Of a stretch of 64,000 nt of DNA, positions 1 to 64,000 are shown in pieces. The stretch comes from Verrucomicrobiota bacterium. GTDB taxonomy: Bacteria; Verrucomicrobiota; Verrucomicrobiia; Limisphaerales; JACDHS01. The DNA lies in NCBI GenBank assembly GCA_013820875.1, contig JACDHS010000001.1, positions 23,154 through 87,153 of the forward strand, written 5' to 3'. A program made the translations under genes and the position numbers. How positions within the stretch are numbered: position 1 is the first letter of the stretch; every line of letters begins with the position of its first letter. The notes below the pieces were generated by a model. It worked only from the letters and a program-made list of their open reading frames with translations. It was not told the origin of the DNA and ran no database searches.

Positions 1-126
1 GGAGGAGCAACCGGTTGGGTCCACGCAACCTTTGCAGCCGACGGCGTGCGCCTCGAAGTGCGCTGCACCAACCAGGAAGATCCGTTGCACCGCACCGTCC
101 ATCAATTGAGCTGGCGCTCGGCTTAA
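1..126 (+). CDS. C-terminal end of an unidentified protein (partial)
   Basis: Frame 1 is open from the first base to a TAA at 124-126 and encodes about 41 residues (GGATGWVHATFAADGVRLEV at the start, ending LSWRSA). The 5' part lies outside the window. The composition looks like the end of a beta-rich enzyme or domain, but I do not recognise the family. It converges with the minus-strand sulfatase, with under 30 bases between the two stop codons. The ORF track does not list it because it has no start in the window. It could be a chance open frame, although the reading frame closes just before the convergent gene as a real gene would. Confidence 0.5.
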   Translation, partial: GGATGWVHATFAADGVRLEVRCTNQEDPLHRTVHQLSWRSA

Positions 127-154
127 CCAAGCGGACCCAAGTCATTTCGCCTGA

Positions 155-1683
155 TCATTTTTTCTGTGCAGGAACTGCGGCGCGCCAGCCTGCTTCCAGT
201 TGGGCTGTGAGTTCCCTCTGTTTTGCTGCGTGAGCGGGAATTCCTGCAAGGTTGATGTTTCCGTCCGGATCGGATTTGTAATCGTACAGTTCGAATGAAA
301 CGGCTTCGCCTGGCTTGATCCAGCGTTGCAATCGGTAGCGTTCTGTGCGGATTGAGTAACCAGTCCATCCATCTGGACGATGAATCTCGGTAAACGCCGC
401 CTTTTTCCAACTCCGCTTTGGAGTGTGCAACAACGGAACAAAGCTTGTGCCTTCAAGATGGGTTGGCGCAGGAAGTTCTGCCAGTTGAGCCAGCGTTGGA
501 AAAAGATCCACCAACTCTACCATGCCGGCGGTGCGAACGTTCTTCTTCAAATCGGGCCCACGAACGATCAGCGGGACTCGAGCATCCAGTTCGAAGTTGG
601 TCAATTTACCCCATCCGCTGTGCTCGCCGAGCTTAAAGCCGTGGTCACTCCAAAGCACAACGATGGTGTTGTTGTTTAAGCCGAGTCGCTCCAGTTCATC
701 CAGGACGCGGCCAACTTGCGCATCAACGAAGCTGATGCACGCGTAATAACCATGACGGGCGAGGCGTGCGTAGTCCTCGGGAATGGGCCGCTCCTTTGGA
801 ACATCCGTGTAGGTCATAAATTCCACGTTGTCACCGACTGCACGGGGGGCATTCGCAGGCGTTGAACGTTCCGGGCGATCGGCAAAGCGGCACGGTCATA
901 GAGATCCCAATACCTGCGCGGCGCGACAAAAGGCAGGTGTGGCTTGTGAAAACCGACAGCGAGAAAAAACGGTTGTTCCTTCTGCTTTAACTCACGCAAC
1001 GTTTCAACCGCTTGCCTGGCGATTTGTCCATCCAGCAGATCGTCGTCTTCGCAATCCGCAACTTCCGTAAGCGGACCACGTTGCGAGCGTTCCAACTCCA
1101 TTCCAATCACACCCTTGGCTTTCGCAATGTCGAATTTCTTCCAACCTGCTTCGTTGATCGCGGCGCTGAAATAGGGCGCGCGCTTTTCCGGGTCTGATGG
1201 CCCAAACTTCGGTGCGGGATAAACTTTCGACCAGGAATCAACGTCATCAAGGTGAAATACTTTGCCTACCCGGTCGGTGAAGAAGCCGTTGTCTTTGAAA
1301 AGCTGCGGGAGTGATTGAATGCCTGGCAGAGCGTCGCGAAAATTATCGTAAAGCCCATACACCTTTGCTGACGCCGGAAGCGCGCCTGTCAGCACGCTGG
1401 CCCGCGATGGTGCGCATATGGCCGTCTGGCAGTAGGCCCGATCAAAAACCACGCCTGAGCGCGCCAACCGGTCGATATTCGGGCTCTTGATGTGCTTCGC
1501 CCCGTAAGATCCGAGTTCGTTGTTAAGATCATCAATCGAGATGAATAGAATATTGGGACGCGTCGTTGTTGTCGGTTGCGCGGCGACGACGAATGTTGAG
1601 ATGAAAAGCGCCGCGGACAGCACTATTCTGATTGGTGAAAACCAGCCTGAATATTTATGCATCATTTGTAATTCCAAGATCAT
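155..1683 (-). pseudogene. Iduronate-2-sulfatase-like gene split by a one-base frameshift
   Basis: Two minus-strand ORFs (814-1683 and 155-826) are the halves of one exported type I sulfatase. The first half has a signal peptide, the metal-binding DD of SIDDLNN, and the formylglycine motif CAPSR with Cys90 (ORF numbering). The second half starts inside the conserved HGYYACISFVDAQVGRVL and WSDHGFKLGEHSGWGK regions. After LPIA the upper frame runs into unrelated residues and stops. Restoring one C in a CCC run (GGG at 873-875 on the plus strand) gives LPIAPERSTPANAPRAVGD and joins the halves. Family members remove sulfate esters from glycans in the periplasm or outside the cell. The break is either a real mutation or a homopolymer sequencing error. 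It is the last gene of the minus-strand block, 25 bases after the PHP hydrolase. The start at 1683 or at the internal MHKYSGW is undecided. Confidence 0.85.
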
Positions 1684-1708
1684 ATCGAGCGGTCATATGA
1701 CGCTGATC

Positions 1709-3802
1709 TTACTCTCCTTCAATGGTTTCCGCCCGTACGTGCGGCAAAGCGTGCAGCGCATATTCTGCCAGCAGCTTCCGCTCCGCGGCAGCTTCGCGTA
1801 TGCGTTGGTCGAGTGTGGGACGGGAATCAATGTTCGTTTCCTGGCGCAGCAGGCTGACCATCTGAACCGCAAGCACTTCGTCAGTTGCCATGATGGTTTT
1901 CCACTGTTTATCCAAATCACCTGCGGAACGATCCAAAAGGCGCCGCGCCTGTTCCCGCGGGCTCTCGTATTTGCCGTTCCCGTCCACATCGAGAAAGATC
2001 GGATTGGTGGCCGCAAGCGTGAAGAAGGTGTTAATGCGCTGCACTTTGTCCCCGATTTTCCTGGCTTTAGTGCCGATGCTGAGGTGATCCACGCCATCGC
2101 CGAGAACAACGCACACCAAATGCGCATCGTGTTTCGAAAGAGGAACGGTGAATTCCAGCCAAAGATCTGTCGGTTGATTCGTGGTTATAGGAACAGGTTT
2201 CTCCATCACCGGTTGACCGTTCAGATAAACGATGGCGCGCCGGGGATGAACCCAGGATGGGGCGGCAACTCGCAGGCGGACATCAACGCTGCTTTTCGTG
2301 GAAGAGACTGTTTGACCCATCCGATGTTCGCCATCCACCCGAATATCCGTAAAGATTCCGAGTGCTACAGAAGTTTCTCCCCGGAGAAAACGATCACAGG
2401 CATCGTCTACATCAATCCGGGCAGGATCGTCTGTGGCGCTTGGGACATAGGTCCGTCCCCATCCGACTGCATCATCCACTGTGTGCGAGTCGGACGATCC
2501 GATGGCCGTGACTTTTTCGCCGTGGTTCAGCAGCGAAAACCAATCGCGAAAAACGTAGAGCGGATCAGGGCGGGCGCCTCCCGGATTGGTCAACTCCATT
2601 GCATCGAAAGGGAAACGCGTCCCATTGCCAAACTCGCCGGAAGCGCGATTCAATCCGGCGCGGGTGAACGGGCTGGTGGCAATGACCGGTGAACGGGGAT
2701 GGTTCAAGATTACCACCTTCGCTCCTTTGGCCCGAATTCCGTCCACCAATTGCACCCAATCGCCGAGTTTATGGTTCGGCGGAGAGTCCTTCGGGTTCAG
2801 GGGAAAGCCATTCATGTGGCCGAGCGTCGTGCTCACTTCATTGCCGGTTACTGAAGTAAAGAATTCGTTCAAACCGAGTTTCTTTTGATTCGGGCGGTAA
2901 TCGGTATTGTGATTGTGATCGGTGGCAATAGCCAATTCGACACCCTCGCCCGCCAGCGTCAGGACACGCTCATTAAGATTGGCATCGCCATGCCCGCTGA
3001 AGGTCAGCGTGTGAACGTGCGTGTCGGCAGCGATGAAGCCGGCGGTATCCACTTCACGACGAATGACCAGGGGAATGCGGATCGCTGATTTCGAAAGGCG
3101 GACTGGAACTTCTTTTTCCGCGCGGCTCCATTCCATGCCACGCGTCGCGTAAAACTTGTATTCGCCTTCCGGTAAATCAAAATTGGTTTCAGTTCCCAAC
3201 GTGTACAGCGTGCCAACACGAAGGGCAGTGCGGTTCGTCTGCACGTTAAAAAGCTCAACCGGAAGGTTGTTGCTGTCGGTGATGGTCAGCCTGGCAGGAA
3301 CAGCCTTGCCATTTGCCGCGTCACTAACGGTGACGCTCACCGATTGCATGCGAAGCAATTCGCGAACACTCTTTTCGTAGAGTCGAATGGGTCCAATCAC
3401 CATGTTGTCTCTCGTCCGGGCGGGTACAATACTCACTACATTCTCTCCATCCTTCATCGTGCCCGGGGGCAGCGGGTAGAAGAAGACGCGCGGATCCACG
3501 TCTGGGTTGATCGTGGCGATGGTGGCTCCATTGATACGCAAGACGCAACGTTCGGTCACGTCACGCTGGCGAATGGCCAGCACCCATTCAGTCGCATTTC
3601 GCTTTACTTTCAGATGAACATCAAGGCGTTCTGCCTCCGGTTGGGGAGAAACTTCCGGCCATCCTTCCATGGGTTGAGCGCCCAGATGGTGATGTTTGGA
3701 GGTGACAGCCTGGCCGCCTTCAGGGAACACGATAGATTCAGCAGCCACATTCGCGAGCGAAGCGCCGAAAACCGCCAATAAAACTAAATGTTTCAAAAAT
3801 TT
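1709..3802 (-). CDS. CehA/McbA-family PHP-like metallohydrolase, exported (copy 1)
   Basis: This gene encodes about 697 residues with an N-terminal signal peptide (MKFLKHLVLLAVFGASLANV). The first half is beta-rich. The catalytic half has PHP-type metal motifs: DTHVHTLTFSGHGD, AIATDHNHNTDY, LNHPRSP and SSDSHTV. CehA/McbA proteins are metal-dependent hydrolases, some acting on carbamates, but the substrate here is unknown. The ORF track starts at a GTG (3850), but that lies inside the regulatory palindrome at 3847-3862, so I chose the ATG at 3802, which gives a proper signal peptide. It is a close paralogue of the gene at 9819-11885, sharing N-terminal segments such as ATEWVLAIRQRDVTERC. The palindrome in the 115-base gap after the kinase suggests its own promoter. 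The broken sulfatase follows directly. Confidence 0.85.
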   Translation of the reverse strand, partial: KFLKHLVLLAVFGASLANVAAESIVFPEGGQAVTSKHHHLGAQPMEGWPEVSPQPEAERLDVHLKVKRNATEWVLAIRQRDVTERCVLRINGATIATINPDVDPRVFFYPLPPGTMKDGENVVSIVPARTRDNMVIGPIRLYEKSVRELLRMQSVSVTVSDAANGKAVPARLTITDSNNLPVELFNVQTNRTALRVGTLYTLGTETNFDLPEGEYKFYATRGMEWSRAEKEVPVRLSKSAIRIPLVIRREVDTAGFIAADTHVHTLTFSGHGDANLNERVLTLAGEGVELAIATDHNHNTDYRPNQKKLGLNEFFTSVTGNEVSTTLGHMNGFPLNPKDSPPNHKLGDWVQLVDGIRAKGAKVVILNHPRSPVIATSPFTRAGLNRASGEFGNGTRFPFDAMELTNPGGARPDPLYVFRDWFSLLNHGEKVTAIGSSDSHTVDDAVGWGRTYVPSATDDPARIDVDDACDRFLRGETSVALGIFTDIRVDGEHRMGQTVSSTKSSVDVRLRVAAPSWVHPRRAIVYLNGQPVMEKPVPITTNQPTDLWLEFTVPLSKHDAHLVCVVLGDGVDHLSIGTKARKIGDKVQRINTFFTLAATNPIFLDVDGNGKYESPREQARRLLDRSAGDLDKQWKTIMATDEVLAVQMVSLLRQETNIDSRPTLDQRIREAAAERKLLAEYALHALPHVRAETIEGE

Positions 3803-3846
3803 CATTTCGACAGATGTAGGTTCCTCTTTTATTGCCGGAATGCATA

Positions 3847-3862
3847 TCACTCAAATGAGTGA
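3847..3862 (-). promoter_or_regulatory. Palindromic operator copy 1, upstream of a CehA/McbA gene
   Basis: The minus strand reads TCACTCATTTGAGTGA followed by TATGC. The two 7-base arms are perfect inverted repeats around a 2-base centre. It lies 45 bases upstream of the chosen ATG (3802), in the gap after the kinase gene. A -10-like hexamer is less clear here than at the other copies. It matches six other copies in the window. Confidence 0.7.
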
Positions 3863-3917
3863 AGGAAACCTGAATCGTGAGTTCGATCCTGTTGTCGCTT
3901 TGCAGCTTCGGACAGTA

Positions 3918-5489
3918 TCATGCTTCACGTTTTACGCGCTTCAACCCCGGCAAAACATCGCCCAGTTTCGCTGGCTCCGACCTCGGATATCCCAGCGCAA
4001 AATACAATTTTCGATACAACGCGAATAATTCATTATAAACCGTGACCGCTTTCGGTTCCGGCAGGATGGTGCGATACGACGGACAGAGAGCGCGTTGAGC
4101 TTCTTCGACGGTTTTGAAAATACCTGCTGCGAGGAAAGCAAAGATGGCCGAACCCAGGCTGGTGACTTCCTGCGAGGGAACCAGCACCGGCTTGTTGAAC
4201 ACATTCGCGTAAACCTGGTTCAACGTTTCATTCCTTTGCGGAATTCCCCCGCCGTTGATCACCCGGTTGATCGGAACGCCATGTTCCGCAAGTCGTTCGA
4301 GAATGATCCGCTTATGGAAAGCGGTTCCTTCGATTGCGGCAAACAATTCATCCTGCGCCGTGTGCATGAGATTCCAGCCAAACGTCACCCCGCCGAGGTT
4401 CGGGTTTGCCAGCACATTGCGATCGCCGTTGTCCCAGGTGAGCCGGATCAGCCCGGTTTGGCCCGCCCGAAACTGTTCAAGACCGCGCGAGAGTTCGGCG
4501 ACCGATGTTCCCGCGCGCCTGGCAATAGCCTCGAAAATATCGCCGGTTGCGGAGAGACCGGCTTCAATTCCTGCGAACTGCGGATGGATGGAACCGTTCA
4601 CCACTCCGAAGACACCTGGAATCGGCGATGCATTTTTCACAATTGCCATCATGCAGGTGGAGGTGCCGACCACGTTCACAACATCGCCCTCGCGAATGCC
4701 TGCGCCGATTGCGTCCCAATGCGCATCAAGGGCGCCGATTGGAACAGGAATGCCGGCACGAAGTCCGAGCTTTTGCGCCCACTCCGGGCAGAGTTCGCCG
4801 GCAACGTGATCGGAGGTGAAACAGGCGCCGGACATTTTTTCGCGCGCGCCAGCGAGAATCGGATCAACGCGACAAAGAAATACTTCAGGAGGAAGGCCGT
4901 CGAGTTCGGCGCGCCAGAGCCATTTGTGCCCCGTGGCGCAAACGCTGCGAAGCACTGATCCGGAATCGCTGACGCCGGTGAGGACTGCTGTCATCCAATC
5001 GCAATGTTCCAGCATCGTGGCCATTTGATCGCGTTTGCCTGGATTGTGGCGCAACCAATGCAGCAGTTTCGACCAACCCATTTCCGATGAATGCACGCCA
5101 CCACACCATTTAATCGCCTCCAGGCTATCACGATGCGCTGCTGTCGTAATTTCGTTCGCCTCCGTTTTCGCGCGGTGATCGCACCAGAGATAATAATCAT
5201 CCAATGGCCGGAGTTTTTGATCCACAGGAACAACCGTTGAACCAGTCGTCGCAACGGCGATTGCCAGCACATCGCGACCCTCTACATTCGAAGCCGTGAG
5301 CGCCTTCTCCATTGCGGAAACCAGCGCGTTTAAGTGGTCTTCGTGCCGTTGCGCTGCGTAATCGGGATCTTGATTTCGGCGGAGAAGGGGATAACTCGCG
5401 GTTGCAGAGCCGAGTTGTCCACGGTCGCTATCGACGAGCGACACGCGAACGCTTAATGTTCCAAAATCGATTCCGGCAACGATGGGCAT
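3918..5489 (-). CDS. FGGY-family carbohydrate kinase, ribulokinase-like
   Basis: This 523-residue cytoplasmic protein opens with the ATP-binding fold motif GIDFGTLSVRVSLVD. It carries WCDHRAKTEANEI, a phosphate-binding VNVVGTSTCMM, and the C-terminal GGGIPQRNETLNQVYANVF typical of AraB-type FGGY kinases. Family members phosphorylate pentuloses or related polyols to feed the pentose phosphate pathway. The length fits L-ribulokinase (about 550). No araA or araD lies nearby, so the substrate is uncertain and I give no symbol. Its neighbours are an FAD oxidoreductase, an SSF transporter, PHP hydrolases and a sulfatase, which suggests that it phosphorylates a sugar released by this locus. The start is ATG at 5489, immediately downstream of a GNAT remnant. 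Confidence 0.85.
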   Translation of the reverse strand: MPIVAGIDFGTLSVRVSLVDSDRGQLGSATASYPLLRRNQDPDYAAQRHEDHLNALVSAMEKALTASNVEGRDVLAIAVATTGSTVVPVDQKLRPLDDYYLWCDHRAKTEANEITTAAHRDSLEAIKWCGGVHSSEMGWSKLLHWLRHNPGKRDQMATMLEHCDWMTAVLTGVSDSGSVLRSVCATGHKWLWRAELDGLPPEVFLCRVDPILAGAREKMSGACFTSDHVAGELCPEWAQKLGLRAGIPVPIGALDAHWDAIGAGIREGDVVNVVGTSTCMMAIVKNASPIPGVFGVVNGSIHPQFAGIEAGLSATGDIFEAIARRAGTSVAELSRGLEQFRAGQTGLIRLTWDNGDRNVLANPNLGGVTFGWNLMHTAQDELFAAIEGTAFHKRIILERLAEHGVPINRVINGGGIPQRNETLNQVYANVFNKPVLVPSQEVTSLGSAIFAFLAAGIFKTVEEAQRALCPSYRTILPEPKAVTVYNELFALYRKLYFALGYPRSEPAKLGDVLPGLKRVKREA

Positions 5490-5504
5490 AAGTGTTTTAC
5501 TTAT

Positions 5505-5633
5505 TCAGGTGAGATGATGAATGTCGTGGCCGAGCCACAAGCCGATGCAGCCAACCGCCTCGGAATCGGTCGCGATGGCGAAGGTCGTCTCCGGTTTTGA
5601 AGCGCGTCGGGATGGCAGTGATAATTTCCACGG
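5505..5633 (-). pseudogene. Fragment of a GNAT (RimJ-like) acetyltransferase
   Basis: Between the kinase and the nucleotidyltransferase, one minus-strand frame reads FAIATDSEAVGCIGLWLGHD followed by IHHLT and a TGA (5505-5507). This resembles the central beta strands of RimJ/RimL-type N-acetyltransferases, just before the acetyl-CoA-binding AEIGYWL segment, which is absent. Only about 40 codons remain and no start is evident. It is most likely a decayed remnant left by deletion. The match is from memory of the family pattern only. Confidence 0.45.
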
Positions 5634-5640
5634 CTACCAG

Positions 5641-6333
5641 TTAGTCGCGTTTCGGCAATTTCAAATTCGCCAGTCGCGTTTTCAATGTCGGGTCGGGTTC
5701 GCGGTATTCGCGTTCGGCGCGTTCCAGCGCGGGGCGGATGATGCGGGTGCGCACGTCGATTTCTTTGTTCCAAAGCGTTTGCCAGAGGATGCGCGTGTTC
5801 ATTGTCATGTCGCCGCGCGCAGATTCTTCGTCGAACTTCGGGCGGTAGAGATCGACGGCGAGTTGAAGGTGGCGGGCGAATTCTTCCTCGGTCGGATGCC
5901 CAGTTTTTTCGATGACGAGACGAAAGGCATTGAGATCCTTTTCTTCGAGCCGCTGAAGCTTGCTCACGAGCACGTCCCACGGATGCGCGAAAACAAATAA
6001 ATGTCCGTGACGTTCGACTTCAATGGCGCGTCCGCGCCAATCAATGGTGCTTTTGAAGGCGAGCGGATCGCAGACCTGGATGTAAAAGTCGGAGGATTTT
6101 TCCTGCGTCCATCCCTGTTGCTCAACGAAATCAATCAGCGTCTGATACGTGTCTTCGTCGCTGCAAATGTCGATGTCCGCGCTGGTGAATTGCGCATCAA
6201 CGAATAATTGCAAAGGAGTGGAGCCGAAGACGATGATCTCCAGGCGTCGTTGCGTCGGAAGGCGGCGCGCGAATTCGTCAAGCCGCTTTCCGGCTGGAGA
6301 TTGCCACGCGATATGGTTTCCCTGAAAAAGCAT
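5641..6333 (-). CDS. Nucleotidyltransferase-fold protein
   Basis: This 230-residue protein has the NTase-like pattern IIVFGSTPLQLF followed by SADIDICSD, where the hG[ST] and DxD elements would form the metal/nucleotide site. It continues with HPWDVLVSKLQRLEEKDLNA, similar to the helical part of AbiEii/DUF6036-type nucleotidyltransferases. The protein substrate or target is unknown. The start at 6333 lies inside the 3' end of the preceding small ORF (6278-6505) in another frame, so the two are likely translationally coupled. The pairing of a small basic ORF with an NTase resembles type IV toxin-antitoxin architecture, but the small partner is not recognisably AbiEi, so this is only a possibility. 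Confidence 0.65.
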   Translation of the reverse strand: MLFQGNHIAWQSPAGKRLDEFARRLPTQRRLEIIVFGSTPLQLFVDAQFTSADIDICSDEDTYQTLIDFVEQQGWTQEKSSDFYIQVCDPLAFKSTIDWRGRAIEVERHGHLFVFAHPWDVLVSKLQRLEEKDLNAFRLVIEKTGHPTEEEFARHLQLAVDLYRPKFDEESARGDMTMNTRILWQTLWNKEIDVRTRIIRPALERAEREYREPDPTLKTRLANLKLPKRD

Positions 6334-6505
6334 AAAGTGCCTGATCGATGAGCCGCGTTGTCACGCCTTCGTCTTTTGCGAGCATGTGTCCGATGCGGAC
6401 GTCGCGTTCCGTGAGGCGGCCCTGTTCCTCGCGCAACAAAATGCGCGCGGCGATGCGGGCTTTGCGCCAGCATCGGTCGAGTCGTTCGGGCGAACTGTTC
6501 GGCAT
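6278..6505 (-). CDS. Small basic protein overlapping the nucleotidyltransferase gene
   Basis: This is a 75-residue protein if started at MPNSSPERLDRC (the ORF track start at 6547 adds 14 residues). It is rich in Arg and predicted helical (RKARIAARILLREEQGRLTE). I do not recognise the family. Its last 56 bases overlap the start of the NTase gene in a different frame, a spacing that usually means a coupled pair. It could be a regulatory partner of the NTase. It could also be the original N-terminus of a longer protein after a frameshift, but the NTase has a plausible start of its own. Confidence 0.45.
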   Translation of the reverse strand: MPNSSPERLDRCWRKARIAARILLREEQGRLTERDVRIGHMLAKDEGVTTRLIDQALYAFSGKPYRVAISSRKAA

Positions 6506-6643
6506 GAAATTCTTATAGCCGCAAACGGGGCTGGGGTCAAAGCGCATCTAAACTCGCAGCAGTCGAACGTGCGGAGGCTCATTCTTTTCCAATATCAGTT
6601 GGCGGGAAATTTTGAGCCTTCTCACGTCGTCTCCTACGAATTA

Positions 6644-8020
6644 TCAACTCTTCAAATACGCACCCTTCGCAACCAGTTCTTCGCGGAGTTTGTTTACGTC
6701 AATCTGCGATGGCGCGACACCATCGCGAACGGACATTTTCGCCGCCCGACCGGCGGCTTCGCCCATTGCCATGCACGTTGCCATCACGCGGATTGCGCCC
6801 ATGGCTTCGTGCGTGGTGGAGATGCAGCGGCCAGCAACGAGCAGGTTGTTCACCTTTGTTGGAACCAGCGAACGATAGGGAATGTCGTAACAATCGCCGC
6901 ACCAGATGAGCGTGCATCCTTCGTCGCCGGGACGATGAATGTCGATTGGATAACTTGCGACGGCGATGGCGTCATCGAATCTGCGGCAGCCCAAGACATC
7001 TTCCTGCGTCATGACATAATGCCCGACGATGCGGCGCGTCTCGCGGATGCCGAGGAACGGCGCGGTTTTGGTAAAATACGATTTTTCAAAACCAGGCACG
7101 TAACCTTTCAAATAGGTGTAAATATCATCAATCTGGCGGCGTGCTTCGATCTCGCCCATCGAGAGGCTGCGCGCGTCGGTGCCGTCCACGCCTGCGACGC
7201 GGGTCATGTTCATCCAGACTTCGCCTTCGCGCAGGCCGGTGATGATGATGGTGCGTTCGTTTGGGATCTTGAGATTTTTTTCTGCGCGCGCCTTCGCGAT
7301 GAGTTCGCGCAAGCCGACAACAATGAACTGGTGGTTCTGCCCGAAATATTCTGCTGGAATGAAATCAGTGAGGTAGGTGCGCGATTGGTTCGCGATGCTC
7401 ATGCGCAATTTTTCCGTATCCACACCGGCGATGCAGAACATGAGTGTGGGAGGTTGCATGCCGCCTTTCTCATTTCCTTTCTCGCACGGCACACCAGCGC
7501 GATACGCCACGTCACCATCGCCGGTGCAATCAACGACGATTTTTCCGAGGATGGCTTCGCGGCCACTTTTGCTTTCGGTGATGATGCCTTTGATTTTATC
7601 GCCATCCATCACGACGTCAGCGCACGCAGTGTAAAAGGTCACATCAACGCCCGCCTCAGTGAGCATTTCGAGGGCGACAGTTTTGACCGCTTCGGGTTCG
7701 ACGAGCGTGATGCCCATGTGGAGAGGGCAGGGGCGATGTTCGCTCGCGCCGTTTCGCGCTTTGAGTCGGTCGATGAATTTTTGCGGCAGCCCTTTGATGA
7801 TTTGATTTCCTTTTTGTCCAAGGAATCCGAGAACTGGCAGCCCGATGGTCATGTTGCCGCCGACAAAGCTTCGGCTTTCGATCAAGCCCACGCTCAATCC
7901 ATCTTCTGCGGCGGCTAGAGCAGTGGTCAGACCGGCGGGTCCGCCTCCAACAACGAGAACGTCATATTGGCTGCGAACCGGGACAGTTCTTTGAGGTTCT
8001 GTTATTTCGTTGATATTCAT
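6644..8020 (-). CDS. FAD-dependent oxidoreductase (FAD_oxidored family)
   Basis: This 458-residue protein starts with a Rossmann dinucleotide-binding motif (YDVLVVGGGPAGLTTALAAA, acidic residue in GLIESRSF) followed by VGGNMTIGLP. It has the mid-chain GKIVVDCTGDGDVAYRAG and the C-terminal LVAGRCISTTHEAMGAIRVM typical of this FAD oxidoreductase family, which is abundant in Planctomycetes and Verrucomicrobia carbohydrate loci. The reaction is unknown; oxidation of a sugar or cyclitol is plausible from context. There is no signal peptide, so it is probably cytoplasmic. The start overlaps the stop of the SSF transporter by four bases (ATGA type), which shows tight operon coupling. Confidence 0.85.
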   Translation of the reverse strand: MNINEITEPQRTVPVRSQYDVLVVGGGPAGLTTALAAAEDGLSVGLIESRSFVGGNMTIGLPVLGFLGQKGNQIIKGLPQKFIDRLKARNGASEHRPCPLHMGITLVEPEAVKTVALEMLTEAGVDVTFYTACADVVMDGDKIKGIITESKSGREAILGKIVVDCTGDGDVAYRAGVPCEKGNEKGGMQPPTLMFCIAGVDTEKLRMSIANQSRTYLTDFIPAEYFGQNHQFIVVGLRELIAKARAEKNLKIPNERTIIITGLREGEVWMNMTRVAGVDGTDARSLSMGEIEARRQIDDIYTYLKGYVPGFEKSYFTKTAPFLGIRETRRIVGHYVMTQEDVLGCRRFDDAIAVASYPIDIHRPGDEGCTLIWCGDCYDIPYRSLVPTKVNNLLVAGRCISTTHEAMGAIRVMATCMAMGEAAGRAAKMSVRDGVAPSQIDVNKLREELVAKGAYLKS

Positions 8021-9813
8021 TTGTTTTCTTTTTGCGCAGGGTCGTTTTTTGTCGAACCGCGCGATTCACCCCCGGCGACCGCTAATTGAGACTGGTGCAA
8101 CCGCTGATTGATGGAATTTGCCATCCACAAAATCACGGCGCCGATCGCAAACAGGATCGCTGCGAAAACTCCTATGATAAGCGCGTCCTGTCGCACAATG
8201 GCCATCAGCAAAAACATCATGACGGCAATGGCGCATGTGGCTCCTCCGCAAAGCCGCGCAGGAAGCGATGAAGGCAAGGTTGGCTCTTCGTTGCGGTGCT
8301 CTGTCCGATGGGCCGTGACGCGCTCCCATCCTGCGTGAGTTTTCCTGATTGAAAGTTGTGCGATGACCAGCAGCAAAAGAGGAAAAGCGGTGCCCATGAC
8401 GATTTCGGACATCCGCACATTTGTTTGCACCAGTTGAACCAGAGGGGCGAGAGTTTCGATTTGCGTGAACCAGCCATCTTTGCCGAGTCCGAATTTGACG
8501 ACCATACCTGCGACAATGCTCAGAACCGTCACCATCCACGCTGTGCCCAAACCGATCTTTCGGGAAAACAATCCCCAGATCGTTGGCAACACCAGCGGGC
8601 CAGTCAGCATCGCCACGGAGGCGAGAATATAACCAGTGTAGGTGCCGAGGCGCGGGATCAACAGCGCGCCGGCCATTGCGATTCCGCCAAGCAACAGGGA
8701 AATGAGGCGTCCCGCCATGACCAATTCCCGTTCGCTGGCTGTTGGACGCAACTTCCCCCGATAGAATTCCGTGGTGAATGCGCCGGCAAAGACGTTGAGA
8801 AAAGTGGTCGCCATGCTGGCTGTGGCCGAGCACATCGCTGCGATCATTAGTCCGAGCATTCCCGCGGGCAGAACCGCTTTGCATGCCAGGATGTAGGCCT
8901 GCTCGGGATTCGCGTTGGGATCGATCAACCGGTAAACCATTGGCGGCAGCATCCAGATGAGCGGGCTGATCAGGTAGAGAGCGCCGAATAAATAGGATGA
9001 TTTTTGCGCGTCCCTTCCCGATGGCACGCAGGCAAAACGTTGCACATAGGCCCATTCGCCGCCCATCTTGAAAAAGAAAACGAGCATCCAGCCTGCGAGG
9101 AAAAACCAGGTGAATTCGCCTGCCACCGGAGAAAAGAAACCTTCTGGAGCAGCTTCAATGAATCCGCCGACTCCGCCGACGCGGGCCAGGATCATCGGCA
9201 CAACGACAAATACCGAAACGGTCAGGATGATGAATTGCAGCGCATCGGTCATCAGGACCGCCCAGAGTCCGCCGCCAGTTGTGATGGCGACGACCACCAG
9301 GCAAGTGATCACTGAGGCAAATGTGACGGAAAGATTTCCGGTGGCCGGGTCAGCGAGCATGTGCCCCGGTGAAAGAGGAACCAGGGCGCAAACCATAACG
9401 GCCAGGGCGTAAATGGCTCCGCCCATCGTAAAGATTCCGATCGTTCCCTGGAGCCAGGTGTAGAATTGCACCAGCGATTTGCCAAAGCGCGCATCGAGAA
9501 ATTCTGCCGCGGAGTCGTAGCCAAAACTTTTCCAGCGCGCGGCGAGAAGCCAGCCCACCAAAAGTGCGGCAATGCCGATGACAAAAAGAATCGAAACCCC
9601 AACCATCCCGTGTCGGTAGGCAATCCCGCCCCAGACCACGAATGTGCCGGCGGAGAAGGTGGTCATGAAAGCGGACAAGCCAGAAAGCCACCAGGGAGAT
9701 TGTCCTCCTGCGGCGAACATTTCGCGCGTGTTCTTCAGGCGAACGAAAATGCAGCCCATGGCCAGGAGCCCGGCTACATAAATTCCGAATACAAGGAGAT
9801 CAAGTGCATTCAC
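8017..9813 (-). CDS. Sodium:solute symporter (SSF family)
   Basis: This 598-residue polytopic membrane protein begins MNALDLLVFGIYVAGLLAMG and contains the SSF core region (AAGGQSPWWLSGLSAFMTTF, SAGTFVVWGGIAYRHG). I see roughly 13 or more hydrophobic segments, separated by loops such as KLRPTASERE. SSF proteins couple sodium entry to uptake of sugars, amino acids, nucleosides or vitamins; the substrate cannot be read from sequence. It lies 5 bases downstream of the second CehA/McbA gene and overlaps the FAD oxidoreductase start. The three are almost certainly co-transcribed, so it probably imports the compound processed by those enzymes. Confidence 0.9.
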   Translation of the reverse strand: MNALDLLVFGIYVAGLLAMGCIFVRLKNTREMFAAGGQSPWWLSGLSAFMTTFSAGTFVVWGGIAYRHGMVGVSILFVIGIAALLVGWLLAARWKSFGYDSAAEFLDARFGKSLVQFYTWLQGTIGIFTMGGAIYALAVMVCALVPLSPGHMLADPATGNLSVTFASVITCLVVVAITTGGGLWAVLMTDALQFIILTVSVFVVVPMILARVGGVGGFIEAAPEGFFSPVAGEFTWFFLAGWMLVFFFKMGGEWAYVQRFACVPSGRDAQKSSYLFGALYLISPLIWMLPPMVYRLIDPNANPEQAYILACKAVLPAGMLGLMIAAMCSATASMATTFLNVFAGAFTTEFYRGKLRPTASERELVMAGRLISLLLGGIAMAGALLIPRLGTYTGYILASVAMLTGPLVLPTIWGLFSRKIGLGTAWMVTVLSIVAGMVVKFGLGKDGWFTQIETLAPLVQLVQTNVRMSEIVMGTAFPLLLLVIAQLSIRKTHAGWERVTAHRTEHRNEEPTLPSSLPARLCGGATCAIAVMMFLLMAIVRQDALIIGVFAAILFAIGAVILWMANSINQRLHQSQLAVAGGESRGSTKNDPAQKENK

Positions 9814-9818
9814 TGGAC

Positions 9819-11885
9819 TTATTGTCCACCGGCCGTTTCGTTTTTGTCGATGGGCAAGGCATACTGCGCGTATTCAGCGAAAAGTGGTCTTTGCGTTGCT
9901 GCTTCACGGATGAGTTTGTCCAGCGTGGGCCGTAATTCCACCGTAGTTTGCTGCCGCAAGAGGCTGACCATCTGGATGGCAATAATGTCGTCCGCAGCCA
10001 TGATGCTTTTCCATTTTTGACTCAATTCATTTCCGGCGCCGCTGAGAATCTGTCGGGCTGTTTCCCTGGGGCTTTCGTATTTACCGTTTCCATCGATATC
10101 GAGATAAACAGGATTGGTGGCGGCGAGCGTGAACCGGGTATTCTTTCCCTTTACACCGACGCTTGGGTGATCCACGCCATCACCGATGATGACGCCGACC
10201 AGGTGCGCGTCGTGCTTTGGCAGTGCCACGGAAAAGTCCAGCCACAGATCGGTCGGGCCGTTTTCATTTGCCGGCACAGCTTTTTCCGCAACCTGCTGGC
10301 CGTTGATGAATACAAGGGCGCGCGTTGGTGTGACCCATGATGGTGAAGCAACACGCAACCGAACATTTGCATGGCCGCTTTTCGGAGAACAGGTTTGTCC
10401 CATTTTGTAAGTGTCGTTGACTCGAATATCCGTGAAAATGCCGAGTGAAATCGAAGTTTCACCTGCGAGGAAGCGGTTGCAGGCATCATCGACATCAATC
10501 TTCGCTGGATCATCGGTTTTGCTCGGAACAAAACTGCGCCACCAGCCGACCGGATCTGCCACAGTGTGCGAATCAGAAGCAGAAACCGCAGTAACTTTCT
10601 CGCCGTGGTTGAGGAGCGCGAACCAATCACGCAGCAGATAAATCGGGTCAAACGCTCCGCCTGGATTTGTGAGTTCAACCGCATCAAATGGAAAGCTCGA
10701 ACTCTTGACGAATTCACCCGAGGCGCGGTTCAAACCAAACGGAGTATAAACGTAGCGTGAAAACACATTGCCGCGCGGATGATTGAGGATCACCACTTTC
10801 GCACCTTTGGCGCGAATGCCGTCCACCAGTTGGACCCAATCTTCCAGTTTATGGCTTGGTACCGAGTCTTTCGGGTCGAGCGGAAAAGCATTGATGTGGC
10901 CAATGGCCGAGCTGATTTCGTTGCCGGTCACAGCGGTGAAAAACTTCTCCTCGGAAAGTTTCTTTTGATGCGGATGATAATCGGTGTTGTGATTGTGATC
11001 GGTGGCAATCGCCAGTTCGACTCCTTCGCTGGCCAGGGTCACTACTCGTTCAGCGACGCTCGCATCTCCGTGTCCACTGTGGGTCAGCGTGTGAATGTGC
11101 GTATCGGCGGCGATAAAACCGGTGGTATCCACTTCACGGCGAATCTTGAGCGCGACTTTGGTTGGTGCTTTCTTTGAGATTGAAACTTTCAATTCTCCGC
11201 GGCTCCACTCCATGCCGCGCGTCGCGCAGAACAGATAGTCGCCTTCCGGCAAATCAAAGCCAGCTTCCGTTCCCAGGGTGCAAATGGTTCCGAGACGAAC
11301 GGCGGTATAATCCGAAGCGCCGTCAAATATTTCTACGAGATCGCCCTTCAAGTTAGTGATCGTGACGCGAGCGGGAACCGGTTTGCCGGTGTCCGCATCG
11401 GTAATGGTCAGCTTGACGGGTTGCAATTGGCGCAGGTCACGAAGGGTGCGCTCATAGAGATGGATCGGGCCGACCACCATGTTGTCCCTCGGTTTGGTGG
11501 GGTTGATTGCTAAAATGTTTTCACCCTTGACCAGCGCACCGGGAGGAACCGCATAGAAAAAGAGGTCCGGATCCTGGTTGTGTTTCAGTGCGGCGATCTC
11601 CTTTCCATTGAGCAGCAGCAGACAACGTTCACTCACATCGCGCTGCCGGATTGCGAGCACCCATTCGGTGTCGTTTGGTTTGGAATCGAAACGAACTTTT
11701 AATTTTTCGGCTTTGGGCTTGGCTGGCACTTCTGGCCATGGTTGCTCGAGTTTTTCCCGTCCGAGATGATGGTAATCGGACTCAACGACACTTCCCCCTG
11801 GGGGGAACTTGTCCGAGGCGGCGAACAGGTTGCCGAAGACCGCAATGAAAACGAAAAGAGAGATAAAGTGTTTTGGTCTTTTCAT
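9819..11885 (-). CDS. CehA/McbA-family PHP-like metallohydrolase, exported (copy 2)
   Basis: This 688-residue protein has a signal peptide (MKRPKHFISLFVFIAVFGNL). The PHP motifs are DTHIHTLTHSGHGD, AIATDHNHNTDYH, LNHPRGN and SASDSHTV. It is co-linear with the protein at 1709-3802 over its whole length, including the N-terminal beta domain (TEWVLAIRQRDVSERCLLL) and the C-terminal helical tail. The two are therefore paralogues in one locus, perhaps with split substrate range. It is the first gene of a tight operon with the SSF transporter and FAD oxidoreductase. The upstream gap (173 bases to the prepilin-like gene) has no good copy of the palindrome. Confidence 0.88.
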   Translation of the reverse strand: MKRPKHFISLFVFIAVFGNLFAASDKFPPGGSVVESDYHHLGREKLEQPWPEVPAKPKAEKLKVRFDSKPNDTEWVLAIRQRDVSERCLLLLNGKEIAALKHNQDPDLFFYAVPPGALVKGENILAINPTKPRDNMVVGPIHLYERTLRDLRQLQPVKLTITDADTGKPVPARVTITNLKGDLVEIFDGASDYTAVRLGTICTLGTEAGFDLPEGDYLFCATRGMEWSRGELKVSISKKAPTKVALKIRREVDTTGFIAADTHIHTLTHSGHGDASVAERVVTLASEGVELAIATDHNHNTDYHPHQKKLSEEKFFTAVTGNEISSAIGHINAFPLDPKDSVPSHKLEDWVQLVDGIRAKGAKVVILNHPRGNVFSRYVYTPFGLNRASGEFVKSSSFPFDAVELTNPGGAFDPIYLLRDWFALLNHGEKVTAVSASDSHTVADPVGWWRSFVPSKTDDPAKIDVDDACNRFLAGETSISLGIFTDIRVNDTYKMGQTCSPKSGHANVRLRVASPSWVTPTRALVFINGQQVAEKAVPANENGPTDLWLDFSVALPKHDAHLVGVIIGDGVDHPSVGVKGKNTRFTLAATNPVYLDIDGNGKYESPRETARQILSGAGNELSQKWKSIMAADDIIAIQMVSLLRQQTTVELRPTLDKLIREAATQRPLFAEYAQYALPIDKNETAGGQ

Positions 11886-12058
11886 GTGGCGAAAGAAATA
11901 AATGCCGAATGGCAGAAACTAATCGATCAAATTCGCTCAACGTCACGTTGACGCGGGCGATGCGCTTCGAAGGAAAACGCACGCCCGACCGCCGGAACCC
12001 AGCGAGCAAAGTGAATGGCAGTTGAGCAAGTATTCCGGGTTTCCGTGCGGGCTGCAGT

Positions 12059-12964
12059 TTATTCCTTCATCCAGGGCGGGAAGAATGCTGGCGAAAGATT
12101 TTTGTTCACGTCAAAGTTTTTGCTCCATTGAAGTTTCCAGAGAGCGCGGGGCTTCACATGGCGGGCGGATCCGTCATAAAATGCCATCTGAATTCCTTTC
12201 CCGTGCCGCCACATGGACATGTTTTCCATATCGTAAACGTCATCGCGATGACGCCCTGGTTTGAAATCAGCGGCAGGTGCCTGGGTGGTGGTAGCCACGC
12301 CATAATGAGGGGCACTGCCGCGCCACATGGAATCACCCATGCTGGGCGTTTCCGACGGGCGATTTATTGCTGAAAGCTTGCGGAAATACTCGTCAACAGG
12401 ACGCCCTTGTTCCACTGCGGTTATCCCGCTGTAAATCCAGATGTTTGCGCCATAACTGGAAATCAACGGTCTGTTATCGGCATCGGTGGGGTCAAGATGG
12501 TTGATGTTGAACCGTTGAGCTGTGGTGGGGCCGCCCCAGTTTTTGGCGGTGGAATCTCCCCAGGTGACTCGCGCTTCGGGTTGACCGGCGGGTGCGGAGT
12601 TCTGCATGGTGCCTGTTACCGGACACAATAATAAATGAGGTTTGCCTCTGAAATAGTTTCCCAGTGCCCCAACCCATTCACCCCGTGGCGGAAGAGTGGC
12701 GGTTCCTTTGCCAGTAGGAAACGTGTCATTGTGATCATCCACGTACATCATCCACATGATGGGCCATTGTTTCAGGTTGGACATGCACGAGGCCCCGTAA
12801 GCTCTCTGCTTGGCTTTGGACAATGCGGGCAACAACATGCCGGCGAGGATCGCGATGATGGCGATAACCACCAGCAATTCGATCAAGGTAAACCCGTGCA
12901 TCCAGGCTCGGCGGCTGGAATGTGGTGAGAATTTCAGATTGGGGATATAAACTTTCATTGGCAT
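12059..12964 (-). CDS. Prepilin-type N-terminal domain protein (pseudopilin-like)
   Basis: This protein is about 301 residues long. It has the prepilin cleavage/methylation segment GFTLIELLVVIAIIAILAGM near residue 22, followed by the amphipathic helix LLPALSKAKQRAYGASCMSN. The C-terminal globular region ends in the DGSARHV-type tail common in the large Verrucomicrobia/Planctomycete family of pseudopilin-like proteins. These sit in the envelope after prepilin peptidase processing; the individual function is unknown. I place the start at MPMKVYIP (12964) or MKVYIP (12958). The track start (13024) lies upstream of the TATACT hexamer at 13015-13020 and so could not be transcribed from that promoter. 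A perfect copy of the palindrome lies just upstream. Confidence 0.85.
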   Translation of the reverse strand: MPMKVYIPNLKFSPHSSRRAWMHGFTLIELLVVIAIIAILAGMLLPALSKAKQRAYGASCMSNLKQWPIMWMMYVDDHNDTFPTGKGTATLPPRGEWVGALGNYFRGKPHLLLCPVTGTMQNSAPAGQPEARVTWGDSTAKNWGGPTTAQRFNINHLDPTDADNRPLISSYGANIWIYSGITAVEQGRPVDEYFRKLSAINRPSETPSMGDSMWRGSAPHYGVATTTQAPAADFKPGRHRDDVYDMENMSMWRHGKGIQMAFYDGSARHVKPRALWKLQWSKNFDVNKNLSPAFFPPWMKE

Positions 12965-13041
12965 CAAAATTTGATCGTTTTGCAGTGCAAAAAAGGACTG
13001 CATGTGTAATACCCAGTATATCAATGGAAAGGGTCATGTAT

Positions 13042-13059
13042 ATCGCTCAATTGAGCGAT
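13042..13059 (-). promoter_or_regulatory. Palindromic operator copy 2 (perfect 18-bp palindrome)
   Basis: ATCGCTCAATTGAGCGAT is identical on both strands. On the minus strand it is followed by ATACATGACC and, from base 39 of the motif, TATACT (13015-13020), a perfect -10-like hexamer. It drives toward the prepilin-like gene (start about 12964). Confidence 0.75.
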
Positions 13060-13249
13060 GGAACGGCTTCAACCAACCCTGATACCGGCAGTGGGAATTA
13101 AGAAAAAGAAGGGAAACCACACCGAATGGAGTGCTTCGCACCGCGATTCTCGCGATGTCAAATACGACCGGCACTTCGTTTCTTAACAAATTAGTGTTCA
13201 TTCGTGGTTGATCCGCCCCCGAAATGGCCGCTGCGCCTCTCTGCCAACT

Positions 13250-13550
13250 CCGGAACCGACGATGCACGGTAACAATACCTCTGCAGCCCCGGAAATGACG
13301 ATGTACACGGTAACAGGCCTCTCTGCAGCCTCGGAAATGGCGGATGTATACGGTAACAATACCCTCTGCAACTCGGGAAATGAGAGGGAATTTTGCCGAA
13401 TTGGGATTCAAAGAGAGCCTTTGCCCCTCCGGGGCAGGTTGGAGCACGCTCTGGGCGTATGCCGATTCGGCAAAATTCCCACTCAATTTCCGAGGCTGCA
13501 GAGGGTATCACCAGAGCTTTCGCGTCATTTCCGAGGCTGCGGAAGGTATA
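13250..13550. repeat. ~42-bp repeat array folded into a large inverted repeat
   Basis: CGGTAACA...CTCTGCAGCC units begin at 13267, 13308 and 13351 (periods 41 and 43), with a weaker unit before them. On the right side the same words occur inverted (ATTTCCGAGGCTGCAGAGGG near 13486; CATTTCCGAGGCTGCGGAAG near 13525). In the middle, GGGAATTTTGCCGAAT (13386-13401) pairs with ATTCGGCAAAATTCCC (13465-13480), and a small CCCCTCCGGGG hairpin lies between them. The whole could form one long stem. Confidence 0.75.
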
Positions 13551-13656
13551 CTATATAGAATAGGATTCAGAACTGAGGGAGACGCACTCAATCGCACCGC
13601 TTCTCATAGCGATTTTAGCGCAGATTAGCGATTCAACCTAAATCCGGCAGTTACTT

Positions 13657-13702
13657 AACCGCTAATCTGCGCTAACCAATGCTAATCCAAGGATTTGCGG
13701 GG
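13657..13702 (+). repeat. Dispersed ~43-bp repeat, copy A
   Basis: AACCGCTAATCTGCGCTAAC is followed by CAATGCTAATCCAAGGATTT. It matches copies at 41443-41486 (same strand) and 40024-40066 (opposite strand). Partial and inverted versions flank it at 13609-13639 and 13765-13797 (GCGCAGATTAGCGGTTAAAC). Confidence 0.7.
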
Positions 13703-13923
13703 GGAAAATAATTTGCAACCAAACCACTTGCCAGATGAAGTCCTCGTCTCGCGTGACCGCTTTCCATTAGCGATTATCAGCGCAGATTAGCGGTTAAACT
13801 GCGGTTTTTAGCGCGATCGTGGCGTTTTGGTTGCGGTGTAAACTGCCGTTTTTAGACATCTGACCATAGCAGAAATGGAGTTGTGAGCTGCAAAATTAGC
13901 CGATTTAGCTCGAAATCACCCTG

Positions 13924-13945
13924 TCACTCAAATGAGCGATAGACC
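13924..13945 (+). promoter_or_regulatory. Palindromic operator copy 3, upstream of the 1261-residue PATR/Ig protein
   Basis: TCACTCAAATGAGCGATAG is followed by ACC. TATACT starts at motif base 42 (13965-13970). If this is the -10 box, transcription starts near 13977 and the 5' leader to the ATG at 14072 is about 95 bases. Confidence 0.75.
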
Positions 13946-14071
13946 TGGGCAGGGTGAATTCGTATATACTACCGATTAATGTTCCAAAGCTCCCTATCCA
14001 AAAACTTTGGGCAACGCCGGGAATTCAATCGATCTGGCGCGCTTGTTCACCTTGTTTTCCCTTCACTTGCC

Positions 14072-17000
14072 ATGAAAAATATAACTAGAACTCTATTCCT
14101 TTTTGCACTGTCTCTAACCATCGCTGAACGAGCCGCCGCCCAGCCGGTGATTACAGCAGAACCCCAAAGCCGAACCAACAACATCGGGGATAATGCCTTA
14201 TTCAGTGTGACGGCAACGGGAACCGGCGATCTTACGTATCAATGGAAGTTTGGCGGGGGCGATATCACTGGCGCCACCAGCAGTGCGCTGAATGTCGCCG
14301 TTGCCGACACAGCGGTGGTTGGCACCTACAGTGTCGTTGTCACCGACGACGATGGCACCACCCCCAGTTCGGGGGCTACCCTTGCGGTTCCGTATGCTGC
14401 AAAGAGCATTGCCGTGCAATGGCGCTTCAACAGTGCGCCATACACAGGCACAGGGCTATCCTCTCCTGATATCGGCACCGGCACTGTGGGGCCGGTTGGC
14501 GCAGTCCTTTCGGATTCTTCAGCGCCTCGGGCTGGTTCTCCCTCGGATCCTGCCTCCGTTTTGGGAACGGATAACTACAGCCGCACTCTGACCAGGCCGC
14601 TGGCGACCACGGAGAACAAGACGGCAGGAATTCAGTTCAGCGCCAGCACGGTCGGCTTTGAAAACTTAGTGCTCACCTTTGAACAGCTAAATACTACACG
14701 AAACAGCGCTTACTGGCGCACTCTTTACACGGTTAATGGAACAGACTGGATCGAGCGCGGCGTGGTGGACATGCGCGCGGCGTTTCTTGCGGCAGGTGGA
14801 ACATCCTACGTCTATTTTTACGATGACTTAACCGGGGTGGAAGGTGTCGCGGGCAACCCGGACTTTGCCTATCGCGTCCTCGCTGAACACGAAAGCACCG
14901 CAACCGGTTCCGGGGCGGATGCGTATGTTCCTACCGATCCGAATGACACTTACAACGCAACAGGACAACCTTCAACGCGCTGGGATATGGTCACGATCCT
15001 GGGCGTGGAGACTCTGGAGCATCCATCGATCACGCAGCAACCGCAGAGCCAGGCAAGTTATGTCGGCGGAACCGCCTCGTTCACTGTGAACGCAACGGGT
15101 GGCAACCTGGAATATCAATGGCGGCACAATACTCAAAATATTGCGGGGGCGACTGATTCTTCCTACACCCGTTCCGACCTTGTAGTCTCCGACGCTGGCG
15201 ACTATTCGGTCATCGTCAGCAACTCTTTTGGATTCCTCACGAGCGACGATGCAGTTTTGACGGTCGAGGCGGACATTCCTCCTGCCGGCGACCGCTTTTG
15301 GTCTGGAAATGGCACCTTGGCTGGTGGAGTGGGCACGTGGGATACCTCGGGTGCAAATTGGGGGACATCCAGTGAAGGTCCATTCTCCCTCCCGTGGATG
15401 AACGCAAACCTGGACCGCGCAATTTTTGTTGGAAACGGCAGTCCTGCCGGAATCATCACGGTTGGAGAGCCGATCACGGTGAATACCATCACCGTCACCA
15501 ATTCAAGCAGCTCAACCTACACTTTTTCGGGCGCGAATAGGATTTCATTCGCTGGAGACGAGCCTGGGATTTACCTTCGAGGCGCCAATAACACTTCTAC
15601 AACAAACCTCATCAACGTGAACACACCGCTTGGTGGCCCCGTGCTGATCAAGACTGGCGCCGGTCGCGTCAACCTGAACAACAGCGGCAACCGGGTTGAA
15701 AAGTGGGTGCTCAGGGGCGGCGTCATTACCGGGACCAGCGCCAACGCGATGTTTGGGACGGGGTATCCTGAAGAGCCTGTTGAAGACTTTATCACCCTTG
15801 ATGGGGGTGGCCTTGCATCGAATGGAACCATGACGCTTGGCGTAAATCGTGGAATCTATCTGGCGGACACCATCGGCAACAAGATCGGGGTGGGCAGCGG
15901 CACCGCAGTGTTTACGATCGATTCGAAGATTAGCGGGCCGGGCGGCATCTCTTTTACACCAAACAACACTTTCCCGGGTCAGATTCATGGTGCGAACGGA
16001 ACCCACGTCTTCAGCAACCCGAACAACGATTACCAGGGGCCAACGTCTGTTGCACAAACCCAGTTAACACTGGGAGCCAACGAAGTCCTTCCTGACACGA
16101 CGACGCTTAGATTCTCCGGCAATGGCCGCATGGAATTGAATGGCTTCACGGAGACTGTGACCAAAGTGGTTATTGAGGGCAACAATGCCCGCGTTCTGGA
16201 TGTGGCTGGCGGCGGCCAATTGATTGCGGACGAGTTCGAGTTGCGCTCTGGTGGAACCACCCTTGGTGTGCTGGCCGGCAGTGGGAGTTTAATCAAGGCC
16301 GGATCAGGCAGCATCGGGTTGGGTGGTTTGAACACCTACACCGGTGATACCACCCTGCAACAGGGGACTCTTACCCTCACCGGCGCGGGCCGGTTCGGCA
16401 ATGGCGACGGAACTGTTTATCTGGACGGCGGCGAGCTTGCCATCGCGGAGAGCCGCACGGAGGAGACGGCCCTGTTGAATCCAATTGTTACCAGGGGTAT
16501 TTTCGTCATTCGCCCCGGTAACGCCGCCACTGGAAACGTATTCCTGCTTCACAGCGGCACATGGAGCCATCAGGGCGGTGATGTTTATCTTTGGAAGGAT
16601 ACCGACATAGTTTCCGCCTCCCTTGACCTCGCCCTTGCGGGTTCATTTGATTACACGGGCTCGATTGATATCGGTTCGGATTCCAGCTTCCAGCTTACTT
16701 CCTATAATCCTGCTGGCACCGATCAGGTCTTCAGCGGTGGACTCAGCGGTTTGGGAACATTTCGTCGTTCCGCCGGTTCGGGCGGAGGTGGACGAACCAT
16801 TCTGAACACCGATAACAGTTACTCCGGCGGCACCATCGTCGAAGCGGGAACACTCATGGTGAACAATGAATCGGGAAGCGGCACCGGTTCCGGCGCTGTC
16901 ATAGTTGCGGGTCCAAGCGGCCTGTTGGGTGGCACTGGCTATATTAGCGGCGATGTCACCGTGAACGAGGGCGGCAGCATCACTGCCGGCGATGGCGTCG

Positions 17001-17857
17001 GCACCTTGACGTTGCAAAACGGTTTGAACCTGAGCAGCAGCGGAACCTACGTCTGGGAACTTGGGGCACTGAAGGACAACAGCGACGGAACGGCTGGAAC
17101 TGACTTTGATCAACTGGTTATCTCCGGCGCAGAACTCCAATTGGGTGGCAGTTCAAAACTGTTGCTCGAATTCACCGGCGGCACCACCCCGAGTGCATCC
17201 AATCCATTCTGGCAGGCGACTCGCACCTGGACGATTATCAATCTGAGCGGTGGCCAGAACTCCGCGAACGCCGGATTTGCCTTCATCGCCAACGGCAGTC
17301 AACCGGCAGGCAACTTCTCGACGCAAGTTGACGGGAGCGGAAATATCACCCTGACCTTTGTTCCTGGAGCGCCTGCAGGCCCGGTGATCACCACGCATCC
17401 GCAAAGCCGGACCGCCATTGAAGGCACCAGCACAACGTTCACCGTGGAAGCCACGGGATCGAACCTGAGTTATCAATGGTTCCGCAATAACATCGGCAAC
17501 GCGATCGCAGGAGCGACCACGACGAGCTACACCATCAGCAATGTGCAATTAGGGCAGGCTGACACTTACTTCGTCGCGGTGTATAACAGCCTGAGTTCTG
17601 AAACCAGTTCCCCCGCGACATTGAGCGTTGTGCTGCCTCCGGACATTGAATCGCTAAGCGGCGCTGGAACGGGCGAGGTCGTCATGACCTGGGACACGGT
17701 CTCCGGCGCAGAATATTCGGTGCAATACAACACCGATCTTTCGACTTCGAACTGGATCACTCTGAGCAACTTTGTTGGAGCAGGTGGAAGTGTATCGGTC
17801 ACCAACGCCCCGGCTCCCGGAGATCCGCAACGGTTCTACCGATTGTTGATCGAGTAA
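14072..17857 (+). CDS. Exported PATR/Ig-repeat protein with QRFYR C-terminal domain
   Basis: The protein is 1261 residues from MKNITRTLFLFALSLTIAER, a clear signal peptide with cleavage near AAA-QPV. I chose this start because the track start (13979) would leave almost no leader and lacks a signal peptide. Order of modules: Ig-like (QPVITAEPQSRTNNIGDN, YQW), a ~190-residue module shared with two other proteins (WRFNSAPYT to DMVTILG), Ig-like, a long beta-helix-like region with PATR strands (LNTYTGDTTLQQGTLTLTGA; NSYSGGTIVEAGTLMVNN), a further Ig-like domain, and the C-terminal domain ending DPQRFYRLLIE. There is no autotransporter beta-barrel. It is probably an extracellular or surface structural/adhesive protein; no catalytic motif is seen. 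It lies downstream of palindrome copy 3. Confidence 0.85.
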   Translation: MKNITRTLFLFALSLTIAERAAAQPVITAEPQSRTNNIGDNALFSVTATGTGDLTYQWKFGGGDITGATSSALNVAVADTAVVGTYSVVVTDDDGTTPSSGATLAVPYAAKSIAVQWRFNSAPYTGTGLSSPDIGTGTVGPVGAVLSDSSAPRAGSPSDPASVLGTDNYSRTLTRPLATTENKTAGIQFSASTVGFENLVLTFEQLNTTRNSAYWRTLYTVNGTDWIERGVVDMRAAFLAAGGTSYVYFYDDLTGVEGVAGNPDFAYRVLAEHESTATGSGADAYVPTDPNDTYNATGQPSTRWDMVTILGVETLEHPSITQQPQSQASYVGGTASFTVNATGGNLEYQWRHNTQNIAGATDSSYTRSDLVVSDAGDYSVIVSNSFGFLTSDDAVLTVEADIPPAGDRFWSGNGTLAGGVGTWDTSGANWGTSSEGPFSLPWMNANLDRAIFVGNGSPAGIITVGEPITVNTITVTNSSSSTYTFSGANRISFAGDEPGIYLRGANNTSTTNLINVNTPLGGPVLIKTGAGRVNLNNSGNRVEKWVLRGGVITGTSANAMFGTGYPEEPVEDFITLDGGGLASNGTMTLGVNRGIYLADTIGNKIGVGSGTAVFTIDSKISGPGGISFTPNNTFPGQIHGANGTHVFSNPNNDYQGPTSVAQTQLTLGANEVLPDTTTLRFSGNGRMELNGFTETVTKVVIEGNNARVLDVAGGGQLIADEFELRSGGTTLGVLAGSGSLIKAGSGSIGLGGLNTYTGDTTLQQGTLTLTGAGRFGNGDGTVYLDGGELAIAESRTEETALLNPIVTRGIFVIRPGNAATGNVFLLHSGTWSHQGGDVYLWKDTDIVSASLDLALAGSFDYTGSIDIGSDSSFQLTSYNPAGTDQVFSGGLSGLGTFRRSAGSGGGGRTILNTDNSYSGGTIVEAGTLMVNNESGSGTGSGAVIVAGPSGLLGGTGYISGDVTVNEGGSITAGDGVGTLTLQNGLNLSSSGTYVWELGALKDNSDGTAGTDFDQLVISGAELQLGGSSKLLLEFTGGTTPSASNPFWQATRTWTIINLSGGQNSANAGFAFIANGSQPAGNFSTQVDGSGNITLTFVPGAPAGPVITTHPQSRTAIEGTSTTFTVEATGSNLSYQWFRNNIGNAIAGATTTSYTISNVQLGQADTYFVAVYNSLSSETSSPATLSVVLPPDIESLSGAGTGEVVMTWDTVSGAEYSVQYNTDLSTSNWITLSNFVGAGGSVSVTNAPAPGDPQRFYRLLIE

Positions 17858-18080
17858 CGAGATGCCTGTCGGCATCGCAACCAAACATTAATCTCCCGCA
17901 GTCAAACGGCTGCGGGCGATTAAGAATTTAGCGGACCGAAAGACTGCGGGAGCGCCTTGGGAACATTGCTTTCGCCAAGCGCTCGCAATTCGCAGATGCC
18001 TGCCGCGCTGTGACAGTGTTTTACAGCGCCACTAGATGGGCATCCGAGGCCTAGTCGTGGAAAGGCTTTTATTATTTGAA

Positions 18081-21000
18081 ATGAGAACATTCCTTGGCTT
18101 TTCGATTGTCTACCTTGCCGCGTTTGTCGGGCAAAGTATTGCTGGCGCTGCCCCGATTGCGACTGAAGTCGGAAAGGCATCCCTAAAATCCACGGTGCAA
18201 ATCCGGTTTGTTGATAGCGCAACGGGCTATGCGGTTGAGCCGGAAGTTGTTTCTACACGTTTGCACCGGGCGCAGGCCGAACAGCACTTTGGCAAAGGGC
18301 AGCAGATTCAACCGGGGCGCGCTTCGATGGCTTTGGAACATGGGTCGCACACCATTACGGCAATTTCCCAACATCATAAAGCGATGTCTGGTGAGTTGAA
18401 CGTGAAGGAAACACAGCTTTACCCAATTTATTTTTTGCTTGATCCCATTGAAGAGCCACGCGAGTTGCACTCAGATTACATTGCTACGTTGCAGCGCGAT
18501 GATGCGATGCTGATCCAGGGATTCATTGTGGATGAAGCAACAGGCGAACCGCTACGCGATGTGCGCGTGAGTTCGATTCCAAGTGGTGTGAATACTTCAA
18601 CCGATGGACGGGGATTCTTCCAGTTTCATATTCCGTTGCCGACGGATTTTGCATCTGAGGCCCCGAATCTAAGTTTTGAAAAAACGGGTTACCGGGTGGA
18701 GGACAGGGAGCACCTGGAACTATGGCCGCGTGGAGATTGGGCTTATCAGATCCGGCTGGAACGCGGAAATGGACGCAAAATAATCGATGAGCGAACTTCG
18801 CGCCGTCGCGCACCAGCCAGTGCATCGCTGGCAAAGCAAGAACCTGTTGCGCAGAAAACGGCAGTCGAAGACCAGCCGCTGTTAATGTCGGCGCAAGCAT
18901 TTCAAATCGAGGCTGCGACCGAGCCAGGCAATGCCACAGTTCGGGTGCCCCGCAACATCCGGGTCGAAAAAAACGGGGTGATCTACTACGTGACGCTGAA
19001 CTACTACGCCAAACGCGTGCTGCCCTCCGAGTGGATCAACTCCTGGGCCAACTACACTGGTGGAAGCAACAGTCTGAACGCTGGCGCAGTCGTCGTCCGT
19101 TCCTATGCCATCAACAAGATCAATGGTGCGGGAGCATCGAGCGATTTCGACATATGCGGCACCAGTTCGTGCCAGGTTTTCAACCCGACCACCACAGCCT
19201 CTGCCAGCAATCGGGCCGTGGATTACACTGACGATTGGGTGATGATCACTTCAAACGGCAACATCGCCAACACTGAGTATTCTGCAGAAAATAATTCAAT
19301 CGGCTTTACCTGTGGAGACGGTTTTACCGCGCCCTCCGGCGGTTGTCTTTATGATCCGGCATGCAAGGGCGAAACCCGATTCGGTCATGGACGCGGGCTT
19401 TGTCAATGGGGTTCAGCGCGCTGGGCGACCGGACGAAGAATGGCTGGACGATCGAGCGGCGATGGAACGCCCAATGGTTTTCCGCTACGCGACTGGATCT
19501 GGATTCTGCAACACTACTATCCCAACCTGACGCTCACCAAAGGCGTGCCGCTGATGATCGGCGACGACATCAAAGCGCGCGTGAGTCTTAATGTGCGGGC
19601 GTGTTCCGACGGCGGAATTGAAAATGGTGTTTCCTGTCTCCTGATTGCGACGAAATCTGCCGGGCAGACCGGAACAATCATTGGCGGGCCCAGCGTGGTG
19701 ACAAATGACGGCAAAGGGTTCACTTGGTATCAGGTGCAATGGAATGACACCGGTTCAACGACCGGTTGGTCTGCGGAAAATTATCTGGAACGGGTATTCC
19801 CGATTCCAGCGGCTCCGGGCGGACTGACGGCCGCTGCTGAATCAACCAATCGAATCAACCTGAACTGGACCGACACAGGTGACGTTGAAAGCAGGTTTGA
19901 AATCGAGCGCGGCCAAGGTTCAAACGGCCCCTGGCTTCGCATAGCCAGCGTGGATGCGAATGTGACCAATTACTCCGATCTCCATCTTCATCCTGCGAGC
20001 CAATGGTATTATCGCGTGAGAGCAGTCAACGCGGGTGGAACTTCCAGTTACACCACGGTCGCAAATGCCACGACGCCAGGTGTTCCTCCGGTGCTGGCCG
20101 CCATTTCAAACAAAACAGTCACCGACGGTACACTTTTGACGTTCACCAATTCTGCGACCGCGCCGGAGCGCGTTCAACTGATCACCGATTTTGAACCGTT
20201 CATGAGTGAAATGGGCAATGGCGTTGTCCTTGTTCGCACCCCTAATTTTTCCGGCAGTACAACAAATTTTCTGAACGGCGCGCCGGAAAGAGACATTGCC
20301 GCGATAACCGACATCTTTCCGAGTGGACAGGGTGCGGTTGGCAAAGTGCTTAAAGTGAGTTGTGAGGTGACCAATGCGAATAACGCGTGGGTGCGCCTGA
20401 CAACTTCCAACACCGAGACATTCGGAAACCCTGTAATTGATTTCACCAAAAAACTTCGTTTCGACATCCATTCAGACAGGCCAGTGAAAGTGGCCGTAGG
20501 TTGCCGCGAAACTACGACTGCTTTGGGCACGGCAGTCGGAGCGAACGGCGGCACAACTGGATCCAGCATTGAATGGGCGGGTGTCACAAATGTCAGCAGT
20601 GGCGCTCCGATGCCAAATCGCACTGTTTCGGCAGGCGTTTGGACAAACATGAGTTTTGATTTTTCCACCGAACCGATACGAAGTTTCTCCGGCGGAAACG
20701 GAGTTCTGTCCACTGCCTCAGGACTTGGAGTGTTAGAGCATCTGGCCATTGTCCCCACTGATGGCACAGGCATTTACAATTTGCATCTCGACAACTTAGC
20801 CGTTCTGACACCGAGGATTTTGACATACAGCCTTGGCGCAGGTGCTCCGGTTGGGGCGAGCGTTCATTCAACAAGCGGCGTGTTCACTTGGACACCGGCA
20901 GTAAATCAAGGAGGCGCACATAACATCTCAGTCATCGTTGCCGACAACAGTGTTCCTCAATTGAGCGCGACCAACACCTTTAGTGTCGTAGTCAACGAAA

Positions 21001-24000
21001 GTCAGTTTGCTGTCGGCATTAGCAGCCAGCCTCAAGATGCAACGGTTTCCGTGGGTGCGGATGTCACGTTCATTGTGGAAGCAACCGGCGGAGCGTTGCA
21101 CTATCAATGGCGGCGGAATGGCGTTGATCTCCCCAGCCAAACGAGTTCATCGCTTTCTTTAATAAATGCTCAACCAGCCAATGCGGGCAGCTATTCAGTC
21201 GTAGTCAGCAATTCTGTTCAGTCGGTTATCAGTTCCGATGCAGTGCTGACCGTGCTGATGCCAATTGACATCACCAGCCAGCCCCAGAGCCGGACGAATA
21301 ATATAGGTGATAATGCGTTCTTCAGTGTTGGCGTGACCGATGAAAATATAAGTTATCAGTGGCAGTTCAATGGCGCCGAACTGGAGGGAGCGACAACAAG
21401 CAGCCTGAACATCCCGGTAGACGATATTGGAAGGGCAGGGACTTATACTGTTGTTCTCAATGGCCCATCTTTTGAAACTGCAGTGAGTGCCGGGGCGGTT
21501 CTTTTCATTCCTTACGGAAACCTGACAAAGCTTGCCCAATGGAATTTTAACAGCAACCCGTCGGATAATGATCCGACTACCGGCTCCTTTTCGCCCTCGG
21601 TGGGTTCCGGCATGGTGGCGCTGTTTGGCGGTGCTCAATCGGTGTTTGTCAATGGCGCGGCTTCGGACCCGGCTTCACTGGGATTGGATAATTCCTCATG
21701 GCGAATTGATACCTACCCGGCTTCCACCGGTGAGAACAAATCCCGTGGAATTCAGGCTGAGGTCAGCACGCTCGGTTATAAGGATATCGTCCTGAGTTGG
21801 GAACGGCGGCAACAAGCTCAAGCGAGCAGATATGTTCGCCTGCAATATACCGTTGATGGCGTTGATTGGGTTGATCACACGGTGCATGAGGTGACGGTCG
21901 CAGCTGTTTATTTTTTTCAGGCAAGTGAGTTTTTCGATATTCCGGGTGCGAGTGACAATCCGAATTTTGCATTCCGCATTGTTCCTGAATGGCAGAGCAC
22001 GGCAACCGGTTCTGGCGCCTCTGCTTATGTCAGCACAACGGGAGGTACTTATAGCAGCAGCGGTAACATGCTTCACGACATGCTCACTGTTTTGGGCACC
22101 CCGCTCAGTCCGCCTGTTCTCATTTCCTCACCTTCAGCGCTGACAAACAATGCGGGGGAAACAGCCGTGTTGACCGCTTCTGCGATGCGCGTTGATACGG
22201 TGATGTGGACCAGGAACGGTGCGCCTGTTGGCCCCGGAGAAATCACGGTCGAGGACGGTATAATCACCAGCAGATTGACCATCGGCAACGTTCAGAGTGG
22301 TCATGCTGGAAATTACATAGCGACGTTCTTCAACGAGGACGCGCCACATGGAATCGCGAGTGAATCAGCCAATCTTACAGTGCTTCTGCCTCCGAGTGTT
22401 ACAATCTCGCGCGTACCTTCAACCCTTGCAGTGATGGCTGGTTTAAACGTTTTATTCACCGCCAGCGCGGTCAGCGAAGATCCTGTCGAATATCAGTGGC
22501 TCAGAAATAATGAACCGATCAGCAATGCAACCAACAGCACGCTGGGAATCGATCCGCTCCTGCCAGGGGACGCTGGCAATTATCGAGTTGCGGCCAGCAA
22601 CGAACAGGGAACCACGCTCAGCAGTATCTCCAGTTTGTCTGTCCTGCCGGACCCGAATCCTCCGGTCGCCAAAATAAACGTACCCGCAAAAAGCCAGAGG
22701 GTCACAGACGAGACAGTCAGTAGTTCTCAATTGGCAATTGACGGAACCGCCACCGACGTGGAGCGAATTCGCATGGTGAAATATTCGATCAACAGTGCCG
22801 CTTATGAAGAAGCCGCAGTGGAGTTGGCGGCGAATGAAAACTCTTTAACCTGGACTGCCACTATTCCGATTGAGATTGGAACAAACATTCTTTCTGTGCA
22901 GGCATTCGATGCCGCAGGCCGGTCTTCTGCAGTTGTGACACATTCATTTTTTTATGTGAAGCCGCACCCGCTGGATGTGAATATCACTGGTATCGGCAGC
23001 ATTTCACCGAACTTGAATGGCGCGTCTTTGGAAATTACAAAATTTTATAACCTGCTTGCCGTGCCGCTGACAGGGAGTAACTACATGTTCACCAACTGGA
23101 GCAAAGGAATTGCCCCGAATGACGAAGTGATTGCCAGCACTCCGTTGTTGAGCTTCGCGATGGAATCGAATCTCGTGCTGAACGCGAATTTCATCACCAA
23201 TCCGTTTGCGAAAGCCATGGGCATTTACTACGGGTTGTTTGCTGAAACTGATACCAACGTCATGCGTGTGTCTCATGCCAGTTCGGGTGGATTCACCATG
23301 AAGGTAAACGCCAAATCCGGTTACAGCGGCAAATTGCTCCTCGATGGAAACGCGGTCACTTTCAGCGGCAAATTTGCTTTGGCTGGAGACGCAGCCCGGA
23401 CCATCGCCCGCGTCAAAGCAGGAAAGCCTGAGCTTCATATCAACCTGCAGTTGGATTTTGCTGGTGGCAGTAGAAAAACTACCGGTGTCGTGAGCTGTTT
23501 GGAAGAGGGATGGACGGCGTCAATGGAAGGAAATTGTTTGCTGTTCAGCGCGAAGAATAATAATCCTGCCACAGAACTCATCGGCACATACACGATGATT
23601 CTTCCCGGTGCTGAAGAGAGTAGCCAGGGGCCAACGGGCTATGGTTATGGATTATTAACCGTCAACAGCAATGGGATATTGAAAGTGAGAGGTCACCTTG
23701 CGGACGGCATAAAATTCAAACAAGCCGTGGGGTTGACTGAGGATGGCACCTGGGCGTTCTATGCGCCTGCCTACCAGGACATCGAAGCTTTAGGAAAGCC
23801 GTTTCGAGGATCCTTGTTCGGATGGCTCTCGATCAGCAGCAATACACCCGTCGGCACGGTTCACTCGATTCACACCGGCGTTGGAGTTGCTCAATACGCC
23901 GCTGGATATACAAACGGTGTAACGCTCGCTGGATCGCAGTGGAGCGTACGGAAACCGTCGTTAGCGGAAACAAATCTCACCATCAGTTTTGCACAAGGCA

Positions 24001-24260
24001 TCTTCGGCAGCAGTTCACTCGTGAAAAACGGAGCGATGAACGACAAAGGCGCGCTGGTTATTGACAAGATTCACAACGACACGGATCGCGTGGCCGCGTC
24101 CGTGGCGGGGAAGACCGGCCTCTTCAAAGCGAGTTTCCTGCGGGACGGTCTGGCCATCAGAGCCCTGGGCGCGGCATTGCAGGATCAGAATATGGCTTTC
24201 GGGTTTTTCTTGCATGAAGGAGGGAACGGTTCTGTTGAACTGCTACCATCCGCCGAATAG
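18081..24260 (+). CDS. Giant exported SpoIID-domain protein (Fn3, He_PIG, Ig, InlB-like modules)
   Basis: The protein is 2059 residues from MRTFLGFSIVYLAAFVGQS (signal peptide; the track start at 18036 adds 15 unlikely residues). Order of modules: a beta domain (VQIRFVDSATGYAV), a carboxypeptidase-regulatory-like domain (IQGFIVDEATGEPLRDVRVS), a SpoIID/LytB domain (VLPSEWINSW with the likely catalytic Glu; GAVVVRSYAI; GHGRGLCQWG; HYYPNL), an SH3-like domain, Fn3, a He_PIG domain interrupted by a ~190-residue insert (APERVQLITDFEPF on), several Ig-like domains, the ~190-residue module also found at 14072 and 42750, an InlB-like repeat, and a ~350-residue C-terminal domain shared with the next gene. 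SpoIID domains cleave denuded peptidoglycan glycan strands. Many Cys residues suggest disulfides outside the cytoplasm. No clear palindrome precedes it; it may be read from the upstream gene's promoter. Confidence 0.85.
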   Translation: MRTFLGFSIVYLAAFVGQSIAGAAPIATEVGKASLKSTVQIRFVDSATGYAVEPEVVSTRLHRAQAEQHFGKGQQIQPGRASMALEHGSHTITAISQHHKAMSGELNVKETQLYPIYFLLDPIEEPRELHSDYIATLQRDDAMLIQGFIVDEATGEPLRDVRVSSIPSGVNTSTDGRGFFQFHIPLPTDFASEAPNLSFEKTGYRVEDREHLELWPRGDWAYQIRLERGNGRKIIDERTSRRRAPASASLAKQEPVAQKTAVEDQPLLMSAQAFQIEAATEPGNATVRVPRNIRVEKNGVIYYVTLNYYAKRVLPSEWINSWANYTGGSNSLNAGAVVVRSYAINKINGAGASSDFDICGTSSCQVFNPTTTASASNRAVDYTDDWVMITSNGNIANTEYSAENNSIGFTCGDGFTAPSGGCLYDPACKGETRFGHGRGLCQWGSARWATGRRMAGRSSGDGTPNGFPLRDWIWILQHYYPNLTLTKGVPLMIGDDIKARVSLNVRACSDGGIENGVSCLLIATKSAGQTGTIIGGPSVVTNDGKGFTWYQVQWNDTGSTTGWSAENYLERVFPIPAAPGGLTAAAESTNRINLNWTDTGDVESRFEIERGQGSNGPWLRIASVDANVTNYSDLHLHPASQWYYRVRAVNAGGTSSYTTVANATTPGVPPVLAAISNKTVTDGTLLTFTNSATAPERVQLITDFEPFMSEMGNGVVLVRTPNFSGSTTNFLNGAPERDIAAITDIFPSGQGAVGKVLKVSCEVTNANNAWVRLTTSNTETFGNPVIDFTKKLRFDIHSDRPVKVAVGCRETTTALGTAVGANGGTTGSSIEWAGVTNVSSGAPMPNRTVSAGVWTNMSFDFSTEPIRSFSGGNGVLSTASGLGVLEHLAIVPTDGTGIYNLHLDNLAVLTPRILTYSLGAGAPVGASVHSTSGVFTWTPAVNQGGAHNISVIVADNSVPQLSATNTFSVVVNESQFAVGISSQPQDATVSVGADVTFIVEATGGALHYQWRRNGVDLPSQTSSSLSLINAQPANAGSYSVVVSNSVQSVISSDAVLTVLMPIDITSQPQSRTNNIGDNAFFSVGVTDENISYQWQFNGAELEGATTSSLNIPVDDIGRAGTYTVVLNGPSFETAVSAGAVLFIPYGNLTKLAQWNFNSNPSDNDPTTGSFSPSVGSGMVALFGGAQSVFVNGAASDPASLGLDNSSWRIDTYPASTGENKSRGIQAEVSTLGYKDIVLSWERRQQAQASRYVRLQYTVDGVDWVDHTVHEVTVAAVYFFQASEFFDIPGASDNPNFAFRIVPEWQSTATGSGASAYVSTTGGTYSSSGNMLHDMLTVLGTPLSPPVLISSPSALTNNAGETAVLTASAMRVDTVMWTRNGAPVGPGEITVEDGIITSRLTIGNVQSGHAGNYIATFFNEDAPHGIASESANLTVLLPPSVTISRVPSTLAVMAGLNVLFTASAVSEDPVEYQWLRNNEPISNATNSTLGIDPLLPGDAGNYRVAASNEQGTTLSSISSLSVLPDPNPPVAKINVPAKSQRVTDETVSSSQLAIDGTATDVERIRMVKYSINSAAYEEAAVELAANENSLTWTATIPIEIGTNILSVQAFDAAGRSSAVVTHSFFYVKPHPLDVNITGIGSISPNLNGASLEITKFYNLLAVPLTGSNYMFTNWSKGIAPNDEVIASTPLLSFAMESNLVLNANFITNPFAKAMGIYYGLFAETDTNVMRVSHASSGGFTMKVNAKSGYSGKLLLDGNAVTFSGKFALAGDAARTIARVKAGKPELHINLQLDFAGGSRKTTGVVSCLEEGWTASMEGNCLLFSAKNNNPATELIGTYTMILPGAEESSQGPTGYGYGLLTVNSNGILKVRGHLADGIKFKQAVGLTEDGTWAFYAPAYQDIEALGKPFRGSLFGWLSISSNTPVGTVHSIHTGVGVAQYAAGYTNGVTLAGSQWSVRKPSLAETNLTISFAQGIFGSSSLVKNGAMNDKGALVIDKIHNDTDRVAASVAGKTGLFKASFLRDGLAIRALGAALQDQNMAFGFFLHEGGNGSVELLPSAE

Positions 24261-24375
24261 AGTATAAGCGCGTCACCCCGTCACCTATGGCAAGGTGAAG
24301 CCTAGCATATTTTAGCTGCGATTTTTGCCCACTGTGTCTCTGTTGGAAAACCTGGACGCACTTAGACCGGCCGTG

Positions 24376-24397
24376 TCACTCATTTGAGCGATAGACG
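24376..24397 (+). promoter_or_regulatory. Palindromic operator copy 4, upstream of the 2259-residue protein
   Basis: TCACTCATTTGAGCGATAG is followed by ACG, 95 bases before the ATG at 24492. The only -10-like sequence at the usual distance is a poor CAGAAT (from motif base 41). Confidence 0.7.
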
Positions 24398-24491
24398 CAA
24401 TCGTTCGCGATTTGTCAGAATCACCCCCGATTACCACAACCGGAGAATTCCCCATACAAAAACCAAGCTGCAACCCCATCAACGATAATAT

Positions 24492-27400
24492 ATGAAAATA
24501 AACCGCCTCTCACAACCACCTTACGGTGGTTTCTTGAAAGCAAAGCTCATCAGACGAGGAACAATGATTCTGCAAGCATCACTTTGCCTTGCGATGGCTC
24601 AAAGCGCGTTTGCTGCTGACCGGTTTTGGTATGGCAACACGGGATGTGTCGAGGGCGGTGGCGGCAGCGGGCAGTGGGGGGGAACATCAGGAACCGGCAT
24701 TTCATGGAAAACTGTGGATGATGGCGTCTGTGGCGGTCAAATAGCGTGGATAAATGCGAATGGCGATGATGCTATTTTCGGCGGCACAGGCGGGACTGTC
24801 TCGGTTCGGAATATTTCCACTGCTGGCAACAGTCACACCATCAATAGAATTCACGTGAAAGCAGGCGACTATATATTCGTCGCTTACAACGAGAACGCTG
24901 GCAACCAGCTAATCACTTCCGGCAGATTCACTGTGGATGCAAACTGCACTGCCGATATTAATGTTGCCGCAACTATTCGAGCCTTAAGGTTCAGTACACC
25001 CACCGGACAGCCATTGATTCTTGATGGCGCTGGAACGTTTCGGTTTCAAAACACCAACAACCGGTTGCTCGTTAACGGAATTCATATCACTGGAGGCGGC
25101 ACATACGACTGCACGATAGGAACAGCTGATCGGGGATGGGGAATTGCCCCGGCGGAATTCGTGGCTGATTTTCTAATGATCTCCAACAATTCCACACTGC
25201 AAATATCCACTACGACGAGTCCGGGTGTGAACCGTGGCGTCACCATCGGAAATGGTGGTGGCAGAATCCAAGCGAGCAGCGCCAACACGATTTCAGCTCT
25301 AATAACAGGATCTTCCACGCTGACGAAACTCGGGAATTCTACTTTAACTGTGAGTGCCGATAACACGGCAACATTTACGGGACCGCTCAAGGTCAGTGCC
25401 GGAACTCTGGCGCTGAGTGTTAACGGTTCTTTTGCGGGCAGCCCAACCATCACCTTGGATTCCGGTGCCACTCTCAATGCGTCAGTGCGAACAGACGGGA
25501 CTTTAGCCATCGGCGGTTCACAGAAATTGACCGGCGCGGGCACAGTCACCGGCATTGTGTCGCTCACCGGCACCGTTGCTCCCGGGAGTGAAGGAGTGGG
25601 CACATTAAACCTCACCGGCAATCAAACCTGGAATCCGGGCGGCGCATATGAATTTGAGTTTGCCTCTACAACGGGCGTGGCTGGAACGGACTGGGACCGA
25701 TTGAACATCACCGGAAACCTGGACATCCAGGCGACCGATGAGGTGACATTCACCATCAAGGTGGCAACTCCCGGAGATGACGCCAGCAACTTTGACAATG
25801 ACGAGGCTGCTGCATGGACCATCTCCAGTGTCAGCGGCACGGTGGACAACTATGCTGCCAATAAGTTTGCAGTGAATTACGCCGATGTGAGCAATGATCT
25901 CGCGGGCGGAACCTTTGTGATGGATGAGATTCCGTTAACGGTGAAATTTGTCCCCAACCAGGCTCCTACCGCCAGCAACCCCACCTTGGAACGCGGGGCA
26001 GGCGCACCCGGCCAGATTCAAATCGTCCAGCTTGGAAGCGATCCCGATGGTGATGGCATTCTCATAGTGAATTTTGCAGAAACGACTCCCGAAGGAGCGA
26101 CGGTTTCTTCCGATGGCACCTACCTTTATTACACCCCGGGACCCAACGGCAATGTGGGTGACACTATTTCCTACACCATCCGCGACGCGCGTTCGTATCG
26201 GGCGGGAGACACGTTCCGCACTGCTTCCGGCACAATCGCCGTCACAGTGGGCGCTGGATCCGGTCCGGTGATCACACAACAACCGGGCAGCCAGACTTTG
26301 AACTACGGAGCGACTGCAACGTTTACTGTCGCGGCCGGCGGCGCCGGAGAGCTCACGTATCAATGGCAGAAGAACAACGTCAATATTGAAGATGAAGAAG
26401 GAAAAATTTCTGGAGTCACAACTTTGAGCCTGGCGATTGCGAATGTCACTGCTTCCGACGCGGGCGCTTACAAAGTGCTGGTCACCGATGACGACGGCAC
26501 CACACCGAGTTCGACTGCGACTTTGACCGTGAACGATCCGGCCATCACGCAACAGCCCGAAGGACAAACGGTTGCCGCTGGCGCAAACGTGAATTTCAGC
26601 GTCACTGCCATCGGCGGCGGGACGCTCGGTTACCAATGGACCAAGGGAGGCAACGACATTTTCGGCGCAACCACCTCGGCGTTCAATTTGAGCAATGTTT
26701 CCCAGGCAGATGCCGGAATGTATGCAGTGGTGGTGACTGGCGCGAGCATCGTTACCAGCCAGGGCGCAGTACTAATTGTCATTGATCCACCATCTCTGAG
26801 CGGGCTTGCGAACAGCACAAAAGATTACAACACAACCGCCACCTTCACCGTTGTGGCCAGCGGTGTTGGTCCATTCACTTACCAGTGGAAAAAAGGAATT
26901 GAGTCTTTGTCGAATGGAGGAAAAATCTCGAGCGCAACCGGTGCGACGTTGAACATCGCCAATGTGACTTACCAGGAGGCAGGGAGTTACACTGTGGACG
27001 TCACTAACGGCGGCGGAACGACCAGCGCGTCTGCAAGTTTAACGGTTAACGACCCAATCATCACAACACAGCCAGTCAGCCAAAGCAAAAAAGTGGGACA
27101 TTCTGTGACGTTTAGCGTGGTTGCCGCCGGCAGCGAAACGCTCGGTTATCAATGGCGTCTTGAAGGAACCGATATCGCCAGCGCCACCGGATCCTCCTAC
27201 ACTTTGAACAGCGTGCAGCTGTCCGATGCAGGAGAGTATTCAGTGGTTGTAAGTCACATCGGCGGTTCTGTCACGAGTGAGGACGCCACCTTGACGGTCA
27301 TCGTGCCGTTGCCCGCCGGAGATCGGTTCTGGGCTGCAAACAGCATTAATGCGGGCGGTGCTGGAGCGTGGAATACCACGGCTGAAAAATGGGGGCTTGA

Positions 27401-30400
27401 TTCCGCAGGACCGTTTGACGTGGTGTGGGACAACGAAAATCTCGACAGTGCTGTTTTTGTCGGCGATGGCGTTCAGCCCGGGGCCATTTCGATCGATGCG
27501 CCGGTTACAGTGAATAAGATCATTGTCACTAACGCCAATGCCACACCAGGCTACAGTTTCACCGGCACCATTCCCATCACTTTTGCAGGCGAGGATGCGA
27601 AGATTCATATCCATGGACCCGCTACTCCACAGGACAACAATACTTCGGCGACAAACACAGTGGCAGTGACTGCCCCTCTGTCTGGTCCAGTCCTGATCAA
27701 AGATGGCCCTGGCCGGATGAACGTCAACAACACTGGTAATTCTGTCGGTAAATGGATCATCAAGGGCGGGTCCGTTACTGTTAATGGCGCGAATAACAGC
27801 GCGAACCGAATCTTTGGTTCGGGCGTTCCTGCAGAGCCGATGACAGATTTCATTACGATGGATGGCGGCGGTGTCGGTTTCCAGGCCGCAGGTTCATTTG
27901 CGGTGGGGGTTAACCGCGGAATTTATCTGGGCGAAGGTGGAGGGATGCTCGGGAATAGTGACGGTGCCGGCGTCATTACCATTGACGGCCCGATTACTGG
28001 TCCTGGCAGTCTTTACTTTCCATCTTTTGCAAGTTGGCCGGGCCGTGTTCAAGGCGCCAACTCGACATTTATCATCAGCAATCAAGACAACAACTTCGAA
28101 GGAAACATCTTTGTCGAAACATGCACCATCACATTGGGCAACGATCAGGTTTTTCCAGCCACTGCAACGCTCTTTTTAGGTGACGGTGGAGCCTTGAACG
28201 GCCATTTGAATCTGAACGGTTTTCATCAAACGATTGCAAAACTTGTTATTGAAAGCACTGGCAACTCCCGGGTACGTGACAGCATCGGTGGTGGAAGCTT
28301 GTCTGCATCTGAATTTGATTTGCGCCGTGCCTCCGTGGCGCAAACAACAACGGCCCCATTGGCGGGCAGCGGCTTTCTAAGAAAAACAACTTCGGGTCAA
28401 ATCAACTTAAGCGGTGTGAACACCTATTCCGGTGATACACTAATCGAGGAAGGGGTGCTGGCGCTTACGGGTTCAGGTTCATTCGACTACAGCCCTAACA
28501 TTTACATCGCCGCTGACGCAACGCTTAGCGTTACTGGACGCACTGACGGAACGCTTCACCTGGGCAGCGCGCAAACATTGAGCGGTTCCGGTTCACTCGT
28601 GGGCGCGCTTTCGGTCAACGGCACCCTCGCACCTGGCACCAGTATCGGAGAACTGAGCAGCGGTTCCCTAACCTGGAACAGCGGTGCGATCTACGAATGG
28701 GAAACCGCCAGCGTGACTGGCACTGCCGGAGAAGATTGGGATCACCTGAATATCACGGGTAACTTGGACATCCAGGCAACCGTTGAGAACAGGTTTATCA
28801 TCCAGATCAAGGCTCCGTCCGAAGGCTTTGAAAACTTCGACAACAACGTCGCCGCTGAATGGGTCATCGCTAGTGTGAGCGGTTCAGTCTTGAACTTTGC
28901 CGCAGATAAGTTTGATGTGGATTACTCGGCTGTGATCAACAATCTCGCGGGCGGAATCTTCACAGTGGCGCTCGAGGCTGGTTCGCTGAAAGTAAAATTT
29001 ATTCCGAACGGCGCTCCCGTGGCCAGCAGCCCAACTGTTGCCCGCGTTTCCGGTCAGCCTGTTTCCATCGCGATTGCAAACCTCGCAAGTGATCCTGACA
29101 ACGATGCAATCGAATTGGTGAACTTCAGCGAAACCACTGCTGAAGGAGCAACCGTGAGTGTTGACGGCTCGAACCTGGTTTATACACCGGGAGCAAACGG
29201 CGATGTCCCGGACTCCATCTCCTACACCGTTCGTGACGCCCGCGCCTATCGGATCGGTGACACGGTGCGGACGGCGTCCGGCACAGCCACCATTGTCATT
29301 GAGTTCGCGCCATCGGTGGTGATCTCGCCAAATCCAGCAACGGTTCCGCTCGGCGGCAGTGTGACGTTTACCGCGGGAGTCACAGGAACCGAGCCGTTGA
29401 CGTTTCAATGGTCGTTTAATGGCTTGCCGATCAACGGCGCAATCACTTCGATCTACAGCATCACGGGTGTCTATTCGGACCAGCAGGGAACTTATACCTG
29501 CGACGTGTCAAATAGCGCGGGCAACGCATCGGCAGATGCGGAATTGACCATAACGAATTCAGCTTCAGACATTGCGCCGCCTCTTGTGAAGCTGCTAAGT
29601 CCTTTGCCGAAGGCCATCGTCACAGAAGGCCCCTTGGTTACGTTGAAAGGTTCAGCAACTGATGATGTTCAAGCCGCCCGGGTTACGCTTGTTTTGAACG
29701 GAGTATCGTACCTGGTTGATGTGACACTGCCCGATCCAGCAAAGCCGAAGATCGGCGCGTGGGAAACGACTCTGGAAGTTTTGGTCGGCACAAACACTCT
29801 GACACTCCAGGCAGAAGATTACACCGGAAAAAAATCGGCTGTGCTCTCGACGTTCTTCGTCTATGGCGTTCCAGAACCGTTCACCCTGGAGGTTGTTGGT
29901 TCCGGCACCGTCGCAATGAAGCTGCCGAAACTTCTTCTCGGAACAGGTCCGAACAATATCACTCTGAACATCGCTCAGAATTATCAACTGACGGCCATTG
30001 CGCCACCAGGCCAGGTGTTCAGCAACTACTATCGCGTGGATACAGAACAAGAAGTCTCCACCGATCTGATTTACGCGTTTGTCATGGAAACGAACCTGCA
30101 GTTGCGGGCGAATTTCATTGAGAATCCATACAACCAGTTTGCCGGTGTTTACCATGGTTTGTTCTTCAACCCGGCGGATGTGGTGCATGATCAATCCGGT
30201 TATCTGCAGATGAAAGTGAAACCAGCGTCTACCCCGAAGATCAACGGCGCGACCTTCAGCGCCAAGTTGCTGATTGATGGCAATGCGGCATCCGCGAGCG
30301 GTAAATTCGACTTGAACGGTCGTGCCACCGTAACCGTTTCCCGCGCGAAATTCGGCAAGGACCCGCTCACGCTGACTCTGCGGTTGCCTGTCGGCGAGGA

Positions 30401-31271
30401 AGCCGCATCTGTTCCGGGTGATCAAATTCTTGGAACGGTTTCCGAAGGCGAAGCCTGGACGGCATCTCTTCAAGGCGACCGCGCGACATGGAGCCTGACC
30501 AACACGACCGACATGGCAAATGCCTATACGCTGGCGATCTCTGGCGCTGAGAACAAAGAGGATGGACCTACCGGATTTGGTGGCGCAGCGGTTTCTGTGG
30601 TCAACATCGGCAAGGTGAAAGTCTCTGGCAAAAACGGGGACGGCTCGAACCTGAAGGCCGGCACCTTTTTGTCCAAAGAGGGATACATCCCTGTGTATTC
30701 GCCTGCTTATATCCGTGAGCGGATGCATGAAGGAAAGAACCTGAAGGAAGCTCATGGATCGGTGATTGGCTGGGTGCAACTGCTGCCCAATACCAATTCA
30801 TTGAATCCGGAAAATCTTGCGCCGCTTGGAATCGTGCATTGGAACAAGCTGGTGGCGAGCCCGGTTGAAACCGAAGGCTATCCGAGCGCATTCAACATCA
30901 CTTCGGATATTCTGGGCTCCTTGCAAGGAACTCCCGTCCTCAAAGTGCTGAATCTGACAGAGGCTACCGCGACATTGTCTGGAGGCAATCTCATCGAGCC
31001 TCTGTCGGCAGATGGCCCTTACAATGAGAAGAATGCCTTGGCCATTGAAAAGGCTTTGAACACGCAATTGCAATTGAAGCTTGGAGTGAACATCAAGACT
31101 GGACTGATGAAAGGATCATTCCGCCATCCCGGTAATCCAGAAATCGCAACAAAGTTCACTGGTGTTGCATTGGCAGATTATAACATTGGACTCGGCTCGT
31201 TTATGGATGCCGGAGTGAGCGGCGTGGTTGAATTGGGAGCGATGCTGCCCCCGGAGCCATCTGTCGAATAA
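24492..31271 (+). CDS. Giant exported PATR/Ig-repeat protein, 2259 residues
   Basis: The N-terminus has a signal-like segment (MILQASLCLAMAQSAFAAD) after a ~24-residue basic leader. Modules: a beta-helix/PATR region (SAGTLALSVNGSF), a ~150-residue segment ending in a Big/cadherin-like domain (SYTIRDARSYRAGDTFRTAS), four Ig-like domains (YQWQKNN, YQWTKGG, YQWKKGI, YQWRLEG), a second PATR region that starts like the protein at 14072 (GDRFWAANSINAGGAGAWN; VNTYSGDTLIEEGVLALTGS), a second copy of the first segment (SYTVRDARAYRIGDTVRTAS), Ig-like, Big-like, InlB-like, and the ~370-residue C-terminal domain shared with the SpoIID protein at 18081. The protein is therefore internally duplicated. No enzyme motif is seen; a surface or matrix role is inferred. 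A strong terminator follows. A 7-bp hairpin (AACCACC/GGTGGTT) spans codons 7-13. Confidence 0.85.
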   Translation: MKINRLSQPPYGGFLKAKLIRRGTMILQASLCLAMAQSAFAADRFWYGNTGCVEGGGGSGQWGGTSGTGISWKTVDDGVCGGQIAWINANGDDAIFGGTGGTVSVRNISTAGNSHTINRIHVKAGDYIFVAYNENAGNQLITSGRFTVDANCTADINVAATIRALRFSTPTGQPLILDGAGTFRFQNTNNRLLVNGIHITGGGTYDCTIGTADRGWGIAPAEFVADFLMISNNSTLQISTTTSPGVNRGVTIGNGGGRIQASSANTISALITGSSTLTKLGNSTLTVSADNTATFTGPLKVSAGTLALSVNGSFAGSPTITLDSGATLNASVRTDGTLAIGGSQKLTGAGTVTGIVSLTGTVAPGSEGVGTLNLTGNQTWNPGGAYEFEFASTTGVAGTDWDRLNITGNLDIQATDEVTFTIKVATPGDDASNFDNDEAAAWTISSVSGTVDNYAANKFAVNYADVSNDLAGGTFVMDEIPLTVKFVPNQAPTASNPTLERGAGAPGQIQIVQLGSDPDGDGILIVNFAETTPEGATVSSDGTYLYYTPGPNGNVGDTISYTIRDARSYRAGDTFRTASGTIAVTVGAGSGPVITQQPGSQTLNYGATATFTVAAGGAGELTYQWQKNNVNIEDEEGKISGVTTLSLAIANVTASDAGAYKVLVTDDDGTTPSSTATLTVNDPAITQQPEGQTVAAGANVNFSVTAIGGGTLGYQWTKGGNDIFGATTSAFNLSNVSQADAGMYAVVVTGASIVTSQGAVLIVIDPPSLSGLANSTKDYNTTATFTVVASGVGPFTYQWKKGIESLSNGGKISSATGATLNIANVTYQEAGSYTVDVTNGGGTTSASASLTVNDPIITTQPVSQSKKVGHSVTFSVVAAGSETLGYQWRLEGTDIASATGSSYTLNSVQLSDAGEYSVVVSHIGGSVTSEDATLTVIVPLPAGDRFWAANSINAGGAGAWNTTAEKWGLDSAGPFDVVWDNENLDSAVFVGDGVQPGAISIDAPVTVNKIIVTNANATPGYSFTGTIPITFAGEDAKIHIHGPATPQDNNTSATNTVAVTAPLSGPVLIKDGPGRMNVNNTGNSVGKWIIKGGSVTVNGANNSANRIFGSGVPAEPMTDFITMDGGGVGFQAAGSFAVGVNRGIYLGEGGGMLGNSDGAGVITIDGPITGPGSLYFPSFASWPGRVQGANSTFIISNQDNNFEGNIFVETCTITLGNDQVFPATATLFLGDGGALNGHLNLNGFHQTIAKLVIESTGNSRVRDSIGGGSLSASEFDLRRASVAQTTTAPLAGSGFLRKTTSGQINLSGVNTYSGDTLIEEGVLALTGSGSFDYSPNIYIAADATLSVTGRTDGTLHLGSAQTLSGSGSLVGALSVNGTLAPGTSIGELSSGSLTWNSGAIYEWETASVTGTAGEDWDHLNITGNLDIQATVENRFIIQIKAPSEGFENFDNNVAAEWVIASVSGSVLNFAADKFDVDYSAVINNLAGGIFTVALEAGSLKVKFIPNGAPVASSPTVARVSGQPVSIAIANLASDPDNDAIELVNFSETTAEGATVSVDGSNLVYTPGANGDVPDSISYTVRDARAYRIGDTVRTASGTATIVIEFAPSVVISPNPATVPLGGSVTFTAGVTGTEPLTFQWSFNGLPINGAITSIYSITGVYSDQQGTYTCDVSNSAGNASADAELTITNSASDIAPPLVKLLSPLPKAIVTEGPLVTLKGSATDDVQAARVTLVLNGVSYLVDVTLPDPAKPKIGAWETTLEVLVGTNTLTLQAEDYTGKKSAVLSTFFVYGVPEPFTLEVVGSGTVAMKLPKLLLGTGPNNITLNIAQNYQLTAIAPPGQVFSNYYRVDTEQEVSTDLIYAFVMETNLQLRANFIENPYNQFAGVYHGLFFNPADVVHDQSGYLQMKVKPASTPKINGATFSAKLLIDGNAASASGKFDLNGRATVTVSRAKFGKDPLTLTLRLPVGEEAASVPGDQILGTVSEGEAWTASLQGDRATWSLTNTTDMANAYTLAISGAENKEDGPTGFGGAAVSVVNIGKVKVSGKNGDGSNLKAGTFLSKEGYIPVYSPAYIRERMHEGKNLKEAHGSVIGWVQLLPNTNSLNPENLAPLGIVHWNKLVASPVETEGYPSAFNITSDILGSLQGTPVLKVLNLTEATATLSGGNLIEPLSADGPYNEKNALAIEKALNTQLQLKLGVNIKTGLMKGSFRHPGNPEIATKFTGVALADYNIGLGSFMDAGVSGVVELGAMLPPEPSVE

Positions 31272-31297
31272 TAAGTTACAGAATCAAATCGAACTGC

Positions 31298-31331
31298 AAT
31301 CCCTCAGAGGCAACTCTGAGGGATTTTTGAT
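31298..31331 (+). terminator. Rho-independent terminator
   Basis: A perfect 12-bp stem (AATCCCTCAGAG / CTCTGAGGGATT) with a GCAA loop is followed by TTTTGATTT. It lies 27 bases after the stop of the 2259-residue protein gene. Confidence 0.85.
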
Positions 31332-31340
31332 TTCGGTGCA

Positions 31341-31404
31341 CTCCACCTTCCGATTGCGGAGTGAAAATTCCGTAAACACAATCTCCACCCTCCGATTGCG
31401 AAGT
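31341..31404. repeat. Two 22-bp direct repeats spaced 42 bp
   Basis: CTCCACCTTCCGATTGCGGA (31341-) and CTCCACCCTCCGATTGCGAA (31383-) differ at two bases and start exactly 42 bases apart, just upstream of palindrome copy 5. Confidence 0.65.
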
Positions 31405-31422
31405 CATTTGGCACTCGCATCC

Positions 31423-31444
31423 TCACTCAATTGAGCGATGGACA
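31423..31444 (+). promoter_or_regulatory. Palindromic operator copy 5, upstream of the second SpoIID protein
   Basis: TCACTCAATTGAGCGATGG is followed by ACATG. A TATATAA sequence starts at motif base 44 (31466). The ORF-track start (31438) falls inside this palindrome. Confidence 0.75.
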
Positions 31445-31482
31445 TGATGTTCCTGCTCCTTGCATTATATAAGTGCGCAGCC

Positions 31483-34400
31483 ATGATTTTCCCTCACCAA
31501 AAAAACAATAAAGCAACGGATGTTGGACTGACAACCGTCTTCATCTCCCGGTGTTGCCTAAAGCCCCGCGAAAGCATCAGATTCACCCTCTCTCTGCTTG
31601 TTTTGTTCGCTGCATTTACCTGGTCAGCTCATCATTGGAATGTATCCGCACAAGAGGGGACAAAATCGGTGCAAATCCGGTTTATGGACAGCGCAACCGG
31701 TTATGCAATTCAGCCGGAACACATTTCCATTCGCTCGCATGGGTTCGACGCAGGCGAAAAGTTGCCTCAAACTTTACATTCCGATAACGGCGGCCGCGCT
31801 TCCGTTCAACTGGAGCGGGGGCGTTACACGATTGCGGTCAGTTCACCAAACCACGAGCCGATGTCTGTGGAATTTGAGGCGAATCAGAACCGTTCTTCGC
31901 GGATGCAGTTCATGTTGGATCCGATTCAGAAACCGCTCGAACTGCAGGTGGAACAAATTGAAGCGTTGCATCGGGTGGGTGAGACGCTTATCCAGGGATT
32001 CATCGTGGATGATCACACCGGCGAACCTTTGCCCAATGTGCGGGTGATATCGTCTGCCAGCAGGACAGCAGCGGTGACCGATGCACGCGGTTTTTTCAGA
32101 TTCCATGTTCCGGTTCCAGCGGCGCAACATCTTGAACCAACAAATCTTACCCTGGAAAAGCCGGGCTACCGCACTGAGGAACGGCGCTATCTTGAATTAT
32201 GGTCACGCGGGGATTTGACATACTGCATCCGGTTGGAGCGCGGCAGCGGACGTCAAGTCGTGGATGAACGTGGATTACGTCGGCGAGAAGGGGGCGTTGG
32301 TGAACCTTTGGACCTGGAGAATAATTTTGAAAAATCCATATCCTACGCTGCGGAATCAACGATGGAAGAACCCGGTGTCCCTGATGCATCACCAGCAACG
32401 TTTAATCCCGCCACTTCTGAACCTGTCGTAATGGCGGCCACAACCCCGGCGAACTCGACAGTGCGTGTCCCGCGAAATATCCGTGTGGATAAAGTCGGCA
32501 CGCTGCACTACGTCAGCATGGATTATTACGTCAAACATGTGTTGCCCGCGGAATGGATTTCCTCCTGGCATACGAACAGTTTGAATTCGGGGGCAGTTGC
32601 GATTCGTTCTTATGCTATTGCCAGGATGAACAACTCCGGTTCAAACAGCAGTAGCGACATTTGTGGAACAAGCACCTGCCAGGTTTTTAACCCGACACTG
32701 ACGACAACGCGAACGGATCGCGCGGTGGAATTCACCGAGGACTATGTGATGGTCAACAACAGCGGCAACATCTCCAGCACTGAGTATTCCGCGGAAAACA
32801 ATGGTCCGAACAACGATTGTGGTGACGGATTCACCGCTCCCACCGGGGGTTGCCTTTACGACCCGATTTGCATCGGGCAGTCCCGCTCCGGGCACGGACG
32901 CGGCCTCTGCCAGCGCGGTTCCAATCGCTGGGCAAATGGATCCAGGGGATATTCGCAACGAGACTGGATTTGGATTCTCGAGCATTATTATCCGAACCTC
33001 AGATTATTTAAAGGCGCCCCGCTGGTGGTTGGTGACGATGTCAAATCGCGTTCCAGTAATTGCAATGTGCGAGCGTGTCCCGGCGGCGGAATTGAGAGCG
33101 GAGTTTCATGTGCTTTGATCACCACAAAAGCGTCGGGACAGACCGGCGTCATCATCGGCGGACCAGTTCGTATTACGGAGGATGATAAAGGGTTTACCTG
33201 GTATCAAATACAATGGAATGACGGGAGTTCCACAACCGGATGGTCGTGCGAGAACTATATCGAGCGAGTGTTCCCCGCGCCCACTGCGCCAACTGGCCTG
33301 AGTGCCGCCGCAGTTTCGACGAGCCAAATCAACCTCGCGTGGACGGACACGAGCGACGTCGAAACCAGTTTCGAAATTGAACGAGCGCCAGCGGCCTCCG
33401 GACCCTGGATAGAAATTGCAAGGGTTGCCGCGAATGAGACGACGTATTCGGACGGAAATCTTTTTTCTGCCAGCACATGGTTTTACCGGGTGAGAGCGCG
33501 CAATGCCGGAGGAGCCACGAGTTACACGACCATTGCAACTGCCACAACGCATGGGGCGGTTGCGCCGACGCTGGCAGCGATCCCGAACCGAACGATTTCA
33601 CAGGGCGCAACCTTTACGTTTACTGCGGCTGCCACCGCGCCTGAGCGCATGCAACTCATCACTGATTTCGAGCCGTTCATGAGCGAAACAGCCAATGGCG
33701 TGGTCTTGTTCCAAATGCCGACGAACTCCAGCACCACTCGCAATTTCATCAATTCAGCGGTGAACGTCGGGACCAACAATGTTGCTGCGGTGACCGATAA
33801 TTATCCGGTCATTGGCTACACACCCGGCAAAGTGCTTCTGGTCACGTGCCAATTCACCAATGCCAGCAATCCCTGGCTGCGTTTGACCACAGAAGGCACG
33901 GCGACGCTGCCCAACCCAGTCATTGATTTCACAAAGAAGCTGCGGTTCAACATCCGTTCCGATCGCGACATCCGTGTGGCAATCGGTTGCCGTGAAACAA
34001 CAACGGCGACAGGAACAGCCATTGGTGCAAACGGCGGGATCACCGGACCAATCGAATGGGTCGGAGCAACGAATGTCGCCGGAACCGCGCCAGTGCCGAG
34101 TCGTGTGATTATCTCCAATTCGTGGACCACACTGACGTTCGATTTCAAGAACGAGCCAATCCGGAATTTTTCCGGTGGAAACGGAATTCTTTCCACAGCA
34201 TCCGGATTGGGAGTGCTGGAACATCTCGCAATTGTTCCGGCAGGCGGCACCGGAGTTTACAACATTTACGTGGATAGCTTCGTCGTGGTCGGTATACCAG
34301 GATTCACATACAGTCTGGGGCCAAATGCGCCGAGCGGAGCCAGCATCCATCCGGTCACCGGTGTATTCAGTTGGACTCCGACGCAGAGCCAAAGTCCCAG

Positions 34401-35286
34401 CACGAATCTCATTTCCGTGATTGCAACAGACGACACATTGCAGGCATTGAGCGCAACGAACACGTTTACTGTTGTGGTTCAGAATAGTGTTCCGAACAGT
34501 CCGCCGATGCTCGCGCCCATTTCCAATCGCACGATCAATGCGGGGCGAACCGTCACCGCCACCGCCGAAGCCTTTGATCCGAACCCGGGCGACACATTGA
34601 CTTTCAGCCTTGGCACAGGCGCTCCTGCAGGCGCTTCGGTGAATGCAGTCACAGGCGTCTTCACCTGGACGCCGGGGGATGCGGACATCAACACGACACG
34701 GACCATTACGATGCAGGTCACTGACGATGGCTCGCCCTCGTTAAGCGGTTCGACCAGTTTTGATGTCGTTGTCCTGCCGAGGAATAATCCGCCATTAATC
34801 TCGCCGGTCAGTAATCGCTCCGTTCATATTGGATCCTCGATTGTGTTAACGAATACCGCCTTTGATTTCAATTCAGGGGACGTGTTGACCTTCAGCCTTG
34901 ATCCTGGTGCGCCGACCGACGCGATTATCAATCCAACTACCGGCGTGTTCGTATGGACCCCGGGTGCAGCCGCGGCAAATTCAGTGAATTCAATCACCGT
35001 TCGTGTAACCGACAACGGGTTCCCACCATTGAGCGGCAGCACGACTTTCAACGTGGCAGTCGCTCCCACGCTGGAGACGGATAGTATCTCGATTTCTGAC
35101 AACACGATTACCTTCACATGGAGTGCCCTTGCAGGCGTTACTTACCGAATCGAGTATAAGAGCAACCTTTCGGATGCAAATTGGACACTGCTTGCGCAGG
35201 TCACTCCCGCTGATTCAGCCGGAACATTCTCCGAAGAAATTTCTGAAAGTAACCCGCAGCGATTCTATCGCGTCGTAAAAGATTAA
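31483..35286 (+). CDS. Exported SpoIID-domain protein with SH3, Fn3, He_PIG and QRFYR domains
   Basis: The protein is 1267 residues from the ATG at 31483; the track start at 31438 lies in the operator. The hydrophobic segment IRFTLSLLVLFAAFTWSA follows a long basic n-region. It is a paralogue of the 18081 protein over its first ~900 residues: VQIRFMDSATGYAIQPE, carboxypeptidase-regulatory-like IQGFIVDDHTGEPLPNVRVI, SpoIID (VLPAEWISSW, AVAIRSYAIARM, GHGRGLCQRG, EHYYPNL), SH3-like (NCNVRACPGGGIESGVSC), Fn3, and He_PIG with the same insert (APERMQLITDFEPFMSE). It then has two or three further He_PIG domains and ends in the QRFYRVVKD domain instead of the other protein's long C-terminus. The predicted role is cleavage of peptidoglycan glycan strands outside the cytoplasm. 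The amidase gene follows closely, a functionally coherent pair because SpoIID enzymes act on amidase-denuded glycan. Confidence 0.87.
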   Translation: MIFPHQKNNKATDVGLTTVFISRCCLKPRESIRFTLSLLVLFAAFTWSAHHWNVSAQEGTKSVQIRFMDSATGYAIQPEHISIRSHGFDAGEKLPQTLHSDNGGRASVQLERGRYTIAVSSPNHEPMSVEFEANQNRSSRMQFMLDPIQKPLELQVEQIEALHRVGETLIQGFIVDDHTGEPLPNVRVISSASRTAAVTDARGFFRFHVPVPAAQHLEPTNLTLEKPGYRTEERRYLELWSRGDLTYCIRLERGSGRQVVDERGLRRREGGVGEPLDLENNFEKSISYAAESTMEEPGVPDASPATFNPATSEPVVMAATTPANSTVRVPRNIRVDKVGTLHYVSMDYYVKHVLPAEWISSWHTNSLNSGAVAIRSYAIARMNNSGSNSSSDICGTSTCQVFNPTLTTTRTDRAVEFTEDYVMVNNSGNISSTEYSAENNGPNNDCGDGFTAPTGGCLYDPICIGQSRSGHGRGLCQRGSNRWANGSRGYSQRDWIWILEHYYPNLRLFKGAPLVVGDDVKSRSSNCNVRACPGGGIESGVSCALITTKASGQTGVIIGGPVRITEDDKGFTWYQIQWNDGSSTTGWSCENYIERVFPAPTAPTGLSAAAVSTSQINLAWTDTSDVETSFEIERAPAASGPWIEIARVAANETTYSDGNLFSASTWFYRVRARNAGGATSYTTIATATTHGAVAPTLAAIPNRTISQGATFTFTAAATAPERMQLITDFEPFMSETANGVVLFQMPTNSSTTRNFINSAVNVGTNNVAAVTDNYPVIGYTPGKVLLVTCQFTNASNPWLRLTTEGTATLPNPVIDFTKKLRFNIRSDRDIRVAIGCRETTTATGTAIGANGGITGPIEWVGATNVAGTAPVPSRVIISNSWTTLTFDFKNEPIRNFSGGNGILSTASGLGVLEHLAIVPAGGTGVYNIYVDSFVVVGIPGFTYSLGPNAPSGASIHPVTGVFSWTPTQSQSPSTNLISVIATDDTLQALSATNTFTVVVQNSVPNSPPMLAPISNRTINAGRTVTATAEAFDPNPGDTLTFSLGTGAPAGASVNAVTGVFTWTPGDADINTTRTITMQVTDDGSPSLSGSTSFDVVVLPRNNPPLISPVSNRSVHIGSSIVLTNTAFDFNSGDVLTFSLDPGAPTDAIINPTTGVFVWTPGAAAANSVNSITVRVTDNGFPPLSGSTTFNVAVAPTLETDSISISDNTITFTWSALAGVTYRIEYKSNLSDANWTLLAQVTPADSAGTFSEEISESNPQRFYRVVKD

Positions 35287-35349
35287 ATCGTGAAAATCCG
35301 TATCGAAGATTTGAGACAGAAAGAACCAAAGGACGCTTTGCCGTGTTTT

Positions 35350-36405
35350 ATGCCGGCCACGTTTCGATTGCTCGGTTTGCTGGTGGTTTCGCTTGTGACC
35401 GCAGGCTGCCAGACTACTCCGCGTCCCGGCACAATGGCGCCCCGAACCGGCGATGAAATTGTTGTCGCGGGAAAGTTTGTTCACACCGGGACACCGGTCG
35501 TGTTGTGGATGGATCCCGATGGATATAATGCCTATCAAACGGAGAACCCCGCCAGTACCGCTCAAACCATTGATGCGGAAACTTCCAACGCCGAACCCAG
35601 ACGCACACGGCCGACCCGCCGTTACAGCCAGCGCAGAGGAAGCGATTTGACCGATGCCGAGAATGAGCGGGTGCGCAAGGATGGATGGGATTTGCCCACG
35701 CTGCAAAAAGTGGTGGATCAATTTGTCCTTCACTACGACGTCGCGGGTACCAGTCGGAATTGTTTCAATGTGCTGCAAAGACGTGGCATCAGTGTGCATT
35801 TCCTGCTCGATATTGACGGCACCCTTTATCAAACGCTCGATCTGCAGGAGGCCGCCTGGCACGCCACGACTGCCAATAACCGCTCGGTTGGCATCGAGAT
35901 CGCGAACATGGGCGCTTATGGGAAATTCGAGAAAAGCCCGCTGCCTGCCTGGTATAAAAAGGACGAAGAAGGCAATACGCGCATCGTTCTTCCGCCTCGG
36001 TTTGGCGATGGCGGAGTGCGCACGCCGAATTTTGTTGGGTATCCGGCACGCCCGGAGCCTGTGACAGGCCGTGTGCAAGGCGGACAATTGACGCAGTACG
36101 ATTACACGCCCGAGCAATACAAAGCCTTGAGCCATCTCGTCGCCGCGCTCTCAACCACGCTGCCCAAAATCAAATGCGATTATCCGCGTGATGCCGCAGG
36201 CAACCTGATCCTGCGCAAGTTGCCGGAAGAAGAATTGGAAGCTTACGGCGGAGTACTTGGGCATTTCCATGTGCAGAGCAACAAAATTGATCCAGGCCCG
36301 GCCTTCCAATGGAATTTGGTAATTGAGAACGCGCGCAGGTTGATGGAGGAAAATGCCGCAAATGCCCGCCGAGCGCCGGTTTTGCGTTCCCCTCGTCAGA
36401 GCTGA
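35350..36405 (+). CDS. N-acetylmuramoyl-L-alanine amidase (Amidase_2), lipoprotein
   Basis: The mature enzyme has the Amidase_2/PGRP fold. The first zinc His is in FVLHYDVAG, then HFLLDIDGTLYQTLD, WHATTANNRSVGIEIANMG, and the final zinc ligand region GHFHVQSNKIDPGPAF. It hydrolyses the amide bond between MurNAc and the stem peptide. Starting at MPATFRLLGLLVVSLVTAGC gives a standard lipoprotein signal with Cys20 as the lipidation site. The upstream GTG start (35290) in the track would put the Cys at residue 40, too far for a lipobox, although it lies just after the preceding stop. The protein is about 351 residues, and a large Pro/Arg-rich linker precedes the catalytic domain. Placement after the SpoIID gene suggests joint peptidoglycan stripping and cleavage. 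Confidence 0.88.
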   Translation: MPATFRLLGLLVVSLVTAGCQTTPRPGTMAPRTGDEIVVAGKFVHTGTPVVLWMDPDGYNAYQTENPASTAQTIDAETSNAEPRRTRPTRRYSQRRGSDLTDAENERVRKDGWDLPTLQKVVDQFVLHYDVAGTSRNCFNVLQRRGISVHFLLDIDGTLYQTLDLQEAAWHATTANNRSVGIEIANMGAYGKFEKSPLPAWYKKDEEGNTRIVLPPRFGDGGVRTPNFVGYPARPEPVTGRVQGGQLTQYDYTPEQYKALSHLVAALSTTLPKIKCDYPRDAAGNLILRKLPEEELEAYGGVLGHFHVQSNKIDPGPAFQWNLVIENARRLMEENAANARRAPVLRSPRQS

Positions 36406-36587
36406 GGCTGGGTGGAACGGGCTACGGGAGTCGCCCACCATATTGTGAAATTTTGAGCGCCCAACGAATCGGCGGCAAGTTGCCGCAGATAACGGCCAGG
36501 TTGGCCGTTCCACCCATCGCAACTGCATCGTTGCGGCTAAAACTTTCGAAATCAAAAGTCAGTCACTTTTTTTAGCTCCTGAAATCA
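36406..36587. other. Intergenic segment with nested inverted repeats
   Basis: GGGTGGAACGG (36410-36420) pairs with CCGTTCCACCC (36505-36515). An inner hairpin ACGGCCA/TGGCCGT lies just inside the right arm. There is no poly-T tail, so this looks more like a small intergenic repeat element than a terminator. I see no gene in 36406-36723. Confidence 0.55.
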
Positions 36588-36608
36588 TCACTCATCTGAG
36601 TGATAGGC
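36588..36608 (+). promoter_or_regulatory. Palindromic operator copy 6, upstream of the metallopeptidase
   Basis: TCACTCATCTGAGTGATAG is followed by GC. The 7-base arms TCACTCA/TGAGTGA are perfect. A TATCAT hexamer starts at motif base 40 (36627-36632). Confidence 0.75.
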
Positions 36609-36723
36609 AATCTTCTGCGTCTTACCTATCATCTGCAAACCGTAAGCATGTGGTCTGACTGTGTACATCTCTGCATTATGCTGGCGATGATCAAAACACT
36701 TCGTCGTCACCGTGCGCCGCCGT

Positions 36724-39700
36724 ATGAAGAAGCTAGCGCTCATTTTCAGCCTCGTTTGCACTGGACTCATTGTTTTCCAACTCATTCCTGACCGGCGGGA
36801 TGTCTTGTCTCCTTCCATTACCGCAATGCCGAGTGAGACGTCTTTAGGCCGCGCAGTTGCAGCGCCGAATCCAAACGCCATCAGAGCAACACTCAGTCAG
36901 CAGTTCGCGACCGCGATTACAGAAGATTCGGTTCCACGAGGGAATCCGCTCCTGGCGGAGAATGCCGCGTTGCCAGAACCTGTTCCAGAACCTGTCTTTA
37001 CCGAATTCCTTGAGTGGACTGAAAAGTTTATTGGAGCAGACGCTCACGGGCGCACGGCGCTGGAAGTCCAGGGAATTGCGCTCGCCGGGGAACGCCGCGA
37101 AGCCATGGCGGAAATGATCAAGCACGATCCGGAACGCGCGTTGCAATTGGCGGTATCGTTCGGCCTGCGAGGAAAGCTGCCGGCCTCCATCACCGGTTTT
37201 TTGGAACAACGCGTCAGCGGTTGCGGGACGATAGACACATGGGCTGCGGCGCACGAGGATGACGATCATTCATCGTGTGCGATACATCAGTTTATGACGT
37301 TGGATGAACGTGAATTTGAAGTGTTCACGTACGGGGGCAGGGTGGGGCATTCCCGGGAGAACGTTTCTGTTCACGGCATCGCTGTGGGTAAATTGCTCGC
37401 CATTCATGAAGATCCGGTGCGCGTGTTGGAACCGGACGAAGCGGCCCAGATCAAAGCCGTAAACAAACTTTGCGCTGTGGACGATTTTCCAACCGACTCG
37501 TTTGGAGAAGAAACGATTGTTGAAATTGCGGGGAAAATGGTTTCGCTCTGCAAGGTTGAGCATCTGCATGACTTTAACGGGCAACTGATTGAGGCGGAAA
37601 ACAAATTCACGCTCGCCTCTCAATGGACTGAGGGTGAAAAGAAAATCCTCTTTATTCGCGTCCGGTATCCGGATGATTCAACGACACCGGTTGGTCTCGG
37701 CACTTTGACCAACATGCTGAATAACTCCCGCCCATTTTATAGAAACACCTCGTACGGCCGGACCGGATTGGCGACTTTCACGGATGGTACACTGGCGACC
37801 TCCACTGTTTTGTTGATGCCGCAAAACAAGAATACCTACACCAGCCTTACTACGATTCTTAACCACGCCAAAAAAGCCGCGCACGATGCCGGTTACAATA
37901 CGAACAACTTTAATTTTCACGTGGTTTGCTCCGTCAAAACTCCGGTTACCTCCGTAAACGCAGTTGCAAGAGTTGGCAGTTCAGGAGTGCTGATGAACGG
38001 TTATTTTTCGTCCACTTCGGGTCTTCTCAACCATGAACTCGGTCACAACTACGGTGTCTATCATTCCAACTTCAAAACGTTGAATGATTACGGCGACATC
38101 TTCGACGTGATGGGCGGGGACGCAGGCGGTTGGGATTTAACGAGGCAACATTTCAACACCGAACACAAAGCGCGCCTTGACTGGATCAAAAGCAGCGAAC
38201 GAACAACTGTCACCGCAAGCGGACTTTACACCCTTTATCCGCACGACATCACCAATTCGCTTGGTAAAGGTCTGCTTGGTTTAAAGGTGCCGATCAATTC
38301 CAGCAAAAACTACTGGGTGGAATATCGTCGGCAATACGGTGACAACACATGGCTGCTGAATGGCGCGGGATTGCGCACCGGCTGGAATAACCTCGACTCG
38401 CGTGGAACCTATTTAATCGATACGACCCCCAATTCTGACAGTAACGCGAACCGCGAAAGAAGGGATTCACCGGTCGTGATTGGACGCACCTTTTCGGATA
38501 GCAGCGCTGGCATTCACGTTACCCCCGTGGGATTGGGCGGCACTTCGCCTCAATCGCTGATTGTGAGAGTGAACCTCGGCACTTTTTCCGGTAACAGGCC
38601 GCCAACCCTCTCGCTGAGTGGCCGCACCAGTGCAATGGTCGGTGAGGCGATCACACTTACTGCCAACGCCAATGATCTTGATGGCGACGAACTGGCCTAT
38701 TACTGGGACTTCAGCAACTCGCAGTTTGATTCGCAAAATGACCCCACCATCATCAGGAGTTGGGCATCGGCGGGAACCTACACCGTTCGCTGTTCCGTCA
38801 CCGATATGAAAGGCGGCGGCGCGACCAACACGACGACGATCACCATCACGACAACTCCTGTTCCGCCCAGCATTACGAGTCAACCGCAGAGTCAAACCAA
38901 TACCATTGGAGCGAATGTCACTTTCAATGTGAGTGCAACCGGCACCGCCCCGCTCAGCTACCAATGGCGCTTCAACACAACCAATCTGGTGGGCGCAACG
39001 CATTCGGCTTACACGCGGAACAACATTCAACTGAACGATGCCGGGAATTATTCGGTCATTGTCAGCAATGCCGCGGCAGCCGTTACCAGTGCTAATGCGC
39101 TACTCACTCTGGCGAGTTCGCCTGGAACGAATTATCCACCGTTGCTCGCGTCGATTGAGAATCGCACGGTTTATTCCGGCAGCACCCTGACTATTACCAA
39201 TGCTGCTTTCGATCCAAACCCGGCCGACACGTTGACTTTCAGTCTCGATCCTGGCGCGCCGCCAACGGCTTTTGTTCATCCGGTCAGCGGCATCTTCACA
39301 TGGACACCTTCGGATGCGGATGCGAACTCATCTCACCCCATCACAGTCCGCGTCACCGACAACGGCAGTCCGCCATTGAGCGGTGCATCGAGTTTTTCAG
39401 TGACAGTCTTGCCTGCCAATAAACCGCCTTTGTTAAATCCGATTGCAAATTGGACCCTCTACGCGGGTGGTTCAGTGACATTCACGAACTTTGCTTTCGA
39501 TGCGGATTCCAATGATACCCTGACATTCAGCCTGGATCCGGGAGCGCCACCGGGTGCGAGCCTGGATCCTGCGAGCGGTGTTTTCGTTTGGAACACGAGC
39601 GACAGCGATCCCAGTTCAACAAACGCCATTACTGTACGCGTGACGGATGATGGCGAACCGCCGTTGAGCGGCACGGCGAATTTCACCATCATCGTCCATG

Positions 39701-39936
39701 AAAAACCGAAGCTTGAAAATGTCTCGGCATCAGCGATTACGGTTATCCTGAATTGGAGCGCCATTCCGGACAAAATTTACCGGGTGCAATTTAAAAACAG
39801 TATGTCCGATGCAGTCTGGCAGACGCTGGGTTCGGACGTGGTGGCGAGTGGTTCAACAGCTTCAACTTCGGACGATACGGCGGGCAGTGTGCCGCAACGA
39901 TTTTATCGAATTTTGGTGGTGACCGATGGCAACTAA
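36724..39936 (+). CDS. Exported metzincin-type zinc metallopeptidase with PKD, Ig, He_PIG and QRFYR domains
   Basis: The protein is about 1070 residues from MKKLALIFSLVCTGLIVFQL (signal peptide or anchor); the track start at 36712 adds MRRR. A long N-terminal region of about 300 residues looks like a propeptide. The catalytic domain has NHELGHNYGVYHS, a full HExxHxxGxxH zinc site (codons near 38032-38064), with gametolysin-like (M11) surroundings (FDVMGGDAGGWD supplies the Met-turn). It is followed by PKD-like (YYWDFSNSQFDSQNDP), Ig-like (ITSQPQSQTNTIGANVTF), two He_PIG domains (LTFSLDPGAPP) and the C-terminal domain ending PQRFYRILVV. It is a secreted endopeptidase; the substrate is unknown. 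It lies downstream of palindrome copy 6. Confidence 0.85.
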   Translation: MKKLALIFSLVCTGLIVFQLIPDRRDVLSPSITAMPSETSLGRAVAAPNPNAIRATLSQQFATAITEDSVPRGNPLLAENAALPEPVPEPVFTEFLEWTEKFIGADAHGRTALEVQGIALAGERREAMAEMIKHDPERALQLAVSFGLRGKLPASITGFLEQRVSGCGTIDTWAAAHEDDDHSSCAIHQFMTLDEREFEVFTYGGRVGHSRENVSVHGIAVGKLLAIHEDPVRVLEPDEAAQIKAVNKLCAVDDFPTDSFGEETIVEIAGKMVSLCKVEHLHDFNGQLIEAENKFTLASQWTEGEKKILFIRVRYPDDSTTPVGLGTLTNMLNNSRPFYRNTSYGRTGLATFTDGTLATSTVLLMPQNKNTYTSLTTILNHAKKAAHDAGYNTNNFNFHVVCSVKTPVTSVNAVARVGSSGVLMNGYFSSTSGLLNHELGHNYGVYHSNFKTLNDYGDIFDVMGGDAGGWDLTRQHFNTEHKARLDWIKSSERTTVTASGLYTLYPHDITNSLGKGLLGLKVPINSSKNYWVEYRRQYGDNTWLLNGAGLRTGWNNLDSRGTYLIDTTPNSDSNANRERRDSPVVIGRTFSDSSAGIHVTPVGLGGTSPQSLIVRVNLGTFSGNRPPTLSLSGRTSAMVGEAITLTANANDLDGDELAYYWDFSNSQFDSQNDPTIIRSWASAGTYTVRCSVTDMKGGGATNTTTITITTTPVPPSITSQPQSQTNTIGANVTFNVSATGTAPLSYQWRFNTTNLVGATHSAYTRNNIQLNDAGNYSVIVSNAAAAVTSANALLTLASSPGTNYPPLLASIENRTVYSGSTLTITNAAFDPNPADTLTFSLDPGAPPTAFVHPVSGIFTWTPSDADANSSHPITVRVTDNGSPPLSGASSFSVTVLPANKPPLLNPIANWTLYAGGSVTFTNFAFDADSNDTLTFSLDPGAPPGASLDPASGVFVWNTSDSDPSSTNAITVRVTDDGEPPLSGTANFTIIVHEKPKLENVSASAITVILNWSAIPDKIYRVQFKNSMSDAVWQTLGSDVVASGSTASTSDDTAGSVPQRFYRILVVTDGN

Positions 39937-40023
39937 CGAAGTGCGAAGCGTTCCCAACTTGGTCAGGGTTTAAATTGGAGAATTTCACCCAACAAGCGGT
40001 TTATTGACCAAGCTGTTTTCCCT

Positions 40024-40066
40024 CGCAAATCTTTGGATTAGCGTTGATGAGCGCAGTTAAGCGGTT
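40024..40066 (-). repeat. Dispersed ~43-bp repeat, copy B (inverted)
   Basis: The plus strand reads CGCAAATCTTTGGATTAGCG and continues to AAGCGGTT. The reverse complement aligns with copies A and C. It overlaps the 3' end of the Fn3 protein gene by about 29 bases. Confidence 0.65.
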
Positions 40067-40997
40067 CAGGAACTGCCGAATAGGTTCCCGTCTTTATCCT
40101 GACTACCTCGCTCGGTCCACTTTCCCCGCCGTTATTCACCGCTGAAATCATGATTTCCAACGTCGCATCGCGTGGCAACTCTTCCAGGTTGAAATCCGGA
40201 TCGGCTGGACTGCCGACATAACGAAAATCTTCCTCCACCCCGACCACTTTCGCGCGCACCCGATAATATTCTGCACGCGGCGTTTTATCCCATTTCACCG
40301 CCGCAACCTCCTCACCGACCAACTCCGCTGTCACATTGGCCGGCGCGGCCGGACGTTGTTTCCGGCCCGGCATATTGAAACCAAAGGCCATCCAACGCGG
40401 ATCCAGCGGCGACAATTTCATCCCCATTTCATTGAGCAATAACCGGAGCGTCTGGCGCAATTGCAGCGCCTTCTTCTCCCGCACATTGAACAGCGATTTC
40501 AACACCGCTTCCTGTGCCAGCACCGCAGAACGTGCCGCGCCCAATCCGCTCGAAAGCGCTTTGGCGCGACTTGCCGTGATATTCAACACCGCGTTCTCAT
40601 GCGCCGGACGCAGCCCCAGGTAATGGGCAAAGGACAGCAGCAACGGCTGCAACTCCGGTGCGAGCGATGGCACCGTCAACGAATTCACAAAACCGGTCCC
40701 ATTCCATGCCTCGCCATACTTGTTACCCAGGTGCGGTTTCAACACATCCCGCGTCGTCATCGAAAATGCCCGCGCCTCCGCCACCGATGGACGCAGCACC
40801 TCCTTGCGCGAGGTCATCTCCAGTTTCCCCGCGTCATAATTTCCACAGGCCACCATCAGCTCCGCCAATTCATGCTCCACCAATTGCGCCGTCACATGCA
40901 GCAACCCGATAGACTCCGCATGATCTAAAAGCGCCTCGACCACCACGCTACTTGTGCTGATCAATCCCGACTTCGATTTGGGTAATGTATTCTTCAT
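40038..40997 (-). CDS. Protein of unknown function with C-terminal fibronectin type III-like domain
   Basis: This 319-residue protein has no signal peptide. The N-terminal ~200 residues are predicted mostly helical (VVVEALLDHAESIGLLHVTA) and I do not recognise them. The C-terminal ~90 residues look like one Fn3 domain (AELVGEEVAAVKWDKTPRAE, then SAVNNGGESGPSEVVRI). It lies alone on the minus strand inside the plus-strand giant-protein run. A strong 12-bp hairpin lies in its presumed 5' leader (41041-41071). Confidence 0.65.
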   Translation of the reverse strand: MKNTLPKSKSGLISTSSVVVEALLDHAESIGLLHVTAQLVEHELAELMVACGNYDAGKLEMTSRKEVLRPSVAEARAFSMTTRDVLKPHLGNKYGEAWNGTGFVNSLTVPSLAPELQPLLLSFAHYLGLRPAHENAVLNITASRAKALSSGLGAARSAVLAQEAVLKSLFNVREKKALQLRQTLRLLLNEMGMKLSPLDPRWMAFGFNMPGRKQRPAAPANVTAELVGEEVAAVKWDKTPRAEYYRVRAKVVGVEEDFRYVGSPADPDFNLEELPRDATLEIMISAVNNGGESGPSEVVRIKTGTYSAVPEPLNCAHQR

Positions 40998-41040
40998 AAA
41001 GTTCCGTTTTTCAATAATTCAACGAACCCCAGTATGACAT

Positions 41041-41071
41041 GGGGGGTACCGCAGAATTGGCGGTACCCCCC
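41041..41071 (-). promoter_or_regulatory. 12-bp GC-rich hairpin in the leader of the Fn3 protein gene
   Basis: GGGGGGTACCGC (41041-41052) and GCGGTACCCCCC (41060-41071) form a perfect stem with a 7-base loop. It lies 44 bases upstream of the ATG at 40997. It could be a leader RNA structure or a repeat; there is no T-run for a terminator in either direction. Confidence 0.5.
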
Positions 41072-41544
41072 TAAATAGTGTTTTGGTGTAAGTGGCTGAA
41101 AAAGAGCCACTTGCCCTGAAACAGGCAAAAAAAGTGAAAATATTTTCCAGAAAAGCGTGAAATTGGCCGCCTCACCGCTGCCCCGATCGTCTGTGGTTAA
41201 ACCATCTATTATCCAACCCTGTTTCCCGGAAATCGTAAGAGAAAAAGCCTTTCCCGAAGCCGATCACCTGGAGAACACCGCTTGAGAAACGTTTTCAGCG
41301 ACCATTCTCTCGGTAAACGCCCCTTCAAAAGATTTTTAGAACCACCGTTTACCGTGATGCAACGCCCCAAAACGGTTTTGCGAACCAGGTTCCCCGTTAA
41401 ACGCCCACCTCAAACTCTTGCCCGGACCCCTGCCCGGTAAATAACCGCTAACCTGCGCTAACCAACGCAAATCCAAAGATTCGCGCAGGCTATTCTTCCG
41501 GAAAACAGCGACGAACCTCATCAAATTCTCTATATCGTTCTGTA
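41072..41544. other. Intergenic region with one dispersed repeat
   Basis: There is no supportable gene. It contains dispersed repeat copy C (41443-41486). Words such as CGGTAAACGCCCC and TTTACCGTGATGCAACGCCCC recur within 41300-41410, suggesting degraded repeats. Confidence 0.55.
41443..41486 (+). repeat. Dispersed ~43-bp repeat, copy C
   Basis: AACCGCTAACCTGCGCTAAC is followed by CAACGCAAATCCAAAGATTC. It is near-identical to copy A and the inverse of copy B. Confidence 0.7.
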
Positions 41545-41565
41545 TCACTCGTTTGAGCGATAGGC
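41545..41565 (+). promoter_or_regulatory. Palindromic operator copy 7, upstream of the propeller-like protein
   Basis: TCACTCGTTTGAGCGATAG is followed by GC. TAAAGT starts at motif base 41 (41585-41590). The downstream ATG is at 41615. Confidence 0.7.
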
Positions 41566-41614
41566 TTGAGGTCTGCATTCGTTGTAAAGTTTGAATCGAC
41601 TTTGGGTCCGCCCC

Positions 41615-42745
41615 ATGAAGCAGAAACCGTTCAAAGGCCGTGAAATGCGGCAACGCGATTCATTCCGGAGTAGAATGATTACGGGTATTCTTCTGGTTGT
41701 GATTTCTGGAGTGATCGTCCTTAGCGTGAAGACTTTTTCATCGCGCTCTCCTGTTGAACGCGCTGAGTTTACAGAAGTGGAATTTTCGCAAGGCCGACCT
41801 GCCGTAACACCGCGGCCGACCCTGGGGAGGATAGGTAAAACTTCTGAGCTTCAGGCAGCGGTCCCTGCCAGTCCGCTGACTCCCACCTCGATGCATCTCA
41901 TCCGAAAAGTGTTGCTCGATAAGAAATGGAACAGCGACTCGGATGCACTGGGACAAACCGCCCCGCGCGCTGACGACGGTTCCGTGCGGGATGGATCCAT
42001 TGTCGGGCCTAATTCAGTCGCGTTCGCTGGCGATTCCATTTACGTGCTGGACAGCAGCCGTAATCGGTTGGCCGGGTATGACGTCACTGGCCGGATGATT
42101 TCTTCGGTTGCCTTGCCAGGAACTTCCTATGGTGACCTCGTAGTGGATCCGTCCGACTCATCTCTTTTCGTCATCGATCATCTTCACGACGCGATCTACA
42201 AAGTTCACGGAGGGGAAGTCAGTAAAATCGGTTCGGTTCCATTAAAGGAAAATATCAGCCTCGGGTTGAAATTTGGATACGACGCAGCTTCCAGCATTTT
42301 GTATGTCCACGATTACGAATTGGATGGCGACATTCCCCTGATGATCAATGGGCAGCCTGTGCCCATTGACGATCGCATCGCGCAGTCGCTGGCTCCTGTG
42401 AAAGGTGATTTCGAGGAGGAGGATAGACGTAACATTCTGTTGAAATTCAAAGATGGCCAGGAGTTGAAAATTGCCTTTGATCAACCGGTGCAATGTGTCG
42501 AGGAGATGGTGATGGACGGGCAGGGGATGGTCTGGGTTCTTTACACGCTGGAGGGGGATTTTCAAATGCGCCGTTTGGCGCGCGTTGATCCGGTCCGCAG
42601 AACCGTTGGGGTTGCTTCGCTGGATGTTTACTTCCTTTACGACTCTGTCCGGCACATGACTCCGAGCGGTAACGGCATTGTGGTGGTTGCGGGTGATCTC
42701 GAAAGAGGCCGCCTGCTGTCCTTCGAGTATGCAGGAACTTTTTAA
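41615..42745 (+). CDS. Membrane-anchored beta-propeller-like protein
   Basis: The protein is about 376 residues from ATG 41615. The track start at 41591 is a TTG overlapping the probable transcript start. It has one N-terminal hydrophobic segment (MITGILLVVISGVIVLSVKT) and then repeated blades of NHL/SMP-30 character (PNSVAFAGDSIYVLDSSRNR; YGDLVVDPSDSSLFVIDHLH; EEMVMDGQGMVWVLYTLEG). No catalytic residues can be named. Its stop is 4 bases before the start of the NlpC/P60-like gene, so the two form an operon under palindrome copy 7. A role in binding or positioning is possible but unproven. Confidence 0.7.
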   Translation: MKQKPFKGREMRQRDSFRSRMITGILLVVISGVIVLSVKTFSSRSPVERAEFTEVEFSQGRPAVTPRPTLGRIGKTSELQAAVPASPLTPTSMHLIRKVLLDKKWNSDSDALGQTAPRADDGSVRDGSIVGPNSVAFAGDSIYVLDSSRNRLAGYDVTGRMISSVALPGTSYGDLVVDPSDSSLFVIDHLHDAIYKVHGGEVSKIGSVPLKENISLGLKFGYDAASSILYVHDYELDGDIPLMINGQPVPIDDRIAQSLAPVKGDFEEEDRRNILLKFKDGQELKIAFDQPVQCVEEMVMDGQGMVWVLYTLEGDFQMRRLARVDPVRRTVGVASLDVYFLYDSVRHMTPSGNGIVVVAGDLERGRLLSFEYAGTF

Positions 42746-42749
42746 CAAG

Positions 42750-44822
42750 ATGTTGATCCACGCACAAAAAGTAATGCGGCCGTTGCAGCTTCTGATCGTA
42801 CTTTTGCTCTTGTTGTTGGTTGGAGTGAAGACCGTTAACGCGGGCTCCTTCTGCGCCGAGCCATGCGATAAGATCATTCTAAATACTCCTTATCCGGAAT
42901 ATGATCCAACCTGGTCAAAAGCAAACTGCAACGACTACTCCTTCTCCGGTCTGGGAGAGTATTATGGGCCGGATGTAGGACGGAATTACGGTTGGATCGA
43001 TAATGACAAGTTCGACACTTCTGTGGAGGGTGCTGACTGTTCCGCGTATGTCGGGCGTTGCCTGGCGCTTCCCGGTTTCATGCCTGAGAATCATCGCAAA
43101 GGCCACCAGGAGATCACGGCCTACATGTATAACAACGGTCTTCGCGATAAAAATGAGGTGAAGCGAACTCACCGGGTGCTGGCGACAGGGACCGTTTCAG
43201 AAGAGATGGACGGCGTTCAACAATGGGATTTCTTTGTGTGGAACTGGACCAGGAATCCGTGTGGAAAATCCTCCGACTTCGGAGGTCACACAGGGATTAT
43301 CAGAACGTTTTCAGGTTCGAATTGGAACACGCGCGAGGCGATGAATCCTACTGCTGGCATTGCTTCTACCACACGCAGCAGGCAATTGTTTATTGATCGC
43401 TGCACCCGCTTCTGGCGTCGTGATGACTGGGGCGATACCATCACCCCGCCCGCCATTGGCACTCAGCCTCGGAGTCGCGCGAATAACATTGGTGACAACG
43501 CGCATTTTTCCGTGAGCGCAACCGGAACGGACATCAGCTATCAATGGCGCAAGAATGGTGTGAACATCACCGGCGCGACCACTGCCCAGCTTGATTTCCT
43601 CATTGCCAGCGTATCCGACGCAGGCACCTATAGCATTGTGGTGAGCAATCTCTCTCAAAGCGTAACTTCCGCCAATGCCACGTTGACGATTCCATACGCG
43701 AGTTGGAGCAAATTGACTCAATGGAATTTCAACAGTGCGACACCCGATGGCAACGTATCCACGGGTACAACAAGTGCGTCTCATGGATCGGGCGTGTTCA
43801 GCACGGTCGGAGGTTTGACTTCTGTTTACAATGTTGGCTCGCCCGCCGATCCCGCTTCATGGGGAACCGACAACGCATCAAGGCGGTTTTCCGGCGGCTT
43901 TCCTTCATCCACAGGCGCCAACAAGAGCGCCGGATGGCTGATCAATGTCAGCACAGTTGCTTATACGAACATTGTAGTGACCTGGGAGCAGCGGCAGCAG
44001 GCGGGGGGCAGCAAATACAACCGGTTGCAATACACCACCAATGGCACGACATGGATCGATCACACGGTTCACACGATGACGGAGGACACCGTTCATGTTT
44101 ATCAATCCAGCAATCTGTCCGGAGTGGCCGGCGTCCATGACAACGCGAACTTCGGTGTTCGCGTCCTGACGGAATGGGAAAGCACGGCGATCGGGGCGGG
44201 CACGGCAGGCTTCGTAGGTACAACCGCCAGTTACTCAACTTCAGCGAATATGCTCTACGACATTGTGACAGTGATGGGAACACTCATTCCGCCGCCACCG
44301 CCTCCGGCTAATCGCCCGCCGATGATGGGGCCAGTCAGCAGTCGTTCGATTCATGCGGGCGATACCATTACTTTGACCTGCGTGGCTTATGATTTCGATG
44401 CTGATGACACGTTGACCTACAGCCTCGATTCGGGAGCGCCTCCCGCAGCCAGCATCGATCCAGCCACCGGCTTTTTTGTTTGGGCAACCGGTGACGGCGA
44501 CGCCAATACAACAAACGCAATCACAGTGCGGGTCACTGATGATGGAGAACCGCCGTTGAGTGGCACCGCGACTTTCAGCGTCGTCGTTCACGGAAAACCA
44601 AAGCTCGAAAATGTATCAGTCTCGGCAAACGCCATCACTCTGAATTGGAATGCCATTTCCAATAAAACTTACCGTGTGGAATTCAAAAACAGTTTGTCAG
44701 ATGCAACCTGGCAAGCGCTCGGCCCGGACATGCTGGCGAATGATTCAGCGGTTTCGGTATCTGACGACACGATCGGCAGTATGCCGCAAAGATATTATCG
44801 CCTTGTGGCGGTTGAAGACTGA
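42750..44822 (+). CDS. Exported NlpC/P60-like cysteine hydrolase with Ig, shared module, He_PIG and QRFYR domains
   Basis: The protein is 690 residues from MLIHAQKVMRPLQLLIVLLL (signal peptide). The N-terminal domain has GADCSAYVGRCLALPGF (candidate catalytic Cys) and DFGGHTGIIRTF (candidate His), matching the order and spacing of NlpC/P60- or CHAP-like peptidoglycan peptidases; this assignment is by pattern only. An Ig-like domain follows (IGTQPRSRANNIGDNAHFSV), then the ~190-residue module (LTQWNFNSATPDGN to DIVTVMGT), one He_PIG domain and the C-terminal domain ending MPQRYYRLVAVED. The Ig plus module pair is also found in the proteins at 14072 and 18081. It lies 4 bases after the propeller-like gene. 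Confidence 0.75.
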   Translation: MLIHAQKVMRPLQLLIVLLLLLLVGVKTVNAGSFCAEPCDKIILNTPYPEYDPTWSKANCNDYSFSGLGEYYGPDVGRNYGWIDNDKFDTSVEGADCSAYVGRCLALPGFMPENHRKGHQEITAYMYNNGLRDKNEVKRTHRVLATGTVSEEMDGVQQWDFFVWNWTRNPCGKSSDFGGHTGIIRTFSGSNWNTREAMNPTAGIASTTRSRQLFIDRCTRFWRRDDWGDTITPPAIGTQPRSRANNIGDNAHFSVSATGTDISYQWRKNGVNITGATTAQLDFLIASVSDAGTYSIVVSNLSQSVTSANATLTIPYASWSKLTQWNFNSATPDGNVSTGTTSASHGSGVFSTVGGLTSVYNVGSPADPASWGTDNASRRFSGGFPSSTGANKSAGWLINVSTVAYTNIVVTWEQRQQAGGSKYNRLQYTTNGTTWIDHTVHTMTEDTVHVYQSSNLSGVAGVHDNANFGVRVLTEWESTAIGAGTAGFVGTTASYSTSANMLYDIVTVMGTLIPPPPPPANRPPMMGPVSSRSIHAGDTITLTCVAYDFDADDTLTYSLDSGAPPAASIDPATGFFVWATGDGDANTTNAITVRVTDDGEPPLSGTATFSVVVHGKPKLENVSVSANAITLNWNAISNKTYRVEFKNSLSDATWQALGPDMLANDSAVSVSDDTIGSMPQRYYRLVAVED

Positions 44823-44897
44823 AGTTTCTCGCTGATATCTCTCAAAATGAATAGAATCCACCGCATCGCTTCTGTGTTTCCGCAGCAAAAACAACTT

Positions 44898-46433
44898 ATG
44901 AGTAACAGACTATTGATTCTTGCCGTAGCCGTTCTTGGCATGGTTTTCGTTCGTGCCGCTGAGGCCAAAGAACAACCGAATATTCTTTTCATTTTTACCG
45001 ATGACCACACGCGCCAGGCGTTGAGCGCCTACAATCATCCCTTCAAGCTGGTTCAAACACCAAACCTGGATCGCATTGCAAAAGAAGGAATGCTGTTTGA
45101 ACGATGTCTCGTGCCAAACCCGATTTGCGGGCCAAGCCGCGCCGTGATTCTCACTGGCAAATACAGTCACCAAAATGGTTTTTATCGCAATGGCAATCGT
45201 TTCAATGGCGCGCAGCAAACGTTTCCGAAACTGCTTCAAAAATCTGGTTATCAAACTGCGGTCATTGGCAAATGGCATCTCGAGTCCAACCCGACCGGCT
45301 TTGATCATTGGCACATTCTTCCCGGCCAGGGCATTTACTATAACCCGCCGATGATTCGCGACGGCGAGCGCGTGAAACACGAAGGTTACGTGACAGATTT
45401 GATCACTGATTTTTCCATCGAATGGCTGAAGAACCGCGACAAATCCAAACCGTTCATGCTGATGAGCCAGCACAAGGCGCCACATCGCGAATGGGCGCCG
45501 AACCTAAAACATCTCGGCTGGAACAAAGACCGCAAATTTCCCGAACCGGAAACATTGTTCGATGATTACTCGGGCCGCGGCCGTGCTGAACGCGAACAGG
45601 ACATGACGCTCGCAAAGACGTTTACCGCGCGCGATGCCAAACTGGAAGCGCATCCGTCTCTCACGTCGGAACAGCGCAAGATATGGGACGCCTATTACGA
45701 ACCGCTCAATGAGGAGTTCCGCAAAGCCAACCTGAAAGGTAAAGAACTGGTGCAGTGGCGGTATCAACGTTACATGCACGATTATCTCGGGACAATTTTG
45801 GCCGTGGACGAAAGTGTGGGACGTCTTTTGAAATATCTCGAAGACGAAGGCCTCGCCGACAACACGATCGTGATTTACTCCTCCGACCAGGGATTCTATC
45901 TCGGCGAACATGGCTGGTTCGACAAGCGTTGGATCTATGAGGAATCGCTCACCACACCGTTGCTCGTGCGCTGGCCGGGCGTGACAAAGCCGGGTTCCCG
46001 CAGCAAAGAGATGGTTTCAGTGCTCGATTTCCCCGAAACGTTTCTCGAAACCGCCGGTGTGCCGATCCCCGCCGACATGCAAGGGCGCAGTCTCGTGCCG
46101 ATTCTGCAAGGAAGCACGCCGAAGGACTGGCGCAAAAGTTTCTATTTCCATTACTACGAATTCCCCGGCGCGCACAGCGTCCGCAAACATTACGGTGTCG
46201 TGACCGATCGCTATAAACTGTTTCACTTCTACGAACCAGAAATGAATTACTGGACGCTCATCGACCGCCAGAAAGATCCGCACGAGTTAAAGAACGTGTA
46301 TGGCGAAAAAAGTTACGCAAAAATTCAAAAGGAACTTCACAGCGAGTTGACCCGTTTGCGCACGGAATTAAAAGTGCCTGCGCAGGACGCGCCAGATTCC
46401 ATTACTCCCACCACCAGACGCCCGACAGAGTGA
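44898..46433 (+). CDS. Exported formylglycine-dependent sulfatase
   Basis: The protein is 511 residues from [20 protein letters not shown] (signal peptide); the track start at 44847 adds 17 residues without support. Metal ligands are in [10 protein letters not shown]. The formylglycine motif is CGPSR with Cys77. Further conserved segments are [47 protein letters not shown] and RWPGVTKPG. It hydrolyses sulfate esters, probably of glycans, in the periplasm or outside. It needs a formylglycine-generating or anSME maturation enzyme, and none is visible in this window. It lies 75 bases after the NlpC/P60-like gene with no terminator between them, so it may share that transcript. Confidence 0.92.
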
Positions 46434-46626
46434 AGTCGGATTTCCCCTGTTGTATTGTCATGATCCATGCGGGGAATGCGGGGAAGTAATTTTATTAAGC
46501 TCCAATTGAAATAAGGCTTTTGGAAGCGTTTAAATCCCAACTGACGCTACGGAAAAAGGGAGAGAGTGCTTCACCGCCCTGGTCTCGATGTTTACTTGAA
46601 TCGTGATAAAGCCCTGCAAATCAGGT

Positions 46627-46701
46627 TGGAGGCGGAGGTCGGAATCGAACCGACGAATACAGCTTTTGCAGAGCCGTGCCTTACCACTTGGCTACTCCGC
46701 C
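46627..46701 (-). tRNA. tRNA-Cys (GCA)
   Basis: The minus strand folds as a full cloverleaf. The acceptor stem is GGCGGAG/CTCCGCC. The D arm includes GCCAAGTGGTAAGGC. The anticodon loop is CTGCAAA with anticodon GCA, the T arm is GTCGGTTCGAATCCGAC, the discriminator is U (a Cys identity base), and CCA is encoded. Confidence 0.96.
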
Positions 46702-46777
46702 TTTGGAGTGCGGAAACCTTAATTGAATTCTCGTCCGGTGCAAGTGAACTTTTTGGGCAACTTCAAAAAAATGACAC

Positions 46778-47671
46778 TCAGGAAAGAAGTTGTCGGAGCG
46801 TCTTCAGATCCTTGCGGAAGGCGTCGCCTATGACCTGTTTGTCTTTGCTGCTTCCGAGGTATTCCACATGAACCGATACCGGACCGGAGAAATTGCTTTC
46901 TTTGAGCATCGTGAAAAACTTTGGGTTTACCATACCGGTGCCGAGTGGAGTGTTTTTAAGCTTCCCGTTCTCCCATGTGCAATCTTTGATGAAGACAGCA
47001 CCGAGATGCGACTGGATAAGTTGAAATTGAATTGGCCAACTCAGGCCTCCTTCGACGGTCGCGTGCCGGATGTCGTAAGCGATTGACACTTCTTTGGGAT
47101 CAAATTCTTTGACCAGGCTGTAGATGTCCCAGAGCGGCGCACCCACATATTTTTCGCCCGCATGATTTTGATAAAGGGCGGTAACTCCGTGTTGTCGATT
47201 GAGCGCTGCCAGTTTATCCAAATGCGAGCGAAAGGTATCCAATTGCGGGAGGATAGGTTTCTTGAGATCGTACTGATACCAAAGCATCCGATAGCGTTTC
47301 AGGCCGAGCTTGGATGCAGTGCGCAGAACTTTTTCGGCATGGGGCGAATCAACGCTGCTGATGCCGGAGGTCAGGATCGAAATATTCAGGCCGCGCTTGC
47401 GCAATGCTTCATGCAAGCGCGGTAGATCTTCTTCCACCTTTTCAGGCAGCACATGACCGCCCGGGCGGACGGTGGCTTCGATACCATCGTACCCGAGTTC
47501 GGCCAATAACTCTGCCAGTTCATCATAGCTCAGGAACTGGAGCGGTTTTTCGAACGCGCAAAATTCGTATTTGTTGCCGGGCGATTTTTTAGTTTGCGCG
47601 CGAAGCAGAGAGGGCGCTGCGGCCATGGCTGACAGTGCAGCGGCGCTGGTGATGAATTGACGTCGGTTCAT
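46778..47671 (-). CDS. Tat-exported sugar phosphate isomerase/epimerase-like TIM-barrel protein
   Basis: The protein is 297 residues from MNRRQFITSAAALSAMAAAP, a twin-arginine signal; the track start adds 61 unsupported residues. The fold is that of xylose-isomerase-like TIM barrels (AP_endonuc_2 type): LAELGYDGIEATVRPGGHVL, GLKRYRMLWYQYDLKKP, ALYQNHAGEKYVGA, SIAYDIRHATVEGG, HLGAVFIKDCTWENG and VSVHVEYLG supply the usual acidic and His metal ligands. The substrate is unknown. Such Tat-exported members are common in Planctomycetes and Verrucomicrobia. It starts 5 bases after the serine hydrolase stop, so the two form an operon. Confidence 0.88.
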   Translation of the reverse strand: MNRRQFITSAAALSAMAAAPSLLRAQTKKSPGNKYEFCAFEKPLQFLSYDELAELLAELGYDGIEATVRPGGHVLPEKVEEDLPRLHEALRKRGLNISILTSGISSVDSPHAEKVLRTASKLGLKRYRMLWYQYDLKKPILPQLDTFRSHLDKLAALNRQHGVTALYQNHAGEKYVGAPLWDIYSLVKEFDPKEVSIAYDIRHATVEGGLSWPIQFQLIQSHLGAVFIKDCTWENGKLKNTPLGTGMVNPKFFTMLKESNFSGPVSVHVEYLGSSKDKQVIGDAFRKDLKTLRQLLS

Positions 47672-47676
47672 AAGGT

Positions 47677-48738
47677 TTACCAAAAAAGTGCAGCCGTTTG
47701 TTCGGCGATAACATTCAGCTCCGGTTCTCTGCGATTTGTTAGAATGATCACGCTCAGATTCTTTTCCGGGAATCGTGCGAAGTGCGTGCGAAACCCGCAG
47801 GTGCTGCCGTAATGCCAAACGCTGTTCGTTCCTCGAACTTTGCCGATATACCATCCATAACCATAGCCGCTTTCAGCGAAATCAGATTTCTGAGAATGCG
47901 GTGTGAAAGCTTCTTCCAACATTTTTCTGCCAACCAACTTACCGGTGTAGAGCGCCTGGTCCCACTTCAGCAAGTCAGCCACTGAGGAATAGATTCCGCC
48001 GTCGCCCAGGACGGCGCTGGTAAGGCTTTGGTCGCTGAAATTCCATTTTCCATTTTCGAGCGCGTAACCAAACGCGCGATTCGGCACCTGGGAAACTCCG
48101 GCGACGTAAGCGATGGAATCATTCATCCCGAGAGGTTTGAAAATGTGCTTCTCCAAGTAAGCGGGAAACGTTTCGCCGGATGCTATCTCCACAAGGAGAG
48201 CGAGCATGGCATAACCTGAATTGCTGTAGCGGAAATCGGAACCGGGAGAAAAATAGAGAGTTTTCTGTTGGCGCAAAATGTGGAGTACATCACGGTCGCT
48301 CAGCGGGATTTTCAATCCATCCGGCATGTCATCTTCGTAATCAGGCACGCCGGAGGTGTGGGTGAGTAGATGTCGGATGGTGATGCCTTTGCCGTATTCC
48401 GGGAACTCAGGAAAATATTTTGGAACCCTATCCTCGAGCGAAAGCTTGCCGCGTTCTGCGAGGGTGAGGATCGCCATCGCGGTGAATTGTTTGGTGACAG
48501 AGGCAAGTCGGAAATTGGTGTTGGTGGAGCAGGGGATCCTTTTCTCCAGATCGGCCATTCCGTAGCCTTTTGTGAACACTGGTTTGCCATCCTTGATCAC
48601 CATGACAGCGGCGCCGGGAGTCGTTGGGCCGGCATAAGCTTTAAAGAGGGCATCAACAGTGGTCTCGGAAGGTTGGCTCATGGCGACGCTGACAAAGGAA
48701 AACAAAATTGCGGCAAGCAAAATTCGCATCGGCGCCAT
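47677..48738 (-). CDS. Serine beta-lactamase-like hydrolase (class C / esterase family), exported
   Basis: The protein is 353 residues with a signal peptide (MRILLAAILFSFVSVAMSQ; start MAPM or MRIL). Catalytic motifs are present: SVTK (SxxK) in FRLASVTKQFTAMAI, YSN in FRYSNSGYAML, and HYGST (HxG) near the C-terminus. The family includes class C beta-lactamases, DD-peptidases and esterases; the sequence alone does not tell which, and most soil-bacterial members are esterase- or peptidase-like rather than resistance enzymes. It is the first gene of a two-gene operon with the TIM-barrel protein and is divergent from hppA. Confidence 0.88.
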   Translation of the reverse strand: MAPMRILLAAILFSFVSVAMSQPSETTVDALFKAYAGPTTPGAAVMVIKDGKPVFTKGYGMADLEKRIPCSTNTNFRLASVTKQFTAMAILTLAERGKLSLEDRVPKYFPEFPEYGKGITIRHLLTHTSGVPDYEDDMPDGLKIPLSDRDVLHILRQQKTLYFSPGSDFRYSNSGYAMLALLVEIASGETFPAYLEKHIFKPLGMNDSIAYVAGVSQVPNRAFGYALENGKWNFSDQSLTSAVLGDGGIYSSVADLLKWDQALYTGKLVGRKMLEEAFTPHSQKSDFAESGYGYGWYIGKVRGTNSVWHYGSTCGFRTHFARFPEKNLSVIILTNRREPELNVIAEQTAALFW

Positions 48739-49319
48739 CGTTACGAAAAAGGAGTTCCTCAGCCAAGAATTTTACGAAATATGTTTTCCCTGGGATTGAT
48801 TGCGATTGGTTCATGTGGCTCTTCAACCTTATCTGGCAGTTGGCGGAGCTTGATCTGGTTCCTCGCTGTTTTCAGTGGAATAGAAGTTTGAATGTTATGT
48901 CCCTTGGCAGATCTGACCGATGCGTGTGCGCTGTGCAGGCGTCTCTGCGCTTCCCGCCGAGTGGCCATTTGGAGAGCCGAGTTGAGCCCCGGATACTATT
49001 CCCAATAAGCAAACCCCTATTAAACAACAGGGGGAAATCGGATTGTTATTGGTTTAGATGAAAATTGTAATTGGGCGAAGAATGGCTGGAGATTGACGGC
49101 TGCACATGGTGCATCCGCAAGTGTTCGAGAATGTCGGATACGCCCCTTGGGCCGGTTGTGCGTTCGACATCGACGGTTCGGCTATTGCAGGAAAATGACA
49201 TAGAAATGAAAAAAGGGTTGGCAAAATAGGTTGAGCCTCGCAATAGTCCGCGCCGACTAATCCAATTAAAACCAAGAAAACGTCCGCGCTTTTGTGCAGG
49301 CGTTTTACGTAAAGATTCT
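48739..49319. other. Divergent intergenic region upstream of hppA
   Basis: This 581-base region separates the minus-strand hydrolase from plus-strand hppA. The ORFs overlapping it are short and look like chance frames. I see no clear promoter, palindrome copy or structured RNA; the region presumably carries the promoters for both sides. Confidence 0.5.
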
Positions 49320-51515
49320 ATGAACAAACTGTTGTATCTGATACCGGCCGCCGGACTTATCGGTCTGGCTTATACATTCTTCCGAACGAAATGGGTGACC
49401 AGGCAGGATGCAGGCACCGACCGAATGAAACGGATTTCCGGCTATATCACGGAAGGCGCGATGGCTTTCCTGAAAGCCGAGTACAAAGTTCTCGCGATTT
49501 TTGTAGTAATAGTCGCCGGTCTCCTGGCGTTGCAGGGGAGTCAAGCTCCAGGCTCAAGTCCCCTGGTGGCACTTTCTTTTATCACGGGCGCTCTTTGTTC
49601 AGGATTGGCGGGTTTCATCGGGATGAAAGTGGCCACGCGCGCAAACGTCCGCACCACGGCAGCAGCGCGCACCAGTCTCGGCAAGGCTCTTGAAGTGGCT
49701 TTTGCCGGAGGTTCGGTCATGGGGATGGGCGTGGTTGGTTTAGGCATGCTCGGTCTCGGTGGGTTGTTCCTGTTCTATAGCAGCCTTGGCTGGGATATGA
49801 GCCGGGTCTTGATTGTTCTGACTGGATTTTCTTTCGGGGCATCCTCCATCGCTTTGTTTGCTCGTGTCGGTGGCGGTATTTACACCAAAGCCGCTGATGT
49901 CGGAGCGGATCTCGTCGGTAAAGTGGAAGCCGGAATTCCGGAAGATCATCCGTTCAATCCTGCGACCATCGCGGACAATGTCGGTGATAACGTCGGCGAC
50001 GTTGCCGGAATGGGCGCTGATCTATTTGAGTCATACGTTGGTTCAATCGTCGGTGCGATGGTGCTTGGCGCAACGTTCATTGGCATCGCCGGGTTCCAGG
50101 CCCAGGACAACTTCGACGGTCTCTCGGCGGTGATGCTTCCGCTCTTTCTTGCTTCCGCCGGCATCATTATTTCGATCGTTGGCACATTCTTTGTGCGTGT
50201 GAAAGAAGGAGGCAACCCGCAAGCCGCTTTAAACACGGGACAGTTTGTCGCCGCTGCACTCATGCTGGTGGCTTCTTACTTCATTATTAAAAATGTGCTG
50301 CCGGCACAATGGATCATCGGTGAAGGGGCGAATGCGCTGACCTACACATCCATGGGGGTGTTCTGGGCAACCATTGCAGGGCTCGCAACTGGAATTTTGA
50401 TCGGCATGGTGACCGAGTATTACACCGGCACAGGCAAGCCGCCGGTGCTTGGAATCGTTCGTCAATCGATTACCGGCAGCGCCACTAACATCATCGCAGG
50501 GCTTGGAACCGGCATGATGTCCACCGCCATTCCCATTCTTCTTATCGCCACGGCGATCATTGTCTCTTATCAGTTCGCAGGTCTTTACGGCATCGCCATC
50601 GCGGCTGTCGGGATGCTTTCCAATACAGGCATTCAGTTGGCAGTCGATGCTTATGGTCCAATCGCAGACAACGCGGGTGGTATTGCTGAAATGTCTCAAC
50701 TGCCGAAGGATGTCCGCAAACGCACGGATAAACTCGACGCAGTCGGCAACACGACTGCTGCCATCGGCAAAGGTTTCGCGATCGGTTCCGCAGCTTTGAC
50801 AGCACTCGCGCTTTTCGCGGCATTCATGTCTGCGGCGAAGATTACGACGATTGATATTTCCAAAGCTTACGTGATGGCGTGCTTGTTTGTTGGCGCCATG
50901 TTGCCATTCCTGTTCTCTGCGATGGCAATGGGCGCAGTCGGTCGGGCCGCAATGGCCATGATCGAGGAAGTGCGCCGTCAATTTAGTGAAATTCCTGCGT
51001 TGAAAGCGGCGTTGGAAGTGATGCGACGCAATGGCGAAAAGGAAATGGATGAATGGACCGAAGCGGACAAAGCCACTTTCCAAAAAGCGGATGGAGCTGC
51101 TCAGTATGGTCGTTGCGTCGAGATTTCAACCAAAGCCGCCATTAGACAAATGGTTCTGCCGGGCCTGCTGGCGATCCTGTCGCCTGTGGCTGTCGGACTG
51201 GGCTTCAAATATGCTGGATTGAACGGGGCTGAGGCATTGGGCGGTTTGTTGGGTGGCGTAACAGTTTCCGGCGTGTTGCTCGCGTTGTTCCAATCGAATG
51301 CCGGTGGCGCCTGGGATAATGCCAAGAAAATGTTTGAAGAAGGGGTCGAGATCGACGGCAAAAAACATTACAAAGGCTCAGAGGCACACAAAGCGGCCGT
51401 CGTCGGCGACACTGTTGGCGATCCATTCAAAGATACGTCCGGACCGTCCTTGAACATCTTGCTCAAGTTGATGTCCGTGGTCGCATTGGTTATCGCGCCG
51501 TTGTTGATCAAGTAA
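49320..51515 (+). CDS. hppA: Membrane-bound ion-translocating pyrophosphatase
   Basis: This 731-residue protein with about 16 membrane segments hydrolyses pyrophosphate to pump H+ or Na+. The active-site signature is complete: [20 protein letters not shown] followed by [20 protein letters not shown], and the C-terminal [19 protein letters not shown]. The segment [10 protein letters not shown] has Ala and Gly at the two positions (460/463 in family numbering) that mark the K+-dependent type; K+-independent enzymes carry Lys and Thr there. Whether it pumps Na+ or H+ cannot be decided by eye. The length fits the family (660-770). A clear terminator follows, so it is probably monocistronic. Confidence 0.95.
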
Positions 51516-51535
51516 GATCGACTCGATCGTTTCTC

Positions 51536-51567
51536 AGCCGCCGGAATTCTCCGGCGGCTTTTTCATT
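51536..51567 (+). terminator. Rho-independent terminator after hppA
   Basis: The stem AGCCGCCGGA/TCCGGCGGCT with an ATTC loop is followed by TTTTCATTTT, 20 bases after the hppA stop. Confidence 0.9.
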
Positions 51568-51618
51568 TTAGGGAACCTTCATCTTGCAACGTTCGCGTGT
51601 GAAACCTACATTCCGCGG

Positions 51619-52765
51619 ATGTTCGAAATTATTAAGACCCAAATTGAAGCCGCTTCCGACAAGACTGCCCATTTGCGGAGGTTTCTTTGACGTCTCCAGC
51701 GCGCAAAAAAGACTAGGTGAACTCGACGCCCAAATGGGGCGTGATGATTTCTGGAATAATCGAGAGCTGTCACAGAAGCTGATCGACGAAGCAAATTCTC
51801 TCCGCAGGAAGATTGACCCGTTGTTGAAGGCTGAAAAGCTGGTCGAAGATTTCAAGGTGATGATCGAGTTGGGAGAGACCGAACCGCCTGCTTCTCAAAA
51901 TGAAATTGAGGCGGAGGTTCAACGCGATCTGGATAAATTCTTTCGCGAGATCGAAGCGACTGAGTTGCGAGTTTTTCTCACCGGCCCACATGACAAGAAC
52001 AACGCCATCCTCAGCATCAACGCCGGAGCCGGCGGAACGGAATCGTGCGATTGGGCAAACATGCTTCTGCGCATGTATCAGCGCTGGTGTGAATCACGCG
52101 GATGGGAAGTGGAAATGACGGACATTCTGCAGGGTGAAACCGCGGGGATAAAGAGTGCCACGCTCTTCATCAAAGGTGAAAATGCTTACGGCTACTGCAA
52201 AGCCGAACGCGGGGTGCATCGCCTCGTGCGCATTTCACCATTTGATTCCAACAAACGGCGCCACACCAGTTTCGCCAGCGTGGATGCTATCGCTGAGATC
52301 GAACAGACCAGTTCTGAGATGAACATTCCGCCAACTGAGTTTCACGTGGATACATTTCGCTCGGGTGGTAAAGGCGGACAGAACGTGAACAAAGTGGAAA
52401 CGGCTGTTCGTATTACACACATTCCCACAGGATTGGTGGTCGCTTCGCAGGCGCAGCGTTCGCAACATCAGAATCGCGCCACGGCGATGACTCTCTTGCT
52501 CTCCCGTATTTACGCTCAGCGTGTGGATGCGCAAAAAGCGGATATGGAACGTTTCTATGGCGAGAAGGGAAGTGTGTCGTGGGGAAACCAGATTCGAAGC
52601 TATGTGTTCCAACCGTATCGCATGGTGAAAGATCTCCGCACCGGCGTTGAAACCAGCGATGTGCAGGGCGTGATGGATGGCGATCTCGATAAATTCGTGA
52701 ATGCCTGGCTCCGCGCCGGTTGTCCGATGAAACGGATGGCAAACGTGCAGGATGTCGAAGATTAA
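51619..52765 (+). CDS. prfB: Peptide chain release factor 2, with programmed +1 frameshift
   Basis: RF2 releases peptides at UGA and UAA codons. Translation starts at ATG 51619 (MFEIIKTQIEAASDK) and reads 23 codons to an in-frame TGA at 51688-51690. The context GGAGG TTT CTT TGA C is the classic RF2 autoregulatory slip site: an internal Shine-Dalgarno three bases before CTT. A +1 shift at CTT-T continues as DVSSAQKRLGELDAQMGRDD to the stop at 52765. The GGQ loop is present (SGGKGGQNVNKVE). The combined length is about 381 residues. The ORF-track start at 51584 is an artefact of the open second frame. Low RF2 would favour frameshifting and hence RF2 synthesis. trpC follows 6 bases later. Confidence 0.95.
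51677..51691 (+). promoter_or_regulatory. prfB programmed +1 frameshift site
   Basis: GGAGGTTTCTTTGAC consists of the Shine-Dalgarno-like GGAGG, a 3-base spacer, the slippery CTT, the UGA stop and a following C. Confidence 0.93.
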
Positions 52766-52771
52766 GGGACC

Positions 52772-53578
52772 ATGAACATTCTCGATACCATCGTTGAGCA
52801 GAAGAAGATTGAAATCGCCGCGTTGCCGGAACGCATTCTGGCTGCCGGTGATCTGCACGATGCCATGCTCGAACGAAATGAATCGCGCGATTTCACCGCG
52901 GCGTTGCGCAATCCGCGCCGTGGTTCGGTTGCGCTGATTGCTGAAGTTAAAAAAGCTTCTCCGTCCGCGGGAATTATCTGCAAAGATTTCGATCCCATCC
53001 GTATCGCCAGGGAATATGAAGCGGCTGGCGCGAGTTGTTTATCGGTTTTGACGGACGAGAAGTTTTTTCAAGGCTCTCTCGAATATCTTCGTGAGATTCG
53101 GAAGAATGTAAAAATCCCTCTGCTCCGCAAAGATTTCATCATCAATGAACGGCAGATTCTTGAGGCTATTGAGTGGGGAGCCGATGCCATCCTTCTGATC
53201 GTCGCGATACTTTCCGATGAACAGTTGAAGCGCTTCCATTCGTTGGCGCGTGAAGCGGGTCTTTCGGTGCTGGTGGAGGTTCATGATGAAGCTGAACTTC
53301 ACCGAGCCCTCGCAATTGATGCCGAATTGATCGGGGTGAACAATCGTGATCTGAAGAGTTTCACAGTGGATCTTGCCACGACCGAACGGCTTGCTGATAA
53401 AATGAAAGTGTCCGATCCGTCCGCCCTGCAGAAGAAATTGTTGGTGGCGGAAAGCGGCATTCACACCCGCGCCGATGTGGAACGTCTCGAACGTTGCGGC
53501 TCACGCGCCATCCTGGTCGGAGAATCGATTGTCAAACACGGCAACATCGCGCAGAAGATTGCTGAACTCCTTGGTTAG
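52772..53578 (+). CDS. trpC: Indole-3-glycerol phosphate synthase
   Basis: This 268-residue TIM barrel converts CdRP to indole-3-glycerol phosphate in tryptophan synthesis. Family motifs: LIAEVKKASPSAG (catalytic Lys), IPLLRKDFIINERQI, VEVHDEAEL, GVNNRDLKSF and VAESGIHTRADV. It starts 6 bases after prfB and is separated from any other trp gene in the window. The length matches the family (about 260). It is probably co-transcribed with prfB. Confidence 0.95.
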   Translation: MNILDTIVEQKKIEIAALPERILAAGDLHDAMLERNESRDFTAALRNPRRGSVALIAEVKKASPSAGIICKDFDPIRIAREYEAAGASCLSVLTDEKFFQGSLEYLREIRKNVKIPLLRKDFIINERQILEAIEWGADAILLIVAILSDEQLKRFHSLAREAGLSVLVEVHDEAELHRALAIDAELIGVNNRDLKSFTVDLATTERLADKMKVSDPSALQKKLLVAESGIHTRADVERLERCGSRAILVGESIVKHGNIAQKIAELLG

Positions 53579-53651
53579 TTGCGAGTCGCCAAAGGGCAGG
53601 GGACCGTTTACCGGTTTGACATCCATAACGAAGTTTCCAATTGAACATCAC

Positions 53652-54059
53652 ATGTCCTCGTTAAAACAATTCAAACACATGGAAAAAGCTGCCGCTCATC
53701 AGCGGCAGGTCATCACGGATTTGAACGCATTGGTCAAAGACATCGAACGTTGTGAAGCGTCGATCACCGACCTGCAAACGGAATTGGAACGGGTGAACGC
53801 CACACACAAAGATCGCAAGACCACGCGTGACGATATCGCCTACCTGGAGGATTTGTTGAAGTGCGCCAATAAGAAATTGACCTGGGAGAAACACATGGCG
53901 AGCTTGCAGAAACGGACTCCAGCGATTCTCGAAACGATGACGAAGTTGATCAATGATCCGCAAGCGCCGCCCGATGATCAAACCCGCGCCCAAATGCTCC
54001 TTGGCCTGCAGGCTATTCAGTCAGCCATGGAACGTTTGCAAAACGTAAAGGTGGGCTAA
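53652..54059 (+). CDS. Small coiled-coil protein of unknown function
   Basis: The protein is 135 residues from MSSLKQFKHMEKAAAHQRQV; the track start at 53475 lies inside trpC and is rejected. It is almost entirely helical, with heptad-like patterns (LVKDIERCEASITDLQTELE; AYLEDLLKCANKKLTWEKHM), and has neither a signal peptide nor a membrane segment. I do not recognise the family. It lies between trpC and lepA, all on the plus strand. Confidence 0.65.
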   Translation: MSSLKQFKHMEKAAAHQRQVITDLNALVKDIERCEASITDLQTELERVNATHKDRKTTRDDIAYLEDLLKCANKKLTWEKHMASLQKRTPAILETMTKLINDPQAPPDDQTRAQMLLGLQAIQSAMERLQNVKVG

Positions 54060-54165
54060 AAATTCACTCATGAAGCAGAGCAGGGGAGACACCGGTCAAA
54101 ATTCCACTTTTATTTGCACCGTTCAACGTTATCTTCTCGCCACAAGTTTATAGATTGTTTGACGA

Positions 54166-55956
54166 ATGGACGCCGCCCACATCCGAAATTTCAGTATTAT
54201 CGCTCACATTGACCATGGAAAGACTACTCTTTCTGACCGGTTACTCAACATGACCGGAACTATCGCTGATCGCGATATGTCACATCAAATGCTCGATGCA
54301 ATGGATCTGGAAAAAGAGCGGGGGATCACCATCAAGGCGCATCCGGTCACGATGTATTACACGGCGAAGAACGGGGAACGTTACGAGCTGAACCTGATTG
54401 ATACTCCGGGACACGTTGATTTTTCCTACGAAGTTTCCCGCAGTTTGAGCGCTTGCGAAGGCGCTTTACTGATCATCGATGCTGCCCAGGGTGTCGAAGC
54501 GCAGACCGTCGCGAATGTGCATCTCGCGATGAAGCAGGAACTCACGATCATTCCTGTCATCAATAAGATTGATCTGCCACACGCCAACGTGGAAATGACG
54601 AAGCAGCAACTGGAAGACATTCTGGCCATCCCGAGCGATACAGCAATTGCTGCCAGTGCCAAGGCTGGAATCGGAATCGAGGAAATTTTGGAAGCAATTG
54701 TCGAACGCATTCCGCCGCCGAAACCGACTGGCGCCAAGTCTCTGCAGGCGCTCGCGTTCGATTCTTACTTTGACACCTACAAAGGTGTCGTGACGCATGT
54801 GCGTGTTTTCAATGGTGAATTGAAAGCTGGCATGCAGGTCAAATTGCTTCACTCCGGCAAAACCGTTGAAGTAAAAGAAGTGGGCAGTTTCAATCCCAAG
54901 CCTTACGTCCGCGATAAGCTGGAAGTCGGTGAAACCGGATATATCACCGCCAACATCAAGAGCCCACTGGAGACCAAGATGGGCGACACCATCACGGATT
55001 CGCGCAATCCATCCGAACCGCTCCCTGGCTTCCAGGAAATTCATCCGATGGTGTTCAGCGGTATTTATCCGATCAATACCGCCGACTATGAGCACTTAAA
55101 GGCGAACCTTGCGAAGTTGCAGTTAAATGACTCTGCGTTCGTGTTTCAAAGCGAAAGTTCAGTTGCATTGGGCTTTGGTTTTCGCTGCGGTTTCCTTGGA
55201 TTATTGCACCTTGAAATTGTGCAGGAACGTCTCCGTCGCGAATACAACATGGACATCATCGCGACCTATCCGAGCGTGGTTTATCGCGTCACGATGACCG
55301 ATGGCACAGTGAAGGAAGTTGATAATCCAGCCTATTTGCCGGAAGTGAATTACATCACCAAAATCGAAGAGCCGATGGTCAAGGCCTTCGTGATTTGTCC
55401 AAACGAATACATCGGCGACATGATGGCGTTGATCTCCGAAAAACGCGGCATGGTGGATCACACGGAAACTTTGGATACACGGCGCGTGATGCTGACGAGT
55501 TTGCTGCCGTTGAATGAAATTTTGATCGATTTCCATGATCGCATTAAGAGCACCACACGCGGGTTTGGTTCGATGGATTACGAACATGGTGATTACGCGG
55601 AATCTGACATGGTTAAATTGGATATTTTAGTAAACGCCGAGTCCGTGGATGCTTTTTCGTGCATTGTGCATAAATCCAAAGCTGAATTCCGCGGGCGTGC
55701 TTTGGCTGCAAAGTTGAAGGAAGTCATTCCGCCGCAACAATACCAGGTAGCTATTCAGGCAGCCATCGGCGGTAAAATCGTTGCTCGCGAAACCATCGGC
55801 GCCATGCGCAAGGATGTCACTGCGAAATGTTACGGCGGCGATATTTCACGTAAGCGCAAACTTCTGGAAAAACAAAAAGAAGGAAAAAAACGTATGAAAT
55901 CTTTTGGCACTGTGAACATTCCCCAGGAAGCATTTATCGAAGTTTTGAAAGCTTGA
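54166..55956 (+). CDS. lepA: Elongation factor 4 (LepA GTPase)
   Basis: This 596-residue translational GTPase has G1 AHIDHGKTT (residues 13-21), G3 DTPGH, and G4 NKIDLP. It also has the LepA-specific C-terminal domain (KSTTRGFGSMDYEHGDY; CYGGDISRKRKLLEKQKEGK). LepA acts on the ribosome (back-translocation or initiation quality control). The length is typical. lepB follows 42 bases later, the common lepA-lepB arrangement. Confidence 0.97.
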   Translation: MDAAHIRNFSIIAHIDHGKTTLSDRLLNMTGTIADRDMSHQMLDAMDLEKERGITIKAHPVTMYYTAKNGERYELNLIDTPGHVDFSYEVSRSLSACEGALLIIDAAQGVEAQTVANVHLAMKQELTIIPVINKIDLPHANVEMTKQQLEDILAIPSDTAIAASAKAGIGIEEILEAIVERIPPPKPTGAKSLQALAFDSYFDTYKGVVTHVRVFNGELKAGMQVKLLHSGKTVEVKEVGSFNPKPYVRDKLEVGETGYITANIKSPLETKMGDTITDSRNPSEPLPGFQEIHPMVFSGIYPINTADYEHLKANLAKLQLNDSAFVFQSESSVALGFGFRCGFLGLLHLEIVQERLRREYNMDIIATYPSVVYRVTMTDGTVKEVDNPAYLPEVNYITKIEEPMVKAFVICPNEYIGDMMALISEKRGMVDHTETLDTRRVMLTSLLPLNEILIDFHDRIKSTTRGFGSMDYEHGDYAESDMVKLDILVNAESVDAFSCIVHKSKAEFRGRALAAKLKEVIPPQQYQVAIQAAIGGKIVARETIGAMRKDVTAKCYGGDISRKRKLLEKQKEGKKRMKSFGTVNIPQEAFIEVLKA

Positions 55957-55998
55957 TAAATATTCAGGGACTCTCTTGAAGGCGTTCTCACAAACATT

Positions 55999-57156
55999 AT
56001 GACCCTAAGGTGGTTTTTATCAGGACAGATTCGCGAAGCAACCGAAGCTTACAAGCAGGTTCGCCGAATGTTGAACGCGCAACGCGATTTACTTTCGCCA
56101 ATTGCAATCGATGCCGTGAATTCATCACTGGCGGATACGAAACGGATCATCGATTCCGACGCCGACAAACCTGCAGTCAAAAAGCAGGTCGAAGAACTTG
56201 AGAAAACGGCCAACAAATATTTAAGGCCTTACCCGAGTTCCGGTTGGCGCGAGAATGTCGAAGTCTTTCTCGTCGCAATTGCAGTGGCCATGGCCATCCG
56301 CACATTTTTTGTGCAACCGTTTAAGATTCCCACAGGCTCTATGCAACCGACGCTTTACGGCGTCACCACGGAGAATTTCCGCAACGATCCCACTGTTAAG
56401 TTTCCGACTGGTTGGAATAAATTTGTGGACGCAGTTGTCCGCGGAACATTTTATCACCACAAAGTGGCTGAAGAAGATTTCGAGTTGCTTGATGTCCGTC
56501 ATAAACCGGTTGCCCGATTCATCAACAAGCACGACCTGATTGTCAGGACAGCTTCCGGTGCTTCAAAGGCCATTCCAGTGTGGTTTTCGCCTGACGAACG
56601 TTTCGCCAATGCTGACTGGGCAAACCTGCGTCCCGGCATGGTTTTCCGCAAAGGTGACGATATTTTCAAATTGAAGGAAGTTACCGGCGATCATCTATTC
56701 GTGGATCGGTTGACGTATAACTTTCGACGACCAGAGCGCGGAGAAATCGTTGTGTTTGCCACGAAAGGCATCCAGGGCATTCCAGACCAGAACCAGTTTT
56801 ACATCAAACGCCTGGTGGGACTGAGCGGTGAAACGATCAAACTTGGCCCCGATCGTCACGCGGTGATCAATGGCGAGCGTTTGGACGCCTCGACCCCGCG
56901 ATTTGAGAATCTTTACAGTTTTGATCCGGATACGCCTCCGGAATCCGATAAGTATTCTGGACATTTTTTCCCGCAAGATGTGGAATACGACATTCGCCCC
57001 GGTTACTACTTTGCGATGGGCGATAACACGATGAATAGTTTGGATTCACGCGCATGGGGAGATTTTCCTCGCGAAAATGTGATCGGTAAATCATTCTTTG
57101 TGTATTGGCCGATTGCAAACCGGGGCGAAAGCCGTTTCGGCCTCGGATACCGCTAA
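55999..57156 (+). CDS. lepB: Signal peptidase I
   Basis: This 385-residue protein cleaves signal peptides of exported proteins, of which this window encodes many. An N-terminal helical cytoplasmic stretch of about 80 residues precedes one membrane segment (VEVFLVAIAVAMAIRTFFV). The catalytic Ser is S114 in IPTGSMQPTLYG and the general base Lys is K270 in FYIKRLVGLSGE. Box E is MGDNTMNSLDSRAWG. A long insert between the Ser and Lys boxes makes it larger than the E. coli enzyme. Its neighbour is lepA. Confidence 0.95.
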   Translation: MTLRWFLSGQIREATEAYKQVRRMLNAQRDLLSPIAIDAVNSSLADTKRIIDSDADKPAVKKQVEELEKTANKYLRPYPSSGWRENVEVFLVAIAVAMAIRTFFVQPFKIPTGSMQPTLYGVTTENFRNDPTVKFPTGWNKFVDAVVRGTFYHHKVAEEDFELLDVRHKPVARFINKHDLIVRTASGASKAIPVWFSPDERFANADWANLRPGMVFRKGDDIFKLKEVTGDHLFVDRLTYNFRRPERGEIVVFATKGIQGIPDQNQFYIKRLVGLSGETIKLGPDRHAVINGERLDASTPRFENLYSFDPDTPPESDKYSGHFFPQDVEYDIRPGYYFAMGDNTMNSLDSRAWGDFPRENVIGKSFFVYWPIANRGESRFGLGYR

Positions 57157-57714
57157 AGCAGATCGCTCTTCAAGCACCCTCCCCAGCTATGCGCACAATG
57201 TTTGTTATACTTAAAGAAGTCGTTCGATTAAAACAACCGTTTTGACGCATCGGTAATCTAGTGTCGCGCCTGGACAAAAGGTCGGAACGCGATGGTTGTC
57301 GGAAAAATCCACCGTGTTGGATCTAATCCAATGTGGTCGTGATTGATGGCGGATTTCCCGGAAATCGGTAGTTCAACCAAAGGTCGGGTTGTCTTGCACC
57401 TTTTGTTTTGCCTTCGCTGATAAGTCTTCGTTTATCCTACGATAGCCTTTAACCAACGGACCGCGAATTTACCGAATTTGGCGCTTTTGCCATTTCGAGC
57501 GGGTCTCTGCACCGTGGAAAGTGGTTGTCAGCCTGGGGCGCTCACGGAGTGACACGCCCTACCCTTTTACGGTCTGAAATCCACAGCTTGCCCGTGGCAG
57601 TTACAATTTGCCCGAAAATGCATGGTAGGGCGTGTCACTCCGTGCGCGCCGTGGGATTTTAAGACAAACATGTGCGCAGGAGTTTAGGCGCTCGCAGTGA
57701 TAAATGCCCCCCAA
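57157..57714. other. Intergenic region with a 21-bp perfect inverted repeat
   Basis: There is no supportable gene between lepB and the convergent prepilin-like gene. Apart from the inverted repeat at 57543-57644, I see no terminator, promoter or further repeat. Confidence 0.55.
57543..57644. repeat. 21-bp perfect inverted repeat, ~60-base spacer
   Basis: CACGGAGTGACACGCCCTAC (57543 on) and its exact reverse complement GTAGGGCGTGTCACTCCGTG (to 57644) flank about 60 bases; with one extra base per arm the match is 21 bp. Imperfect pairing (GGGCGCT/GCGCGCC) extends outward. It resembles an intergenic repeat element or the ends of a tiny mobile element. Confidence 0.8.
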
Positions 57715-58620
57715 TCAATTCTCCCACGCGTTGATTGGATAAGTCGTGATGTTGGTGTGGAATCTGTAATCGGCAGTGTTTCCGCTGCCCGCGATACCAG
57801 CCCCACTAGGAGGCGGCCCGTTATAGCTCATAGTCACCGCATCTCTCAACTTGTAGATTTCAGCCCGGCCATCGGCGAAATTCATCGTGTATCCAAAATT
57901 ATGACGTCGAGCAGGAAGGTTGACGAACCCGCGCCCGTCCATAAATGTCACAAAATATGAATCATCCAGAGTGATTGCATCTTCATCAATCATTACCCAT
58001 GTCGCTGCCGGGCGAAACACTTGCTCTTGCTTGGTAAACAACCTGGGTCCAGCACCAACGATACCACCATTCATCCAGTTATTCATCGAGTAGCTTCTTA
58101 AAATAGGGTTGTATCCTTCCGTGCCGTTGACCATTCGCTTGTCACTGGCACATTTCAAGAGTTCAACATTGTTATAATATTTATAAAACACAGTTTTAGA
58201 AAGACCGATGGGATTCGTACTGCTATGCAACGGCAACGGGCCATACGAAGATAAAGTGCCGCTCCCGGCATATCCCGGTGCCCAGGAATACGGGTTCGCA
58301 ACGCCCGCAATCCTCGACCCAAATGGACTCATCGCCCAAGGGTGACACTCAATCAACTGTCCTCGCGAATCGCTGGAATACATCGCCCATGAGGCTCCCA
58401 GTTGTCGAAGGTTGTTGAGACATTGAGCCGCGGGCGCATTCGTTCCTGCTCGTCCCAGCGCCGGAAGAATCATCACGGCCACCAGTGCAAGCAGGGCAAC
58501 CGTCACCACTAGATCGACGAATGTGAATGCACCCACTTGCGGCGATGTTCCAGTCCTGGAGCGACGTTTGGGTCGTAACGGCCCAGTTTGGTTTAAACGA
58601 TCAATGACTTTCAAGTTCAT
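57715..58620 (-). CDS. Prepilin-like protein with divergent cleavage motif
   Basis: This 301-residue protein has a prepilin-type hydrophobic helix after a 31-residue basic leader: GAFTFVDLVVTVALLALVAV. The usual GFTLIEL is replaced by AFTFVDL, with Asp in place of the conserved Glu at +5. The helix is followed by MILPALGRAGTNAPAAQCLN, as in the Verrucomicrobia pseudopilin-like family, and the C-terminus has the MNFADGRAEIYK tail. It lies 12 bases after the propeller gene, so it is the second gene of an operon. Whether it is processed by prepilin peptidase is uncertain. Confidence 0.8.
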   Translation of the reverse strand: MNLKVIDRLNQTGPLRPKRRSRTGTSPQVGAFTFVDLVVTVALLALVAVMILPALGRAGTNAPAAQCLNNLRQLGASWAMYSSDSRGQLIECHPWAMSPFGSRIAGVANPYSWAPGYAGSGTLSSYGPLPLHSSTNPIGLSKTVFYKYYNNVELLKCASDKRMVNGTEGYNPILRSYSMNNWMNGGIVGAGPRLFTKQEQVFRPAATWVMIDEDAITLDDSYFVTFMDGRGFVNLPARRHNFGYTMNFADGRAEIYKLRDAVTMSYNGPPPSGAGIAGSGNTADYRFHTNITTYPINAWEN

Positions 58621-58632
58621 GAGATAAATTCT

Positions 58633-61593
58633 TTAAAATGCCAACACACGGTAAATTTTTTGATCGTTTGCAGGAGAAGCATCCTCGATGAATGCGTGGG
58701 AACCGGACACCACGATGTCACCATTCAGAACCTGCCAGATCGCATCATCCAGGCTGTTTTTGAATTGTACCTGGTAGTTTTCTCCCGGCATAACAGTCCA
58801 CGAAATCGTCGGCCCATCACCACCAGTGCCCGGCGTTATCGTGGCGTAAAGAAAAGCAAATCCGAACACGTCGGTTCCGCGATTGAAATCGGTTGTGCTC
58901 AAGCCAGAGGCCGAACTGGCAAACACTAGAGAACGCCCATCGCCGCTAAAGACCGGAGGGAGTAACCAGTTGTTGCCACCGGAACTGAGAAGCTTGTTCG
59001 TCCCGGCGAGTCGATCATACAGAATAATGTTTGGCCAAAGATTACTGACACCGGGAATAATGTTTGACGCAGTGCTGCGATAAGCGACAAACCGGCCATC
59101 AAAGCTGATCGCAGGAACGTCCGAAGCTGCATCCCCTGCCTCGGATGTATCGTGGCTTCTGCTGATGTGGGTTTTTGTTCCTGCCTGGAGATCAAACAAG
59201 AAGGTATCGAATGTCCCGTTGGTATCGTTCACCACAGATTGCATGTTCGTGGTCGCAAAGGTTAAAAACTGGCCGTCGCCGCTGAAGCGTAGTCCGGTTT
59301 GGATAGGGCGAGTTATCGGACCGACCAACCAATTGCTGCCAGTGCGCCAGTTCAATGCGTTTAGCTGGCTGTTCCGGACATACGCCAGGTAATCGCCATC
59401 AGGACTGATCGCGACCCTAACATTTTCAAGATTGAAGTTCGTGTAAACCCGGGCAGAAGCTTCGGAATCCCAGATGTAAAGAAGGTTGCCACTGCCAATG
59501 TTTCCAATGAACGCAACATACTTCCCGTCCGGTGTCATTGACGCATCCGACACCCCAGCCGTGGTGAGCGCCACGGTTGTGGAGCTTTCCAGAACACGTA
59601 AGAACAGGTTGGTCCCAGACTGGATAGTCGCAAGGTTCGATGCCCTGCTGCGGAAAAGTAGATGCCGGGCATCGGCGCTGATCTGTGGCCCAAAAGAATC
59701 ATTGTTGCCCCCTGAAGTGCCGATCGTCGAAACACTGGCAAGAGCAACGCCCGGAGACTGCATATCGCGAACAAAGACATTCCATACTTTGTCGGCGCCT
59801 TTGGGAGCCAGGTCACTGGCCGTGCTGACGAAAGCCACATAACGGCCATCGCCACTGATGGAAGGGTCGAGACACATTCCATTCGCGCTGAAACCATTGG
59901 TATTGACGCTGACCAAAGTTGTAGCGCCATCGAACGTGTCCCGAACGAAAATGTCGCGTTTGCCGTTCGCATCATTCCCCACAAGGTCATCAGCACTGCT
60001 GTCAAAGGCGATGTAGCGTCCGGACGAACTGACCGACGGTGCCGACATAATGCTTGATCCCGCTCCCGCAAAAGACGGTAACTGCGGGCTGCTGGCGGAG
60101 ATTAATTCCGTTGTGCCGTTCACCACATCGCGCAGGAAGACGTCGTAGGCGCGATTGTTATCGCCGGCAACAAAACCACCATCGAAAGCTTCAAAGGCAA
60201 CGAACCGACCACCTTCACTTATTTGCGGAATTCCAGTGGGAATCACTTCTGAACCTGTTCCATTGGTATCCACGTTGATGAGAGTGGTTGTTTCCAACAA
60301 GATGTCTCGACGATAGACGTGATACAGACCGGAAAGCACATTTGTCACAAGTCCCGGAGCGCTGCTGACAAAGCTGACGAATCGGCCAGTCGCATCGATT
60401 GTCGGCCAGTCACAGGTTGAATCAACTGGAACGACACCGTTTGTATCGCCACTGACGAGCGTCGTCGTGGCAGTGTCGGCGTCCCAAACCTGAATGTAAG
60501 TATTGACGCAGCTCCCTGCCCCAGCGTTCGCGATGAAAGCGATAAATCGGCCATCTGGAGTCATGCTCAAATTACGAACGAAGGCAGGAGACGTGTTGGG
60601 CACGCAGATATTGGTATGAATCAAATCGGTCAACCCCGTTTCTCTGTCATAGCGTAGGATGGTTTTCGTTCCCGGGTTTCCTCTCACTTGAAAGGCAACG
60701 AACCGTCCATTCGCGCTGATGACATGGTTAAAGGAAAAGGCATTCGTGCTAAGCATCGAGGCATCAGTGCTTGCAAAAATCGTTGTGCCTTCAAGAAGAT
60801 CGCGCAAATAAATTTCCCCGGAGGTGCCCACATCCGCAACGAGATTAGTGGCTGTGCTATGGAACGCCACGAACCGCCCATCATCGCTGATCTGCGGCAT
60901 CTCCGACGCACTTGCCACAGTCACCGACATCGCTCCCGGACTCGCGAGAACAGTGGTATTCAGCTCCAGATCACGAACGAACACATCTGGAATGCCGTTG
61001 GTATCGTCCCAAACCAAGTTGTCGGCCGCACTGACAAACGCCACGTAACGCCCATCGGGAGTGAATACCGCGTCCCAGGAAGCACCATTGGCGTTGCCTC
61101 CGTTGGTGCTGACACTCACGCAGACTGTGACTTCGTTAGTCAGATTGCGAACGAAAATGTCTTTTACATTATTGGTATCATTCAAAATCAGGTCGCTGGC
61201 GCTGCTTTCGAAAAGTGCGAAATGGCCATTGGTGGAAATCCCCGCAGCAATTGAGTTCGCGTTCCCGCCGCCAGTGCCATTTATGTTCGCGCTGATCAGA
61301 GAAGTCGTCCCGTTCGTTGAATCTCGCACGAACACATTCAGTGCCCCTTGGGAAGAAACCACAGCGGCTGTGTTGTTCGTGGTAAGACAGAGATTTTCGG
61401 CTGCGCTGGTGAAAAGGACAACCCGTCCATCGGGCGTCAGGATGGGTGAGTAGGAATCCGAACCTCCGGCGGCAGAGGGTTGCCGCGATTCATCCGACGC
61501 CGTGAGTAGATGAAATGAGTCTGCGAAAGCAGACTGGCAAAGAAAAAGGAAAGTCAGAATCAACGACCATTTATTTCGAAGATGGATTCTCAT
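58633..61593 (-). CDS. Exported TolB/PD40-type beta-propeller protein with FYR-like C-terminal domain
   Basis: The protein is 986 residues from MRIHLRNKWSLILTFLFLCQ (signal peptide); the track start at 61659 adds 22 residues. More than ten PD40/WD40-like blades are visible, each with the D-G-R-x-V-A-F pattern (SDDGRFVAFHSTATNLV; SGDGRYVAFVSTASDLA) followed by DxFVRDL-type strands, suggesting two propellers. The C-terminal ~65 residues (YQVQFKNSLDDAIWQVLNGD ending QKIYRVLAF) are a divergent copy of the QRFYR domain of the giant proteins upstream. No catalytic motif is visible. It is followed closely by the prepilin-like gene. Confidence 0.85.
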   Translation of the reverse strand: MRIHLRNKWSLILTFLFLCQSAFADSFHLLTASDESRQPSAAGGSDSYSPILTPDGRVVLFTSAAENLCLTTNNTAAVVSSQGALNVFVRDSTNGTTSLISANINGTGGGNANSIAAGISTNGHFALFESSASDLILNDTNNVKDIFVRNLTNEVTVCVSVSTNGGNANGASWDAVFTPDGRYVAFVSAADNLVWDDTNGIPDVFVRDLELNTTVLASPGAMSVTVASASEMPQISDDGRFVAFHSTATNLVADVGTSGEIYLRDLLEGTTIFASTDASMLSTNAFSFNHVISANGRFVAFQVRGNPGTKTILRYDRETGLTDLIHTNICVPNTSPAFVRNLSMTPDGRFIAFIANAGAGSCVNTYIQVWDADTATTTLVSGDTNGVVPVDSTCDWPTIDATGRFVSFVSSAPGLVTNVLSGLYHVYRRDILLETTTLINVDTNGTGSEVIPTGIPQISEGGRFVAFEAFDGGFVAGDNNRAYDVFLRDVVNGTTELISASSPQLPSFAGAGSSIMSAPSVSSSGRYIAFDSSADDLVGNDANGKRDIFVRDTFDGATTLVSVNTNGFSANGMCLDPSISGDGRYVAFVSTASDLAPKGADKVWNVFVRDMQSPGVALASVSTIGTSGGNNDSFGPQISADARHLLFRSRASNLATIQSGTNLFLRVLESSTTVALTTAGVSDASMTPDGKYVAFIGNIGSGNLLYIWDSEASARVYTNFNLENVRVAISPDGDYLAYVRNSQLNALNWRTGSNWLVGPITRPIQTGLRFSGDGQFLTFATTNMQSVVNDTNGTFDTFLFDLQAGTKTHISRSHDTSEAGDAASDVPAISFDGRFVAYRSTASNIIPGVSNLWPNIILYDRLAGTNKLLSSGGNNWLLPPVFSGDGRSLVFASSASGLSTTDFNRGTDVFGFAFLYATITPGTGGDGPTISWTVMPGENYQVQFKNSLDDAIWQVLNGDIVVSGSHAFIEDASPANDQKIYRVLAF

Positions 61594-61838
61594 GAGGAAC
61601 GATTTCACCCAGTGTATTCCAGTGGACATCTGGAGTGAGCTTCCCAAATTCAAAACCATCCGTCAATGATGTGAGCGCAGAAGTACAGGGCATTGCTTGG
61701 GATTCAGTATTCAGTGCACCGTCGGCCGTTCCTGCTGAAAACCGAAGTTTTCGTAATGGTCATCATTCTCGTGAGACGTTCTTTTTCAGGCTGACGGAGA
61801 GCACATTTTTTGTGAGAGAGACTTTTTTTCATAGGCTC
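61594..61838. other. Intergenic region upstream of the propeller gene
   Basis: No gene is supported. The region includes the upstream sequence of the propeller gene; no good copy of the palindrome is seen (only a TCACTCCAGATG half-site on the minus strand). Confidence 0.45.
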
Positions 61839-62132
61839 CCGTGGAGGGTTTGCGCACCGGCAAAAAAGGGATTTTGGGGAGTCAGCAAAGGTTGTTGGGT
61901 GTCAAAAAACGCTTTTTTAACTGTCAACAACCTTTGCGCACTCCCCAAAATTGCTTTTTTGACTGTCCGCAAACCTTGCGAGGGTCGCAAAAAGCCTTTT
62001 TTGACCTTCCGCAAGGTTTGCTGGGTGTCGAAAAAGGGTTTTTCGACAGTCAACAACCCTTGCGCACTCCTCAAAATTGCTTTTTTGACTGTCCGCAAGG
62101 TGTGTTGGGTGCCAAAAATCCCTTTTTTCGTC
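61839..62132. repeat. Seven-unit tandem array of exactly 42 bp
   Basis: Units begin at 61839, 61881, 61923, 61965, 62007, 62049 and 62091 without a single indel. Each has a GTC-nn-CAA start and a CAAAAAn-CTTTTTTGAC-like inverted-repeat end. Units at 61923 and 62049 differ at 2 of 42 bases; others are diverged. Because 42 is a multiple of three, several frames stay open on both strands and read as 14-residue repeats (for example CQQPLRTPQNCFFD on the plus strand, KKAFFDTQQPLLTP on the minus strand). It may be non-coding; see findings. Confidence 0.85.
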
Positions 62133-62380
62133 ATTTTACGCCCAAAATCAGGTTTTCCGGGTGGTAAGCCGATCGAAACTCGTTCTCATTTTCCAAATAT
62201 TCGGCATCTTTCGCGGTTCCAAAAATCTGCGCAATCTGCGGGATTAAACGGTTCCCAAACCCAAACAAAAGCAACAAGGAATTGCCGCTTTGCGATCCTC
62301 TTTCTCCCTCGCCCTTTTCCGAAAGGGAGAGGGCCGGGGTGAGGGATTGCCCCTTGGCTAGCGGTCATATCTCCCCCCCC
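62133..62380. other. Intergenic region with a GGGAGAGGGCCGGGGTGAGGG-type repeat
   Basis: At 62299-62348 a CTCCCTCGCCCTTTTCCGAA / GGGAGAGGG hairpin is followed by CCGGGGTGAGGG, a word typical of dispersed intergenic repeats in many Gram-negative genomes. Near 62227, ATCTGCGCAATCTGCGGGAT resembles the dispersed repeat. A run of eight or more C lies near 62375. No gene is seen. Confidence 0.5.
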
Positions 62381-63223
62381 TTACGATTTGATATCGCGCA
62401 TTTGGAAGCCGGTGCAGCCGATGATGAAGAAGGTGAGATTGAATCCGAACAGGATAAACAATGATTCGACGATGCGAGACCACGGGATCGGTTGGGCATA
62501 AACCGCTACCCACGTCCGGAAATGATGGAGCAACATAAACTCGCGGTAATCCTGGAAGAACGGGATGTTTTCCATCACCAGGTTGAGCAACAAAAAGGAG
62601 AAGCCGAGCACAGTGGCGGCCGCCGGTTTCATGTTAAAACAACCGAACATGAACGCGATGGTCATCATGGTGGCGGCATTGATCGCCAGAAATACGTGTG
62701 ACAAAGAATAAATCTTCAATCCTTGCGCCGCGCTCATCACATTAAAAATCCGTTCCGGCTCGGGAATGAAGACGAACATTCCCTGCCATGGAAACCACAT
62801 TCGAGCGAACACGACGGCCATCAATCCAAGTGCGACGACGAGCACAATAGAGAACACCACTCCGGCACACCATTTGATGAACATCAGGCGCACCCGCGAA
62901 ATCGGACGGGATAGAATCATTCGGAGCGTTCCGTCCTCCGCTTCCTTTGCCACCAGATCGCCGCCGACAAGGCAGGCGTAGAGCGGCATGAGAAACAGGA
63001 TTTGTGGAAACAACATGATCAACGCGACCGACAGCGCGGAGATAAAATCCATGGCGAGATAGCCGTTTCCTTCCAGGAGTCGAACGACCTTTTCCTCCCA
63101 TTTCGTAAAGTGAAAGGCGAGCAGCATGGCATTTTGCGCCAGCAGGAAGGTACCGAACCCGATGTAGGTCCGTTTCTTGCCGAACAATTTCCAAAGCTCG
63201 TTACGTAATTGGAGAAAAAACAT
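62381..63223 (-). CDS. ABC-2 type transporter permease
   Basis: The protein is 280 residues from MFFLQLRNELWKLFGKKRTY; the track start at 63325 adds 34 residues of unlike composition. It has six hydrophobic segments and the ABC-2 hallmark AKEAEDGTLRMILSRPISRV between the second and third. It pairs with the ATP-binding gene immediately upstream (98-base gap) to form an exporter or natural-resistance-type transporter of unknown substrate. The C-terminus is GCTGFQMRDIKS. Confidence 0.88.
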   Translation of the reverse strand: MFFLQLRNELWKLFGKKRTYIGFGTFLLAQNAMLLAFHFTKWEEKVVRLLEGNGYLAMDFISALSVALIMLFPQILFLMPLYACLVGGDLVAKEAEDGTLRMILSRPISRVRLMFIKWCAGVVFSIVLVVALGLMAVVFARMWFPWQGMFVFIPEPERIFNVMSAAQGLKIYSLSHVFLAINAATMMTIAFMFGCFNMKPAAATVLGFSFLLLNLVMENIPFFQDYREFMLLHHFRTWVAVYAQPIPWSRIVESLFILFGFNLTFFIIGCTGFQMRDIKS

Positions 63224-63321
63224 ATAAAACGGGAAGTGGAACGGGAAACGGAGTATTGGAGTGGTGGAGTATTGGGATTTTGGCTCGACTATTCGCCATT
63301 GGTTGTGCCGTGCCGACTCCA

Positions 63322-64000
63322 TCACTCCATTCCCCCACTTCCTCCCTTCTTCATCAACGACAGATAAAAATCTTCAAGCGTTTGTTCGTGCCGGGCGATT
63401 TCGAAGACAGGCATCCCCTGCTCTACCAGGCGTTTGACGATCTGATCTGTCCCAATGCCGTTCGCAAGCGTGACGAATTCGCCATCGCGCATGTCGTCGA
63501 TCAGTTTGAATCCGCGCAAACAGGCAACGGCAGCCTCAAAGTCACCAACCTTCATCCGCACCCAACTCTTGTTCTTCTTCACATCGGCAATGGTGCCTTC
63601 AAAAACTTTTTCTCCCTGGTTCATAACTGCGAACCGCGTGCAGAGTTGTTCCACTTCATTCAGCAAATGCGATGATAACAGGATGGTCAGGCCAAGATCG
63701 CGATGCAGTCGGAGAACGGTTTGCCGCATTTCGTGAATGCCTTCCGGATCGAGTCCATCGCTCGGTTCGTCGAGAATGAGCAACTTCGGATTCGGCAACA
63801 ACGCCTGGGCCATGGCCAAACGCGCCCGCATTCCGTGCGAATAGGTTCTCACCGGCGATTGCTCGCGACCGGTCAGACCAACCCAATCTATAACTTCACG
63901 AATGCGCGCGGCAGAAGTGGGCGCGGTGTAGTGCGATAAAATTTCGAGGTTCCGCCAGCCACTGAGAAAGTCGTAGAAGACTGGGGATTCAAAAATCGCG
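63322..64000 (-). CDS. ABC transporter ATP-binding protein (partial, N-terminus outside the window)
   Basis: The minus-strand frame is open from the window end (codon 63999-63997 on) to the stop at 63322. The track shows only the part from an internal GTG (63852). The visible part starts AIFESPVFYDFLSGWRNLEI and includes the ABC signature YSHGMRARLAMAQAL, Walker B LLILDEPSDGLDP, and the H-switch LSSHLLNEVEQLC. The Walker A motif must lie beyond the window. It ends with a helical C-terminal region typical of CcmA/NatA-type ATPases and is followed by its permease. Confidence 0.92.
   Translation of the reverse strand, partial: AIFESPVFYDFLSGWRNLEILSHYTAPTSAARIREVIDWVGLTGREQSPVRTYSHGMRARLAMAQALLPNPKLLILDEPSDGLDPEGIHEMRQTVLRLHRDLGLTILLSSHLLNEVEQLCTRFAVMNQGEKVFEGTIADVKKNKSWVRMKVGDFEAAVACLRGFKLIDDMRDGEFVTLANGIGTDQIVKRLVEQGMPVFEIARHEQTLEDFYLSLMKKGGSGGME

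Follow-up and report, generated by a model that had tools for sequence, protein, structure and literature searches.

A dispersed, non-coding tandem array of A-tract palindromes in a Verrucomicrobiota genome, and the recurrence of its helical spacing in other families of the order

The 64-kb stretch of DNA analysed here (hereafter the window) carries a 42-bp tandem array that belongs to a dispersed intergenic family. Two conclusions about it are well supported: the array is non-coding, not a protein gene, and arrays from several families of the order, hardly or not at all alike in sequence, share a lattice of two or four helical turns. As for what the element does, we see an even chance that it is a dispersed non-coding BIME-like DNA element that would serve as a curved platform, with many sites on one face, for a minor-groove or architectural protein.

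Sequence, TRF and phasing agree that the 42-bp repeat described in an earlier note on this DNA is real, with six full units at 61876-62127 and degenerate units at the ends; TRF gives periods of 42, 84 and 126 across 61888-62128, with 0-2% indels. Read on the plus strand, the array opens with a conserved 5' end, E5, which is a degenerate unit (CTCCCGTGGAGGGTTTGCGCACCGGCAAAAAAGGGATTTT; 61835..61875) that could be aligned in 13 other copies and was not matched by the reversed-pattern control. It is followed by the 42-bp units D (61876..61917), A (61918..61959), B (61960..62001) and C (62002..62043), a second A (62044..62085) and a last unit that is a B/C hybrid (62086..62127), so that the unit order of this copy is DABCA plus the hybrid. 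The array closes with a conserved 3' end, E3 (TCGTCATTTTACGCCCAAAATCAGGTTTT; 62128..62156), found in 11 other copies (control 0). D and A are the left and right arms of a first quasi-palindrome, and B and C those of a second: in the consensus units, D and the reverse complement of A are alike at 32 of 42 positions, and B and C match in this way at 28 of 42. The array as a whole, with its inverted D:A and B:C pairs, is therefore a succession of quasi-palindromes, and the A-run/T-run inverted repeat noticed earlier in the units (CAAAAAnnCTTTTTTGAC) is present as one level of this larger symmetry. The 42-bp quasi-palindromic units have A5-N3-T5 centres, and the seven A-run/T-run centres of the window array are spaced by steps of 42, 42, 42, 42, 42 and 41 bp. 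On one side lies the start of a gene for a PD40 beta-propeller protein (58633..61659, minus strand), and on the other the end of a gene for an ABC-2 type transporter permease (62381..63325, minus strand), both assigned by Pfam; the array itself is intergenic. Elsewhere in the window, 13235-13383 holds a second, unrelated tandem repeat of 3.6 copies of 43 bp, with 5-6% indels.

The window is part of one contig (C109) of a 5.7-Mb genome in 239 contigs (G000). A DNA search of this genome for the 42-bp family, as the earlier note had proposed, matched 17 places. These correspond to about 16 arrays, because the fragments in C119 (L019) and C232 (L023) look like halves of one split array. Each of the two lies near a contig end and abuts an identical transposon end (TGAGGTTCCCCCGATTTAG), and they probably represent one array split by an insertion sequence that entered an A-run. 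All copies in the genome are intergenic, and their orientation relative to the neighbouring genes is mixed. They occupy dispersed sites with conserved ends and unrelated flanks, and some are truncated. Intact copies begin with CTCCCGTGGAGGGTYTGCGSACCGGCAAAAAAGGGATTTT and finish with CGTCATTTTGCGCCCAAACTCAGG. Good matches to E5 and E3 in the genome all fall in array copies, save one solitary E3-like site with two mismatches (C83), at which there is no array; reversed-pattern controls gave 0. Seven of the copies (C37, C220, C155, C151, C119, C44 and C232) form a subfamily whose longer common flanks run into a separate dispersed repeat, CCGCTAATCTGCGCTAAT. An intergenic repeat distinct from the 42-bp element and likewise dispersed (AACCGCTAATCTGCGCTAATGG...GGTGAAATCC) is found in C31, C82, C226 and C20 and at the 3' ends of subfamily II arrays, being fused to some array copies; the window carries a similar stretch, CTGCGCAATCTGCGGGATTAAACGGTT, at 62228-62254. 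The same genome has a CRISPR array with the repeat GTTCTCCCCACACACGTGGGGATGGTCCG in C160, near 15695 (L134). Our literature searches found no description of this 42-bp element.

The copies share the architecture E5-(D-A-B-C)n-E3 and differ by gain or loss of whole units, with the unit order kept. The order is DABCABC in C72, C167, C120 and C54 (the last minus one base), DABCDABC in C220 and C151, DABCDBC in C37, DABC in C155 and DBC in C69, and C217 has a single unit. The strong divergence without indels that had been remarked on in the window holds throughout the genome: among the 87 units of 14 copies, a base is missing from only one, which lies in C54. The first quasi-palindrome of C120 has a centre exactly inverted with respect to the other copies, a sign of template switching between the arms. 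Slippage and template switching at palindromes could by themselves build functionless tandem quasi-palindromes, and the exact inversion in C120 together with whole-unit gain and loss are the signatures of these processes. We nevertheless regard such a mutational by-product as quite improbable, as it fails to predict dispersal with conserved ends, diverged units free of indels, or the equal two-turn step that is seen in unrelated arrays (below).

The array had also been read as a possible small protein of 14-residue repeats. Three of the six frames of the window copy are indeed free of stops, as had been noted, because of the composition of the units. The two changes that separate the units at 61923 and 62049 had been correctly read as synonymous in the plus frame of the ORF at 61841-62167, although two changes are no test. 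In the same frame, 27 of 111 substitution types were synonymous against 26.3 expected, which is no synonymous excess. The frame of the ORF at 61635-62342 has more synonymous types than expected (38 of 111 against 26.1, uncorrected for six frames and for non-independence), but this frame is interrupted in C54 and C120, and codon-position counts of 30/33/48 are not significant (p ~0.08). The single-base deletion in C54 leaves a 41-bp unit and shifts the frame, every copy is intergenic, and a Pfam search with three ORFs across the array returned nothing above the cut-off. Furthermore, related arrays step by 41 and 20.5/21 bp. Steps of 41 and 20.5 bp cannot hold a frame, and unit lengths not divisible by three had been named in the earlier note among the results that would speak against it. 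A repeat protein can therefore be practically dismissed.

The search for homologous arrays in relatives, also suggested earlier, uncovered arrays that share the lattice and mostly not the sequence. A blastn search of 38 genomes from the order gave no match. When 320 genomes of the order were scanned with a covariance model built on the D:A hairpin, two turned out to have real arrays of other sequence (L137 in G072 and L138 in G201), and a search with the architecture pattern gave 24 matches in G001, 7 in G072, 4 in G201 and single matches elsewhere, with a reversed control of 0 everywhere. Because this first pattern fixed the step near 42, the search was repeated with every step allowed to vary from 19 to 49 bp. 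Regular arrays again appeared at 20-21 or 41-42 bp only, the reversed-pattern control being 0 in these genomes; the repeated search added G104 (41 bp), G132, G149 and G229 (21 bp) and a further array in G001 (C30, 41 bp). Free-step matches in G160 and G032 were irregular and are not counted as arrays.

The period is 41 bp in G001 and G072 (TRF indels 0-3%, except in part of L171), 42 bp in G201:C40 and G235, and 21 bp in G118, G207, G201:C434 and G218, so that both 42 and 21 occur within G201; the G072 steps are 41/20.5 bp. For the 141 steps measured, a trial period of 10.4-10.5 bp gives a resultant of 0.86, compared with 0.36, 0.59 and 0.30 at 9, 12 and 15 bp. The common lattice in other families of the order thus consists of A4-5/N3/T4-5 palindromes at steps of 20.5-21 or 41-42 bp, and its presence in arrays of unrelated sequence points to a DNA-shape or protein-docking role and not to a repeat protein. 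Local palindromes are above background in the core (0.67-1.0 versus 0.24) and usually in the flanking arm too.

Some of these arrays do share sequence. At least five matched arrays in G001 have related sequence and, by eye, similar 5' ends, which implies that G001 also has a dispersed family; arrays of G001 and G072 are 70% identical over 178 bp and are therefore not fully independent. Near a 6-phosphogluconate dehydrogenase-like gene, on opposite sides of it, lie one array of the window's own genome (L012, C54) and one of G001 (L169, C72), which may be chance. In total, arrays were found in G000, G001, G072, G104, G118, G132, G149, G201, G207, G218, G229 and G235. Their occurrence in the order is patchy (about 12 of 320 genomes), some of those in relatives are short, and arrays lacking A-runs are missed by lattice searches that require them. 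Beyond the order, matches are at control level: in a phylum sample of 388 genomes the architecture search gave nothing above the control outside the window's own genome. An exact DNA pattern had two lone matches in GTDB and IMG/VR, both in GTDB and neither with a 42-bp array, blastn found none in phages and plasmids, and viral contigs had no match with a 42-bp step and one iteron-like match at 21 bp (L220).

Could the element work as RNA? Transcribed hairpins might stop or pause transcription, or protect or process mRNA, and a stack of pausing hairpins had been among the initial suggestions. The predicted folds are extremely stable (-146 kcal/mol, z -11.6 for the whole window array; z -2 to -15 for relatives), and in 10 of 11 full copies the plus strand gives the better fold. 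Any palindromic array folds, however, and covariation across 18 hairpins was at the level of shuffles (5 pairs versus 3.7, with 95 of 500 shuffles as high). In the window's own genome fixed G.T pairs exceed fixed A.C pairs (76 versus 19 in D:A, 91 versus 43 in B:C), which is suggestive, but counted by column in D:A the two are nearly equal (11 versus 10), and across relatives the comparison is inconsistent. There is no terminator-like site within the array, Rfam gave only sub-threshold matches on the array (sensitive search of the region and gathering scores over the whole window), and the mixed orientation of the copies relative to neighbouring genes also argues against a transcribed role. 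We therefore consider an RNA function unlikely, and the pausing-hairpin suggestion is not favoured.

As double-stranded DNA, the arrays should have a strong, phased intrinsic curvature, according to a wedge model. In this model the window copy has an end-to-end ratio of 0.74 versus 0.89 in dinucleotide shuffles, and the best relatives reach 0.42-0.55. Some curvature builds up in any tandem array whose unit is close to a whole number of helical turns. When columns were permuted equally in all units, so that the period was kept, no more than 4% of the permutations were as curved in the model for 12 of the 14 arrays. The modelled arrays straighten once their period is altered by 3-5 bp, and those of G207 and G072:C147 come out as weakly curved. 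The arrays thus have the hallmarks of phased curved DNA, with A-tracts in helical register and curvature above controls, the latter as predicted by the model. The null results of the RNA tests and the curvature prediction together suggest that the conserved trait is the geometry of double-stranded DNA.

Several known systems resemble this element in part. Bacterial A-tract clusters and curved intergenic DNA likewise have A-runs and T-runs in helical phase and strong predicted curvature, but they are loose and unique, whereas the present element consists of discrete tandem palindromes with defined ends and dispersed copies. The iterons of theta plasmids, with phased repeats of about 21 bp, are the nearest architectural parallel; they differ in that this element is palindromic and has many dispersed chromosomal copies, and we recognised no Rep gene beside the arrays, judging from the flanking ORFs of the copies by eye and from the window's two neighbours in Pfam. 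The viral contig IMGVR_UViG_3300012979_001646 (L220:8299-8361) holds three near-identical 21-bp repeats (AAAAAGTGTTTTTATACTATG) with A5-N3-T5 at a 21-bp step, directly upstream of an ORF (8474-9199) that from its reading resembles a Rep_3 replication initiator. In Bacillus, the ComK box has the consensus AAAA-N5-TTTT. ComK promoters, in which A-tract boxes one and two turns apart are coupled through curvature (PMC8170675), are the nearest mechanistic parallel, as A-tract/T-tract palindromic minor-groove sites at whole helical turns. There, the spacer is N5 and the boxes occur as promoter pairs; here, the spacer is N3 and the arrays are long and intergenic.

The BIME, REP and REPIN repeats of E. 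coli, Pseudomonas and Stenotrophomonas are intergenic and multi-copy, with alternating palindromic units in variable number, and are reported to be protein-binding platforms (for IHF and gyrase), all of which likens them to this element. By the defining features given for REP and BIME (PMC3733652, PMC2817692), the palindromic units here are extragenic and alternate in orientation, D:A and B:C being inverted and all copies intergenic. The GTAG/CGTC tag is lacking, GTAG/CTAC occurring three times in 5.5 kb of copies and never in the window copy, and CGTC being present in some E3 ends only. The 17 matched places fall short of the more than 100 per genome of REP and BIME, and none of the five strong Y1_Tnp genes of the genome is next to an array, where a RAYT would be expected. 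The present element is set further apart by a unit length held to helical multiples, by its A-run/T-run centres and by its conserved outer ends. It thus works like a REP/BIME without qualifying as one. MITEs are likewise short non-coding repeats that have defined ends and lie at unrelated sites, but here no target-site duplication was detected, no autonomous partner with the E5/E3 ends was found in the genome, and the inverted repeats at the ends are only degenerate units.

These parallels raise a competing, somewhat doubtful explanation, namely that the arrays are purely selfish non-autonomous repeats of the MITE/REPIN/BIME kind. A transposase acting in trans would recognise the palindromes, and the phasing would come from the transposition complex or from amplification, not from a host function. 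Multiple intergenic copies with conserved ends and unrelated flanks, some of them truncated, are consistent with it, as are the proposed mobilisation of BIMEs by RAYTs (PMC2817692) and the IS200-like Y1_Tnp gene that lies 0.6 kb from the G072:C147 array. This 41-bp array (L172) sits between that gene (1258-1764) and one with TIR_2 and ORF6C (2845-4275). Against it, the nearest Y1_Tnp gene in the window's genome is about 6 kb from an array, and the GTAG tag is absent. No target-site duplication was detectable either: the longest word common to both boundaries measured 6.4 within copies versus 6.0 between copies, the exact boundaries being uncertain. This explanation leaves the two-turn lattice of sequence-unrelated arrays unaccounted for.

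A multi-site protein-binding array, the remaining suggestion of the earlier note, fits best because the two- or four-turn lattice is kept despite little or no sequence similarity. We propose that the element acts as double-stranded DNA, in which equally spaced A-run/T-run palindromes with a narrow minor groove would lie on one side of a curved helix. They may form a cooperative, multivalent surface on which a dimeric protein of the minor-groove or nucleoid type could dock. Within the genome the element would have spread as a non-autonomous repeat, with copy length shifting through whole-unit gain or loss and template switching between arms. A wider proposal, which we put forward only tentatively, is that this class of element is set by geometry and not by sequence across several families of the order, with A-run/T-run palindromes at two-turn steps, and that a conserved architectural protein recognises the arrays, which would serve it for anchoring or silencing on the chromosome. 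The patchy occurrence within the order is as compatible with a selfish element as with a cellular role.

Bacterial repeats are usually classed by their sequence; here, a spacing of two or four helix turns recurs across families in which the sequence differs. Should the arrays bind a dedicated protein, they would offer a natural system in which to test how bacterial DNA is organised by phased A-tracts. Such a role was proposed long ago but has seldom been assigned to discrete elements. Should they be selfish, theirs would be a repeat family that spreads in a manner linked to helical phasing.
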